Shown here piece after piece: positions 1-64,000 of a stretch of DNA of 64,000 bases (the first letter of the stretch is position 1; the number at the start of each line of letters is the position of its first letter). A model generated the notes under the pieces. It ran no database searches, was not told the DNA's origin, and worked only from the letters and a program-made list of their open reading frames with translations. A program made the position numbers and the translations under genes. Source of the DNA: Crambe crambe (taxonomy: Eukaryota > Porifera > Demospongiae > Poecilosclerida > Crambeidae); NCBI GenBank assembly GCA_963924555.1, contig OZ004597.1, forward strand, positions 558,001 to 622,000. The letters run 5' to 3'.

Positions 1-660
1 GAATGTGGTCACATAGAGAGTCATTATGGTCTGTACATACATACCTGGTCTTCATCCATTCTGTCTTGGTAGAATAGATTCTCCTCTTCATTCTCCTCTC
101 CTTCAAAATCCTCATATGAGTCAGAGTCTGAGTAATTTTCTTCTTCAATCTCTTCTCTCACTACTTTAAAATTATCATCATCTGAGAGTGCTCTCATTAA
201 ACCATAACCCTCGCTAGATTCATTGCTCCAGTCATCGTCATCATCATCATCATCATCATCATCGTCACCCCCTGCAAAGCTACATCTTTTCATCAGAATC
301 CCTGTCACATGACAATGGGAGAATCAAACAAAATAACAGACATGATGGAACGTCACAAGAACAAACCTTCCATTGATGACTTCTTTATGATACTTGCTGC
401 TGCTTGTTCCTTCACAGGCGCCTGGAAGTATTTGATATTAATTTTGTTTTGAGTTACTTTTGTTAAGAACAGCTCATAATGTATTAAGTACTACCTTTTT
501 AAGAGCAGCTCCAAGTTTGATTTCTTGCAGGAGTCCACCTCGTCCACCACCACCACCACCTGTAGATCTCATTTTAGGAGCACCAAGTTTAGCATCTTGC
601 ATGCTAAGTTTCATCCTTCCCTTCTTTCCTTTCACCAGTGAGAACTCTGAACTATCTCGT

Positions 661-692
<32 letters not shown>

Positions 693-2394
693 TAGCTCAC
701 CACCAGCACTTCCAAATAATGCTGATCGTGGCACTTGATGTGCAGATGATGATGCTAATCTATATAGTGTGTGTGTTGGCTTTTGTTTGAACAGACTAGA
801 TACTGGTGGTGGCGGCGGTGGTGGTGGTGACCCTTGTGTAAGTTTCTGTTGTGCAGATATTGGTGGTGGTGGCGGTCCTCCAAAACCTCCCCCAAGACCT
901 CCACCAACCGATGCTAATAGAAGTGGTGATGCTCGTAGTGGGAGTGGAGGTGGTGCCCCTGGTGCTTGTGGTGGGGGTGGAGGTGGTGCCCCCGATGCTC
1001 GTGGTGGGGGTGGAGGTGGTGCCCCTGGTGCTCGTGGTGGGGGCGGAGGTGGTGCTCCTAGTGTAGGTGGTGCTTGTCGTAGTGGGGGTAGAGCTCGATC
1101 TGAGAGGCGACGTCGACGTGGGGGTAGTACTCGTTGAGTTGCTGATTGAGATGAGAGTGGCATCCCAAAAAGTGACCCTGGTGCCCCTGGTGGGAGTGGC
1201 ATCCCATGAAGTGGCCCTGGTGGGAGTGGCATTGGTGGAAGTGGAGGTGGTTCTCTAAGACTGTTCACTTTTAGTGATAGTGGAACATTATCACACACAC
1301 TTTCCTTAGCGATGAGATCGGAGAAACCTGCAACAAACATCATGTATCAGTGGGCTGGGTTTTGAGACTAGGTGACCACTGAGATCACCAGTGTTCTCCC
1401 CAGCATAACTTAATTAAGCATGGGGCCTTCAAGCCGTCAATAGAATGTACCCTTTGATGTGTGAAACCACCCATATTCCTTCACTAATATTAGGGAGAAT
1501 ACTGCTTACAGTCCAGTTCAAGTCCAGCAGATGGTGAGGTTGGCCTATAAGCAGGCGAGGTTGGGCTATAAGCAGGCGAGGTTGGGCTATAAGCAGGCGA
1601 GGTTGGGCTATAAGCAGGCAAGGTTGGGCTATAAGCAAGCGAAGCAGATGGGGCTGCAGATTTTTCCTCTTCATTCATACCCATCACTTCCAACATGGAC
1701 TGGAGCTCCTCCTCCTGTTCAATGTGGTCTAGGACACTTAATTCATCCTTAGCAACTGGTTTTGCTTTCTTTTTCGATTTCTTTCTCCCTTCCTATAAAG
1801 AAATTACCTCATTACAATATACAGGGACACCAATTCTCAACATACCATTAATGGCTGCTTTGATGGCTTTTCTTCTTGAGGTTTAGGGGCTGCAGGAGAA
1901 GCTCTTTGGAAGGGACTACTGAGGGTGAGGATACCTCTCTTTGACTTGGCCTCATCACCAATGTAAGAGTCTTTCTGACCCATGCCTACCATTACTCCCT
2001 GCAATCAGCATACATACACTGAGTCTTCCCCGTTGATAAGGACTAGACAAAACACACACCTGGTGTCTTGGTCTCCCAACTAGAGTTGGAAACACAGCAC
2101 TCGGGGCATCATCCCCAGCCATACCAGCCTAGCAATGGAGTGTGTGTGTGTCACGGGGTGTGGTTTGAGGTCTTCTGGGAGTTCTTACCTTGATGCTAAA
2201 CATGCCAGTGTCTAAAACCACTACACCCTCCCCTTCATCCTTTTCCCTGTCTCGTTCCCTTGATGATAGACATATGGAGAGGCTATCCAGTGTCTGCATA
2301 AAGAAGCTATCCTCCTCCTCCTCCTCCTCCTCGTTCTTTATCCCCCTTGTTTGTGGACCTTCTCTCTGAGGGGCCCTTGCTGCACGGCCATAAA
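1..2394 (-). CDS. Actin-fragment / CTD-heptad / proline-rich / WH2 chimeric protein (partial; possibly the 3' part of the PARP4 gene)
   Basis: Exons read in frame on the minus strand: 2189 to about 2363-2394, 2060-2128, 1846-1998, about 1507-1790, 495-1336, about 370-410, and about 47-290 with a donor at its end, so the gene continues off the left edge. In order the product has an acidic segment, about 60 residues matching the N-terminus of actin, a Lys-rich linker, five YSPTSPA-like heptads, a long proline-rich stretch with PPPPPP runs, a polyglutamine run, a WH2 motif ([16 protein letters not shown]) and a run of 12 Asp. WH2 motifs bind monomeric actin and proline runs recruit profilin or SH3 proteins, so an actin-regulatory role is inferred. 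The PARP4 exon upstream ends at a TGA that overlaps a perfect GTGAGT donor. A join from that donor stays in frame only with a weaker acceptor near 2363; the better acceptor at 2394 is out of frame with it. Whether this is one gene or two is therefore unresolved. If separate, the first in-frame Met is at 2299. Confidence 0.6.
495..542 (-). other. WH2 actin-binding motif
   Basis: Sixteen codons give the pattern R-x-x-L-L-x-x-I-x-x-G-x-x-L-K-K, the WH2 consensus seen in WIP and WASP proteins. It lies directly after the proline-rich and polyglutamine region and ends at a splice donor. The next exon continues with a short Lys/Ser segment and then the poly-Asp tail. Confidence 0.75.
661..694 (-). 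repeat. CAG/CTG trinucleotide repeat encoding polyglutamine
   Basis: A run of about eleven CTG/TTG units on the plus strand codes for a Gln run in the minus-strand exon that carries the proline-rich region and WH2 motif. Confidence 0.85.
1529..1633 (-). repeat. Five RNA-polymerase-II CTD-like heptads (YSPTSPA) encoded by a 21-bp tandem repeat
   Basis: A 21-bp unit repeats five times and encodes YSPTLPA, three YSPTSPA and YRPTSPS. The reading frame matches the surrounding exon. The units are nearly identical at the DNA level, which suggests recent expansion. The resemblance to the Pol II CTD consensus YSPTSPS is direct; function is not implied. Confidence 0.8.
1921..2227 (-). other. Actin N-terminal homology segment (about 61 residues over three exons)
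   Basis: Three consecutive exons, all joined in phase 0, encode a near copy of actin from about residue 7 to 67. Recognisable blocks are [20 protein letters not shown], the D-loop block [17 protein letters not shown] and SKRGILTL. Identity is very high in the last exon. The phosphate-binding loop is altered: actin's DNGSG is DTGMF here. One intron falls exactly between the Gln and Gly equivalent to actin Q41/G42, an intron position known from animal actin genes. The homology stops at the TL before KYPIEHG and the sequence becomes Ser/Pro/Lys-rich. Subdomains 3 and 4 and the rest of the nucleotide cleft are absent, so it cannot be a working actin. Confidence 0.85.
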
Positions 2395-2626
2395 CTGCAA
2401 TGCATTAGCACATACAATTTGTACACCAGACAATAATTATTATGTAACACTTCCATCACATTTAAAAATGGTTATATCTGAGATTCACTCTAACTTTAAA
2501 ATATTCTTACACTTTCTACGTCCCAATTGCCTTGTCATTATACATGATTTCTCCTCTTCTTTCTTCTTGATACTAATGCACATGACATACATGTGATCAG
2601 ATGCCTAGCAGCCTGCTTGCCTGACT

Positions 2627-2778
2627 CACATTTCAAGTTCTTTGTCTAATTCCATGAGCCTCTGGCTGGCTTCAAGTGAGAAGGATAAATCCAGCTGTAG
2701 CCTGACTTTATCCACAAGTTCATAAGCGTCTTTATACTTGCCTCTGCCAGAATAAGACCTCAATAACTCCTTCACAAC

Positions 2779-2842
<64 letters not shown>

Positions 2843-3001
2843 CTCACAGAGACCAAGTCATGCATGGTTGGTTACCGCAAATCTCTCCTGGTTGGTTGAC
2901 TCCAGCACTCCTTCAGTGTCATCCAGCATTTGAAGACAAAGCTGCTCAGATTCTTCTGAAAAAAAGTAATGCAGTCACTTCATGAGGAGGGGAGGCTAGT
3001 T

Positions 3002-3032
<31 letters not shown>

Positions 3033-6000
3033 AAGCAGTTTATCAATGCATGCAACTTTAGCCCCACCACTTTTTGGTTGGATGTGCACTTCTTCCAGAA
3101 ATTTCTTCAGTTTATCAGTGGCATCCTTTAAAAGCATGAAATAATGACAACATAGTCAAAGGGACTGATGTGAGCCTAACCTTCTTTGGGTCAGACGCTT
3201 GATCTAACATCCACCCAATATACTCAAGTTTATCCACCCCTTCTTTGGCCACTAGCTCTTCAATGGAAGGACCCTTCGACTGGTCAAACTTTTCATCCTA
3301 TAAATAAAGAAGTACACTCTTTATTGAAAATGCCAATAACTCACTGACCTTTGTCCTCTCTTCAATGGCTACAAAGCTAGTGAACTGGGAGACAATGGAG
3401 TATTCTTTGCTGATGTTGATGATGTAAGATTTACGATCTCTTTTCACAATCTAGACAGGGAAAAAAATTGATACTTGTAGACTCCAAGATATATTGGAGT
3501 GCTTAAGGACACAATCTAAATACTAACTTCATGTTCCATTTTGTCAGGATCTAAAGATCCATCAGTCCAATCTCTGATTATGGCTCTGGCTGTCAACTGG
3601 TGGAGCATCTAATAATGTTAGCAACAACAACAAAAATCATTTTGAATGGATCAATTTGGTTCTTAATTGTTCACCTGTCCTTTTGTTGTAGCAAGGTCAG
3701 AGGTCGATACCATGGTTTCCACCGCCTTGCTACCTATCTTAGCCTTGAGAGTGGCCTGGTTGCAGTTTGGCACATACCCATACACCACCTGGCGAGACCC
3801 ACTGAACAAGGAGACCAGCTCTTGAGGAGCCTGAGATGGGAAGAGTGAGTAAACTAGGTGGTTTGTTCCTCCCTCCCACCCGGCCTCCATCCTTCACGCT
3901 AGCTCACTTATTTCTTCCTCTCACAAGTAATGGCCATACCTGGATGGGTTTGGGTGCGTCGTCATCATACTGCTGCCACTGGACGTGGACGGAAGTGAGG
4001 GCAGGCTGAAATGCCTTCTCCAACTGGGTCTTCACTTTCCTCTCCCACTTGGACTTGCTCTTTGGGTCAAAGAACTCCACACAGCCAGCGCCAACGTGTG
4101 CCATTGACCGCAGAAAGTGCTTATTTGCAGTGGATCTGTTGGAATTTTGTACCTCAATCAACTGTAGATGGAAGGAGAACTTGCACTTACTCCATTCCAA
4201 AGGTGAAAATCCTTGAGTTCTTCACCCCTCGCCTGATGGTGTCCAGGGTTGGAGCCTCCTCAGTCATGTGACCATCAGATATCAAGAATACTGAACGCGG
4301 TGGGAGTGTACTTGCATCTGCTCCACCCACTTTGGGCGGGGCACTGGATAGGAGATGGAGGGAGTGCAAAGGTCGCCACACATCAGTGCTACCCATGTTT
4401 GCAGAGCATTGCTGAAATTGATAATAAAAACCTTCCATACTTGTTCACCCATTATGCAGAACATACTTGGATGAATTGCTGGGCGGTGTTGAGTGTGTCT
4501 TTAGTTTTAGGAACACTTGATGGAAATAGAACTTCATATGCTGCAAGAGGAAAAAATGGTTTGATGTGACCCTCTCTCTTCTCTTGGATACAATACATAC
4601 CTGCTCCAAATGTGAAGACATTGAAGAGACATTTTTTAGGGAGATGGTGAAGGAGGAGCAGCAAGATCTTCTTGGCATATGTCAATGCTTGTCCCTGTAC
4701 ATGTGATAAATCTAACCAGATGCAGATTACACTTTTTCCCTTCTCACTTACCCTCATGGAGTTGGAGAGATCCAGAAGGAAGATGATTTCATTCTCTGAT
4801 ATGCTGTCAACTTCGAACTCTGGATAAAAGGTCAGCATGCAAGCCTACAGGAATTGGAAAGTATCAAGTTCTTCCTGTACATGCAGTAGTCATAGTAACT
4901 TAGCCTCACATTGTGGCCATGCTTGTTCTCTTCCACCCACATTCGGGGGACATGGATTTCAGCGAGACCAATCAGAAGCTGGAATCCAGTTCCAAGACTG
5001 GAACCGGGACAGAGCTCCACTGTGGCCTTGCTTGCTGTTTTCTGCAGGCAAAAGAGATGCAAGTAAGAACTATAGCTATGCTACAGTGAATCCATTTGAG
5101 CTCTTCATACCTTCATCTTTATTTTGTGAGTTGGAGATTCGATGTTTTTGATCTCGAAGGGCATTTCCACTGAGATTTGAATGGAGAGGTTCTTGCTACA
5201 ATGCAGGGGGTTTAGAATGTATCATGTGATAAGGTTCTTGCTACAATCCAGGGGGTATAGAAAGTATCATTTTTGATAGGGTTTCTCATTCAGACTCACC
5301 TCTCCTTCTGAACTTTGACCTTTTCTACATCAGTCTGAGTGGTCTCATCCAGGGCTGCTTCTTGTTTCCATGGCGCCACTGAACCAGGCAGGGAGAATAA
5401 GACATGTTCCCCTTCCACTGCCAGTTCGGCAACGTAGGTGATCTTAATGAGCACACTAGCTCCAGGAGGCAAATTCCCAACACTAACAGTGAACACATCC
5501 TATAAATGGAGAAAGAAGACATGAATCCTTCAATTTCATCATAGTCATGATACATACAGGAGTCTCTTCATCCATGAGATAAGCTCCATGGCCCTTGGAG
5601 ATGGCCTCCTTGTACTCTTTGTGTGCCTGTTCCTTCTCCTTGACTTGTCCCACGATGTGCTTGCCATTGATGAAAGCCTCAAAGCCACAAACAGCTGCCA
5701 TGTCATCCAGGGGGAAGACGTACTTGGCCTCTATAGGGATGGTGCTGTTGTTCTTGTATCCCTGTAGCACCACCACCTTGGCCGCTAGGTCCATCAGTTC
5801 TGCCCGAATGTGGACAGACTGGAGGGGAACATCTGCCCCCTCGGCTTGTAGCCCTGCCTTCACCTTATCCAAGGGATCTGATATGTTCTGAATGTCACCA
5901 ATGGACACTAGAAAAATAAAATAAATTATCCATGAAAGGTGATACCATATAATTGGACATCTCTCAAATACATTTTTCTGTGGGAGTGTCTTCATTATCA

Positions 6001-9000
6001 TTAGCTGTCATTTCATCCTCTCCTTCTTTCTTTTCTTCTCCTTTTGCTTCTTCTTCTTCTTCTTCCCTGCCAGCCTCCTCGTCTCCAGGGAGACTGAACT
6101 CGACTAGATATTGCATGCATTGCTGATGTTGATTGTACACCACATACTCTGCAGACTGCAAAAGGGATAAATGTAACTGTATCATTGTCCCCTAACCTCC
6201 ATACCTTAAAGAAGGATTCCACCTCCTCAGTAGACCCCACCCCCTTCACACTGTGGTACCCATCAGGTGCCTCACTCAGTTCTTTCATCTGTACTGTGTA
6301 CTCCTGCACATGACATCAATTAGTGGACTAATATCCAGGGAGATCCCCACCAAGTTGGCTTACTTTACAGTTTCCCAAAGCAACTTCATTGACGAGCATT
6401 AGGCGTGTTCTTCGTCCATTTTTACCAGCTTTAGAATACTTGCAGGACAAGCTGTAGTAGGCATTATCACATGTAGCTCGTAGGCATGATCATGTGACTA
6501 TCACATGTAGCTCACAACAGCTGGCTCACCTTGAAGATCCAGCAAAGTATATCCCAGAGCCAAGCATGCCCGGGTCAGATCTGGTTCCTCCAAAGTCATC
6601 CACCACTATCTTGGGCAGTAGCAGACCCCTGGAATTAGTGAGACCAACCTACCATCAAAACTCCCTACAGGAACCTTCTCAACCAGGTAAGTGCTCCTTA
6701 GAGGAACCTTCTTAGAGTGACCTTCTTAACCAGGTAAATGGTCAAGGACTCCTTGAGGAACCTTCTTAGAGTGACCTTCTTAACAACCTGGTCAATGCTC
6801 ATAGGACTCCTTGAGGAACCTTCTTAGAGTGACCTTCTTAACAGGTCAATGCTCATAGGACTCCTTGAGGAACCTTCTTAGAGTGACCTTCTTAACAGGT
6901 CAATGCTCATAGGACTCCTTGAGGAACCTTCTTAGAGTGACCTTCTTAACAACCTGGTCAATGCTCATAGGACTCCTTGAGGAACCTTCTTAGAGTGACC
7001 TTCTTAACAGGTCAATGCTCATAGGACTCCTTGAGGAACCTTCTTAGAGTGACCTTCTTAACAACCTGGTCAATGCTCATAGGACTCCTTGAGGAACTTT
7101 CTTAGAGTGACCTTCTTAACAGGTCAATGCTCATAGGACTCCTTGAGGAACCTTCTTAGAGTGACCTTCTTAACAACCTGGTCAATGCTCATAGGACTCC
7201 TTGAGGAACCTTCTTGGAGTGACCTTCTTAACCAGGTAAATGCTCACCTTGACAGTATCCCTACAAAGTTTTTGACTTGTGAGGAATGGAAGAGCAGCTG
7301 CTTGTTGTCTATGGAGTGAGTAAAGGCACTTTGTTCCACTGCACGGTGAACTGAGTATATGGTCTTTACAGTCAATGGCTCACAAATAGAACTAAAAGTA
7401 AAGGAGAATGTGTCAAAAAAGTTTTAGCATAAAGGACCTTTTCTAAGTCTTACTCGTCTTGACTATTGACGATGTGGTCTCTGATGCTGGTATACTCTAA
7501 TGAAGAAGCATCTAAGTGTTTGATTTCACAGCGCAGTGCTCGATACTTGGCCTCAGGGCCTGAACGAGCCATCCAATTGGTGGACTCACTGACTGCCACC
7601 ATGTCTCTGATCAATTGGCAAAGGTCTTGCTTCTGTGCAATGAGACGGAGGCTAGAGATTGATGTGTTCTGCGACGTTCCAGGTTTGTGAGGAAGTGCGG
7701 AATAGAATGCCTGTGAATGGGTGCTGATGTCAGCATCTTTAAAGGAGAAAACGTGAAACAAGTCTTAATGTTTGATTTCCTATTTTATACCACAGACAGG
7801 ATAACCATTTGGAAGTACACAGACACGTGTACATAATTGGACTGTACCATGATACAGCTGCTACATGGCTTACTTTCAATTTGAAATAGGACTTAATTCA
7901 CTTAGCAGGGATATGTACCTTGTTTGGTCTCTTCCTGGAGTAGCCTTTTTATGGTGAGTAGGGAAGCCTCAGCTTTATCCAGTTGCTCCACTTTGATGGT
8001 ACTGACAGGCACGGCAAGGACATCTTCCAGCTGTCCACTTGCTTCACTCCAAATGTAGTCCACCAGCTCTATGACCTCAGGGTCGATGGATGTCCCCGAC
8101 AGATCAGTACTTCTAGTCTCAGACATGAACTGTGGAGGAACACACACATTGAGTTGAAGAAGGTCCAGGGTTCTTCAACATTGTAGGTGTACCTTTTGGA
8201 GGAGAGGGGAGCCGACTTGGGGGGAGATGAAGGAGACCTTGGTGAGGGAGTGAGGGGAAAAGGTGTACTGGTGGTGGAGCTGCGTGTAGATATGTTCCAC
8301 ATCCAGTGCTGATGTAGCATAGCGACACTCTTTCTTCCCCATAGTTCCAGTCTGTAATCAAACACTGAAAACTTAACCCCAACCCCCTAACCAAATAATC
8401 CCTGACCTTTGCATCTCGATTCTCCAGCACTCCAGTGTGAGAGAACACTCGAAACCTTGGTCCTTCAGAGCTGCCAGCAGCTGCTGCTTCTTCAGGAACT
8501 ACATGAATCTCTAGACTGGCAAAGGAGGTCTTCTGAGATCGAGGGTCGTATTTCTGGTGGATTGAATGAGTAGTTATGGGAGAGTTAGTGGAGGAGATTG
8601 CCTCACCTTGAGGAATGAGTATCTTGCTATATCATAGTTATCCTCACTGAAGTCAACATCGTGATGAGGCCAAGACCACACCCTATATTCAATAGGACAG
8701 TATGTATGGGAGGTAGTAGGACAGTATTAGAGTAGGACACTATTAGAGGGAGGTAGTAGGACAATATTAGAGGGAGGTAGTAGGACAGTATTAAGTGTAG
8801 TAGGACAATATTAGGGAGGTAGTAGGACAGTATTAGAGGGGGTAGTAGGACAGTATTAGAGAGGAGGTAGTAGGACAGTATTAGAGGGAGGTAGTAGTAG
8901 GACAGTATTAGAGAGGAGGTAGAGGTTAACATACTTCAGTTGATTCATGTTAATAGATGATTTTGGTTTCTTTTTCTTTTTGTTAGTGTTTGCTTTATCT

Positions 9001-9531
9001 TGTATGGAAGCTGTAAGTAATGATAATTAATAACATTAAGATTCCTTTTTGGTTTCAATCACGACAACAACACTCACAACACTCACCTACAATCTTGCCA
9101 GTACTAAACTCCATGGCAGCAGTCTTCCCCACTACTATATAAGCATCTGCCTCTAGGAGTTTCCCCGTCTCTACACACTGATGAATGAAGTCTACAGAGA
9201 CGACTGGCACACCCCACTTCCTGGCCATGCGACTCTTGTATGAGTCCTGCGCTTTCTCCACATTGTTTACCACCAAGTGAGTCGTCTGCATAAACAGTTC
9301 AGGAAATAATAATCACATGACAACAAGTTAACATCAGGAGATAACCCTAGGCCTAACCCTAGCCCCAAAGCTCAGAACAAGGCTGTAACTACTGATGAGT
9401 ACCTTGTTGGTGACTATGAATGAGATTATGCCTCCATTTTCTGTCACTTTCTTCTTCAGTTCCAACTTTGCCTTAAAACGAATTGAGGAGTCCAGATCAA
9501 GGGTGATTTGGCAATGGTCAAACACTCCCAT
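2627..9531 (-). CDS. PARP4: Vault poly(ADP-ribose) polymerase, PARP4-like
   Basis: The multi-exon gene starts at Met 9531 (MGVFDHCQITLDLD). First come a BRCT domain (exons 9403-9531 and 9087-9285, with the W-V-x-FI-x-C-x-E pattern) and a Lys-rich linker. Next is a region resembling the PARP4 pre-catalytic segment (about 8406-8680), then the PARP helical and catalytic domains (about 6200-8130). The H-Y-E triad typical of a true polymerase is visible: His in LLFHSS (near 7295), Tyr in GSGIYFAG (near 6550), Glu in SAEYVVYNQ (near 6150). A VIT domain (about 5300-5910) is extremely close to vertebrate PARP4 (AAVCGFEAFINGKHIVG). The vWA domain (about 3350-4840) has the MIDAS motif DLSNS. A helical tail follows (about 2627-3300) and ends at a TGA embedded in a perfect splice donor, so the gene may continue into the chimeric exons to the left. 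PARP4 is the ADP-ribosylating subunit of vault particles. Confidence 0.92.
2781..2840. repeat. (GA)n microsatellite, about 30 units, in a PARP4 intron
   Basis: Uninterrupted GA dinucleotides lie just upstream, in the minus-strand sense, of the exon beginning VVKELL. Read on the minus strand the tract is TC-rich and serves as the polypyrimidine tract of that exon's acceptor. Confidence 0.95.
3003..3029. repeat. Poly-C homopolymer in a PARP4 intron
   Basis: A run of about 27 C on the plus strand lies in the intron after the exon encoding DATDKLKKFLEEVHIQPKS. The true tract length is likely uncertain in an assembly. Confidence 0.9.
6690..7240. repeat. Intronic minisatellite, about nine copies of a 56-66 bp unit
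   Basis: The unit contains GGACTCCTTGAGGAACC and TTAGAGTGACCTTCTTAAC, in two length variants that differ by an ACCT-containing insertion. It fills the PARP4 intron between the exons holding the catalytic His and Tyr. Copies are nearly identical, with single changes such as AACTTTC near 7095. The outer copies carry AACCAGGTAA, resembling the exon-edge sequence at 6686, so the array probably grew from an intron edge. Confidence 0.9.
8695..8932. repeat. Intronic minisatellite, GTAGGACAGTATTAGAG units
   Basis: About ten imperfect copies of a 24-28 bp unit lie in the PARP4 intron between the Lys-rich linker exon and the exon encoding VWSWPHHDVDF. Copies differ by small deletions, as expected for replication slippage. 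Confidence 0.9.
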
Positions 9532-9879
9532 GACGTCTCCTCAGTAGGACCTGGATTCTATTCCAATCAGACGACTGTAAGGACCACACCTCTTTTTCTG
9601 CCACACCTATCAATGGGTGTGTCATCAAAATTATTATCACATTGCAGATGCTAATCTAATTCGTGTAAGCATTATTATTGAGTGTAACAAGAAATAGGAG
9701 ATCGCTGTAACCATTGGCTGTATCGTTGCTACGGGTTGAAGCTATTTCTGTGCCAACGTCCTCTATCTACTACTAAGCGTTCAGAGGTTCTCACCAGAGC
9801 ACAGGGGCTAGAGGCCAGATCGTTGTGTAGTCTGAGGTGAGACTTTACAATATCAATACACATCACGCTAGGCATCCAG
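9532..9879. promoter_or_regulatory. Divergent intergenic region between PARP4 and the PH-domain gene
   Basis: This 348-bp gap separates the PARP4 start codon (minus) from the proposed first exon of the PH-domain gene (plus). It must hold both promoters and 5' UTRs. I see no TATA box that stands out and no coding signal. Confidence 0.5.
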
Positions 9880-11333
9880 CATGCTAGCTAAATTAGAATC
9901 CAGCCATGAGGAAAAAAAGGTGTCATATGAATCTATGGATTCCAGAAACAGAACTCTTATCAAATGGGGTGTAAATGCAGAAGAGTTCATATTGGTGAAC
10001 ATGTGCATAGAGGTGAAGGTTTGTGGCATGCTCTGCATGTAAGATAACCACTTCTTCCTGTAGATTGTGAGTGAAGTGACTTAATTTCCTTTCTGCTATG
10101 TGATCTTTTTGATGTGTAACTGTATGTGTTAGAGGTGCCAGCAATCACAGGTGTTTCTTGGCCAGCCGATTGGAAATTAAAAGAGGTGATAGTCGAGTTG
10201 ACCTGACCTGTCCTGGATCTGGGATGCCTCTACGGAAGAGGTCCTTCACATCTGAACTGTTGACTCAGCAGCAGGGAGAGATCCTTAAAGTGGGTTTCCT
10301 GAGGAAGAAAGGCCACGTTAGACGAAATTGGCTGGACAGATGGTTTGTCCTGACTACAGAAGGAATCTACTACTATAAGAATAGATTGGTGAGTCTTTAT
10401 CCATGTACTTAGCATGTACTTCCTGTCGACTGCCTTCCCCCACCCCCAACATGACACTCCATGAACACTCTTTCTTGGCAGAGAAACATTCTTATAGCAG
10501 CAAAAGAAAATGATAAAGATGACAAGGCACCTTTTGATGTGTACACATGAGCTCGGTATCACTACAGGGCTACTTCAGGTTGGAAGTGATAATTTTGATG
10601 GTTATAATTATGAAGTCCTCTGTGCTGCTAATCTTTGGTCTGTTTGAGGGTGACCTAATGGCCATTAATGGTCTAGAGCGCAATGATGTGTGACGGGGCT
10701 GTCTCCTTGGAAACACAATGGTGCAGGAATGCAAGGACTTAAACTGGCACTGGACTTGTTATCTTATGTTGTGAGCCCTTTTGTTCCAAACATTTGCAAG
10801 GGTTTTGCTTACTGTTTAGAATTGAGACCTTAAGCTTTCTCTTGCTTGTTGATATAGCAAAAATCCAGGGTTTTATCCGATGTTTACCTTTTTCTTACCC
10901 TGCAAAATCTTTATTGAGAGAGAAAGTACGCAGCCGACCATCCAGTCTCTATAACCACTGTAACCATGGAAAATGAAATAATCATCAAATATGTATGGTC
11001 TTAATGGAGTCCTGCTTGTTTGCCTGCTTTGCCATGAGACCTTATCAGTTCGATGTTTCAAGGTGTGTTGCGATAAGTCCATAGAAGGTTGTATTCATAA
11101 TGAGCTTCAGTTATCTGAAGATCCTCTGGTCCTGACATATTTGGAAGGGACTTGGTTACTCCCTCTTGGTGAAGTAACAAGAGTATGGTCCTGTTGATGC
11201 TCTGTGGATAAAATTCTCTCAGGAATGTTTAACACTATCACTTCCCTCCTCCTTTTTTGGTCTCTTGGAGAGTTGGTTACTTTACAATCTTCACTTCCTT
11301 AGCTATGCTACCTTCTAGTGAAGTTAGTAAACC

Positions 11334-11385
<52 letters not shown>

Positions 11386-12350
11386 GCTCTAATGTGAAGG
11401 GTATGGGTTGTGGTTTCTGGTTACTCCGAGTAGCCAAGACTAGCCAAGTATTGAAGAGAGAGAGAGACACACAGCATGGCCAGACTATGTTGTAGTTCAC
11501 ACAAGACCAGTGGCCCATGGGACATGTGACACATACATGTCCACTTCATGTTACATACCAGATGGCCCAGCACATGTATTATCACATGCAAATTCAGGAT
11601 ATTAGTATTTATAAATGATCTTCCTGCCTCAATGAGTGTTATGATAAATCCTCTCACCACATGTAAGACCCCTATCTTTATCACATGATTTAATTTATTT
11701 TAGGATGTCAAGCCCATAGGAGTCATACCACTGTTTGGGAGTACAGTCAAAGAAGGTACATTGAATATGATAGTGCAATTCCAAGTACACCAATTGACTT
11801 CCCCCTTGAGAAATACATAAATTAGGTATAAGGCTCAATACTGTATTCTATATAATGCTCACCATAATTGTGTATTCTATATAATGCTCACCATAATATT
11901 TTGTGTATTCTATATAATGCTCACCATAATATTTTTGTGTGTATATAGACACACTACAGAAGCATCAACATGTCTTTACCTGTTGGACAGCTGAAGGTCA
12001 GTGTGCTTTTAATTAGAGTCAATATTGAATGTTAATCTGGTACAGGTAAAGACTATCCAATACAGGCCAGCACCAGAGATGAGATGCTAGTGTGGATTTC
12101 TGCCATTGAGGATGCACGGGTATGTCCCTAACACACAATCACAGCTATATAGCTTGATTGCTCATCTTGTGTGCATGTTGATATGTAGAATGAACGAAAT
12201 AAGAGACCACCTAATTCCACAGCCTCTAGTTCAGTGAACCCTGCATCAGTGGCCAAGGGACCAGAACATTCTCCCACCAAAACTTCTAATGGTGCTAATG
12301 GGGCTGCTTGTCATGGTGGGGATTCAGAGGACTCGGAGGACGACGACTAA
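9880..12350 (+). CDS. PH-domain protein, SWAP-70-like PH domain with acidic tail
   Basis: Exons: about 10151-10389, 11704-11754, about 11950-11995, 12046-12120 and 12189-12350. They splice in frame to a single pleckstrin-homology domain: LKVGFLRKKG, the basic HVRRNW loop, RWFVLTTEGIYYYK, VIPLFGS, HVFTCWTAE and the invariant Trp in EMLVWISAIEDA. The KKGHxRRNWxxRWFVL block most resembles SWAP-70. The product then has a Ser/Asn/Pro linker and ends in an acidic EDSEDDD. PH domains of this type bind phosphoinositides at membranes; lipid specificity cannot be read here. The N-terminus is uncertain. A possible first exon starts at ATG 9880 and ends at a GTAAGA donor near 10041, which joins in frame to 10151; otherwise Met 10224 could start the protein. 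SWAP-70's EF-hands and coiled coil are not seen, so this is a short relative. Confidence 0.7.
11338..11382. repeat. (TG)n microsatellite in a PH-gene intron
   Basis: About 22 TG dinucleotides lie in the long intron that splits the PH domain. Confidence 0.95.
11840..11940. repeat. Three tandem copies of a ~33-bp unit in a PH-gene intron
   Basis: The block TGTATTCTATATAATGCTCA followed by CCATAAT recurs three times, with T-rich length variation between copies. It ends just before the acceptor of the next PH exon. Confidence 0.8.
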
Positions 12351-12816
12351 TTCATCATTATCATTATTATACGGATAAAATATGCAAATCCCTTTCTTCT
12401 TTCTGGCCACACTACTTCTTCTCTCATGTTGACCCAAACTAAATGACACACCACACGTTTATGTATGTAGCTATGTGACTTTTTGTTGTGATACTTAAAA
12501 ACAATCACTCAATTAAGATTTCACTGTATGTATTATGTATTTATGTATGTATTTTCAATTGTCAAGACACTGAAAAATCCCAACCAGGACACTTTCTTTT
12601 GCTTATTCACTTCTGATGAGCATTTATGTCTTCATTGTCCCAATAGTCCACATAATAAACATCAGATAAATATGCAATGTCATATGAACTGAGCAGTAAT
12701 AAACATCATGAAATCCCTGTCCATTACTTATAGGTCTGTGAGGACGTAAGAAACCCTTATGCTCTTCTTACTCTGTATAGCATGTGGAGAAGAGAAGAAG
12801 CTTGCAACAATGTATT
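12351..12816 (+). terminator. 3' region of the PH-domain gene; candidate poly(A) signals
   Basis: Non-coding between two convergent genes. Plus-strand AATAAA occurs at 12654-12659 and again near 12698. Either would give a 300-350 nt 3' UTR. The stop codon of the minus-strand AlaX-like gene is at 12817. Confidence 0.6.
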
Positions 12817-13186
12817 TTAGAAATAAATATAAACCTTCTTTATTTTTGTTGCTTTGGCTTCTTTGATGTCCAGTGTGTTCTTAACATGAGTACCTCCACA
12901 CATGCACTCCAGTCCACCCACTGTCACCATGCGGTCACCTACATCACATGACCCACGTAATAACATCATCAAATGATCTCATATGACCATACCATTGGCA
13001 TTCTTCCCAACTCTGACTGGCGTACCTGCCTATGTAAGGAGAACATTTTATGTAAGGACGTCACCTTGTGGAAGCTAAGAGATGATCTCTCTACTCACCT
13101 GAATAAGCCGCTCCATTTCTTCATTCAGCTGAGATAGCACCTCGTCTCTCTTCTCAGCAGGAATGTTTCCAATATACTCTAAATAG

Positions 13187-13233
<47 letters not shown>

Positions 13234-13973
13234 GGGGGGGGAGGGGGAGGGGAGAGGGGATGAAATTAAACTCAACCTTTCTACCTAACTTACCAACATA
13301 CGGCCCATCAGGGAAGTGGTACCCCTATTAAAATAAAAGCCAAGCCACATTAATGAGTAGGAATATCCCCCAGAACCTCCAGCTGTGCTCCCAGAAATCC
13401 TTGTAGCTACACTTATTAAATCACCTTTGATGGTTCCAAGTCTCTCTGTCCAATGTTACTGAATGCAGTGTCCAACAAATGCCCAGCACTGTGAATCCTG
13501 GCATGTAGCATCCTCTTCACACCATCAATCTCAACTCTGACCTCATCTCCTGTAGAAAACCTACAGAAAGTGGACAATAGCAACTATTGACCTACTCCTA
13601 ATGAAGTACTCACTGTTTTACTGAGATATATACCCCAAGGTGTTGTATATACGGAAGGTCACGGGGTTTTTGAACATGGCTGACCTCAAACTTGACCCTT
13701 TCATCCATGCTACATATAAGTCCAATATCAGCAGGTTGACCACCTACAGAAATGTGGTGATGAAGTGATTGCATGTAGCTACTAAGCAAGCCTCCACTTA
13801 CCTCCTTGAGGGTGCATAACAGTTCTATCCAAAATCAGGCAAAGTTGTTTCTTTCCATCCTTCGTGGTCACCTCTTCTTGTCCTATAACCTTCCCCTCGC
13901 ATGTAAATAGTTCTGTGTCGTCATAGTACAAGTGGACGGTGCTCAGAGATGGCTCACCAGGAGCACTAGCCAT
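12817..13973 (-). CDS. AARSD1: AlaX/AARSD1-type alanyl-tRNA editing protein
   Basis: Met 13973 begins MASAPGEPSLSTVHLYYDD. The N-terminal beta-barrel signature LDRTVMHPQGGGQPADIG is followed by the zinc-binding H-x3-H motif in HARIHSAGHLLD and the second zinc motif CGGTHV near the end (about 12900). Together these three motifs define free-standing Ser-tRNA(Ala)/Gly-tRNA(Ala) deacylases of the AlaX class, which remove mischarged amino acids from tRNA(Ala) in the cytosol. Small exons are separated by 50-150 bp introns, one of which carries a (GT)n plus poly-G tract at 13194-13250. The C-terminus is IKEAKATKIKKVYIYF. The gene is head-to-head with MUTYH across 99 bp. The symbol is by family resemblance; single-domain AlaX-like proteins have several names. 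Confidence 0.85.
13194..13252. repeat. (GT)n followed by poly-G tract
   Basis: About 12 GT units run into about 25 G and then GA-rich sequence, in an intron of the AlaX-like gene. The strand asymmetry and G-run make it a candidate quadruplex-forming site and a likely assembly-error spot. Confidence 0.9.
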
Positions 13974-14072
13974 GTTTATCAGTGCTTAAAGGGTACGGAT
14001 CGTCACTCTACTCGTTGAGCCCCACCCCACAGTTTCTAATTATAGCGCACCGTCGATCAGCTGTTTGCTACG
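13974..14072. promoter_or_regulatory. Divergent promoter of the AlaX-like gene and MUTYH
   Basis: Only 99 bp separate the two start codons, so both promoters and 5' UTRs must share or overlap this segment. It is richer in CpG (GCGCACCGTCGATCAGC) than the flanking introns. No TATA box is evident. Confidence 0.7.
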
Positions 14073-16385
14073 ATGGAAGTCTGCCAAATTCATACTTACC
14101 ACGACATTGAGGAACTGCATACACTGAGGAATAATCTTTTAAGATGGTATGATAAAGAGAAAAGAGAACTTCCCTGGAGAAGTTTGGTAAATAGCCAAAA
14201 AAAAGTGATTTAAGTATTTAGTTGAGCTGAACTTGCATAGGCATCAGTAGAAACAGATCCAAACATTCGTGCATACGGTATTTGGGTATCTGAAGTAATG
14301 CTGCAGCAGGTACTAAAATTGGACTAGGTTATAAAGGCTATGTATGCAGTATATGATATACAGACACAAGTTGCCACGGTGATAGAGTACTATAACCGAT
14401 GGATGAAGGTGAGTTGCAGAGGTGTTCCATGCAGCTCTAATTTTAATTATTCCATGTTCAGAAATGGCCCACTGTTGAAGCTCTAGCAACTGCAACACTG
14501 GAGGTGAGAGGTTCTTCATGATAACTAATAATCTTAATGTCCTTGAGGGCACAGGAGGTTCGTACAGCATGGTCTGGTTTAGGCTACTACAGTCGTGGAG
14601 AGAGGTTATGGATGAGTGCACAGAAGGTGAAAAGGACACAATTGATAGTAACTAAGTTAAATCTCACTTCACTTTGTAGGTTGTATCAGAAATGGGAGGG
14701 GTCATCCCTGACTCACCTGAAGAGTTGATGAAGTCTCTACCAGGTGTGGGGAAGTACACAGCTGGTGAGTGTGAGTACTGTCACAGCGCATTGCTAATGA
14801 ATGGTTTACCTTGCATGACCCTTTATTCTTATGTACTTCTGTTTCACCAGGAGCAGTGGCCTCCATTGCATTCAATAAGGTGTGAATGGGTTCCATCTAG
14901 ACATGCATTCAAATAGTAGCTTTGTGTGCAACATGTTACATTGTGTGGGGCAGGTGGCCAGTATTGTGGATGGGAATGTGCTGCGTGTGTTAAGTCGACA
15001 GCGGGTCATTGGAGGAGACAGCAGCTGTCAGGCTGTTACTAAGCACCTGTGGTATGATTAATGGTAGTCTAATAGACCTCCTCTCCACTCCATTACATAC
15101 CTTACGTGTAGGAGACTGGCTGAAACCTGTGTTGATTCTGAAAGACCAGGTGATTTCAACCAGGGTTTGATGGAACTTGGAGCCACCGTTTGCACCCCAA
15201 GGTCACCATCTTGTCAGACCTGTCCAATATCCTCCAGCTGCCTTGCTTTCAAACAGGTATGTGTAATTATAGGCTCTCTAAATCCACCATCTCTAAGGAC
15301 ATCTTTTGCGTCAGGCACAAGAGGAATTGCATTCAAGATCTTTGACTAACTCGAAGAAGAATCATTCATCTCACAGGGGTACAGAGGAGGGGCTGGAGAA
15401 GAATTGTTCTTTGTGTTTGGTTTGCTGGAATAAAGAGTATGTTGGTTCTTTTTCAGTGTTGGGATGATGATGATGATGGAGGTGTCCATTAATTCAGACT
15501 TGGAATCATGAACTACCCCCACAAACCAAAGAAGAAGACACCTTCTGTTGAAGAGGTTAATGCTCACTTTCATTAGCTGTTGGGGCAGCTGCCTTCACAT
15601 CATGATCACATGACTGTGTGTGTCTATCTGTAGTTTTGTGTAGCGGTGGTGGAGGATAAACATTCTCAATTCTTGCTGAGGCAAAGACCAGTCACAGGTA
15701 CTGTAGGTTTTTTTGCAAGACTTGTGTTCATAACAAACACTGTATATAGGTTTGTTGGCAGGATTGTGGGAATTTCCCTCCATCATAATGGCCAATGGAC
15801 AGTCACATGATCAGTCACATGACCAATTATGGAATCAACTGCAAAGGGAACTCAGTGCCAATGGAGATTTGAGAGGAACATTCATTGGACAAGTAAATGG
15901 AATCATACATCATAGTTCCTGCATCCAACTAGCTCCCCCTCTTTCTCCCCATTAGGTAACTCATCATTTCTCCCACGTCCACCATGTGTACCATTGCTGG
16001 CATGTGACACTGCTCCCTGAACAAGACAAGATCAAACTGAATCCTTCTCTATCAAATGGAAGATGGTGCTCCAAACACGACCTGGAACAGAGTGCAGTGC
16101 CAGTCTCTGTGAGAAAGGTCTGTTGATCAAAGGGGCTTCCCCACAATATTAAATACAGGGTGGACTCAAAAACTTACAGATCATCAAATTGTTAGATCCG
16201 GACACAACTCAAGGAGCCAGAAAGGTAAACAAAATATGCTCCAAAAAGACCACATGTGAGGAAAAGGGACCTTATCAATGACCATGTTTTATTTATAGCG
16301 ACCACACACCCCAACAAGAGACAAAGATGTGAAACGACAAAAGACCTTGAAATGTTTCTTCAAACAAAAAAAACAAATAAATTAA
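14073..16385 (+). CDS. MUTYH: Adenine DNA glycosylase (MutY homologue)
   Basis: MUTYH removes adenine mispaired with 8-oxoguanine. Start ATG 14073 ([12 protein letters not shown]) leads into [27 protein letters not shown], the helix-hairpin-helix [10 protein letters not shown], catalytic Asp in [11 protein letters not shown], and the 4Fe-4S ligands as C-x6-C-x2-C-x5-C in [18 protein letters not shown] MutT-like C-terminal domain follows ([10 protein letters not shown] near 15760, then [13 protein letters not shown]). The last exon (16302-16385) ends in a PCNA-interacting PIP box, QKTLKCFF, then a basic tail. About a dozen short exons have introns near 60-100 bp. The AATAAA at 16376-16381 overlaps the last sense codons and the stop. 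The gene shares a 99-bp promoter region with the AlaX-like gene and converges on SLC35F with 64 bp between stop codons. Confidence 0.95.
16288..16293 (-). terminator. Candidate poly(A) signal of the SLC35F-like gene, inside MUTYH
   Basis: TTTATT on the plus strand is AATAAA on the minus strand. It lies in the last MUTYH intron, downstream of the SLC35F stop at 16450. Use of it would make the two convergent transcripts overlap. Confidence 0.4.
16376..16381 (+). terminator. Candidate poly(A) signal overlapping the MUTYH stop region
   Basis: AATAAA lies within codons CAA-ATA-AAT-TAA at the end of the MUTYH reading frame. If used, cleavage would fall 10-30 nt downstream, giving an almost absent 3' UTR. 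This fits the 64-bp gap to the convergent gene. Confidence 0.5.
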
Positions 16386-16449
16386 TTCTTTTTCACCATT
16401 ACATGTACCTGTGCATGGTAAAGTGAGTCACATGATTAGAATGAATGAG

Positions 16450-18816
16450 TCACATGATGACCTTAATCTCTGGTTTGCTTGTTCTATCCTTTGATTGCCG
16501 AATACTCTCCACACTCCCGTACTTTGACCCCCTCTCTGAACTACTGGAACTCCGCCTTCCACTAATCAATCCTTCCTGGGTACCTCCCGCCATCTCCACC
16601 TCGGGAAGGGTTGTCATTCCCTTTCCCCCTGCATTGACTGCAGACATATCTGCTACCGCCAGTTTACTGGGTAGTTTACTGGGTAGTTTACTGGTTGATT
16701 TCCCATTGGAGAGAGTTGGTGGTGAAGTTGAAGTTAGATTCAGAGAAACATTGGCTTTATTGGCACCTGGCATCTCTCTGCTACTGGAGATTTGAACAGT
16801 CTGACTCTCCAAAAGAGCTCTTCTGAGTTGTGTCACCAACTTATGGCTCTTGTCTGCCTCCTGAGTCTTTCCTCCGCCATCTTTACCGTTCTTTTTCTTC
16901 TTCTTGGTCGACTCGCTTCCTTTCTTCTTCTTTGAAGAGCTGGGGAGTTTCAGATTGTAGATGAAGACGCCAAGAACTATCAATATGAACGCCAGCACAT
17001 AGAAAAAGGAGAACTACAAGGGAAAAAACAAAACAAAAAAACAATACATTGTTTCAGTGAGAGAATATTGATGTCCAGCTGTGTGTATCCACTCACCTTG
17101 TAATGGAAGAGAAAAAGTCCAAAGATTAAAGTGTAGAAGTCTGCTGTTAGGAGAGACAAATTGAAGACCACTGCACTGGTGAGTTTCAGAAGGTGAGGAG
17201 TGATGGAGTAGAAGACGAATGAAAAGAACCCAAATCCAATAAGAAGTAGACCTAACAATTTCCACCATTATCAATAATCCGATCTCACAATTCCACTCAC
17301 TCACATATATTCAAATTCCATTCCACTTGAACAAGATCTTTCAATTCCAGAACATATCTAGAGGGGATGTAAATTAAGGTGCTATAAAGTGCTAGAGGTC
17401 ATGGAAAAAGGGTCGCACAATTGGATAGCAGAGACGATGCTGCCGGACACCCCGATGAAGGCAAGGTATTCTACAACACTGTGGTTCTTGACCAAGAACT
17501 CCTGAGCCACATTACTGACAGCATAAAGCACAGCCCCTGCCAGGCACAACAGGTCGCCAAGGAGAGGGTTCGTGCCTGCAGGGAGGGAGACAGGGGAGAC
17601 AGGGGAGAGGGAGAAGGGAAGGATCTTATCAAAGAACATTGACAGAGAAGAATACTCCTTTACTTACCTCTGCCAGCACGAGATCCTCGAATATCAGCCA
17701 ACACCAACGAGAGAATGCCAATGAGAGAAAGGGACACGCCCATAAAGTTGATGATCTTAAACCGTATCCGCAGGAAAATGAAAGAAAGGATCATCACGGA
17801 GACAATGGTGAAGCTGTCCAGCAACTGCCAGGAAAGAGGAGAGAGAAGAGAGAGATGAGTCACGGTAAGGACTACTTTTAAAAGTCACATACCTGGATGG
17901 AGGTGAGGTTTGTGTATTTGTAAGCCATAATGATTAAATAATTTGCCTCCACATCCACTACCCCCAGGAAGACATACTTCCACCAGTTCTTCCGGAAGAC
18001 AGTCCAGAAGGAGCTCCTTGAGGCCATAACACTCCCGTACACAAACCCAAGGAAGACGTAACTCACAAAGGCCTGAGTGGCAGGCACTTGGACTGAGAAG
18101 TTTGTGAATAGGACTTGGGATGTCACCCCCGTCCCACAGAGTAGCAGTGAGAGCAGCTGACCCAGAAATAGACCAACCAGCAACCTCGTGTTTCTGAAAG
18201 AGGAATGGAATGGAAGTTAAGAACAAGGAGCAGAATGTGATTGGTTGGAACGAAACTAAGAATTACCAATCACAGGCACTCTATCATAATGAACTGGACT
18301 ATTGTTAACAGGTACTTTGTCACCTGGACTATTGATGAGTATGCACATACATCAAAGCATTGCACCTACTGAAGGTGTCATACATGGAGTCTACAAGACT
18401 GAGTTACCAAGTAGTCTATTGTTTTTTGTTAACATCACTATGTTATTATTATGGCTAGCTGGCTGCTGCATGCACCACTGCACAGTCAGCAGACTTCACT
18501 TTCCCAAGTGAAGAGTATTCCATCTGTTCCTCTAGCTAGTTTCTATGGCTTCCCAGCCAGCTAATTTATCTGATGCAGAAAAATCGGAAAATTAGAGCAG
18601 AATCAAAAGCTATTCCACCTCAATGTCATAGTGGCTTAGCTAACTAGCTTACTTGGATTGCATGCATTTCTTGAGCAAGACAGTGATTTTCTTAGTTCTT
18701 TTGTCATCATAGCTTCTCTTTCTGCTCCTCCGCTTTTCTGCTGAGCTGCTCATGTCGCGTTGGTCTGGCGGCAGGATGGGCGAGTACTCCAGATCTCCAT
18801 CTGACTGAGACTCCAT
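16450..18816 (-). CDS. SLC35F: SLC35F1/F2-like solute carrier (drug/metabolite transporter fold)
   Basis: Met 18816 starts a cytosolic acidic/basic leader (MESQSDGDLEYSPILPP, then RRSRKR). About ten hydrophobic helices follow: LLVGLFLGQLLSLLLCGTG, AFVSYVFLGFVYG, YVFLGVVDVEANYLIIMAYK, LLDSFTIVSVMILSFIFLR, FMGVSLSLIGILSLVLAD, LLGDLLCLAGAVLYAVSNV, VEYLAFIGVSGSIVSAIQL, LLLIGFGFFSFVFYSITP, FNLSLLTADFYTLIFGLFL and VLAFILIVLGVFIYNL. The D-V-E-A-N-Y-L block after the fourth helix is characteristic of SLC35F1/F2/F6. A short exon encodes the extracellular loop VLELKDLVQVEWNLNI. The C-terminal tail of about 150 residues is Lys- then Ser-rich with an LPSK repeat. Substrate is unknown; human SLC35F2 imports queuosine-type nucleobases. 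The start codon is only 120 bp from the stop of PI4KA, which lies upstream on the same strand. Confidence 0.9.
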
Positions 18817-18936
18817 ACTAACTTCTAGCTTTTATCAAGCGGAGCGAGTTCAGCGCTAGCGCTGCATTAATTACATAACTCTTATTAAAGCACACCACTT
18901 AAATTACTAGCGTTAGTCGACTGTGGACTAGATCCA

Positions 18937-29178
<10,242 letters not shown>

Positions 29179-29451
29179 ATATATCTTTACCGAGTCTGTG
29201 TATCTGTTGTTCTAATTAATGCGCACCAACACTGCAATCCGCAGCGCATGTGTGTGCGCATGCGTATGATAACCAGCTTGGCCGGCGCCTTTGAACGTGT
29301 CGTTGTGTGCACCACCATTGAATTTATCTGTCATTCTCAGTCATTAAAGCACTACAGTTGTAGCCACACACCCCTTTTGTTTTTAATAGGGTGTGCTGTC
29401 CTGGGATTTAGAATTTAATGTTTATTGTTTGACTTTTCCCAAAACTTTACA
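29179..29451. promoter_or_regulatory. Divergent promoter of PI4KA and MRH receptor gene A, with an NRF1-like site
   Basis: 273 bp separate the two start codons. The palindromic core TGCGCATGCGT at 29255-29265 matches the NRF1 consensus (YGCGCAYGCGCR), and GCAGCGCATG lies just before it. A similar half-site occurs in the RPL13A/Ashwin promoter. Confidence 0.6.
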
Positions 29452-30670
29452 ATGAAGAAGACACTCTTTTTCCTTGTAATTATTTTAGCTTCTATCGATT
29501 CTTCCAAATCACTAGGAGATGTAAGCTTATGTCCCACTATCGAAGGAAAACCAAGTTGTGTCTGCCGCACATCCAGTGGTATAATTGACCTGACTCCATA
29601 TGGATTCCAAGCCAGTAAGGCACCAAGGTACAGCTGAAATGATTAGCAAGCATTGATATGATAGCTTATTCAGATTTAGAGATATAAAAGGTAATAATTC
29701 CAGTCGCATATATTCTTATAATCCATGCTATGGCTACACGATAAGAGGTTGCACTAATGCGAATGTGAGTTGCCTTAGTTACTCTCTATGGTTCAGGCTT
29801 TCATAATTATCACTCTAGGCCTGCCTAGATGATGGTATCAATCCTCTAAGAAGTATTGCTGATCATGGCACAGAAGCAATGATGATCAATGAAGATGGAA
29901 GTGTGTGTGTGACATACTCAGGCATCAGGTAATTGCTAAAAGGTAGCTATGTCTGAGAGTAGAGCTATATTAGCCTCGCTAGCCCTTCCCCTCCTTCAGG
30001 TAAGGGTCTGGCCCGCGAGACTAGAGCTATTTGGCATAATATTTTATTCAGGGACACATTAGTAGTAAACCTTCACTGCACTAAAGAGAAAAAACCCAGA
30101 CTGACTGCTAAAACTTCTGACATCATTAATAATCGTTATGTACGTAAGTCAAACAGATCCACAATCTTTGTTTTATATTTGCTATGACAGGTCTTTGATC
30201 TGTACTCCTGTCAAGTGTGTGCAGGAGGCTGTGATGCTAGTGGAGGTGGGGGCAAGGGAGGCCATCCACAGCAAAAACGAGTTCCAATCGGAATTATAGG
30301 AGTGATCATCATCTCTATGTGAGCACAACTAGCTAGTAGTATGATTATTAGCTGTGTCAGCTGGATACTTTCAGACTGGCAACAGTCATACTGACATACT
30401 TCCTTGTTGGGGCTCTCATACGATTCTTCAAGCTCCATGCAACTGGCTCTGATGTTATTCCAAATAAACTATTTTGGTGTGCTTTTTTAGGACTAATTGT
30501 TGTGAGTTGCTGTTTGTAGTTGTGACTACTTTCAATATTTTTCTAAACTTATGATTTAAAAAAAAAATACCTCTGCATTATAGGATGGCTGTACATTCAC
30601 TTTCACTCCATGTATGCAACTGGTATGCTCAAGAAGGAGAGGCTATTCAGACATCCCAGATAAATTCTAA
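29452..30670 (+). CDS. MRH-domain receptor A, M6PR-like, tandem array member 1
   Basis: Six exons. A signal peptide (MKKTLFFLVIILASIDSSKS) is followed by a cysteine-rich luminal domain with paired motifs SCVCRTSSG, SYNPCYGYTIRGC, GSVCVTYSG, VVNLHCTKE and SCQVCAGGC, which is the mannose-6-phosphate-receptor-homology (MRH) layout. One TM segment follows (IGIIGVIIISI joined to VILTYFLVGALI), then a cytosolic piece HATGSDVIPNKLFWCAFLGLI and DGCTFTF, similar to the tail start of the cation-dependent M6P receptor. The C-terminus RRRGYSDIPDKF contains a GYxxI sorting motif. The likely role is as an endosomal/lysosomal or Golgi sorting receptor. Sugar-binding residues are not all identifiable, so lectin activity is uncertain. 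It is more diverged from B and C than those are from each other. Confidence 0.75.
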
Positions 30671-30887
30671 TCATTAGATAGTCAGACATGCAGTTAAAGG
30701 TGCACATGTCTAGAAGTTCATTGTTTTTATATGCCGTTATGTGTCTCCACTATATTTAGAAAATTATTTGTAAAAATATTCCATATATAAACACATGATT
30801 ATTATCAACTGATAGCTAGCTATAACTGAGCAAGGTATTTATAGGTAGCAATTAAGTTAATTCACAGTTGGCCTGTCATCTCTCACT

Positions 30888-32116
30888 ATGACTGTTTCTA
30901 AACTTCTCTTTCTGGGACTGGTAGTTCTGGTCTGCTGTGTGGCTCTGGTTGTGAGTAAGAACTGCACCAGGGTTGAGAACATGCCCTCCTGTGTGTGCAG
31001 GACAGCTGGAGGGGAACTCATTGACCTCAGACCTCTCTCCTACAACAATGGAACTCCAATGTATATATGAAGTAGCTATAGGCCTAGGCATGAAGTAGAA
31101 TGTTTGTAATGCAATTGAAGGGGGAGGCAATTAAGCTATATCAAACTCTATACAGGTTCACTGATATACAAGATCCCAACCTGTTTCTGTATTCTTACAA
31201 CCCATGCTATCCCTACACCAGTGGAGGTTGCAAAGATGCTTATGTAAGTGGAATATTTAGAGCTGGTTAGTAAGTAAGCTACTGCTACATGACACGGTCT
31301 CACTTCCTTTGCTATGACAGATATGCCAGTGGGTGAACCAGGACTCACCACATAATATTGCTGATAATGGAACAGAAATGATCAAAGGCAATGATGATGG
31401 TTCCTTCTATGTCTCTTACAACAGCCAGAGTGAAGTAGTGAAGTAAGGAGCTACTTTGTGTCGAAGATTGATAACCTATATTTTCTTTGCTCAGAGGAGT
31501 GAGTGTGGCACTTCATTGCACTCCAGGGATAGATACCGATACCAAAGTGGTTGCTTTAGGAGACGTTGATGAGCTGCTGTTCTTTGTATGTCTTAATATT
31601 AATAGCGACCATGCACAGCTAGCTAATTGCCTACACTGCAGAAATTTGAGATCCAGTCTTGTCTGGTATGTCCAGGAGGCTGCAAGGAAACACCTGCTCA
31701 AATTGCTGGAATTGCAGGGCTGGTCATCATAATTGTGTGAGTTAACTTTCTATAGCTAGTTTAGCTAATAGCCAAGCCAGTGTGTACTGTTAGACTACTG
31801 CTGTGCTGCTGTGTGTGAGTTGTAATCATGTGACCCGTACGTGTGGATACCCTTACAGGTGCATCATAGCATTTGCTGGTTACTGCATCATTGGATCTAT
31901 TATCAATCAGGTCCACTTCAAAGCCTCAGGAACTGACACCATCCCGAATAAAGCCTTCTGGATGGATTTGCCACTCTTAGTCAAAGTAAGAGCAGCCTAT
32001 GATGCTGACAGACCCATTCCGTTGACTACTTTTTTTTCTTGCAGGATGGCTGTTTGCTTGTTGTGAGTCCATGTCGTGATTCCTGTGGAAAGAGAGATGA
32101 ATACTCCAAGATGTGA
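30888..32116 (+). CDS. MRH-domain receptor B, M6PR-like, tandem array member 2
   Basis: It has the same six-exon plan as its neighbours. The signal peptide MTVSKLLFLGLVVLVCCVALV is followed by SCVCRTAGGELIDLRPLSY, YSYNPCYPYTSGGC, ICQWVNQ, GSFYVSYNS, GVSVALHCTPG and an exon giving SCLVCPGGC plus the start of the TM (IAGIAGLVIIIV, continuing CIIAFAGYCIIGSI). The cytosolic part reads SGTDTIPNKAFWMDLPLLVK, DGCLLVVSPC and ends DEYSKM, a YxxM signal at the extreme C-terminus. Exon 1 is about 97% identical to exon 1 of receptor C although later exons differ much more. Only about 220 bp separates it from receptor A. Confidence 0.75.
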
Positions 32117-32356
32117 CCTTTTAGCAATTCTTCTAAGTTATATAATATTATTAGTGAATAAAATATCTTTATAAAATTAACTAAAATGACCAAATCCTCC
32201 TGGTGCAATGAAGCTAGCTAGAACTAAATATCACACATTAGCTAGCCACACTCACACCCATTAAGTTTGTAATGTTAATCGCTGTTATTTTTTTAGTGAG
32301 TATTAATTAGAATACATAATTATCATAATTTTGCTAGTTGGTTGCTATAGCTGGCC

Positions 32357-33545
32357 ATGGCTCCTTTTAGACCTCATCTTCTGGGACTGGTAGTTCTGGT
32401 CTGCTGTGTGGCTCTGGATGTGAGTGAGAACTGCACCAGGGTTGAGAACACACCCTCCTGTGTGTGCAGGACAGCTGGAGGGGAACTCATCGACCTCAGA
32501 CCTCTCTCCTACAACAATGGAACTCCAATGTAAGCAGATGAGGTCCTGAAAGATGTCACCATTCAGTTCTGGTAGTGGAGAAAATGACGCCATTATAGCT
32601 ACTATATTGCAAGTTTCCTGATCTGCAAGATCCAGACTCATCCCTATTGCATTACTCCTACAATCCCTGCTATCCGTACACCATTGGAGACTGCAGAAAT
32701 GCTCATGTAATGACTAACTAAATAACACTAACTCCATGGCTTTTTCCCATCGTACTCTATTAGCTATTATTATTGTAGATATGCCAGAGAGCAGGTGAAG
32801 AATCACCGATTATTATTGCTGCCAGCGGGACAGAGGTGATCAAAGGCAATGAAGATGGTTCCTTTTATGTCTCGTACAGTAGCAAAAGTGAATTAGTGGA
32901 GTAAGTTATGGATTGAATTTGGTCAGAGAGTCTAAAAGTCATTTTGGCTGATATCTTAGAGGTGTTAGTGTGACACTACATTGCACCAAAGGGCTAGACA
33001 CTGGGAATTCTACAATGGTTGCTAAGGGGAACAGTGAGAATCCATTATTCTATGCAAGTTATAATCCCATAATGATGAACTATTGTTATTATTGTCAGGT
33101 TTTTTTCTATAGAAATTTGAGATTCGTTCTTGCCATGCATGCCCAGGTGGTTGCAATCAAAAAGACTCAGTTTCTGGTATTCAAATAGCTGGAGTTATAG
33201 GTCTGGCAATCATTTTAGTGTGAGTTACATTGCCGGTCATTGTGCTGTTGTGCAGTACCCTGGGTATCCAGTGATCCAATTCCCTTGCAGGTGCATCATA
33301 GCATTTGCTGGTTACTGCATCGTTGGAGCTGTTGTTAATAAGGTCCACTTCAAAACCTCAGGAAGTGACACCATCCCGAATAAGAACTTCTGGATGGATC
33401 TGCCACTCTTAATAAAAGTAAGGGTTACACTTCAAGTCATGCAACAGGCAGTTTGTATTGATGTTTTCTCACTCAGAATGGCTGTTTATTTATTATAAGT
33501 CCTTGTCACAACAGAAGAGAGAGAATTGGATACTCAAAAATGTAA
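32357..33545 (+). CDS. MRH-domain receptor C, M6PR-like, tandem array member 3
   Basis: Exon plan as in A and B. The signal peptide MAPFRPHLLGLVVLVCCVALD precedes the MRH-type motifs SCVCRTAGGELIDL, YSYNPCYPYTIGDC, ICQRAGEES, GSFYVSYSS, GVSVTLHCTKG and an exon giving SCHACPGGC. The TM is IAGVIGLAIILV joined to CIIAFAGYCIVGAV. The tail is SGSDTIPNKNFWMDLPLLIK, NGCLFIISPC and the terminal IGYSKM, which matches the GYxxM end arrangement of lysosomal membrane proteins. Asp of the conserved DGC is Asn here. The fourth exon may be extended at its 3' end (an in-frame stretch reads to about 33110), so its exact donor is uncertain. Confidence 0.72.
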
Positions 33546-33826
33546 AATATAAGCAATAATTATCAGCTAGCTATTTATAGAGCAACCATTACGCAATGGC
33601 CATATGGGAATCTCCCAATTAATAATATTGACCGAAGATTATGCTTCGTACGAACGATCGTTCCTTCTGCCATAGCACTTTCTGAACTGCTTACAATTAT
33701 CGGTAAGCTATTAGCTAGCTAAATGCACACTTAACAGCTAGGTAGGGCTTTGCTAGATAGCAAGTACGGCAGCTATGGTAGCTCTCCATGTGTACGTGTG
33801 TGTACGTGTAGGTTGTTCTCGGGCGA
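33546..33826. promoter_or_regulatory. Intergenic region upstream of the A20 homologue
   Basis: 281 bp between MRH receptor C and the A20 start codon, presumably holding the A20 promoter and 5' UTR. It includes GTACGTGTGTGTACGTGTAG just before the ATG, which ends in a possible acceptor (TGTAG), so a 5' untranslated exon is possible. I see no clear NF-kappaB site. Confidence 0.4.
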
Positions 33827-36800
33827 ATGGCAGCCTATCCTAACCAGCCTCCCATGAGCCCCGAGGGGAGGGGATCTTCACTTCAGAGTGGGTTCTCTCC
33901 AGGACCAGGGGTTGGAAATTACCCCCAAGATCATGTTCCAGGCACCATGTCAATCCCCAAAAGTATCTCCACTACCAATTTGGAAACAACAGGACGATGT
34001 AGAGAGGTAATTGCCAGGGACTTGGACCCAAATCCCCCTGTTGCAGGGACAGTTTGTTTTAGAAGCACTCCTGGATTCACCCTCACTCTGCCAGATCTGA
34101 GTAGCTACCCTCCAGAGTTCAAGGAGTTTGTGTTCAATATACTTATTGATAAACCCACCCAGCGATCTCTGGAGGAGGAGGGTGTCCTCAATTGGTGTAG
34201 CACAGTTACTAAACTGGTCCCGATCAAGACCCTTCCCGACGGCAACTGCCTTCTGCATGCTGCCTCTCTGGGAATGTGGGGCTTCCAAGACAGAAACCTC
34301 ACACTACGCAAGGCATTGTCTGATGGTTTGATGTGTCAAACTCAAAACACATTCTATGATCGATGGAGACATGACCAAGAGTTTGAAAACCAGCGCATGA
34401 ACATCCAAATGGAGCCACATCAATGGGAGAAGGAATGGGACGGTATGGTCCGTCAGACAATGACAAATGTCCCAATAGGTCAAAATCTCGAAAGCCTGGA
34501 TAACTTCCACGTATTTGTCCTTGCAAATATTATTCGTCGTCCAATCATCTTGTACGCTTCGCCCAAGATTCGCTCTTTGCAGGGAGGAGGCACTCTTCAG
34601 ACCTGCAACTTTCATGGGGTGTACCTCCCCCTGTTATGGGATCCCACTGTTTGCAAGAGGGACCCACTCCCTCTTGCCTACTGCGGTGGCCATTTTTCTG
34701 CCTTGGTTGTCATAGAAGCCCCGGGTCAGTTCAAGAATGGGCAATTTATCCTTCCTTTGGTTGACTCACAAGGGCAACAGCTTCCCATCAAGTTCACTCT
34801 GCCAGTGGAGGACCACATGACACTCCTGAGAGATTATCTGGACCTCATTCAAACCGTGTATAGAGACAACTCACCTTATATCAATTCCAAACACATAATC
34901 TCTACAAAGCTTGCAGTATTTGACATACCAGCTTACCTCAAGCCACTCATTTCTGGTTTTATTGAAGCTTGTTGGGATGCCTATGGAAAGAGGGCAGGAA
35001 ACAGGCAAACTTCTTCGTATGATCCACCTGGAAGAGAGAACAGGGGGGTTGCCGGGGGAGAAGGGGGGAGGGAGGAGAATCCACCAAAGTGCATAAATAA
35101 TTGTGGGCTGTATGGCAATCCTGATACTGCTTACATGTGTTCCGGGTGTTTCCGCAAACATCAGCAAAAACAGCGAGAAGAAGAGCAGGGCAGAGAACAG
35201 GGAAGACAAGAGAGCCAACAGCAGTATGGAGACCAGTCCCAGTTTGGGAACCGTGGAGGTGGTGGGGGAGGAAGTGGAGGAGGCTCTGTCATGTGTCCAA
35301 AGTGCTCAAAGCCAGGATTCCCCAAACTATTGGGGATGTGTGAGCAGTGTTACCATCACAACACTGGTGGTGGTGGTGGTGGTGGTGGAGGTGGAGGTTC
35401 TTCACAGAGGCAAGACCCCATTTATGAGATGCTTCCCAACGAGGCTGGTGGGTTGATGGGCATGGGGCAATTCGATGACCCTCCTCCCCTCCCATTCCCA
35501 CGGGACCCTGAAGAGAGGAGCAAATGTCGGAGGCCAGGCTGTGATTTCTATGGCACCATCGAGTCACGTTACTACTGTTCAAGGTGCTTTGAGAAGAACA
35601 TGGACAAGATCTTGAAAGAAGCAGATGAAGGTCCTCCAATACCAATTCCTCACCTGGATGACGCCTTTCTCCCTAACACTCATGCCAATTTTGGTCAGGA
35701 CTTGGGACCACAACCACACTTTCCTATCTCTGGACAGGAGCAGGGGGGGCACGAGCCTCCAAAGTGCTTCAAGTGTCAGAATTTTTTTGGGAACGAAGAA
35801 TACCACGGTTTGTGTCACGGATGTTTTTTGAACACCTTAAAGACAGACGGTGAGTTTCCTCAGCATTCACCAGTAGTTTCCGGCAGACCAGGAGGGGCTC
35901 ACACGACATCACACCCACGACAGTACCAAGACCACACCTCCTCCTCCTCCTCCTCCCATAACCATGACCCCAGTGGGGCGTGGGAGCCCTACCAGAATAG
36001 GCAAGGGCCAAATGAGCAACAAAGATTCAATACTGGAGCACCATCTCGCATGGTGAATGCAACAGCACCCATAGCCAATCTATCTTCCCAAATGGCTGAC
36101 ATGAGTGTGAAACCCAACTCGTGCTTTGTCTGTCAAGGAGGTCAAATGCAAACGGGAGACTCATCAAGTTACGTTGTGTGTGCCAAACATGCAGCAAGGA
36201 TGTCCCAAATGATCACACGTCTCGAGAGTGATGAAGGCGGTGAAGAGGTGAGGAGCAAACCAACTCCTCATCAAAGGCAGGATCAAAGACAGGGGTTCCA
36301 ACGGAATTCTGATGCTCAGCTCAACAGATTTGATGACTACAGGGAGAACTTTGGAGAGAGAGGTCACCCTCCATACACCCAGCAAGGAGGAGATAATCCG
36401 GATCAGAGAGGTCGCCCTCCGTACACCCAGCAAGGAGGAAATGGTCCTGACCACCCTCCGTACACCCAGCAAGGAGGAAATGGTCCTGGCCACCCTCCGT
36501 ACACCCAGCAAGGAGGAAATGGTCCAGGTCACCCTCTGTACACCCAGCAAGGAGGAGAAGGAAGAGGTGAGATATATCGAAGAGAGAGTGACACTGATAT
36601 GAGAAGAGGTGGCAAGTATGATGGTTATCAACCAGCTGGAGGGGCTCCTATTGGTGGCCTCAAAGGGAACCAAGATCCTGTTTATGACCAGGGACATCGT
36701 CACCCCTACCCCCAGCAAGGAGGCAAGTATCAAGGTGGTGCTGAGTGGGAGTCTCGTCAAACTGATCCAGGTCAGTTGGAGGCCCAGCAGCGACAACACC

Positions 36801-37216
36801 CACCAGGCAACAGTCGTGACCAATGGGAAGCCCAGCATCAACGACCACACCCACAAGGCAACAGTCGTGATCAATGGGAGAGCCAGCATCAACAACCACG
36901 CCCACAAGACAACAGTCGTGACCAATGGGAGCCCCATCATCAGCACCCACATCATGCAAGACATCACACTAATGAACGCCATCAAGATGGAAGAGATATA
37001 GCAGACATCAATAATGAAGAAGGGCCTATGGGTGGGGCAGTGGGAGGGGCCACAGGGAGCACTGTCACTCCACCTGTACGTGTGAAGGCCTTGTGTGCCA
37101 TAGCAGGTTGTTCCTTCAAAGGATATGCAGACTTGGAAAATCTTTGTCCTGACTGCTACATAGAGCGTTACCCAAAATTTGCAATTGAAGTAGAAAAGAA
37201 ATATCCTTTGGTGTAA
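33827..37216 (+). CDS. TNFAIP3: A20/TNFAIP3-like ubiquitin-editing enzyme (OTU plus six A20-type zinc fingers)
   Basis: A single uninterrupted 1129-codon exon, unusual among its intron-rich neighbours. The OTU domain spans about residues 120-345: catalytic Cys141 in LPDGNCLLHAAS, then MWGFQDRNLTLRKAL, DNFHVFVLANIIRRPII and catalytic His289 in GGHFSALVV. This block order is that of A20 rather than Cezanne. A20-type zinc fingers (C-x2-4-C-x11-C-x2-C) start near 422, 490, 567 and 647; a fifth variant is near 770 (CFVCQGG...CAKHA) and a sixth near 1090 (CAIAGC...LCPDC). Low-complexity linkers separate them, including poly-Gly runs and five PPYTQQGG repeats (about 845-910). In vertebrates A20 removes K63 chains and restrains NF-kappaB signalling. 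AATAAA at 37348-37353 is a candidate poly(A) signal. Confidence 0.93.
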   Translation: MAAYPNQPPMSPEGRGSSLQSGFSPGPGVGNYPQDHVPGTMSIPKSISTTNLETTGRCREVIARDLDPNPPVAGTVCFRSTPGFTLTLPDLSSYPPEFKEFVFNILIDKPTQRSLEEEGVLNWCSTVTKLVPIKTLPDGNCLLHAASLGMWGFQDRNLTLRKALSDGLMCQTQNTFYDRWRHDQEFENQRMNIQMEPHQWEKEWDGMVRQTMTNVPIGQNLESLDNFHVFVLANIIRRPIILYASPKIRSLQGGGTLQTCNFHGVYLPLLWDPTVCKRDPLPLAYCGGHFSALVVIEAPGQFKNGQFILPLVDSQGQQLPIKFTLPVEDHMTLLRDYLDLIQTVYRDNSPYINSKHIISTKLAVFDIPAYLKPLISGFIEACWDAYGKRAGNRQTSSYDPPGRENRGVAGGEGGREENPPKCINNCGLYGNPDTAYMCSGCFRKHQQKQREEEQGREQGRQESQQQYGDQSQFGNRGGGGGGSGGGSVMCPKCSKPGFPKLLGMCEQCYHHNTGGGGGGGGGGGSSQRQDPIYEMLPNEAGGLMGMGQFDDPPPLPFPRDPEERSKCRRPGCDFYGTIESRYYCSRCFEKNMDKILKEADEGPPIPIPHLDDAFLPNTHANFGQDLGPQPHFPISGQEQGGHEPPKCFKCQNFFGNEEYHGLCHGCFLNTLKTDGEFPQHSPVVSGRPGGAHTTSHPRQYQDHTSSSSSSHNHDPSGAWEPYQNRQGPNEQQRFNTGAPSRMVNATAPIANLSSQMADMSVKPNSCFVCQGGQMQTGDSSSYVVCAKHAARMSQMITRLESDEGGEEVRSKPTPHQRQDQRQGFQRNSDAQLNRFDDYRENFGERGHPPYTQQGGDNPDQRGRPPYTQQGGNGPDHPPYTQQGGNGPGHPPYTQQGGNGPGHPLYTQQGGEGRGEIYRRESDTDMRRGGKYDGYQPAGGAPIGGLKGNQDPVYDQGHRHPYPQQGGKYQGGAEWESRQTDPGQLEAQQRQHPPGNSRDQWEAQHQRPHPQGNSRDQWESQHQQPRPQDNSRDQWEPHHQHPHHARHHTNERHQDGRDIADINNEEGPMGGAVGGATGSTVTPPVRVKALCAIAGCSFKGYADLENLCPDCYIERYPKFAIEVEKKYPLV
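36361..36555 (+). repeat. Coding repeat in the A20 homologue (PPYTQQGG units)
   Basis: Five copies of a 39-45 bp unit encode HPPYTQQGGNGPG-like modules between zinc fingers five and six. The DNA of the inner copies is nearly identical. Downstream a second repeat encodes NSRDQWE plus HPxG units. Confidence 0.85.
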
Positions 37217-37347
37217 GAATTGTGTACAGTTTCTAGTTTATTTGTTTGTTGTCGTTTTTTTGTTTTTGTTTTTGTTTATTTGTTGTTGTTTTTTTCTTTT
37301 TCTTTTTTTTCCCCCTGCTGCTTTAATGACTGATGAATATTATCCAT

Positions 37348-37353
37348 AATAAA
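37348..37353 (+). terminator. Poly(A) signal of the A20 homologue
   Basis: AATAAA 132 bp after the A20 stop and just before the convergent RYK-like stop codon at 37394. The T-rich stretch at 37225-37315 contains TTTATT, which is AATAAA on the minus strand and could serve RYK. Confidence 0.6.
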
Positions 37354-37393
37354 TTTAAACACACCACAACATGAGATGAAGATTACAAAGAGA

Positions 37394-40300
37394 TTAGTCT
37401 TTCCCCCAATGGGCAAAAGTACTCATGAGATCGCTGGAAAGGTCCTCAAGTCCCAGGTTTGTATCAGAATTCTCCTTCCCAAGACTTGTCATTGACTGTT
37501 TAACGGGAGGGAGGGTGACTGGAGGAGGAGCAGACTTTCCCTCTGACAGCATTCCATTGGACAGGACTGACTCCACTTCCTCATCACTCCGGATCCCAGA
37601 ATCGGTCTTTGAAGCCCCACTGGGTGTGGACGAGACTAAACTGGCACTCGTGGTCAAGTGGTCCTTTGTGTTCACTAACGATTTAGTCCTCATCTTGACG
37701 TCATCGATACTCACACTCGTGCTGTTGTAAGTGCTCCCAGGGATTCCTGGAATATGACTTGCAGGGTGTGTGGAATTAGGAGCCAAAGAGTCTGGAGAGG
37801 AACGTTTGCTTGCTGTTTCTGTTCCGTTTTTGCCCACTGGAGGTGGAGGTGTTACCACTGGAACGGGTGGTGTTGGATTGTCATTGCTACTGAGAGTTCC
37901 TGATCTTAACTCATTTGATGGGTATGAGGTGGTTTCTAGGGCAATAGGGGATGCAGTGGGGGTTGGAGTGGTGTTTGAGTTAATCCGAGAAAGAGAAGAA
38001 GGTTGAGTGTGCTGTGGCAGACTATCGGCAGGAGGTGAAGGTTTGAAAGAAGAGAAAGTAGAAGGGTGATCCGTTTGGTCATGTGATGTGCAAAGAGGTC
38101 GTGGAAGAAAAGTGGACACCATGTTCATAGGGGAGTCCGCTCTCATGTGCTCCATGTTGGACACAGGGTTCTCTAGACCCTTCTCCTCTGTCAGAAACGA
38201 AGGAATCTCAATATTCAACCTCTTTCCGGCCTCTTCTCCATCACTTTCACCACTGCTGCGATCCAGGTAAGTATCATCACTCAACACACTGAAGGTTATG
38301 CTCAAATTCTCCGCTCCTAGAAAGTTCTGACTATTTCTCCTGCTCTCTGCTAAAATGTTCTGGCTATTCCGCTGGCTGACGGATGGGCTTCCCCTAGAGG
38401 CAACCCCACGAAGACTTCCTCCACTTTTTCTCCTTCGGTGATACGAGGCGTTTGTTGTATTGGGTGGGCCTTCTGCCAGATGTGAGCGGAGATCTTTCCC
38501 GAATGTGGAATAGCTGATATCGTTGAGTCCGTGAGTGGTGAGTGCAGCTATGCTCTGTATGGCGGCATACTTGTTATAGATGTCATGCATTAGTGAGTGG
38601 ACAGTGTCAAAGTTGGGCCGGTCTTCAGCATGTGCTTTCCAACACGCACTCATCACCGAATAACTGTATGCAGTGAAAATCAAATTTAAAAAAAAATTAT
38701 TATTTTTTTTTTTGGGGGGGGTTTATAACTCACATGTTGTCAGGACAACCATCAGGGTGGGCCAGTCTATTTTGCATGAGGAGATGAGTGAGGATACAGC
38801 GATTGTGATCTACTTCATCAGCATAGGGCAACCTAGCCAATGTCATCACTTCCCATAGAGTGACTCCATAAGACCACTAAATAAAAATAAAGGAAGTATT
38901 AGGTAAAGGGTAATCAAGAACACAAAATAGTCAGTCAAGAATAATTGTTTCAGATCTCCACACTATTCTGACCACGCCCACTATCCACTCCCACCAACTC
39001 ACCACATTACTCTTGAAAGTGCACAGTCCCTCCTGGAGCGTTTCTATGGCGGACCAACGCACAGGACGCACCGTTCCACGGACTGTGTAATAGCACTCCG
39101 GATAGAAACACTGAGATAGAGCACCATCAGAAATCTTCACTTGGTAATTGGTATCCAAACTAAGGGAAGGAGGAGGAGGAGGAGGAGGGAAGGAGGAGGA
39201 GGAGGAGGGGGAGGAGGAGGGGAGGGGGAGGAGGAGGGGGAGGGAAGGAGGAGGAGGGGAGGGAAGGAGGAGGAGGGGGAGGGAAGGAGGAGGATAAGAT
39301 TAGGATTGGATGGTAATTTTCTTTCTTTTGGAGACATTGAACTCACTAGCAGTTGCGGAGGGCTAAGTCAGGATGAATGATGCCACTCTCACTGAGAAAC
39401 TTCATGCCGTCAATGATTTGGTAGGCAAATCTTACTTTATACGGGAGAGTAACAGGCTGTGGAGGGGACATACCAGTACACATCAGGACAGCATAATTTA
39501 CTAGTCGGGACAGCATAATTTACTAGTCAGGACAGCATAATTTACTAGCATAATTTACTAGTGAGTATATCAACTAGAAGTTAATACATTATTAAAGGGA
39601 CCTGCCATCATAATAGTGCTCTTCATATTGCACTTTCATTAAGAGTAAAACCCTTTAATTAATGGGAGAACATAACTAGGAAGGAATCATGCAGCACACT
39701 CTAGACACGCCATACCATACCAAGGTTGGCAGTGCAGAGAAACCATAGTCACCAAACTGTAAAGAATCGACAAAACAGTTTTTCATTAACTAAGCTGACA
39801 CACACACACACACGTCGATAATTATGCTGAGTCAGCACTTACACTAAGAGGACTATCATTAGGAGCCATGCGACAGAGGGCCAGGAATTGGTGTAGGTTC
39901 CCGTACTCCATGATGGGGTAGATGACGATGGGGACGTAGTTGTCTTCCACGCTCACTTTCAGAATGGAATGGATGTTTGGGTGGTCCAAGCCCCGCAGCA
40001 AGGTGGCACACTCCAGGAACCTGCTGATCTCGTCTCGGTGACCATACTGCTTCTGAAAACCTACAAATTAGGTGATTGTGAGTTTCATTTCCCCAAGGTT
40101 ATGGGTGTGGCCTTGGTAAAAAACTTATGGTGACTGATTTTAGGTTTTAAAAGTCAAAAGCGAACCTGTTGAATGCTTTATTGGTCTCGTAAAAAAAAAA
40201 TTGGCCATTTTTTTGATATTTTCTACTAGATTCACGACTCACATTAAAAGCGTAATATAAAAAGGTGAGTTTTAATCATGACCTTTGTCATGCACTCCAG

Positions 40301-41294
40301 AGATATCCCGCCCACCTACCCTACCTATATACATCTTCATCATGATGCCTTTATTGCCTGCAATGGAATTGGCGTCCAGGTTCAGCTGTCCGTTCACAAT
40401 GCAGCCATACTCACCTAAAATAGGAACAAAGTATAAAATTGAATTAGTCCCATTTTGAAGTCAGTAGTTCTCAGAAATGAATCCCTCCCATGGAGGGTGG
40501 ACAGCCATACGACATCCCCCACTCCAGGACAGCCATATAACATCCCCCACTCCAGGATAGCTGTACAACACCCCCACTCCAGGACAGCCATATAACACCC
40601 CCCCTCACTACAGGGCAACCACGCAACATTCCACTCTAGCTCTCAGCTGGATCATGAGACGCTGCCTGGCGACCCATGGATAATGGACTGCATCCCATGC
40701 ACAGTTGACCGACTGACCTCTGGAGACAGTCGTAAGGATACTGAGGTTTCGTCTGTCCACACTGTGCCGCTTGATAATCCCCTGGACACCAGCTGGAAGG
40801 CTGCTGATAGAGCCCCAGGCTAGAGCTACATCAGAAAAAAACAAAAAACCTGTCAAAACTTGTCAAAACAGTCCTCAATTGTGAAATGTTATTTATGTGA
40901 TACTCATATTTGCATGGCATGGCTCACCCATCCACGGAGATATCGGCACTTCATCTTTCTTCTCCATTTCTAGAGCAGTGGGGTACAAACTGTCGGGAAG
41001 AATGTTGAGAGGAAGATCAGAAGGATCATCATTAAAGTGCCTAGGAAAAAAACAACAAGAAGTTTTACATAGACATGAGGAACTGTATGGCTCCAGAGCT
41101 GACTAACTAGCCTTACCTCTTCTTTTTCTTGCAGCAGAAGATAAAGGCACAGATGCAGACACACAAGATGAGAATGGAGAAGACCAGGACACCAACCACT
41201 GGAGCAAACACCACGATCAGCAGCTGCACCAAGCTCGACTCTGTGAGGACAGTAGGGAGGATTGAAAGCTGGGGACATACCCATCATACCCTCA

Positions 41295-41333
<39 letters not shown>

Positions 41334-44300
41334 GCATTATACTCCATAACAGTCAATAGACCTCCGTTATCTATAGTGATATCAGACACTATCTAATGTT
41401 TCCATATAAGCGGGAATTAAGCAGCTGCTTACGATTGGTCAAATGATATATAGAGGAGAGTGTAGTAGTGATTTGCATCCACACAGAGTGTTGTAGAAAC
41501 ACAACCTGTGTACTAACCCTTAAGTTTCCCAATTAACCCCTGACTCATCACCATGAGACTTAAGTTTGTCAACAATTCAGCACGAGTGCTCATACCTGTT
41601 GGTTTTTCTGTTTTTGTGGTTGATGTGGGAGCCATGGAAGGACGAGGGTGCAGTGCAGATGACATTAAAGGGGGCGGAGGAAGGAGTCGACTAGGAGTGG
41701 TGGACGAGGCGGGAGAGGACAAGGAAGGAAAGAGCAATCCCAGAGATGATAAAGGGGGAGATGGGAGGGGCGAGGAGGAAGGGAGAGATGGGAGAGATGG
41801 GAGGGGTGAGGAGGAAGGGAGAGATGGGAGGGGCGAGGAGGAAGGGAGAGATGGGAGGGGCGAGGAGGAAGGGAGAGATGGGAGGGGCGAGGAGGAAGGG
41901 AGAGATGGGAGGGGCGAGGAGGAAGGGAGAGATGGGAGGGGCGAGGAGGAAGGGAGAGATGGGAGGGGCGAGGAGGAAGGGAAAGATGGGAGGGGCGAGG
42001 AGGAAGGGAAAGATGGGAGGGGCGAGGAGGAAGGGAAAGATGTGAGGACAGAGGGAGAAGGGGGAGGGGATGAAGAAGAAACAGGAGGTTCGATGGTTGT
42101 GAAAGGGAGGAGTAGAATGGGGGAAAGGGACGAGGTGGGTGGAGGAGGATCCATGGAGGTGAAGGGTAGGAGGAGAGATGGAGATGGGGAAGGAAATGAG
42201 GTGAGAGTAGGTTCAGAGATGAAACTAGAAAATAGTCCTTGTTCTAGAGATGATCTGGTAATGGCTTCATTGGTAGTGGTTGGTGAGGGTGAGGGTGTGG
42301 TGGGGTTGACCAGGGAGGAGGGGGCACTGGACATTGGTGGCAGAGAACTGGCAATGGTGGCTTGGGGCAGGGGTGAGGACAGCTGAGCATCTTCTGTTGA
42401 TTCCATTACATAAAACAAAAAAACAAATGAAGGGAAGCAAGAAGGAAGTTTGAGAAAAAAGGTCATTCAACAGCTTCCACAGCTGTGGTGCAAGGTAGTG
42501 AGGGAAGGAATGCTTGATTTAACTGTTAGATGTCTTGTCGCTGTCTGGGACAAGTCTTTGAACACCCTGAGGAATCTACGTCTCCACTACCACAAACACA
42601 CATAAACATATCTACATTTGGGGGGTATCTCAACTCTGATCATCTTGCATGTGTGCACATAGTGAAGGTAGGCCAATACGCTGGTTCTTTGATGAAAGTG
42701 GAGGAGGGGACAAGTCTAAAGGTGAGGTGAGTTGATGATGTCACATGCAGTCAGTGAAATGGAAAATGCATATGTATTGATTACATTGGCTCATTGGCTT
42801 ATGCCAACGTCCAGAAATTGAGCAGCACGGGTACTAATGGTCCATGCAGGGACAAAGACATCGACAGACCGACAATAAAGAACACATTATAAATTTGTGA
42901 TATGCATAGAAAAGGAGTACAATATATATCCATTTTTCAACGACAACTTCACTATCTTAGTGCCATGCCAAGTACAGTGCTTTGGGGGAATGCCTTTTGG
43001 TGCCTTATGTAGACCTGCTTTACTAACATTTTGACAGCAAGTTTACACAAGGTAATAGTAAAGATAGGGATGCCATGGATACAGTGATCTTGCAACATGA
43101 AATTCAGAACACCAAACCAAAATTTATATAGCCTCCTTTCAAAGGACTTAATTGTGGCTTTAGAGTTGGGCTACTTAAAAAAAATTTTGGTTTGGTGTTC
43201 TGAATTTCATGTTGCAAGATCACTGCAATCCACTGTACCACCAATAACAAGTCTACCACATAATAGATATTATGGTAACCCCTTTTACCTTGGCAATTCT
43301 TTTCAATGTTGAAGCTCACTTCAAGTTTCTGTCGAGTGGTGATGACAGTGGTAGAGATATTGATAAGGAGTCTACCCTTCCCAACTGAATTGGGACCACA
43401 CAAAAAACGAAGAGAAAAATCTGCAGCCAAAAAAAACAACAAAAAAACAGACCAACATGAGTAACTTTGTGTGTGAGTGGAAGGTGTTTGTTCAGTTAAG
43501 TCAGGCTGGGCTTCAACTTCAAGGGATATTATTATGTCTCTTACCTGATTCCTTCGATGGAATGAATCCCGATGTGGAGATGTTGGAACCAATATCCCTG
43601 AAGTGCCCTGAAGGACTGCCCACCAGGGAAAGCTCATAACTCACCTATTCAGGAAAATTGAGAAGAGATACAAAATAACTACCGAAAACCATTTAAGTTC
43701 AGGCCAGACCAGCTGTCTCTGCATGGAGCCATGCATGCAAACTTTTCACCTTTGAACTTAGTCCGTACCAAAACAGTAGAAATCCACACTGGACTAATTA
43801 GATCAGCAAAGTCTTGTACAAACTTGGCTATAATAAGCTTGGCTATAGTTTTGAAGTGAGCACTTTAGAATGATTGCATGCTGATCTCTATAGTAACTAA
43901 CTGTATGCAGATCTCTATAGCAACTAACTGCATGCTAGTCTCAACATGCTGGGGAGACTATGTGCTCTGTTGCACATACTCTAGAGGAGAGAATCCTTAA
44001 CAGGCGTGAGAGAGTTATTTGTCTTAGGAACCATCACTTCTTAAAACATAATACACTTGTATAGCTTAAGTATAGCTAACATTTCATTACAGAAGAACTT
44101 GACACAATTCATACAATTCACACTAAATATGCATACTGCTTTACTAGCCTGGAGGGTAACTACTATAGCCACACCCACAAAGGGTGTGGTATACTAAATA
44201 GTTATTCTGTCAGCTCATCCTACATGTCTTGGAGCAGAAATCTTCTCATGATACAAAATAGTAAAGGGCCTCCTAATTCCTTGAATGCTATGACAACATG

Positions 44301-47300
44301 CAACGAATACATGAGTAATGAAAGCTACCTGTGTCTTACTGTCAGTCACCATGGGAAAGAAGCCTCTTTTTTTAATTACTTAATTGCCATTTAACTGCCC
44401 AGCACTCTTACAGAATCCATAGCAACATGTACAGCAATTCTAATAGGAGCTTTATTGAATTACATTCTTAGAGCTGTGCTTAATCATCATGTTCCTGTAC
44501 TTAATGCAATTAATCATGTTCCCATTGTGTGCCCATGCTCTGATGCCACTATGACATCCCCCGGCCCACACACCTCAAGTTCTCATTTACTCCCCATAGC
44601 AAAAAGTGATGTGACACTTTGCATTTGAATGCCTCAACGAGCTCGAGCATGCAACCATGGCAGTGGAGGATGTCGTGCAATTATTAACATGAGGGAAGGA
44701 TGTGCTATAGCACTGCATGACTGTTGATGAAGGTGAGGGCACTGGCTGAATTACCAGCCCTCAATTAACTCCTATACAAAACTACTGAAAGCTCTAATTC
44801 TCCTTGCCAAAGAGTACAGGGAAGTGTATGGACTGTCTTCTTGTAGGATAATTTGCCTCTGGGTTTGGTTATTCACTCTCATCCTAAGTAAGTGATTCAA
44901 TTACTGACTGGAGCCAGCTTTATTCACAATACATTAGTGGCATTCCCTGCACATATGTGGGCATGGCAGTAGAATATACTTGTACTACAAGCTTGCTATA
45001 GCACGTAATACTATTATAACAGCACGTGCTACTATTATAACAGCACGTGCTACTATTATAAAACAGCACGTGCTATATCATAACGAGCACATTATGTGAA
45101 TATATGCACCTAATTATGTGTACACGTCACGTGTGCATATCATATAGCACGTGCTACTATTATATGGGCCTCGCAGCTGGCATGCACTCAGCCAGCTGCA
45201 CTGATCCACATGAGCCAAGATCTGATAACTTGTTACACTATCATTGAAGTTACATCATAAGAACTAGATCAGTTTCACTGCACATCAGAAAAATAATCAA
45301 TTGACAGATTTGGGACTCTGTAAAATTCCCATGTCACCTCTCTAGGGACATGCAAATTATGCTGGCATAGTTTTGGGCATAATGGGTTGAACCGTAATGC
45401 CAGCACAATGCTGGCATAATGGGGGATTTTTACTTCCAGGGGTTGGCAGATATGGAGGTATTGATGTTCACTCTTGAGTTCCTTTGTATAAACTGCTGAA
45501 TTAGAGTAGCCACCTACGTGATTGGTGGTGGTAACAAAAAAAACAACTATACACACACATATACACACACTCTGAATGGTGGTACGGCCATGGCCGTATC
45601 AGCCATAGCAGTGCCTCCGGCCGTGTTATTATAACTGCTATTTTCTTTATTAAATGTTCCAGCAAACTAACTTGCTGCTGATAAAATTATATATGATGGA
45701 TGACTAAAAGAGGCTGCAATTATGCTACAATAAACCATCACTTATTAATTTTCTTACCAATTTTTAAAGCATAATAGGCATTTTTATTGAGCATAATAGG
45801 GCAGGGGTTCTGGCATTGGAGCATAGCATAATAGGGAAGAAAAAAAGCATAATTTGCATGTCTCTACACCTCTCCCCCTAGGCCCCTCCCATGTAACCCC
45901 TCCCCCTAGGCCCTCTCCCATGTAACCCCTTCCCCTAGGCCCTCTCCCATGTCACCCCTCCCTCTAGGCCCTCTCCTGTGTAACCCCTTCCCCTAGGCCC
46001 TCTCCTGTGTAACCCCTTCCCCTAGGCCCTCTCCTGTGTAACCCCTTCCCCTAGGCCCTCTCCTATGTAACCCCTTCCCCTAGGCCCTCTCCTGTGTCAC
46101 CCCTCCCCCTAGGCCCTCTCCCATGTCACCCCTCCCCCTAGGCCCTCTCCCATGTCACCCCTCCCCCTAGGCCCTCTCCTGTGTAATCCCTTCCCCTGTA
46201 ATTGAACAATGGCTACAGTCAATTCAAGAATGTCAGCTCGACTCATTTTACGTATCAGGATGATTTAATAACAGCTGCAATGCTCTCTTGCTGAGATCAG
46301 CAAAGTGCAGGGCTGGCTTCTTGGGGCCTCTGACATACATGCAGCCACTTGCTAGGTCTCACAGAAGACCTATAGAGATGGACTGTGATACACGTTGCTC
46401 AGTAACAGAATATCCAAGCACACTGACTATCTCTATCCTTTTTCCACAGGAAGAAGCAACATGGGAAGACCAAGAGTAATTTGTACATCAAATCAAAGTT
46501 CCTTGCAGGATGGCACATGTAAGGTAGCCTCAGGGTATAGACTACAACAAGTTTAGTAGCCCTTGGCCACCAGTTATAGGAGAGGAGGTTATTTCATCAT
46601 CAAACTTAAAACTCACATTTGTAGTTGCAACCCAGGTCATTGCCACATTGTTGATCTGGGAGGGAAGAGGAGGAAGGATGGTAGCCATGGTGCTCATGAG
46701 AAAGAGAGGACCATTGCCAGAACCAGATCCTACACTTGGAGGAGGTGTGGTAGTTGCTTCTGTCAGTTGGAGGGAGCCGTCTTCACCTATCAAGGACTGT
46801 CCGTCACGAACAATATCAACCATTTGACCTAGAGGTGATACACAGAATGATAAGATCATGAATTTCCATGCTCATGAACAACATTACTCGGGGTAGATTA
46901 CTTATCCTCAGCTTTAGCTAGCTGTCATGCATAGGTGGTACAAGTCTAGCTCTGTGCTTTCATTTTGGTTGGAGAGGGGACAGGACCTTTCATACATTCT
47001 ATGCATGTACCAAAAAAAGAAAAGAAAAAAAAAGAATGTCTATAGACCTGACAAGCTGCTTAGCAACCAAACCCAACCAATGAATGTAAACTTAATAGTC
47101 CAGTCAACTGCGGATAATAAAAATCCATTATACTAAATACATGCTCCTCGTTCATTCAGGACTTTACCAGCTCAATCCAAGATTGCAATGCAAAGAACAT
47201 TATCACCATTCAAGGAATACATCATTATGAACAAGTCTGGGTCTCCCACCTGGCCTGGCCTGCCCCCTCCCTCCTCCCCATCACATTGCACAAGCCTTTG

Positions 47301-48254
47301 TTCCAACTCATAAAACACATTTGTAGTAGATGACACACAAGACTGCCTTATAAGCAAAGGAACAAACTCCCCATGAAAAATAACAAGGTGTTGGGGACTA
47401 TAACATTTCATGTCCTAGTTCCACTATTCACAATATGAATATGATGTTTCTTTTAATTCTGACATTGGACCCATACTGTTAACTTGAGCTTTAGCACAAA
47501 GGCTAGTGCTGGGAGAGTGGAATCTGATATCTTTTAGGTACTTTGATGGCAGCCGTCACTTAATGAGAGTTCTACTGATCAGTAGTGACTATTATAGTGC
47601 CACAGCAGTAGGCTTAGGTAGATTATGCCAGCATAATTTTAGGAATAATTGGTACTTCCTGGAATCAAGCATAATGCCAGAATAATAGGGCATATTTTGA
47701 GCATAATGAGAATAATTGGAGCTTCTGCAAGCCTGAAAACAAAGACTCCTGTCACTCTTTACTGCCTGAGGTGGTTTCTTGCTACACTGTGACAGTGTCT
47801 AAGACCTGAATCATTATTATGGACAACTACATGCAGCTGTTAGTTTATGGCAATGGCTAAGCTACTTCTAGCTCTGCTACTGGTGGACTGGGGAAGCATA
47901 ATCATAAGGTGGAGTGGAACATTATCTTGCCACAGGCTAACTGGGTGAAACCAATTAAATGCTGAGAGATTGATCACTGGTACCAGTGAACTCGTGCAAT
48001 GAAAACAACTCAGCAATCTTGAACTAATGGATTGTAGATAGCATCTCCGACAACATGAGAGAGAGAGAATAATTACCTCTAATTGCATTGAAGTCTTCAC
48101 TGCCTTGGAAGTAGGTCTCGAGCTGGGATCGGCTGATATAGATGCTGAAGGTAGCACAGGCGCCTAGCAACTGGTACATAAGCACCATGATGGTTATTAG
48201 CAATCCTGTGGTCCTGAAGCCAAGCAGCTGCTGAAGATTCTGCCAACCCGTCAT
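37394..48254 (-). CDS. RYK: RYK-like Wnt receptor pseudokinase with WIF domain, mucin-like stalk and long tail
   Basis: Exon 1 (48077-48254) gives a signal peptide (ITIMVLMYQLLGACA) and the start of a WIF domain (FSIYISRSQLETYF). It continues in 46540-46830 (VAMTWVATTNVSFKF) and about 43290-43630 (YELSLVGSP to LEVSFNIEKNC). An exon at about 41600-42420 encodes a Ser/Pro/Thr stalk with ten 9-residue SLPSSSPLP repeats. The TM exon (41124-41240) reads LLIVVFAPVVGVLVFSILIL, then a CCKKKKR stop-transfer. In the kinase-like domain the beta-3 Lys is kept (IMMKMY), HRD is HPD (HPDLALRNC) and DFG is SDG (KISDGALSQ). WSYGVTLWEVMTL and RPNF follow. RYK is a known pseudokinase co-receptor for Wnt. The Ser/Pro-rich tail of about 400 residues, ending STFAHWGKD, has no counterpart in vertebrate RYK. 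Exon edges near 40400-40800 are not resolved. Confidence 0.85.
39160..39300. repeat. GGA-rich low-complexity tract in a RYK intron
   Basis: About 140 bp of GGA/GGGA units form a strand-asymmetric purine tract between the activation-loop exon and the preceding kinase exon. Purine runs of this kind can form triplexes or quadruplexes. Confidence 0.9.
39490..39566. repeat. 23-bp tandem repeat in a RYK intron
   Basis: GACAGCATAATTTACTAGTC recurs three times with a shortened fourth copy. Confidence 0.85.
40495..40620. repeat. ~39-bp minisatellite in a RYK intron
   Basis: CCACTCCAGGACAGCCATAT followed by AACATCCCC recurs about four times with point differences, between two kinase-domain exons. Confidence 0.85.
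41285..41330. repeat. (AC)n microsatellite in a RYK intron
   Basis: About 20 AC units lie between the TM exon and the stalk exon. Confidence 0.95.
41760..42045 (-). repeat. 27-bp coding minisatellite of the RYK stalk
   Basis: Ten tandem copies encode SFPSSSPLP (three) and SLPSSSPLP (seven). One partial unit (SLP) breaks the register by a multiple of three, so the frame is preserved. High DNA identity between copies points to recent expansion and likely length polymorphism. Confidence 0.9.
43082..43225. mobile_element. Fold-back element: perfect 44-bp inverted repeat with 56-nt loop
   Basis: 43082-43125 is the exact reverse complement of 43182-43225. The arms begin CAGTGATCTTGCAACATG and end CAAGATCACTG. 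The left arm follows TA; the right is followed by CA. CAGT...ACTG ends and a TA target are Tc1/mariner-like, so a mariner-type MITE is plausible with one base of the target duplication changed. It sits in a RYK intron close to a WIF exon. Confidence 0.75.
44985..45160. repeat. Tandem CACGTG palindromes in a RYK intron
   Basis: A ~21-bp unit ACAGCACGTGCTACTATTAT recurs about three times, with further AGCACGTGCT palindromes nearby at 45150-45160 and a TCACGTGT between. Each unit holds the E-box CACGTG inside the 10-bp palindrome AGCACGTGCT. Confidence 0.75.
45343..45866. mobile_element. hAT-like non-autonomous element (MITE) with 8-bp target-site duplication
   Basis: The element starts TAGGGACATGCAAATTATGC and ends with the inverse of TAGAGACATGCAAATTATGC, a 20-bp terminal inverted repeat with one mismatch. 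It is flanked on both sides by CACCTCTC (45335-45342 and 45867-45874). The 8-bp duplication and TAGRG termini fit the hAT superfamily. The 524-bp interior has repeated GCATAAT motifs and no transposase reading frame, so it must rely on enzyme from elsewhere. It lies in the large RYK intron. Confidence 0.85.
45875..46200. repeat. Intronic minisatellite CCCTAGGCCCTCTCC
   Basis: About twelve copies of a 26-27 bp C-rich unit (CCCTAGGCCCTCTCC plus YRTGTMACCCCTYCC) begin directly at the right flank of the hAT-like element. Copies differ only by CCATGT/TGTGT and C/T changes. Confidence 0.9.
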
Positions 48255-49291
48255 CTTTTATTATGTTCTTGAAAGTAGAAATATCCCACTGACTTGGCAT
48301 TTAAAAAAATTGGTGATACTTGTACTACAAAAAAATAAAATAATAATTATAATCAGCCAAACATTATATAACAGACTATCAAAGAAATTGTTTAAAGACT
48401 AAAATTAGTCGTCCAGCAGATTTAACTATATAAAGAGTGAAAGCATTCATGAGGAAGCCTCTATTAGTTTGCAGGTGTTGGAAGAACATCTTGGAAGTTT
48501 GGTCGGTTGAGGGTTGAAACATGCGTAACATGGTTGGCTCCTGATTGGAAGATCAAGCCACGATAAGCACAAGGTATCCTAACGCCATTACTACAACTTA
48601 AGTGACTACACCCACACAAAAGCCACACTCCTCAGAACCATATCAACACCCCACCATTCCCCCCCCCCCCCCCCCCCTCCCAAAATGCTTCAAGTATAAA
48701 CAAGTCAAGTAGCTATTATAAAGACAGATAATTGAAACCAAAAGTAAACGTGCCTTTTCTAGTCAGACACCAGACATTTAGATTTAATTACTTAATTACA
48801 AGAACAAATAACTGATAAAAACCTCTCTCTCTCCACTCCTCCAACTGTGCATCTATCAAGCTGGAATTAACACCTTCTGCAGCATCCCATCCCATCCCAT
48901 CCCATCCCAGTATAAACATGAACATCCCAAGCTCTTGATCACAGTCACAGCATTGGGCTACTGTAATTAGCTAGCTAGCTTGCCATAGCTGGCCCTTGCT
49001 AGATATAGAATACAGACAGTTAGCAATTATTTTAGTTGCATGCGCAAGCAGATCAGATTGATTGCTTACAGTAACTGCTGGCTAGCTGGCTGGCTAGATG
49101 ATCTTCGATAATTTAATTTAGATCAGTAGCTTACCTCACTTGGCGTGATCAGCTCCTTTACATACAGATTCAGATCTTGGGATAAAAAAAGTGAATAAGT
49201 TTACCACATGCATGCATTAATTTCGTGCGAGAAAGTGCAAAGCCTCGTCGATCTTATTCAACGAAAGGTGTGTAAAATTGAATTTCTGAAA
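48255..49291. promoter_or_regulatory. Divergent intergenic region between RYK and DNAJC8
   Basis: About 1 kb with no supportable gene. It holds the presumed 5' UTR/promoter of RYK on the left and of DNAJC8 on the right. Low-complexity pieces are a poly-C run at 48660-48677, five CATCC units at 48884-48908 and TGGCTAGC repeats near 49080-49100. Confidence 0.5.
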
Positions 49292-50887
49292 ATGGCGGCA
49301 GCCACTGGGTCTGGGCCAGGGCCAGGGAAGGCAACAGAGGCAAGTTCTAAACCTAGTGGAGCAGCTGGAGAAGCGACCACCGGTGACAGCTCCTTTAAGA
49401 AGTTTATGAACGAGGTAGGGTTCTCAATAAAGTGGAAAATATCCCGTCATAATGAATGTAGCTGGCAGCTAGCCATACAGATAGTTATGGTGTATGAAAA
49501 GTATGGCTAATTATTTTCAGGTGAAGGAGATAGAGAAGCGAGATGCCATCCTCACAAGTGCTCAGCAAATTGATCGTCTTCTACGTCCAGGGTCAAAGTA
49601 CATTAATCTCAACCCCTTTGAGGTAGGTGGCCAGGACTAAGTGCAGAGAGGTGGGGCTATAGATAGCAAGCACAAGAGCTAACATGTCTGCTAAGTACAT
49701 TGGGGGAATTGTCAATGCATCTAACTTAGCCAGGGAGGGAGATGCATCACTGTAGGGTGGGGATAAAGGACAAGCTGTGGATTTGCACTCTCACAGTTAA
49801 GACTAAGAGTAATGGTTGCTAATATAATGTGATCTTGATTATTTGCTGTGTCTGGGCAGCTAATGACTTCTAATTTTGCTAATGACTTCTAATTTTGTTC
49901 CCTAATTCCTAATCAGTTTTTATGGGAGATAAAACTTGTGAAATGTGTACCTATCTCTTCGCTACACACATGATGTAGGTTCTAATGATTGAAACTGACA
50001 CACCTGAAGACCAGCGACGAAAGGCATACAGAAAAGTACTGATTCTGGAAGGGTATATTGGACTGGTATTAATTAACCCCCTCCCTCCTCTATTATGCAG
50101 TTATCCTTCTTGGTACATCCTGATAAAAACCCTGATGACAGAGACAGGGCTCAGAGAGCATTTGAAGGTAGGATCGGTATATACCTTTCCCCTGAAACCT
50201 TTTTACTAAGGCCAGTGGTAGGTTATTTGGTAATGGTCAACACAACGATAAACAACATTCAATATATTTTGGTAATGGTCGGTATACAATCATGTAGCTG
50301 TAAATAAGGCATACAAGATGTTTGATGATGAAGAGCAGCTGCAATACTGTATGGGAGTGGCAGAAGAAGCTCGTGAAACACTGGATGCAAAGCTGGCTGA
50401 AAACAGAAGAGAGGCAAAGAAGAATGGCAAAGGAAGCATTGAAGAAGATGACCCAATCAAGGTGAAATAACTCGACTCAGAGGATAGGATATTTAATTTC
50501 CCCATCCACCCTCTTTGTGACTTTGTTTATAGTACAAGCAGGCATATCGTAATGCCATGACTAAGCTCTTTGCTGATCTGGAGCTGAAGAAGCAGAAGAT
50601 GGAGGAGATGGAGAGTAATGAAAAGAAGCGGCAAAGAGAAGAAGAGGACGCCATTGAACTCAAAGCCAAGGTTGCAAAGGAGTGGAAACAAGAGTGGGAA
50701 GTAAGTTTATATCATGCCCTCCCAAGAGGGAACTCAATGATATGCAAAACTACCTTTGTAGGCAACTCGATCAGACAGAGTAGATAGTTGGAGAAATTTT
50801 CAACATAAAGGTTCAAAGAAGAAAAAAGTCAAAAAGACCATGGGACTACTCAAACCACCTAAATTAAAGCAAGAAAAAAGAATTTAG
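49292..50887 (+). CDS. DNAJC8: DnaJ homologue subfamily C member 8 (spliceosome-associated SPF31)
   Basis: Seven exons, about 267 codons, close to the 253 of human DNAJC8. ATG 49292 gives an Ala/Gly-rich start (MAAATGSGPGPG), then FKKFMNEVKEIEKRDAILT, the J domain (PFEVLMIETDTPEDQRRKAYRK, HPD in LVHPDKNPDDRDRAQRAFE, VNKAYKMF), a charged helix (MEEMESNEKKRQREEEDAIE) and the conserved basic end (TRSDRVDSWRNFQ, GSKKKKVKKT). The HPD motif is intact, so it should stimulate Hsp70. The human protein associates with spliceosomes. It converges on RPL13A with 124 bp between stops. Confidence 0.95.
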
Positions 50888-51011
50888 TCATGATTTGTTC
50901 CACCATCGATTTGCAGTATTGAATTCACAGTTACATGTATGTACATGCCACAGTGACTTCAAAGTTGTTCTTTTTGAAAAAAAAGTTCGCATAAAATACA
51001 TGCATGACTGC

Positions 51012-52197
51012 TTATGCATATCCCATGTCTGCTAACTGTTTGTTAATTGCTGCAAGACGAGGCTGTGCCTTCTTTTCTGCGTCCTTCTTCATGTGCTACA
51101 AACATAAGGGAGCATACAGTAAATGGACAAGAATTATACAAGATCGATTTATACCGAGAGACGCTTTTGGCGCAAGTAATACTCTTTTGCTTTTGCTTTT
51201 CTCTTCTCTTCCAGCGTCTTCACTACTTCCTACACACGCACAACAAACTCCTAAATGAGGGATTCCCCCTTCCTCTAGGGCAATGTGAGCATCTATGGTG
51301 GCCAAGTAATTCACAAAGGTGGGAACCACTCGGTGAATATGTGATGCACTGCTCTGATATAACGAGGGAGTAGCACAAACTCAATATACAAGAAATGGAG
51401 CATGTGACTCTATACCCTCGTCAACATTATAAGCAATTATACTCGATACCTCACCTGATATTTCCATCCGACTTCACTAGACAGCTTGCCAACGACACAA
51501 AACTAATGATCACAGCAAAATGAATTGTACTATAATTAATGCACACCAATGGTAATTACCCTACGTCCAGGCTTCAGTCTGAGGACCCTCAAAGCAGCAG
51601 GCACAACCATTCTCTTCTGCTTGTCATAAGGTGGAGGAATACCCTCAAACACCTTGGGAAAAGAGTTAGCCACATCCCACAGTCACAGCCAGTTAGCTAA
51701 GTACCTTGAGTCTGTTGAGTGCGGCCATTCCTCTCTTGGTTTTATGTGGTACCATACCACGGATTGTGTGGTAAAGTATGCGGCTAGGAGCACGGAAGTG
51801 GAAGGGCCCGCGACTGGGGTTCACAATGCATCTCAGCTTCAGATACCTCAGATACTTCACTGTAACACAGATAGTTGATCACTACAAATTTCAATGTATT
51901 GCTGACAAGACTCACACTTATTCCGGTAAAAACTACCGCTAATGTTCAACTCTTCACATCGGACCACTACTACTCTTTGCCCTAAAGAATGATCTCCAAT
52001 AAATGTATATCTAACTGTTGATCAATTGCTCTAACCTTGTAAGATGGCCTTGGCAATTATGGAGGATAGGCGACCTAAAAGGTGCCCTGAAGCATCAATC
52101 AGGATTTGCTATAGTAGGGGGTGCATGTGACGTTCACATTAGGCATAGGACTATGTTGACATTAATAATATTATAGACTTACCTTCTCAAATCCCAT
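51012..52197 (-). CDS. RPL13A: Ribosomal protein L13a (uL13)
   Basis: Eight exons give about 200 codons, the family's normal size. Exon 1 encodes only MGFEK (52183-52197). It is followed by [82 protein letters not shown] and a basic C-terminal helix ending LADMGYA. The assignment is certain. The mRNA start carries a 5' TOP tract. Vertebrate RPL13A introns host box C/D snoRNAs; I looked for paired C and D boxes in the introns here and found none convincing. It is head-to-head with the Ashwin homologue over 104 bp. Confidence 0.97.
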
Positions 52198-52301
52198 CTT
52201 CTTGACAAAAACGTGGTAAAGGGAAAGAGCACGTGCTTCTAGCCAATTTTATAATGGGCATGCGCGAGGGACTTGAACTTTGACCCTCAAGGTGCCTGAA
52301 A
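52198..52301. promoter_or_regulatory. Bidirectional promoter of RPL13A and the Ashwin homologue
   Basis: The 104 bp between start codons contain the RPL13A TOP tract, CCAAT at 52243-52247, and GCATGCGC at 52258-52265, an NRF1-like core. TTTTATAAT next to the CCAAT could act as a TATA element. Confidence 0.65.
52218..52229 (-). promoter_or_regulatory. 5' TOP tract of RPL13A
   Basis: The minus strand reads CTCTTTCCCTTT about 20 nt before the start codon. A cytosine followed by an uninterrupted pyrimidine run at the mRNA start is the terminal oligopyrimidine signature of ribosomal-protein mRNAs. The transcription start is inferred. Confidence 0.7.
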
Positions 52302-53258
52302 ATGTCGAAAGTCGTGAAGAAAAGAGCATGGGGCAAGACTCGTCAAAGAGAGAAAATCAACATCATAAACAGGGAAGATATAGAAGAAACTCTGCAAGTA
52401 CTGGCAGAAGAGGCGAGATTAGCTAAAAAGGCAGTGGATTCTGCATCAGAGGATAAAAGTAACAGCCTGGGACAAGGTTCAAGCAAGCACTTCCAATGTC
52501 CTGAACTATTGAGTAATGAAGATCTAATTAAAGCACTGCAAAAGATTAAGGTGCCCATTCCTGTTTATGCTGATGGGAGTCCCAGCCGAGAGAGACTCTT
52601 GTACCTTTACAAGACCAATGTGCAGCCACGCCCCCAGAGGAGTAGACAAAGAAGAAGAGGAGGGGGGTACAAGGAGGGTGAAGTGGTAGCAATGGAGGTG
52701 GATCAGAGTAATGACTGGTCACTCAATGGTGAGAAGAGTTGGGCAGCACTACCACAGCGCAAGAGGTGAGTCCCCCCAAGTCATAGGGCAAGGGAGAATC
52801 ATTTCATTACATACTGATTTAAAGGCCCTACCAAATTTCTTATTACTCTGCTTATTATGAACTTTTCCTGCAGAAAATTATCTGACACAGACAAGAATGT
52901 CCCTACAAAGAAACTACAACTAGAGTCTCCCCTCGCGAACATCACATTGCAAGATAGCGCCACCAGTACTGCACCTCCCCATAACCCCTTCTCCTTCTCA
53001 GCTACAACACAAGTGAATAAATTATCCATCCCCTCTACCACCAGGACTATTCTCTCCCCCTCCTCCACACCCAAAACAATCGTCTCCCCCTCCTCCACCC
53101 CCAAGACTATTAGATTAAAGAGACCAGCAGCATCTCCAGCAACGGTTGCTGGTGGTGTGAAGGTCTTGAACTTTCCCAGAACAGAGTCTGCCAAAGTGGC
53201 ACTTGATAGCAATAGTGGAATTCCAAAGAAGGTCGATAACAAGATAACGTGGCCATAA
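52302..53258 (+). CDS. ASHWN: Ashwin homologue (tRNA-ligase-complex subunit family)
   Basis: Two coding exons (52302-52767 and 52873-53258) give about 285 residues. After a basic start (MSKVVKKRAWGKTRQREK) comes CPELLSNEDLIKALQKIKVP and RERLLYLYKTNVQPRPQR, matching the Ashwin block around PELLS and LYxxxxxPxPQR. The middle is Ser/Thr/Pro-rich with a duplicated TILSPSSTPKTI unit. The C-terminus has TIRLKRPAA and ends KITWP, the invariant end of Ashwin proteins. In human the protein (C2orf49) is part of the RTCB tRNA-ligase complex. Orthology rests on two short conserved blocks plus the identical C-terminus. Confidence 0.75.
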
Positions 53259-53659
53259 CTGAATGCTCATTGTAATTTTCTACTTTTATATAATCAGTAG
53301 CATCACATAGGAATGTTTCCAAGTAACCTAAAACACCAAGCAGTTGTTCTAATTGGAGCACACTCTAATGCATTTTACCCCAGTGGTGAGATTACCATCA
53401 GTTGGGAAGATCTAGAGCAATAAATAATAATCAACATTTTATACCAATCACTGCACACAGAACAAGAAATAATCCACAAAATGATAATGAAAGAAAACAG
53501 AAAACAAAACAAAACAAAAAAGCGCTTAGCAGCTGGTATATTCGCACAGTTACCAGCAGCTAAAATGTATCCAAATAATATCACACAATGAATCAAATTA
53601 AAAATTTTTAAAAAAGGTCTATACTTGAAATCCACGTCTTTCATCCTACTTCATAACAT
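53259..53659. other. Convergent intergenic region, no gene seen
   Basis: About 400 bp of AT-rich sequence between the Ashwin and CIN85 stop codons. It includes an A-rich (AAAAC)n stretch near 53500. It must contain both 3' UTRs. No coding signal or RNA gene is recognised. Confidence 0.5.
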
Positions 53660-56162
53660 CTATTGTGAACGTTGTGCTTTCTTTATCCGGTCAATATCGA
53701 TGTCCATTGCTGCTCTATGTTTCCGCTCTTTATCCAAATCGTCTGTCAAGATATCTATCTGCCTTGTCACATACTCCTTGAACTTATCAAAGTCCTCGCG
53801 AAGTTTTTCGTAGGCTTCCTTCCATGCATTGTCCACCACCACAGGTTGAGGAGTTGAAGCCGGTGAAGCAGGACGAGGGGTTGATGATTCTGATGCTACG
53901 GTTATATCATGAGGAGGCGCTTGCTATAGAAATGGAGGAGATTTGAAAGTGAAGGAGATAGATTTAAATCTGTTTAGGAAATTGTGAGTCCTTTATTGAT
54001 TGTTAGAAATGTAGTTCCATATTAAGCAAACCCAGACCCTTTTGAAGCAATACTGACCTTTGTTTCAATGTGTTTGGTGGATGGAGGGGGTTTTGAGAGA
54101 GGAGGTTTGGATGCAGACGCAGGAGTGGGGGGTTTAGCAAGATGACTTGCATCTGGTTTAGAACCTGAAAAACAAAAACAAAAATTAGATGGTGTGTGCC
54201 CAAAATGTGGATTGAAGAGGAAGGGGGGGTGTGGTCTGTGCCAGATGAGAATATACCTCCAGTGTTGATTCTACTTCTGGCCACTGGGGGTGGATCAGGC
54301 TTGGCCATGGCAACTGGTGGAGGAAAGGAAAATCATAAAAGCAAAACAAGAAGAGAGATAGAGAGGACAGTAACAGGTTCGATGACCAGAGGAGGAGTAC
54401 CTATATTGAGTGAGTAAACCTTCCCCAGCCCACCAAAGGCTCAGATTGAAAAGCAAAGAGGGGAGATATTCAACCTCCACACGCTCACTACCTTCTTTTT
54501 CTTTGGCTCTGAGTCTTGCAACTGGCAATGGATTGAGATCTGGTCTTGGTGCTGCATCATGCAAGACCATGCATGCATTTTCAACAATATTTTAATTAGA
54601 GTACACCAGCACACCAGAAATTGAGCACACCCATCAGCTAACTGTTGGTTATCTGATGTTGTTTTCGAACACACAATGCATGTATTTACAAAAACAGAGC
54701 ATATGAAAAAGCCGTACACATGTTGGCTCAGCTAGGATACATGTGCTGAATTTCATAAACATGTCAATAGCAATGCAGAGTAAATGAACACACGTGACTA
54801 CCTGGATCCCTCGAGTTGGACCTCTTAAGAGGTGACACTGGGTCTTTAGCTGTCAGTAAGCATGCAATAAAACATGTGCTGAACATGTGCTGAACATGTG
54901 AAGTATAGCAATGCACACACATGACTACCTGTGTCCCTCGAGTTGGACTTCTTAAGAGGGGAGTGCATTGATACTGGGTCTTTAGCTGTCAGTAAGCATG
55001 CAATAAACATTCCATACATGTGCTGAACATGTCAAGTATATGAGCACACATGACTACCTGTGTCCTTTGAACTGGACCTCTCAAGAGGGGAGTGGACTGA
55101 CACTGGGTCTTTAGCTATCAGTAAGCATGCAATAAACATTTATGAATGCATGAAATCCCAAAATAAGACAAGATAACAAAGCGGGTTTGGAATAATATCC
55201 TACAAATCGGTGGACCTGTTGGCATAGGCCATCATCCACCAATTTAATCCCCTGGGAATTATAATTGGTGTAGCAGTTGCATTCTGCTACTTCTTCTTAC
55301 CTGTTGGCTTTGGTTTTCCAGCTGGTTTTGGAGCCAGCTTGGGCTGCTTCTTCTTAGCTATCAATTCTGCCTGCCATGGAGATAAATTCTTGCCAGACTC
55401 TTCAGATGCAGGAGCACTTTCTTCCTGAAAAAGTGCATTATAATTATTAAGACTGTCCAGTATGCAGGAAACTGGCAGTGATCTTCACTCACCGTTGTCG
55501 TCATCGTCGTCGCCGTTGTTGTTGTTGTTGTTGTTGCTGCTGTTTCTGGTTCATGATTGACCAGCTGCAGGAAGACATAGTGATTGAAAGATGGTGTTGA
55601 AGTTACAAAGCATTACTGAGGATCAGCAAGTACTTACATTGCTCCTGGAAGGTGGTCTATTCTTGTACTTTGGTCTGTCCTTTATTGCAGATGTGTCTAG
55701 TGGAGTTGTCTTCGGAACTGGAAAATCTGAGGAGAGAAGATGAAGATCTGATCTGGACATAATAGTTCTACAAGACTAAATCTACAGATTAATGTGACTG
55801 AAACACATGTTTCAAGTCACATGACTTTGTGCATGTGCAGCTGGTGTCTTGCTACCACATGTGCAATAGGTTCATTAGTACTACCAAGTAGTAGTTGAGT
55901 ATTCCATACCTCCCTGATCCTCAGGTGAGTCTAACTTGGTAGCAGGAACTATGGGCTTCTTGGGTTCAGTTTTCTTTGCAGGCTTGACTACAGATGGATG
56001 AGGTGGCTTGTTAGCAGGCTATAAGATGCAAAAGACATTAAAAAAGTTTCTCTCTCTCTCTCTCTCCACACACACACACACACACACACACACACCACAC
56101 GCGTGCACACACACACACACCACCACCACACGCACGCGGACGGACACACACACCACCACGCG

Positions 56163-56209
<47 letters not shown>

Positions 56210-59108
56210 ACACACAAACACACACACCACACACACACTCTTCTGCTGTACTATCTGGAGAACTCTACACAAACCCTTTGCTCACTTACTTCTTTAGAGA
56301 TGGGAGGAGGAGCAGCCTTGGCAGGAGGTTGCTTGGGCTGGGCTGCTGGAGTCTGGAGAAGCTCCACAAAATTGGAGGGAATTAGCCCTCTGCGGTCCCC
56401 TAATGAAACCTGCATAAAGAAAACGAGAGAGAGAGAGAGAGAAGAGAGAGATAGAATTCTTCTCTTTACCAAAATGAGAGCTTTATCTATTTAGACCTGT
56501 TATTATACCAAGTTTCAGTCCCAACAAGGAACACAGTATTACATAAGGAGTAAGTATTAGTACAGGTGCTGCTATCAACGCACACTATCATACCCCATTA
56601 CTCGTTGCCATATAAGAGAGTTTAAGGGTGTGGTCAGCCTGGATATATATTATGTATTTGGCATAGATGATCCATAAAATGAATGCGTAATCACTGATAT
56701 TCAGATAGTATTTCTTTCAGTAAGCCTAATCACTAATATTTCTTTCAGTGTCGTACTGTTTCACTCAAACTCACCTCCCACCATCCATCTTGTTCAATGT
56801 CCTTGTTGACAATATCTACTATTTCTCCTACTTTGATGGTCAATTCATCATCATTGTCTGCGTCATAGTCAAATGTCACCTTAGCCCGTTCAACAGGTTT
56901 TTCTGTGGATGGGGAAGGAGAGAAATTCAACACATGATGATGTTAATGCATAATGAGGTGATGATGGAAAATTGTCTCAGCTGTCATAACTCTGTGTAAA
57001 AAAATTGTTGATTTTTAGATTTGAAAATTGAATTAATATGGATATACAGCAATAAACCAACCATTAATTAAGATAACGTACCTGGTGGTTTAGAAGGTTG
57101 ATTATGAATTGGAGGAGGAGCAGATTTCTTGTGTTCCGGTGGTTTCTCCAGGGGAGGCTGCATGTGTGTGTGTGTGTGTGTGTGTGAGAATGTGTTTATC
57201 ATTGCACTCTTTGAACCTGCACTTCAGTGAATTCCCAAGGGGGTCTCCCCTCTACTTACAGCAACTGTTGCCTTGGCAGCATGGTGTTTCAACTGTGCCC
57301 TGGCCTTGGATGGGTCAAATGTTGGCATCACCATGGGACCACGCACTCCATGCTGCTTCACTCCATCTATCTCCCCATTAGGAGGTGCTGCAAAAGACAA
57401 AAACAAACACAAGAAGACACTGAATAATAGGATTGGAGTTAGCAGGCAAGCAACCAGTAATGGACTCTGTCATGAAACACAACTACTCACAAAAGATTTA
57501 ACTGGAAATGACCAGTATTACAAGCACTCCAGCTGGACAACACACAGATGGTGGTATTGGCTCTTATTGATATCCTTAAAAGCTGATAGACATGGGAAAC
57601 TTGCTAATGTTATGGTACATGAGCAGACACACTATATTCCTTGACTACACATCATGCCATAAGCAAGGTTTAGTGTGTGTTAGTTTTTGCCAAACAAAGG
57701 CTCCCAGATAGATCAACCATCAAGTACTCAACACTGTAAGTATACAAAAACAAGATGTAGAGTTAAGAATAACTATGGAGGACATGAGGCATTGGCTGGT
57801 AACACACACACATCAGGGTCTTCTCTTAAGCATGTTGGAACAACATTTCTGGGAGAATAATTACATCACCGACACCCTAGTCATTACTGTCGAAAGACTC
57901 CTTAGGAGCTCTCCTTGGGGAGGACCAGTCAATGTACTGCTAACTAGCTAAGCCAAGGTACCCACTACAAAGCTTTTAACATGTGACTAACGTCTCTCTC
58001 CGGTCTGTGAGTCCACTACTGGAACCAGTGCTGGTGGCATCACTGAATGAGGTTCTGAACTGGGAACATGTTGTATAGGGGGTGGTTTGCTATCCCCTTC
58101 AAGAATCTCCTCCACAAAGTTGCTGGGAAAGACTCCCTCTTTTCCTCCACCAGCCCCTCTCCACCATCCTTCCTCTTCTTCATCAAGAACTTCAATTATC
58201 TACAAAAAGAGCACACAAGTGGAATCACGAACAGAAAAGCTGCAGAATTCCATTGTAAGAGTTTGCTTATTACACGAATGTCTGTCTGGCTCGTGCTTAG
58301 CCACAGGGGGGGGAGTCATTGCACCCCAGCAGTTCAAATCAAGCCATCTAATTAATCTCCCTCTACTTGGACGGTTGAATCACTCAGTGTAATATCGTCT
58401 GAGCCCTCTTTGTCCGTCCATTAGAGGGGGAAGGGGTGAGAGTTACTCCTCTCTCTATCTGAAATCAAGTACTCACTTGTCCAGGCACTAGGGTAAGTTC
58501 ATCTGGATTATCGGCTGTATAGCTGAAGGCAACCTTGGCTCGTCTAATCTTCCGACTGGGTTCAATATCTGTACCGTCATATATTACAAATTATACAACC
58601 CACTTTTCAGTAAGAGTGTTTCTACACATCACACTCTCTGTCATCCACTTACTTCTGAGCTGGGCAGAACTCGTAGGTGGTTCACTGGTAGGGGGTGGTT
58701 GGTGAGATGCTGCTGGTGCTGCCGCAGGTTTCAACTTAACAAAATTGTCTGGGAACATCCCATGTAGACCATTCAGTTCTCCTTCACACCACCCGTCATC
58801 CACCTGTGATCAGCAAAAGGTTAGGTTACACAAATCCTTTCCCCTCCTGGATGATTACCAACCTCTTTGACATTGTGAATAATTTGGCCAACCTTCAGAG
58901 ACAACTCGTCATCCTGACACTTTTCGTAGTCGAAGAGCACTTCAGCGTCTGTTAAGTCACATTGGACTCAATAAAACTATATAAATTGGTTCACACATTC
59001 TTTTTAAAGGGAATGGGCTTGGCACTACACCAATTTTCACAAAAGGATCAGACTGGACAGTACACATGGGCACCATATAAATACTTCTGGCTACATCAAC
59101 TCACCCAT
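53660..59108 (-). CDS. SH3KBP1: CIN85/CD2AP-family adaptor with three SH3 domains and C-terminal coiled coil
   Basis: The coding part of exon 1 is only ATGG (59105-59108), joined in frame to exon 2 (58863-58948) to give [13 protein letters not shown]3-A reads [17 protein letters not shown] and [23 protein letters not shown]3-B (about 58050-58570) has [14 protein letters not shown] and [13 protein letters not shown]3-C (about 56340-56903) has [20 protein letters not shown] and [11 protein letters not shown]. Proline-rich linkers follow, then three near-identical mini-exons at 54800-55130, more Pro/Lys-rich exons, and a C-terminal coiled coil ([38 protein letters not shown]). This is the CIN85/CD2AP layout: a scaffold linking Cbl, endophilin and actin-capping proteins in receptor endocytosis. 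One gene here stands for both vertebrate paralogues. Exon edges in the Pro-rich part are approximate. Confidence 0.88.
54795..55135 (-). repeat. Triplicated exon-intron unit in the CIN85 homologue
   Basis: Three tandem copies of a ~110-130 bp unit each contain acceptor, a 45-57 nt exon and donor. The exons encode [32 protein letters not shown] and [18 protein letters not shown]. All are phase 1 at both ends, so any number can be included without a frameshift. Flanking intron sequence (GTAAGCATGCAATAAA on the plus strand) is also copied, which places the duplication in the genomic DNA. Confidence 0.85.
56058..56235. repeat. Compound (CT)n-(CA)n-(CG/CA)n repeat in a CIN85 intron
   Basis: About 180 bp made of CT, CA and alternating CGCG/CACA dinucleotides. 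Alternating purine-pyrimidine tracts of this kind favour Z-DNA. Apparent reading frames here are artefacts of the repeat. Confidence 0.95.
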
Positions 59109-59616
59109 CTTGTACAAAAAACTCCAGCTGGCTCAAAGGCAGGTAAAAAGATGCTGTAGGCCGTAATAAAGAGGGTAGCAGCTCTAATATTATAACTCAC
59201 ACCAATATTTAGCTAGCTACATGCTGACAGAACCAAGTCTCCTGGCAAGCCAGTACAGTTATATTATTGTACTTAGGGTTACCAAGGTCCAGCTACTTAT
59301 ACTTAGCTAGGGCCTGGGGGCACACACATCACAAATTTCTGCACACTTGCAGTGTACGCCCTGCATGCTACCTAGCTGTCTGTCAGTCAGATAAACGTGA
59401 CTGTAGTTTCCTGCTGCAAGCTAAAATACGAGCTCGCTAGTAACTGTAAAACTTACAATGACTACTGTCCTGGGTACTCCTGCTGGCTGGCTGCTCTCAG
59501 TACAAAGGCTAGCTAAATTCACTTGGCCGAATTTTAGTCACGTGATCAGGAATATATGATTAATCGATTGGACTAATTAAAAAAATTAATTAATTGCATT
59601 GTAATAAAAAGTTTCT
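59109..59616. other. Region between the CIN85 start and the B3GALT6 stop, no further gene seen
   Basis: It holds the 5' UTR/promoter of the CIN85 homologue and the 3' UTR of the B3GALT6 homologue, both transcribed leftwards. A donor-like ATTGTAAGT on the minus strand near 59455 could mark an upstream untranslated CIN85 exon. Confidence 0.4.
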
Positions 59617-61073
59617 TTAAGGTACAAATGAATTTTTTTCACAACACATGGCACTTGTAGCAGCTGTCCAATTGAAAATGTATCCACTAGAACCATAACT
59701 ATATGTCCTCCATGAGCAGATTCGTCCTTCTAACATCATGGACTCATGATACAAGGCCATCCGATCTGAGGAGACATCGTGGACGATCAAATGTGGATCC
59801 TTACAGCCTCTTGGTGGGGAATTTACATTGAACCTAGAGTCGTGCTTCCATTCAATATTGAATGGTCCCAACCATGTTCCAATTGAAACGTCATCATGTC
59901 TATAACGTCGAAGATGTGGTACATTGCTAGCTAAAATCCCAACTGCAGCTCTAGATAATACATAACCACCTCCAAGAGCATGTGTGATATGTCTGTCACA
60001 CATGTGCCACTCTCTGTAAACTCCAATCTTATTAGTGTGGGTATTTCCTGTCATGTACCCCCAATAGAGTGGAGTATTGCTCTTCCTTTGTTGGAGATCA
60101 GTTGCTATCCGAAGCAAGTCCACATAATTATCATCGTCACATTTTAAAACGAAATCAAACTTCAATGCCTCATAGGCATGTTTCAAACTGAAGATTGTTC
60201 TGTCAGTAAGTGAATCTGGTGTGTCTGTGATTGTCGAAAGAATCATCATATCCTTGAAAACAGATGATTCTTTAAGAATTTCTTTCATAAATAGTGATGA
60301 TAACCTGTTGCCACCAAGTACGAATCTGAGTAAAGAATGCATTAAAAATCACTAGAATCCTCATAGTTACCTGCCACCCCCCCAAAAACAACAACAACAA
60401 CAACAACAACAACAAAAAAACAAAAAAACAACAACAAAAAACAACAGAATTACATATAATACATTTTAGAGTTGCCAAGAAACCTCAACACTTCCGACAC
60501 CCTAGTGCCCATGTACCCCTCTATTTACAATTATAGAATACACACACAAAGGATCTATACAAACTTTGTACGGTCTCCAGGCACTGGACATAAAAATACA
60601 ACTGTTCTTGTGGGCACATTTAGCTACCTGTATTGAACAGGAGAAGTGGGATGGTTATTCAGTGTAGAGGCCCAGGTTTTCCTAATGGCTTCCCTCCTGC
60701 TACGTTCCTCAACGCTAGTGTGGATGAGAACTAGGAGAAAGTTTGGAGGTAGTTTGGACAGGGGAAGAGGTCTGGTCACAATACAATCTTTGGCTACACA
60801 AGAGTCGGGGGGGAACCAGCCTGACTGCACAGGGAGGAATTTGGCAAAGTAATACATTGCCAGGAAAAAGACTATAACTTCTGCTAAGAGCAAACATTTG
60901 GCGAGTTTTCTAAATTTCCCCATATTACAGAGATATAATGTGCAGGTCATCAGTAATCTGACACCAAAGGCTCTTCTCCATTTAAGCAGCAGCCTGGGAA
61001 GCAGAATCCTACGGAGTTCGTCCTCTCTCTTCTTGTGTCCTTTACGAGGGCATAGCTGCGCTTTGTTGAACAT
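59617..61073 (-). CDS. B3GALT6: Beta-1,3-galactosyltransferase 6-like (GT31)
   Basis: Two exons (about 60630-61073 and 59617-60322) join at QYR-FVLGG. A basic cytosolic start (Met 61073, MFNKAQLCPRKGHKKRED) is followed by a signal-anchor (LLLAEVIVFFLAMYYFA), as expected of a Golgi type II enzyme. Catalytic-domain motifs are RREAIRKTWAS, VLGGNRL, the metal-binding DxD motif as KCDDDNYVDLL (near 60130), YWGYMTGNT, HALGGGYVLS, HDDVSIGTWLGP and RFNVNSPPRGC. The order and the ALGGGYVLS block match B3GALT6, which adds the third sugar of the glycosaminoglycan linker. The intron has a CAA-rich tract at 60381-60445. It is head-to-head with a paralogue. Confidence 0.9.
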
Positions 61074-61270
61074 TATCTACTAGCAGATTGTACCATCTTT
61101 CTTCACAAACAGAGATCTTATCGCGGTCAAAGGTCATTATTGCTTCCGGTCGGTTCGCTCACACGCGCATGATGCATGCACGTCTCCTTTCGTGTCACGT
61201 GTTCATGTCACGCGGTCATATTGGACGTTATCATGTTATGCCTGCCAAATAAACTGGGACAAGGTATGCT
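61074..61270. promoter_or_regulatory. Shared promoter of the two GT31 genes
   Basis: 197 bp between divergent start codons. It contains CGCGCATGATGCATGCACG (NRF1-like halves), an E-box TCACGTG near 61195 and GTCACGCGG. Confidence 0.6.
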
Positions 61271-62383
61271 ATGAAGGCTTATAAGAAATTCAGCAATCAT
61301 GATCCGGATTGTGATGATGGTGATGAATATGATGATGGAGATATTTGTGGATATATCTGTTTTGCTGTAGGTACCCTGTTGTTGTTCCTCACAGTGGGAA
61401 CTGTGGCTACACTGATAGTCTTGGGTGCTGATGACAGGCACAGCATATCATCCCTCACATCTAGTCACCCAGCTAAGTCTTTCTCATCTGGAATCATGGG
61501 ATCCCTACTCAATGAGGACACCATGCGCTCTAGAGTGACAGAAAACATTCCAGATACTATTAAAAAGAGAAAAGTAGATTTGCTTATCTTGGTGCACTCA
61601 TTGCCAAAATCGTCTTCAGCAAGGAATACTGTTCGTCAGACCTGGATGAAAACAGCCCTTCCAGGAGTTCAGATTTTCTTTGTCATTCCTGCCAGGTCAG
61701 CATCTGCTAATCTCATGGATAAAATAACTGAGGAGAGCATTGATCATGAAGACATGGTCATGTTCCTAGACGGTCCTGTCCTACCAGAGAGTGAAATGCT
61801 GCTTTTGGAATTCCAGTGGGCAAAGAGAACTATGCAGTTTTCTTATTTTATGAAGATGAGGGACTCGATGTACGTTAGAATGGAGGCACTAGTCAACAAT
61901 GTACTGCACAAACTCAAGGAAACTGATTCCAATGCTTACTTAGGCTACTTCCAAGCCCAGCAGAGCCCCAGGGAGAAGGGGACAAGTAAACATCCGGAAC
62001 CAGACTGGTTCCTGTGTGATGACTTCATACGATTTGCACACTCTGGAGGGTATATTTTATCAGCAAAGTTAGTGGATAGACTCAGCGCCCAAGCAACTGT
62101 CCTGTATCCATATAACAATGAAGACGTGGCACTTGGGACATGGCTCTCCCCTTATAATGACATTGACTGGGTGCATGATATTAGGTTCGACACTGAACTA
62201 GGGAAGAAGCGAGGGTGCAGGAATGACTGGATTGTTTTCCCATCCAGTGACATGGTTATCCAGCACAAGCGATTGTTGACAGGTGGGGGAGTGTGTTTGG
62301 TGGAGTATGAGGACATTGAGACTTACACTTTCAACTTTGACACTTATCCTTCCAAGTGCTGCAATGCCGTCACATTCAACTAG
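61271..62383 (+). CDS. GT31 B3GALT6-like paralogue lacking the DxD motif, probable pseudo-glycosyltransferase
   Basis: Intronless, 370 residues. An acidic cytosolic start (DCDDGDEYDDGD) precedes a signal-anchor at about 27-52 (ICFAVGTLLLFLTVGTVATL). GT31 landmarks follow: LLILVHSLPKSSSARNTVRQTW (about 104-125), GYFQAQ, AHSGGYILSAKLVDRL, NNEDVALGTWLSPY, HDIRFDTELGKKRGC and a terminal CCN. The metal-binding site, CDDD in its neighbour, reads RDS here (residues 197-199, in MKMRDSMYV), losing both outer acidic ligands. The EDV block is kept. It could be catalytically dead and act as a chaperone or partner of the neighbouring enzyme, or use another mechanism. The lack of introns suggests origin by retrocopy, yet it shares the promoter of its paralogue. 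Confidence 0.85.
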   Translation: MKAYKKFSNHDPDCDDGDEYDDGDICGYICFAVGTLLLFLTVGTVATLIVLGADDRHSISSLTSSHPAKSFSSGIMGSLLNEDTMRSRVTENIPDTIKKRKVDLLILVHSLPKSSSARNTVRQTWMKTALPGVQIFFVIPARSASANLMDKITEESIDHEDMVMFLDGPVLPESEMLLLEFQWAKRTMQFSYFMKMRDSMYVRMEALVNNVLHKLKETDSNAYLGYFQAQQSPREKGTSKHPEPDWFLCDDFIRFAHSGGYILSAKLVDRLSAQATVLYPYNNEDVALGTWLSPYNDIDWVHDIRFDTELGKKRGCRNDWIVFPSSDMVIQHKRLLTGGGVCLVEYEDIETYTFNFDTYPSKCCNAVTFN

Positions 62384-62526
62384 ACACTTTTTTTGTGTTA
62401 TCACACTTCATCATGAATAGGGTGTCAAATCATGTATTTACATTAAGAATGGGATGGGGAAATACAATACTCTGACAATGTACAAACCAGGAATAGGAGG
62501 GACTAATGATAAAAAAAAATTTTTTT

Positions 62527-64000
62527 TTAATCGAAATTTTCAGAACAGTGTTCGTATCTATCAATGAAGTCATGTCCACAAAATTTTTGGTACTTCTCAC
62601 ATTTGGTTGGCTTGCTGTGCTGGATGATTGCCATATACAAGTTGATACTTGTGGCTAGAATTGTGATCAGAATGCCAGCAAATAACAGGCAGATGTGGAA
62701 GATCTTCTTAGGCAGGTGAGTGACTCTCCACATGACCTTGAGGTGGAAGAGAGGAGGCAGAATAAAGGCCAGAACAGTAGTAGTCAAACTCCCAACCAAA
62801 GCCAAGCAGAGTTCGAAACGAGGGATGCCAACAGCCACACCCCATGAAATAAGAACGAGAAGTGCCCGCAAGATGAATATCATGACAGTACGTCCAATTT
62901 TATATTTAAATTGCTAAAATGGGAAAGACCAGCATCCTTAAAGTGTGCTCTATTTAGAGTTCAATGTACACTTACCGTACTTTCATACAATTGCTGAATC
63001 TGATAAATGTCGAATCTCTCACTCAAAAACTAAAGGGAGAAAGCATTGTTGACCTTTTGCTACCAGCATGCCACATGCATGCCACATGCATACCATGAGG
63101 AAATTCTTAAGGATTTGTTCCATGACATCTGTGGCAGGTTTGATGACAATGGGGAAGGTGAGAGTGAGCTCAAGGGACAGCAAAGCTCTCACTACACTGT
63201 TGAACCAGTTTGCAGGAAGATTTGCAAAAACATAACCTGCAAAATATAAAATTTCTCAAACTTTTTTTGTATGTACATTAAAAGGTCAAAAATACTGCAC
63301 TCAATCCACTGGGTAATGCATCAAAACACAGCTGTAGTCAATGATCCACTGGGAATTCATTGGTAATGCACTTGCCTTGAGTGTTGCTTCCAAAGAGAAG
63401 GTAGCCATAGAGAGCAAAGGGAAGATTCACACCCACCACCATGAGAGCTGCAAAGTCCAGAATGGTAGGCATACTCCTGGGCTTCTTCATCACAGACTCC
63501 AGTGGAATAACCTATAAGCAAGGAAAAAGATGACTTAGTCTCACCATTAGGGAAGGTCAATTATTACTAACCATGCTGTGCACGCAGAACAGGAATGCTG
63601 TCACTCCGAACCACTGAGCCAATCCAAACCAATCCTCAGGAACGTATCTCAAGGCTCCGTTGATCCCGTCCACAGCACAAAAAATGCCAGTTTGTATGCC
63701 ATACACATAAACCACCTTTAAAAAATGTATTATTTTCTGGATGGTTTATATTTATACCAGACAACTTACTATCATGGCAATGACAAGGAAGACAGTCCCC
63801 ACGTAAGCTGCGTAGGCAAGGTACTTGAAGGAGGGCAGGAACGTCAGAAGAATGAGGATGGGCAAGAGCATGGCATACACTTCCCATGAACTGAAGCACA
63901 GTGTGTTGTGGGCACTGACAGAGATACAGTTGAACACCCACTATGTATGTGAATGCAGAATCATCATTATTATGGTGGTTACTTATCAAGAAAGTCCCAA
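62527..64000 (-). CDS. Amino-acid transporter, AAAP family (SLC36/SLC32-like), 3' part only
   Basis: The gene runs off the right edge, so the first helices are missing. Visible exons give at least seven hydrophobic helices: AMLLPILILLTFLPSF, YVGTVFLVIAMIV, WFGLAQWFGVTAFLFCVHS, ILDFAALMVVGVNLPFALYG, VVRALLSLELTLTFPIVI, MIFILRALLVLISWGVAVGI and FELCLALVGSLTTTVLAFIL, then HICLLFAGILITILAT. VIPLESVMKKPRS after the fifth, GYLLFGSNTQ and VPRFELCLALVGSL-like blocks are typical of the amino acid/auxin permease superfamily (proton-coupled SLC36 or vesicular SLC32). The C-terminus is short, with C-x2-Y-x2-FC. Substrate cannot be read. Stop at 62527. Confidence 0.85.

Follow-up and report, generated by a model that had tools for sequence, protein, structure and literature searches.

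POTE-actin is a natural actin fusion, and both in it and in filactin of Dictyostelium the actin domain is far more complete than the piece from the sponge Crambe crambe that is described here. Filactin is likewise a natural fusion, in which a long extension precedes the N-terminus of a conventional actin (PMC2441452). Actin has also been paired with vault PARPs. According to the text on this group, the PARP4-like proteins of Salpingoeca rosetta, Capsaspora owczarzaki and Acanthamoeba castellanii contain actin or actin-binding domains (Perina et al., 2014; PMC4245714).

The Crambe gene resembles these proteins in joining a clade 5 (vault) PARP to an actin or actin-binding part, which is C-terminal in some of them. 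Unlike for the Crambe gene, the passages concerned give the domains by name only, with no truncation to residues 7–67, lost nucleotide loop, exon anatomy, WH2-acidic stretch or MINT domain (PMC4245714). A first-pass annotation, made from the DNA alone, had taken the combination to be one not known before; the pairing of PARP4 with actin was already in print. In the openly licensed literature we found no description of a truncated, D-loop-keeping actin with WH2-acidic and MINT parts. Searches of the same literature returned only papers unrelated by title for PARP4 with WH2, and nothing for the MINT domain with PARP4 and vault. The passages of Citarelli 2010 that were consulted make no mention of the protein actin (PMC2964712).

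The predicted PARP4 gene and its linker

The window is the whole analysed stretch of 64,000 nucleotides, and its features are listed in Table 1. By its domain content the gene is a PARP4 (vault PARP) orthologue that looks intact. It lies on the minus strand, and the model extends up to 9285.

Table 1. Parts of the predicted PARP4 gene, in order of the protein chain. Positions are those of the window, except for the MINT exons, which lie outside it on the same contig (C20) and carry contig positions.
Feature	Position	Strand	Content
BRCT, PARP regulatory and PARP catalytic exons	6205..9285	minus	Approximate model, some exons missing; PARP 91 bits
VIT domain exons	5300..5887	minus	VIT 135.8 bits; human PARP4 608–774, E 7.5e-65
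vWA and following region	3181..4819	minus	VWA_3 66.4 bits; human PARP4 870–1126 and 1146–1214
Two joining exons	2778–2630, 2572–2511	minus	Join the post-vWA region to exon A; phases fit
Exon A	2394–2189	minus	3' end (2224–2189) is actin-like, residues 7–18, with altered nucleotide loop; 8 of these 12 are changed relative to host actin
Exon B	2128–2060	minus	Actin-like residues 19–41; 4 of 23 differ from host actin
Exon C	1998–1846	minus	1998–1921 is actin-like, residues 42–67 with the D-loop, 2 of 26 differ from host actin; then a non-actin Pro/Lys-rich tail to 1846
Exon D	1510..1792	minus	Lys-rich start, then YSPTSPA heptads resembling the RNA polymerase II CTD
Exon E	495..1327	minus	Pro-rich stretches, polyQ, WH2-like motif at the 3' end
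Exon F	367..421	minus	Candidate central (C) helix, by eye only; donor GTTTGT
Exon G	45..271	minus	Poly-Asp run closing in Trp (DDDDW), further acidic sequence; likeness to an Arp2/3-binding acidic tail by eye
MINT exons	C20:557887–557858, 557797–557704, 557636–557365	minus	In phase with the window exons; the last ends in a stop

Domain scores were obtained with Pfam on hand-joined exons of an approximate gene model. On this basis the PARP catalytic domain lies mid-chain, at 91 bits against a cut-off of 26.7. Ahead of it PTCB-BRCT scores 22.8 bits (cut-off 22), while BRCT_2 (24 bits, cut-off 27.3), BRCT (18.9 bits, cut-off 21.3) and the PARP regulatory domain (24 bits, cut-off 26.8) stay under theirs. 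VIT and vWA domains follow downstream of the PARP domain, each with a match to human PARP4, and the C-terminal MINT domain matches human PARP4 1583–1703 with an E-value of 2.9e-7. The PARP4 chain of PDB 11jf (1724 residues), which we take to be human, is the top match for VIT and, up to its residue 1214, for the vWA with its following region, and it is the sole match for MINT. Human PARP4 aligns to the Crambe gene in the PARP-end, VIT, vWA, post-vWA and MINT parts, but is absent among the PDB matches of the Crambe WH2/acidic query at E-values up to 1.

In a search of the genome (143 Mb, 119 contigs) MVP was matched at two places and ARPC4 at one. A second VIT-containing gene (L029, on contig C11) has an open frame of 421 codons. 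When GTDB genome contigs were scanned for relatives of PARP4 the first query gave none; a shorter one gave two flavobacteria-titled records, whose VIT-like hits were 48 and 41% identical. Among IMG/VR viral contigs there was no match for VIT nor for the actin piece.

Twelve exons, from 2778 to the MINT stop, form one predicted chain that has no earlier stop and ends 636 bases beyond the window. Its parts come in the order post-vWA region, actin piece, Pol II CTD-like heptads, Pro-rich stretches, weak WH2, acidic run and MINT. Because this open chain closes with the MINT domain, the actin piece is, as predicted from the exons, inside PARP4, in the linker between vWA and MINT. It had been placed in a single polypeptide next to or within PARP4; the open frame of 12 exons agrees with the single polypeptide, and "within" is the better word, as the chain runs on into MINT. 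For the same reason we rejected the possibility that PARP4 has an independent actin or WH2 gene as its neighbour. An assembly chimera is unlikely, since both flanks are in frame with PARP4 parts and the site lies within a contig of 6.34 Mb.

The automatic version of the chain used generic splice weights and a codon usage learned from three long frames within the window. It had exons B to G as given in Table 1, but omitted 2572–2511 and started exon A at 2258, and was replaced by hand in these respects. The donors that close exons A, B and C are GTAAGA, GTGTGT and GTATGT, and the acceptors ahead of them end in CAG, TAG and CAG. Weak donors are found at exon E (GTAGTA) and exon F. The lengths of exons B and C are divisible by three, so skipping them leaves the frame intact. 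The first exon on the MINT side encodes only LRDIFTAQMK. A (GA)30 run at 2781–2840 stands directly before the acceptor of exon 2778–2630, and a run of 28 C at 3002–3029; both are a possible length-variable splice context in PARP4.

In the linker after the actin piece, a tandem repeat with a unit of 21 bases (1536–1642, minus strand, about five units) encodes the heptads. These are recognised by Pfam RNA_pol_Rpb1_R at 29.8 bits (cut-off 20.3), a match to the repeat only, the protein not being RPB1, and RPB1 heptads also dominate the matches when a long linker query is compared with the PDB.

The joining of the actin piece to a WH2 motif, also claimed at first, holds in so far as a WH2-like motif stands in the same predicted chain, with the pattern LLxxIxxGxxLKK. 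The assignment to WH2 itself is weak, at 16.5 bits against a Pfam cut-off of 23.1, and the motif was not among the three WH2 places from the genome search. The top PDB match of the WH2-like part is N-WASP (3m3n) with an E-value of 0.014, and CHRAC-16 reaches the same E-value for the acidic run. By eye, the order of a Pro-rich stretch, a WH2-like motif, a short Lys-containing helix candidate and an acidic run with Trp resembles the WCA region of WASP and N-WASP. Unlike in those proteins, the Crambe WH2 is under the Pfam cut-off, only the WH2-like part matches N-WASP with no match for C or A, and the acidic run is not C-terminal, with over 50 further residues between it and MINT.

The actin-like piece

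The piece consists of 61 codons corresponding to residues 7–67 of actin, split over 2224–2189, 2128–2060 and 1998–1921 on the minus strand, all in phase 0. Actin chains in the PDB match the spliced piece with E-values down to 1.5e-28 (best 60 of 124 matches), and Pfam Actin scores 50 bits on it against a cut-off of 27; chance similarity to actin is therefore excluded. The three in-phase exons with some 60 actin-like residues that the first-pass annotation had described are borne out.

Compared with a host actin, 47 of the 61 residues (77%) are identical. The identity is 43/49 from A19 on, that is in exons B and C, and 4/12 in the first 12 residues. "Almost identical" to actin, as it had been put, is accordingly a fair description of exons B and C and not of the start of the piece. 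The phosphate loop reads DTGMF where actin has DNGSG, and the piece stops ahead of the KYPIEHG of actin, both as first noted. The complete fold of four subdomains is not there, as residues 7–67 are all that is present.

The remainder of actin had been called missing, and this stands. With the 291 residues of the second coding exon of a host actin as query, tblastn over the window plus 10 kb of adjoining sequence gave no E-value better than 0.88. Compared with a conventional actin, the Crambe piece lacks residues 68–375, has a changed nucleotide loop and differs in its introns. A role as a substrate for ADP-ribosylation had been suggested too, and finds no specific support; T148 and R177, known ADP-ribosylation sites of actin, fall in the absent part, outside the retained residues.

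Age and constraint

The host's three conventional actins lie on contigs C17 (two) and C19 (one), and each has a first coding exon that is unbroken over residues 7–84. The piece has introns at K18|A19 and Q41|G42, both old actin intron sites, and none of the three conventional actins has an intron at either place. A retrogene or a recent duplicate was rejected on these introns and on the high dS.

Over the 61 codons the NG86 method gave dN of 0.20–0.21 and dS of 1.16–1.76 between the piece and the host actins, two of which are identical over the compared codons so that there are two distinct comparisons. The dS from YN00 and LWL85 was 0.91–1.43 (YN00 0.91, two actins only; LWL85 0.93–1.43), and dN across methods 0.20–0.28; values of dS near saturation from 49–61 codons are imprecise. 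For the 49 codons from A19 on, dN was 0.11–0.19 across methods and 0.11–0.12 with NG86. In 35 codons of this part two host actins agree; relative to them the piece shows 13 synonymous changes, some of which belong to the actin stem, and 2 nonsynonymous ones.

In simulations of neutral change, at most six amino acid changes in the 49 codons were seen in 81%, 18% and 0.1% of the runs at 0.05, 0.1 and 0.2 substitutions per site, and in none of 2000 runs at 0.35 or 0.5. This excludes neutrality only for a branch of about 0.2 or longer, which is a length that the dS values suggest. Judged from these comparisons the piece looks old and constrained.

The changes are concentrated in the nucleotide-loop part, with 8/12 residues against 6/49 elsewhere (Fisher P 0.0003), and a stretch of 19 residues with the D-loop is unchanged from host actin. 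Such uneven change would be expected of a protein that relies on subdomain 2 and has no use for nucleotide binding. On C17, in contrast, a diverged full-length actin paralogue has lost the canonical D-loop sequence that the piece keeps. This paralogue is one of two side loci noted on the contig (L014 and L027); the other is a decayed copy of actin, interrupted by in-frame stops.

A possible link between vault and actin

In an actin filament, the D-loop of one subunit inserts in the cleft that subdomains 1 and 3 of the following subunit form, and WH2 binds the same cleft. The D-loop surface is on the pointed-end side, and the cleft lies at the barbed end of the following subunit. We propose that the PARP4 linker carries an actin-engaging module that links the vault to actin, and would put the probability of this at roughly 0.45, a little under even. 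The anatomy, the open chain, the homologies and the uneven conservation are observed; that the gene is expressed, and that the linker folds, binds actin and serves in vault tethering, is our inference.

The N-terminal sixth of an actin would have been captured long ago, as genomic exons, into the linker of PARP4. There it would have shed the rest of actin and the ATP-binding loop and retained subdomain 2 with the D-loop. The piece could then present a mimic of the pointed end to actin monomers or barbed ends, and the Pro-rich stretch might be a ligand of profilin or of SH3/EVH1 domains. Together, the actin piece and the Pro-rich, WH2-like and acidic stretches would bind or locally collect actin, with MINT holding the chain on the vault. 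The folding of a 61-residue piece that lacks the rest of subdomain 1 may be doubtful.

Vaults have been described with actin filaments in the neurite tips of PC12 cells (PMC7916137). In reconstituted human vaults, PARP4 is reported to lie inside, with MINT on the wall (PMC13174449). An actin-binding linker would then be hidden, except where a vault opens or where PARP4 is free. A bolder version of the proposal is improbable: in an ancient vault PARP, a D-loop piece and a WH2-like motif would have engaged the same actin cleft while anchored through MINT, the vault would have been an actin-organising particle, and the gene of today would be its living copy.

The alternative that holds up best, although we think it on the unlikely side, is that PARP4 was ancestrally fused to a full actin domain, and that the piece, now cut down, survives as a structural or regulatory relic which does something other than bind actin, for instance serving as a β-rich spacer or giving the WH2-like motif an intramolecular ligand. 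An ancestral fusion is plausible because, for a choanoflagellate, a filasterean and an amoeba, the text cited at the outset names actin or actin-binding domains in PARP4-like proteins (PMC4245714), and introns unlike those of the present conventional host actins also fit an old capture. The D-loop and its surroundings, however, are nearly unchanged and the nucleotide loop has been altered, in better agreement with retained binding than with a spacer.

Quite improbable is a second alternative, in which the piece imitates actin for a reader of subdomain 2 or the D-loop, such as a DNase I-like partner or a MICAL-type oxidase, and acts as a decoy or a recruiting handle. The unchanged 19 residues would suit such a reader, as they cover the two D-loop methionines that are the sites of MICAL oxidation and also the DNase I contact region, but the WH2-like and acidic stretches nearby point to actin or Arp2/3 instead. 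It is very unlikely, finally, that the actin exons were captured recently or by chance and have no function, or that the assembly is chimeric: neutral drift is compatible with a very short branch of 0.05–0.1 substitutions per site (P 0.81 and 0.18), but dS to each of the three conventional host actins is high and the introns differ, the frame is open with phases that fit PARP4 domains on both sides inside the 6.34 Mb contig, and the PARP4 piece has none of the in-frame stops of the decayed actin on C17.

A constrained actin piece that keeps the filament-contacting loop, beside WH2-like and acidic stretches and in one chain with MINT, bears on what vaults and PARP4 do, as it would give a direct link between vault and actin that can be tested. 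If the linker does engage actin through this piece, it would be a rare natural case where only the pointed-end face of actin has been kept and the ATPase part discarded.

Two other reading frames were named by eye. A long phosphofructokinase-like frame lies outside the window, at 6455–8857 (minus strand) of locus L021, and its first ATG is about 130 bases past the PARP4 stop on the same strand. On the plus strand of the window, an unbroken frame of 1134 codons at 33812–37216 appears to encode an OTU and zinc-finger protein of the A20/TNFAIP3 type.
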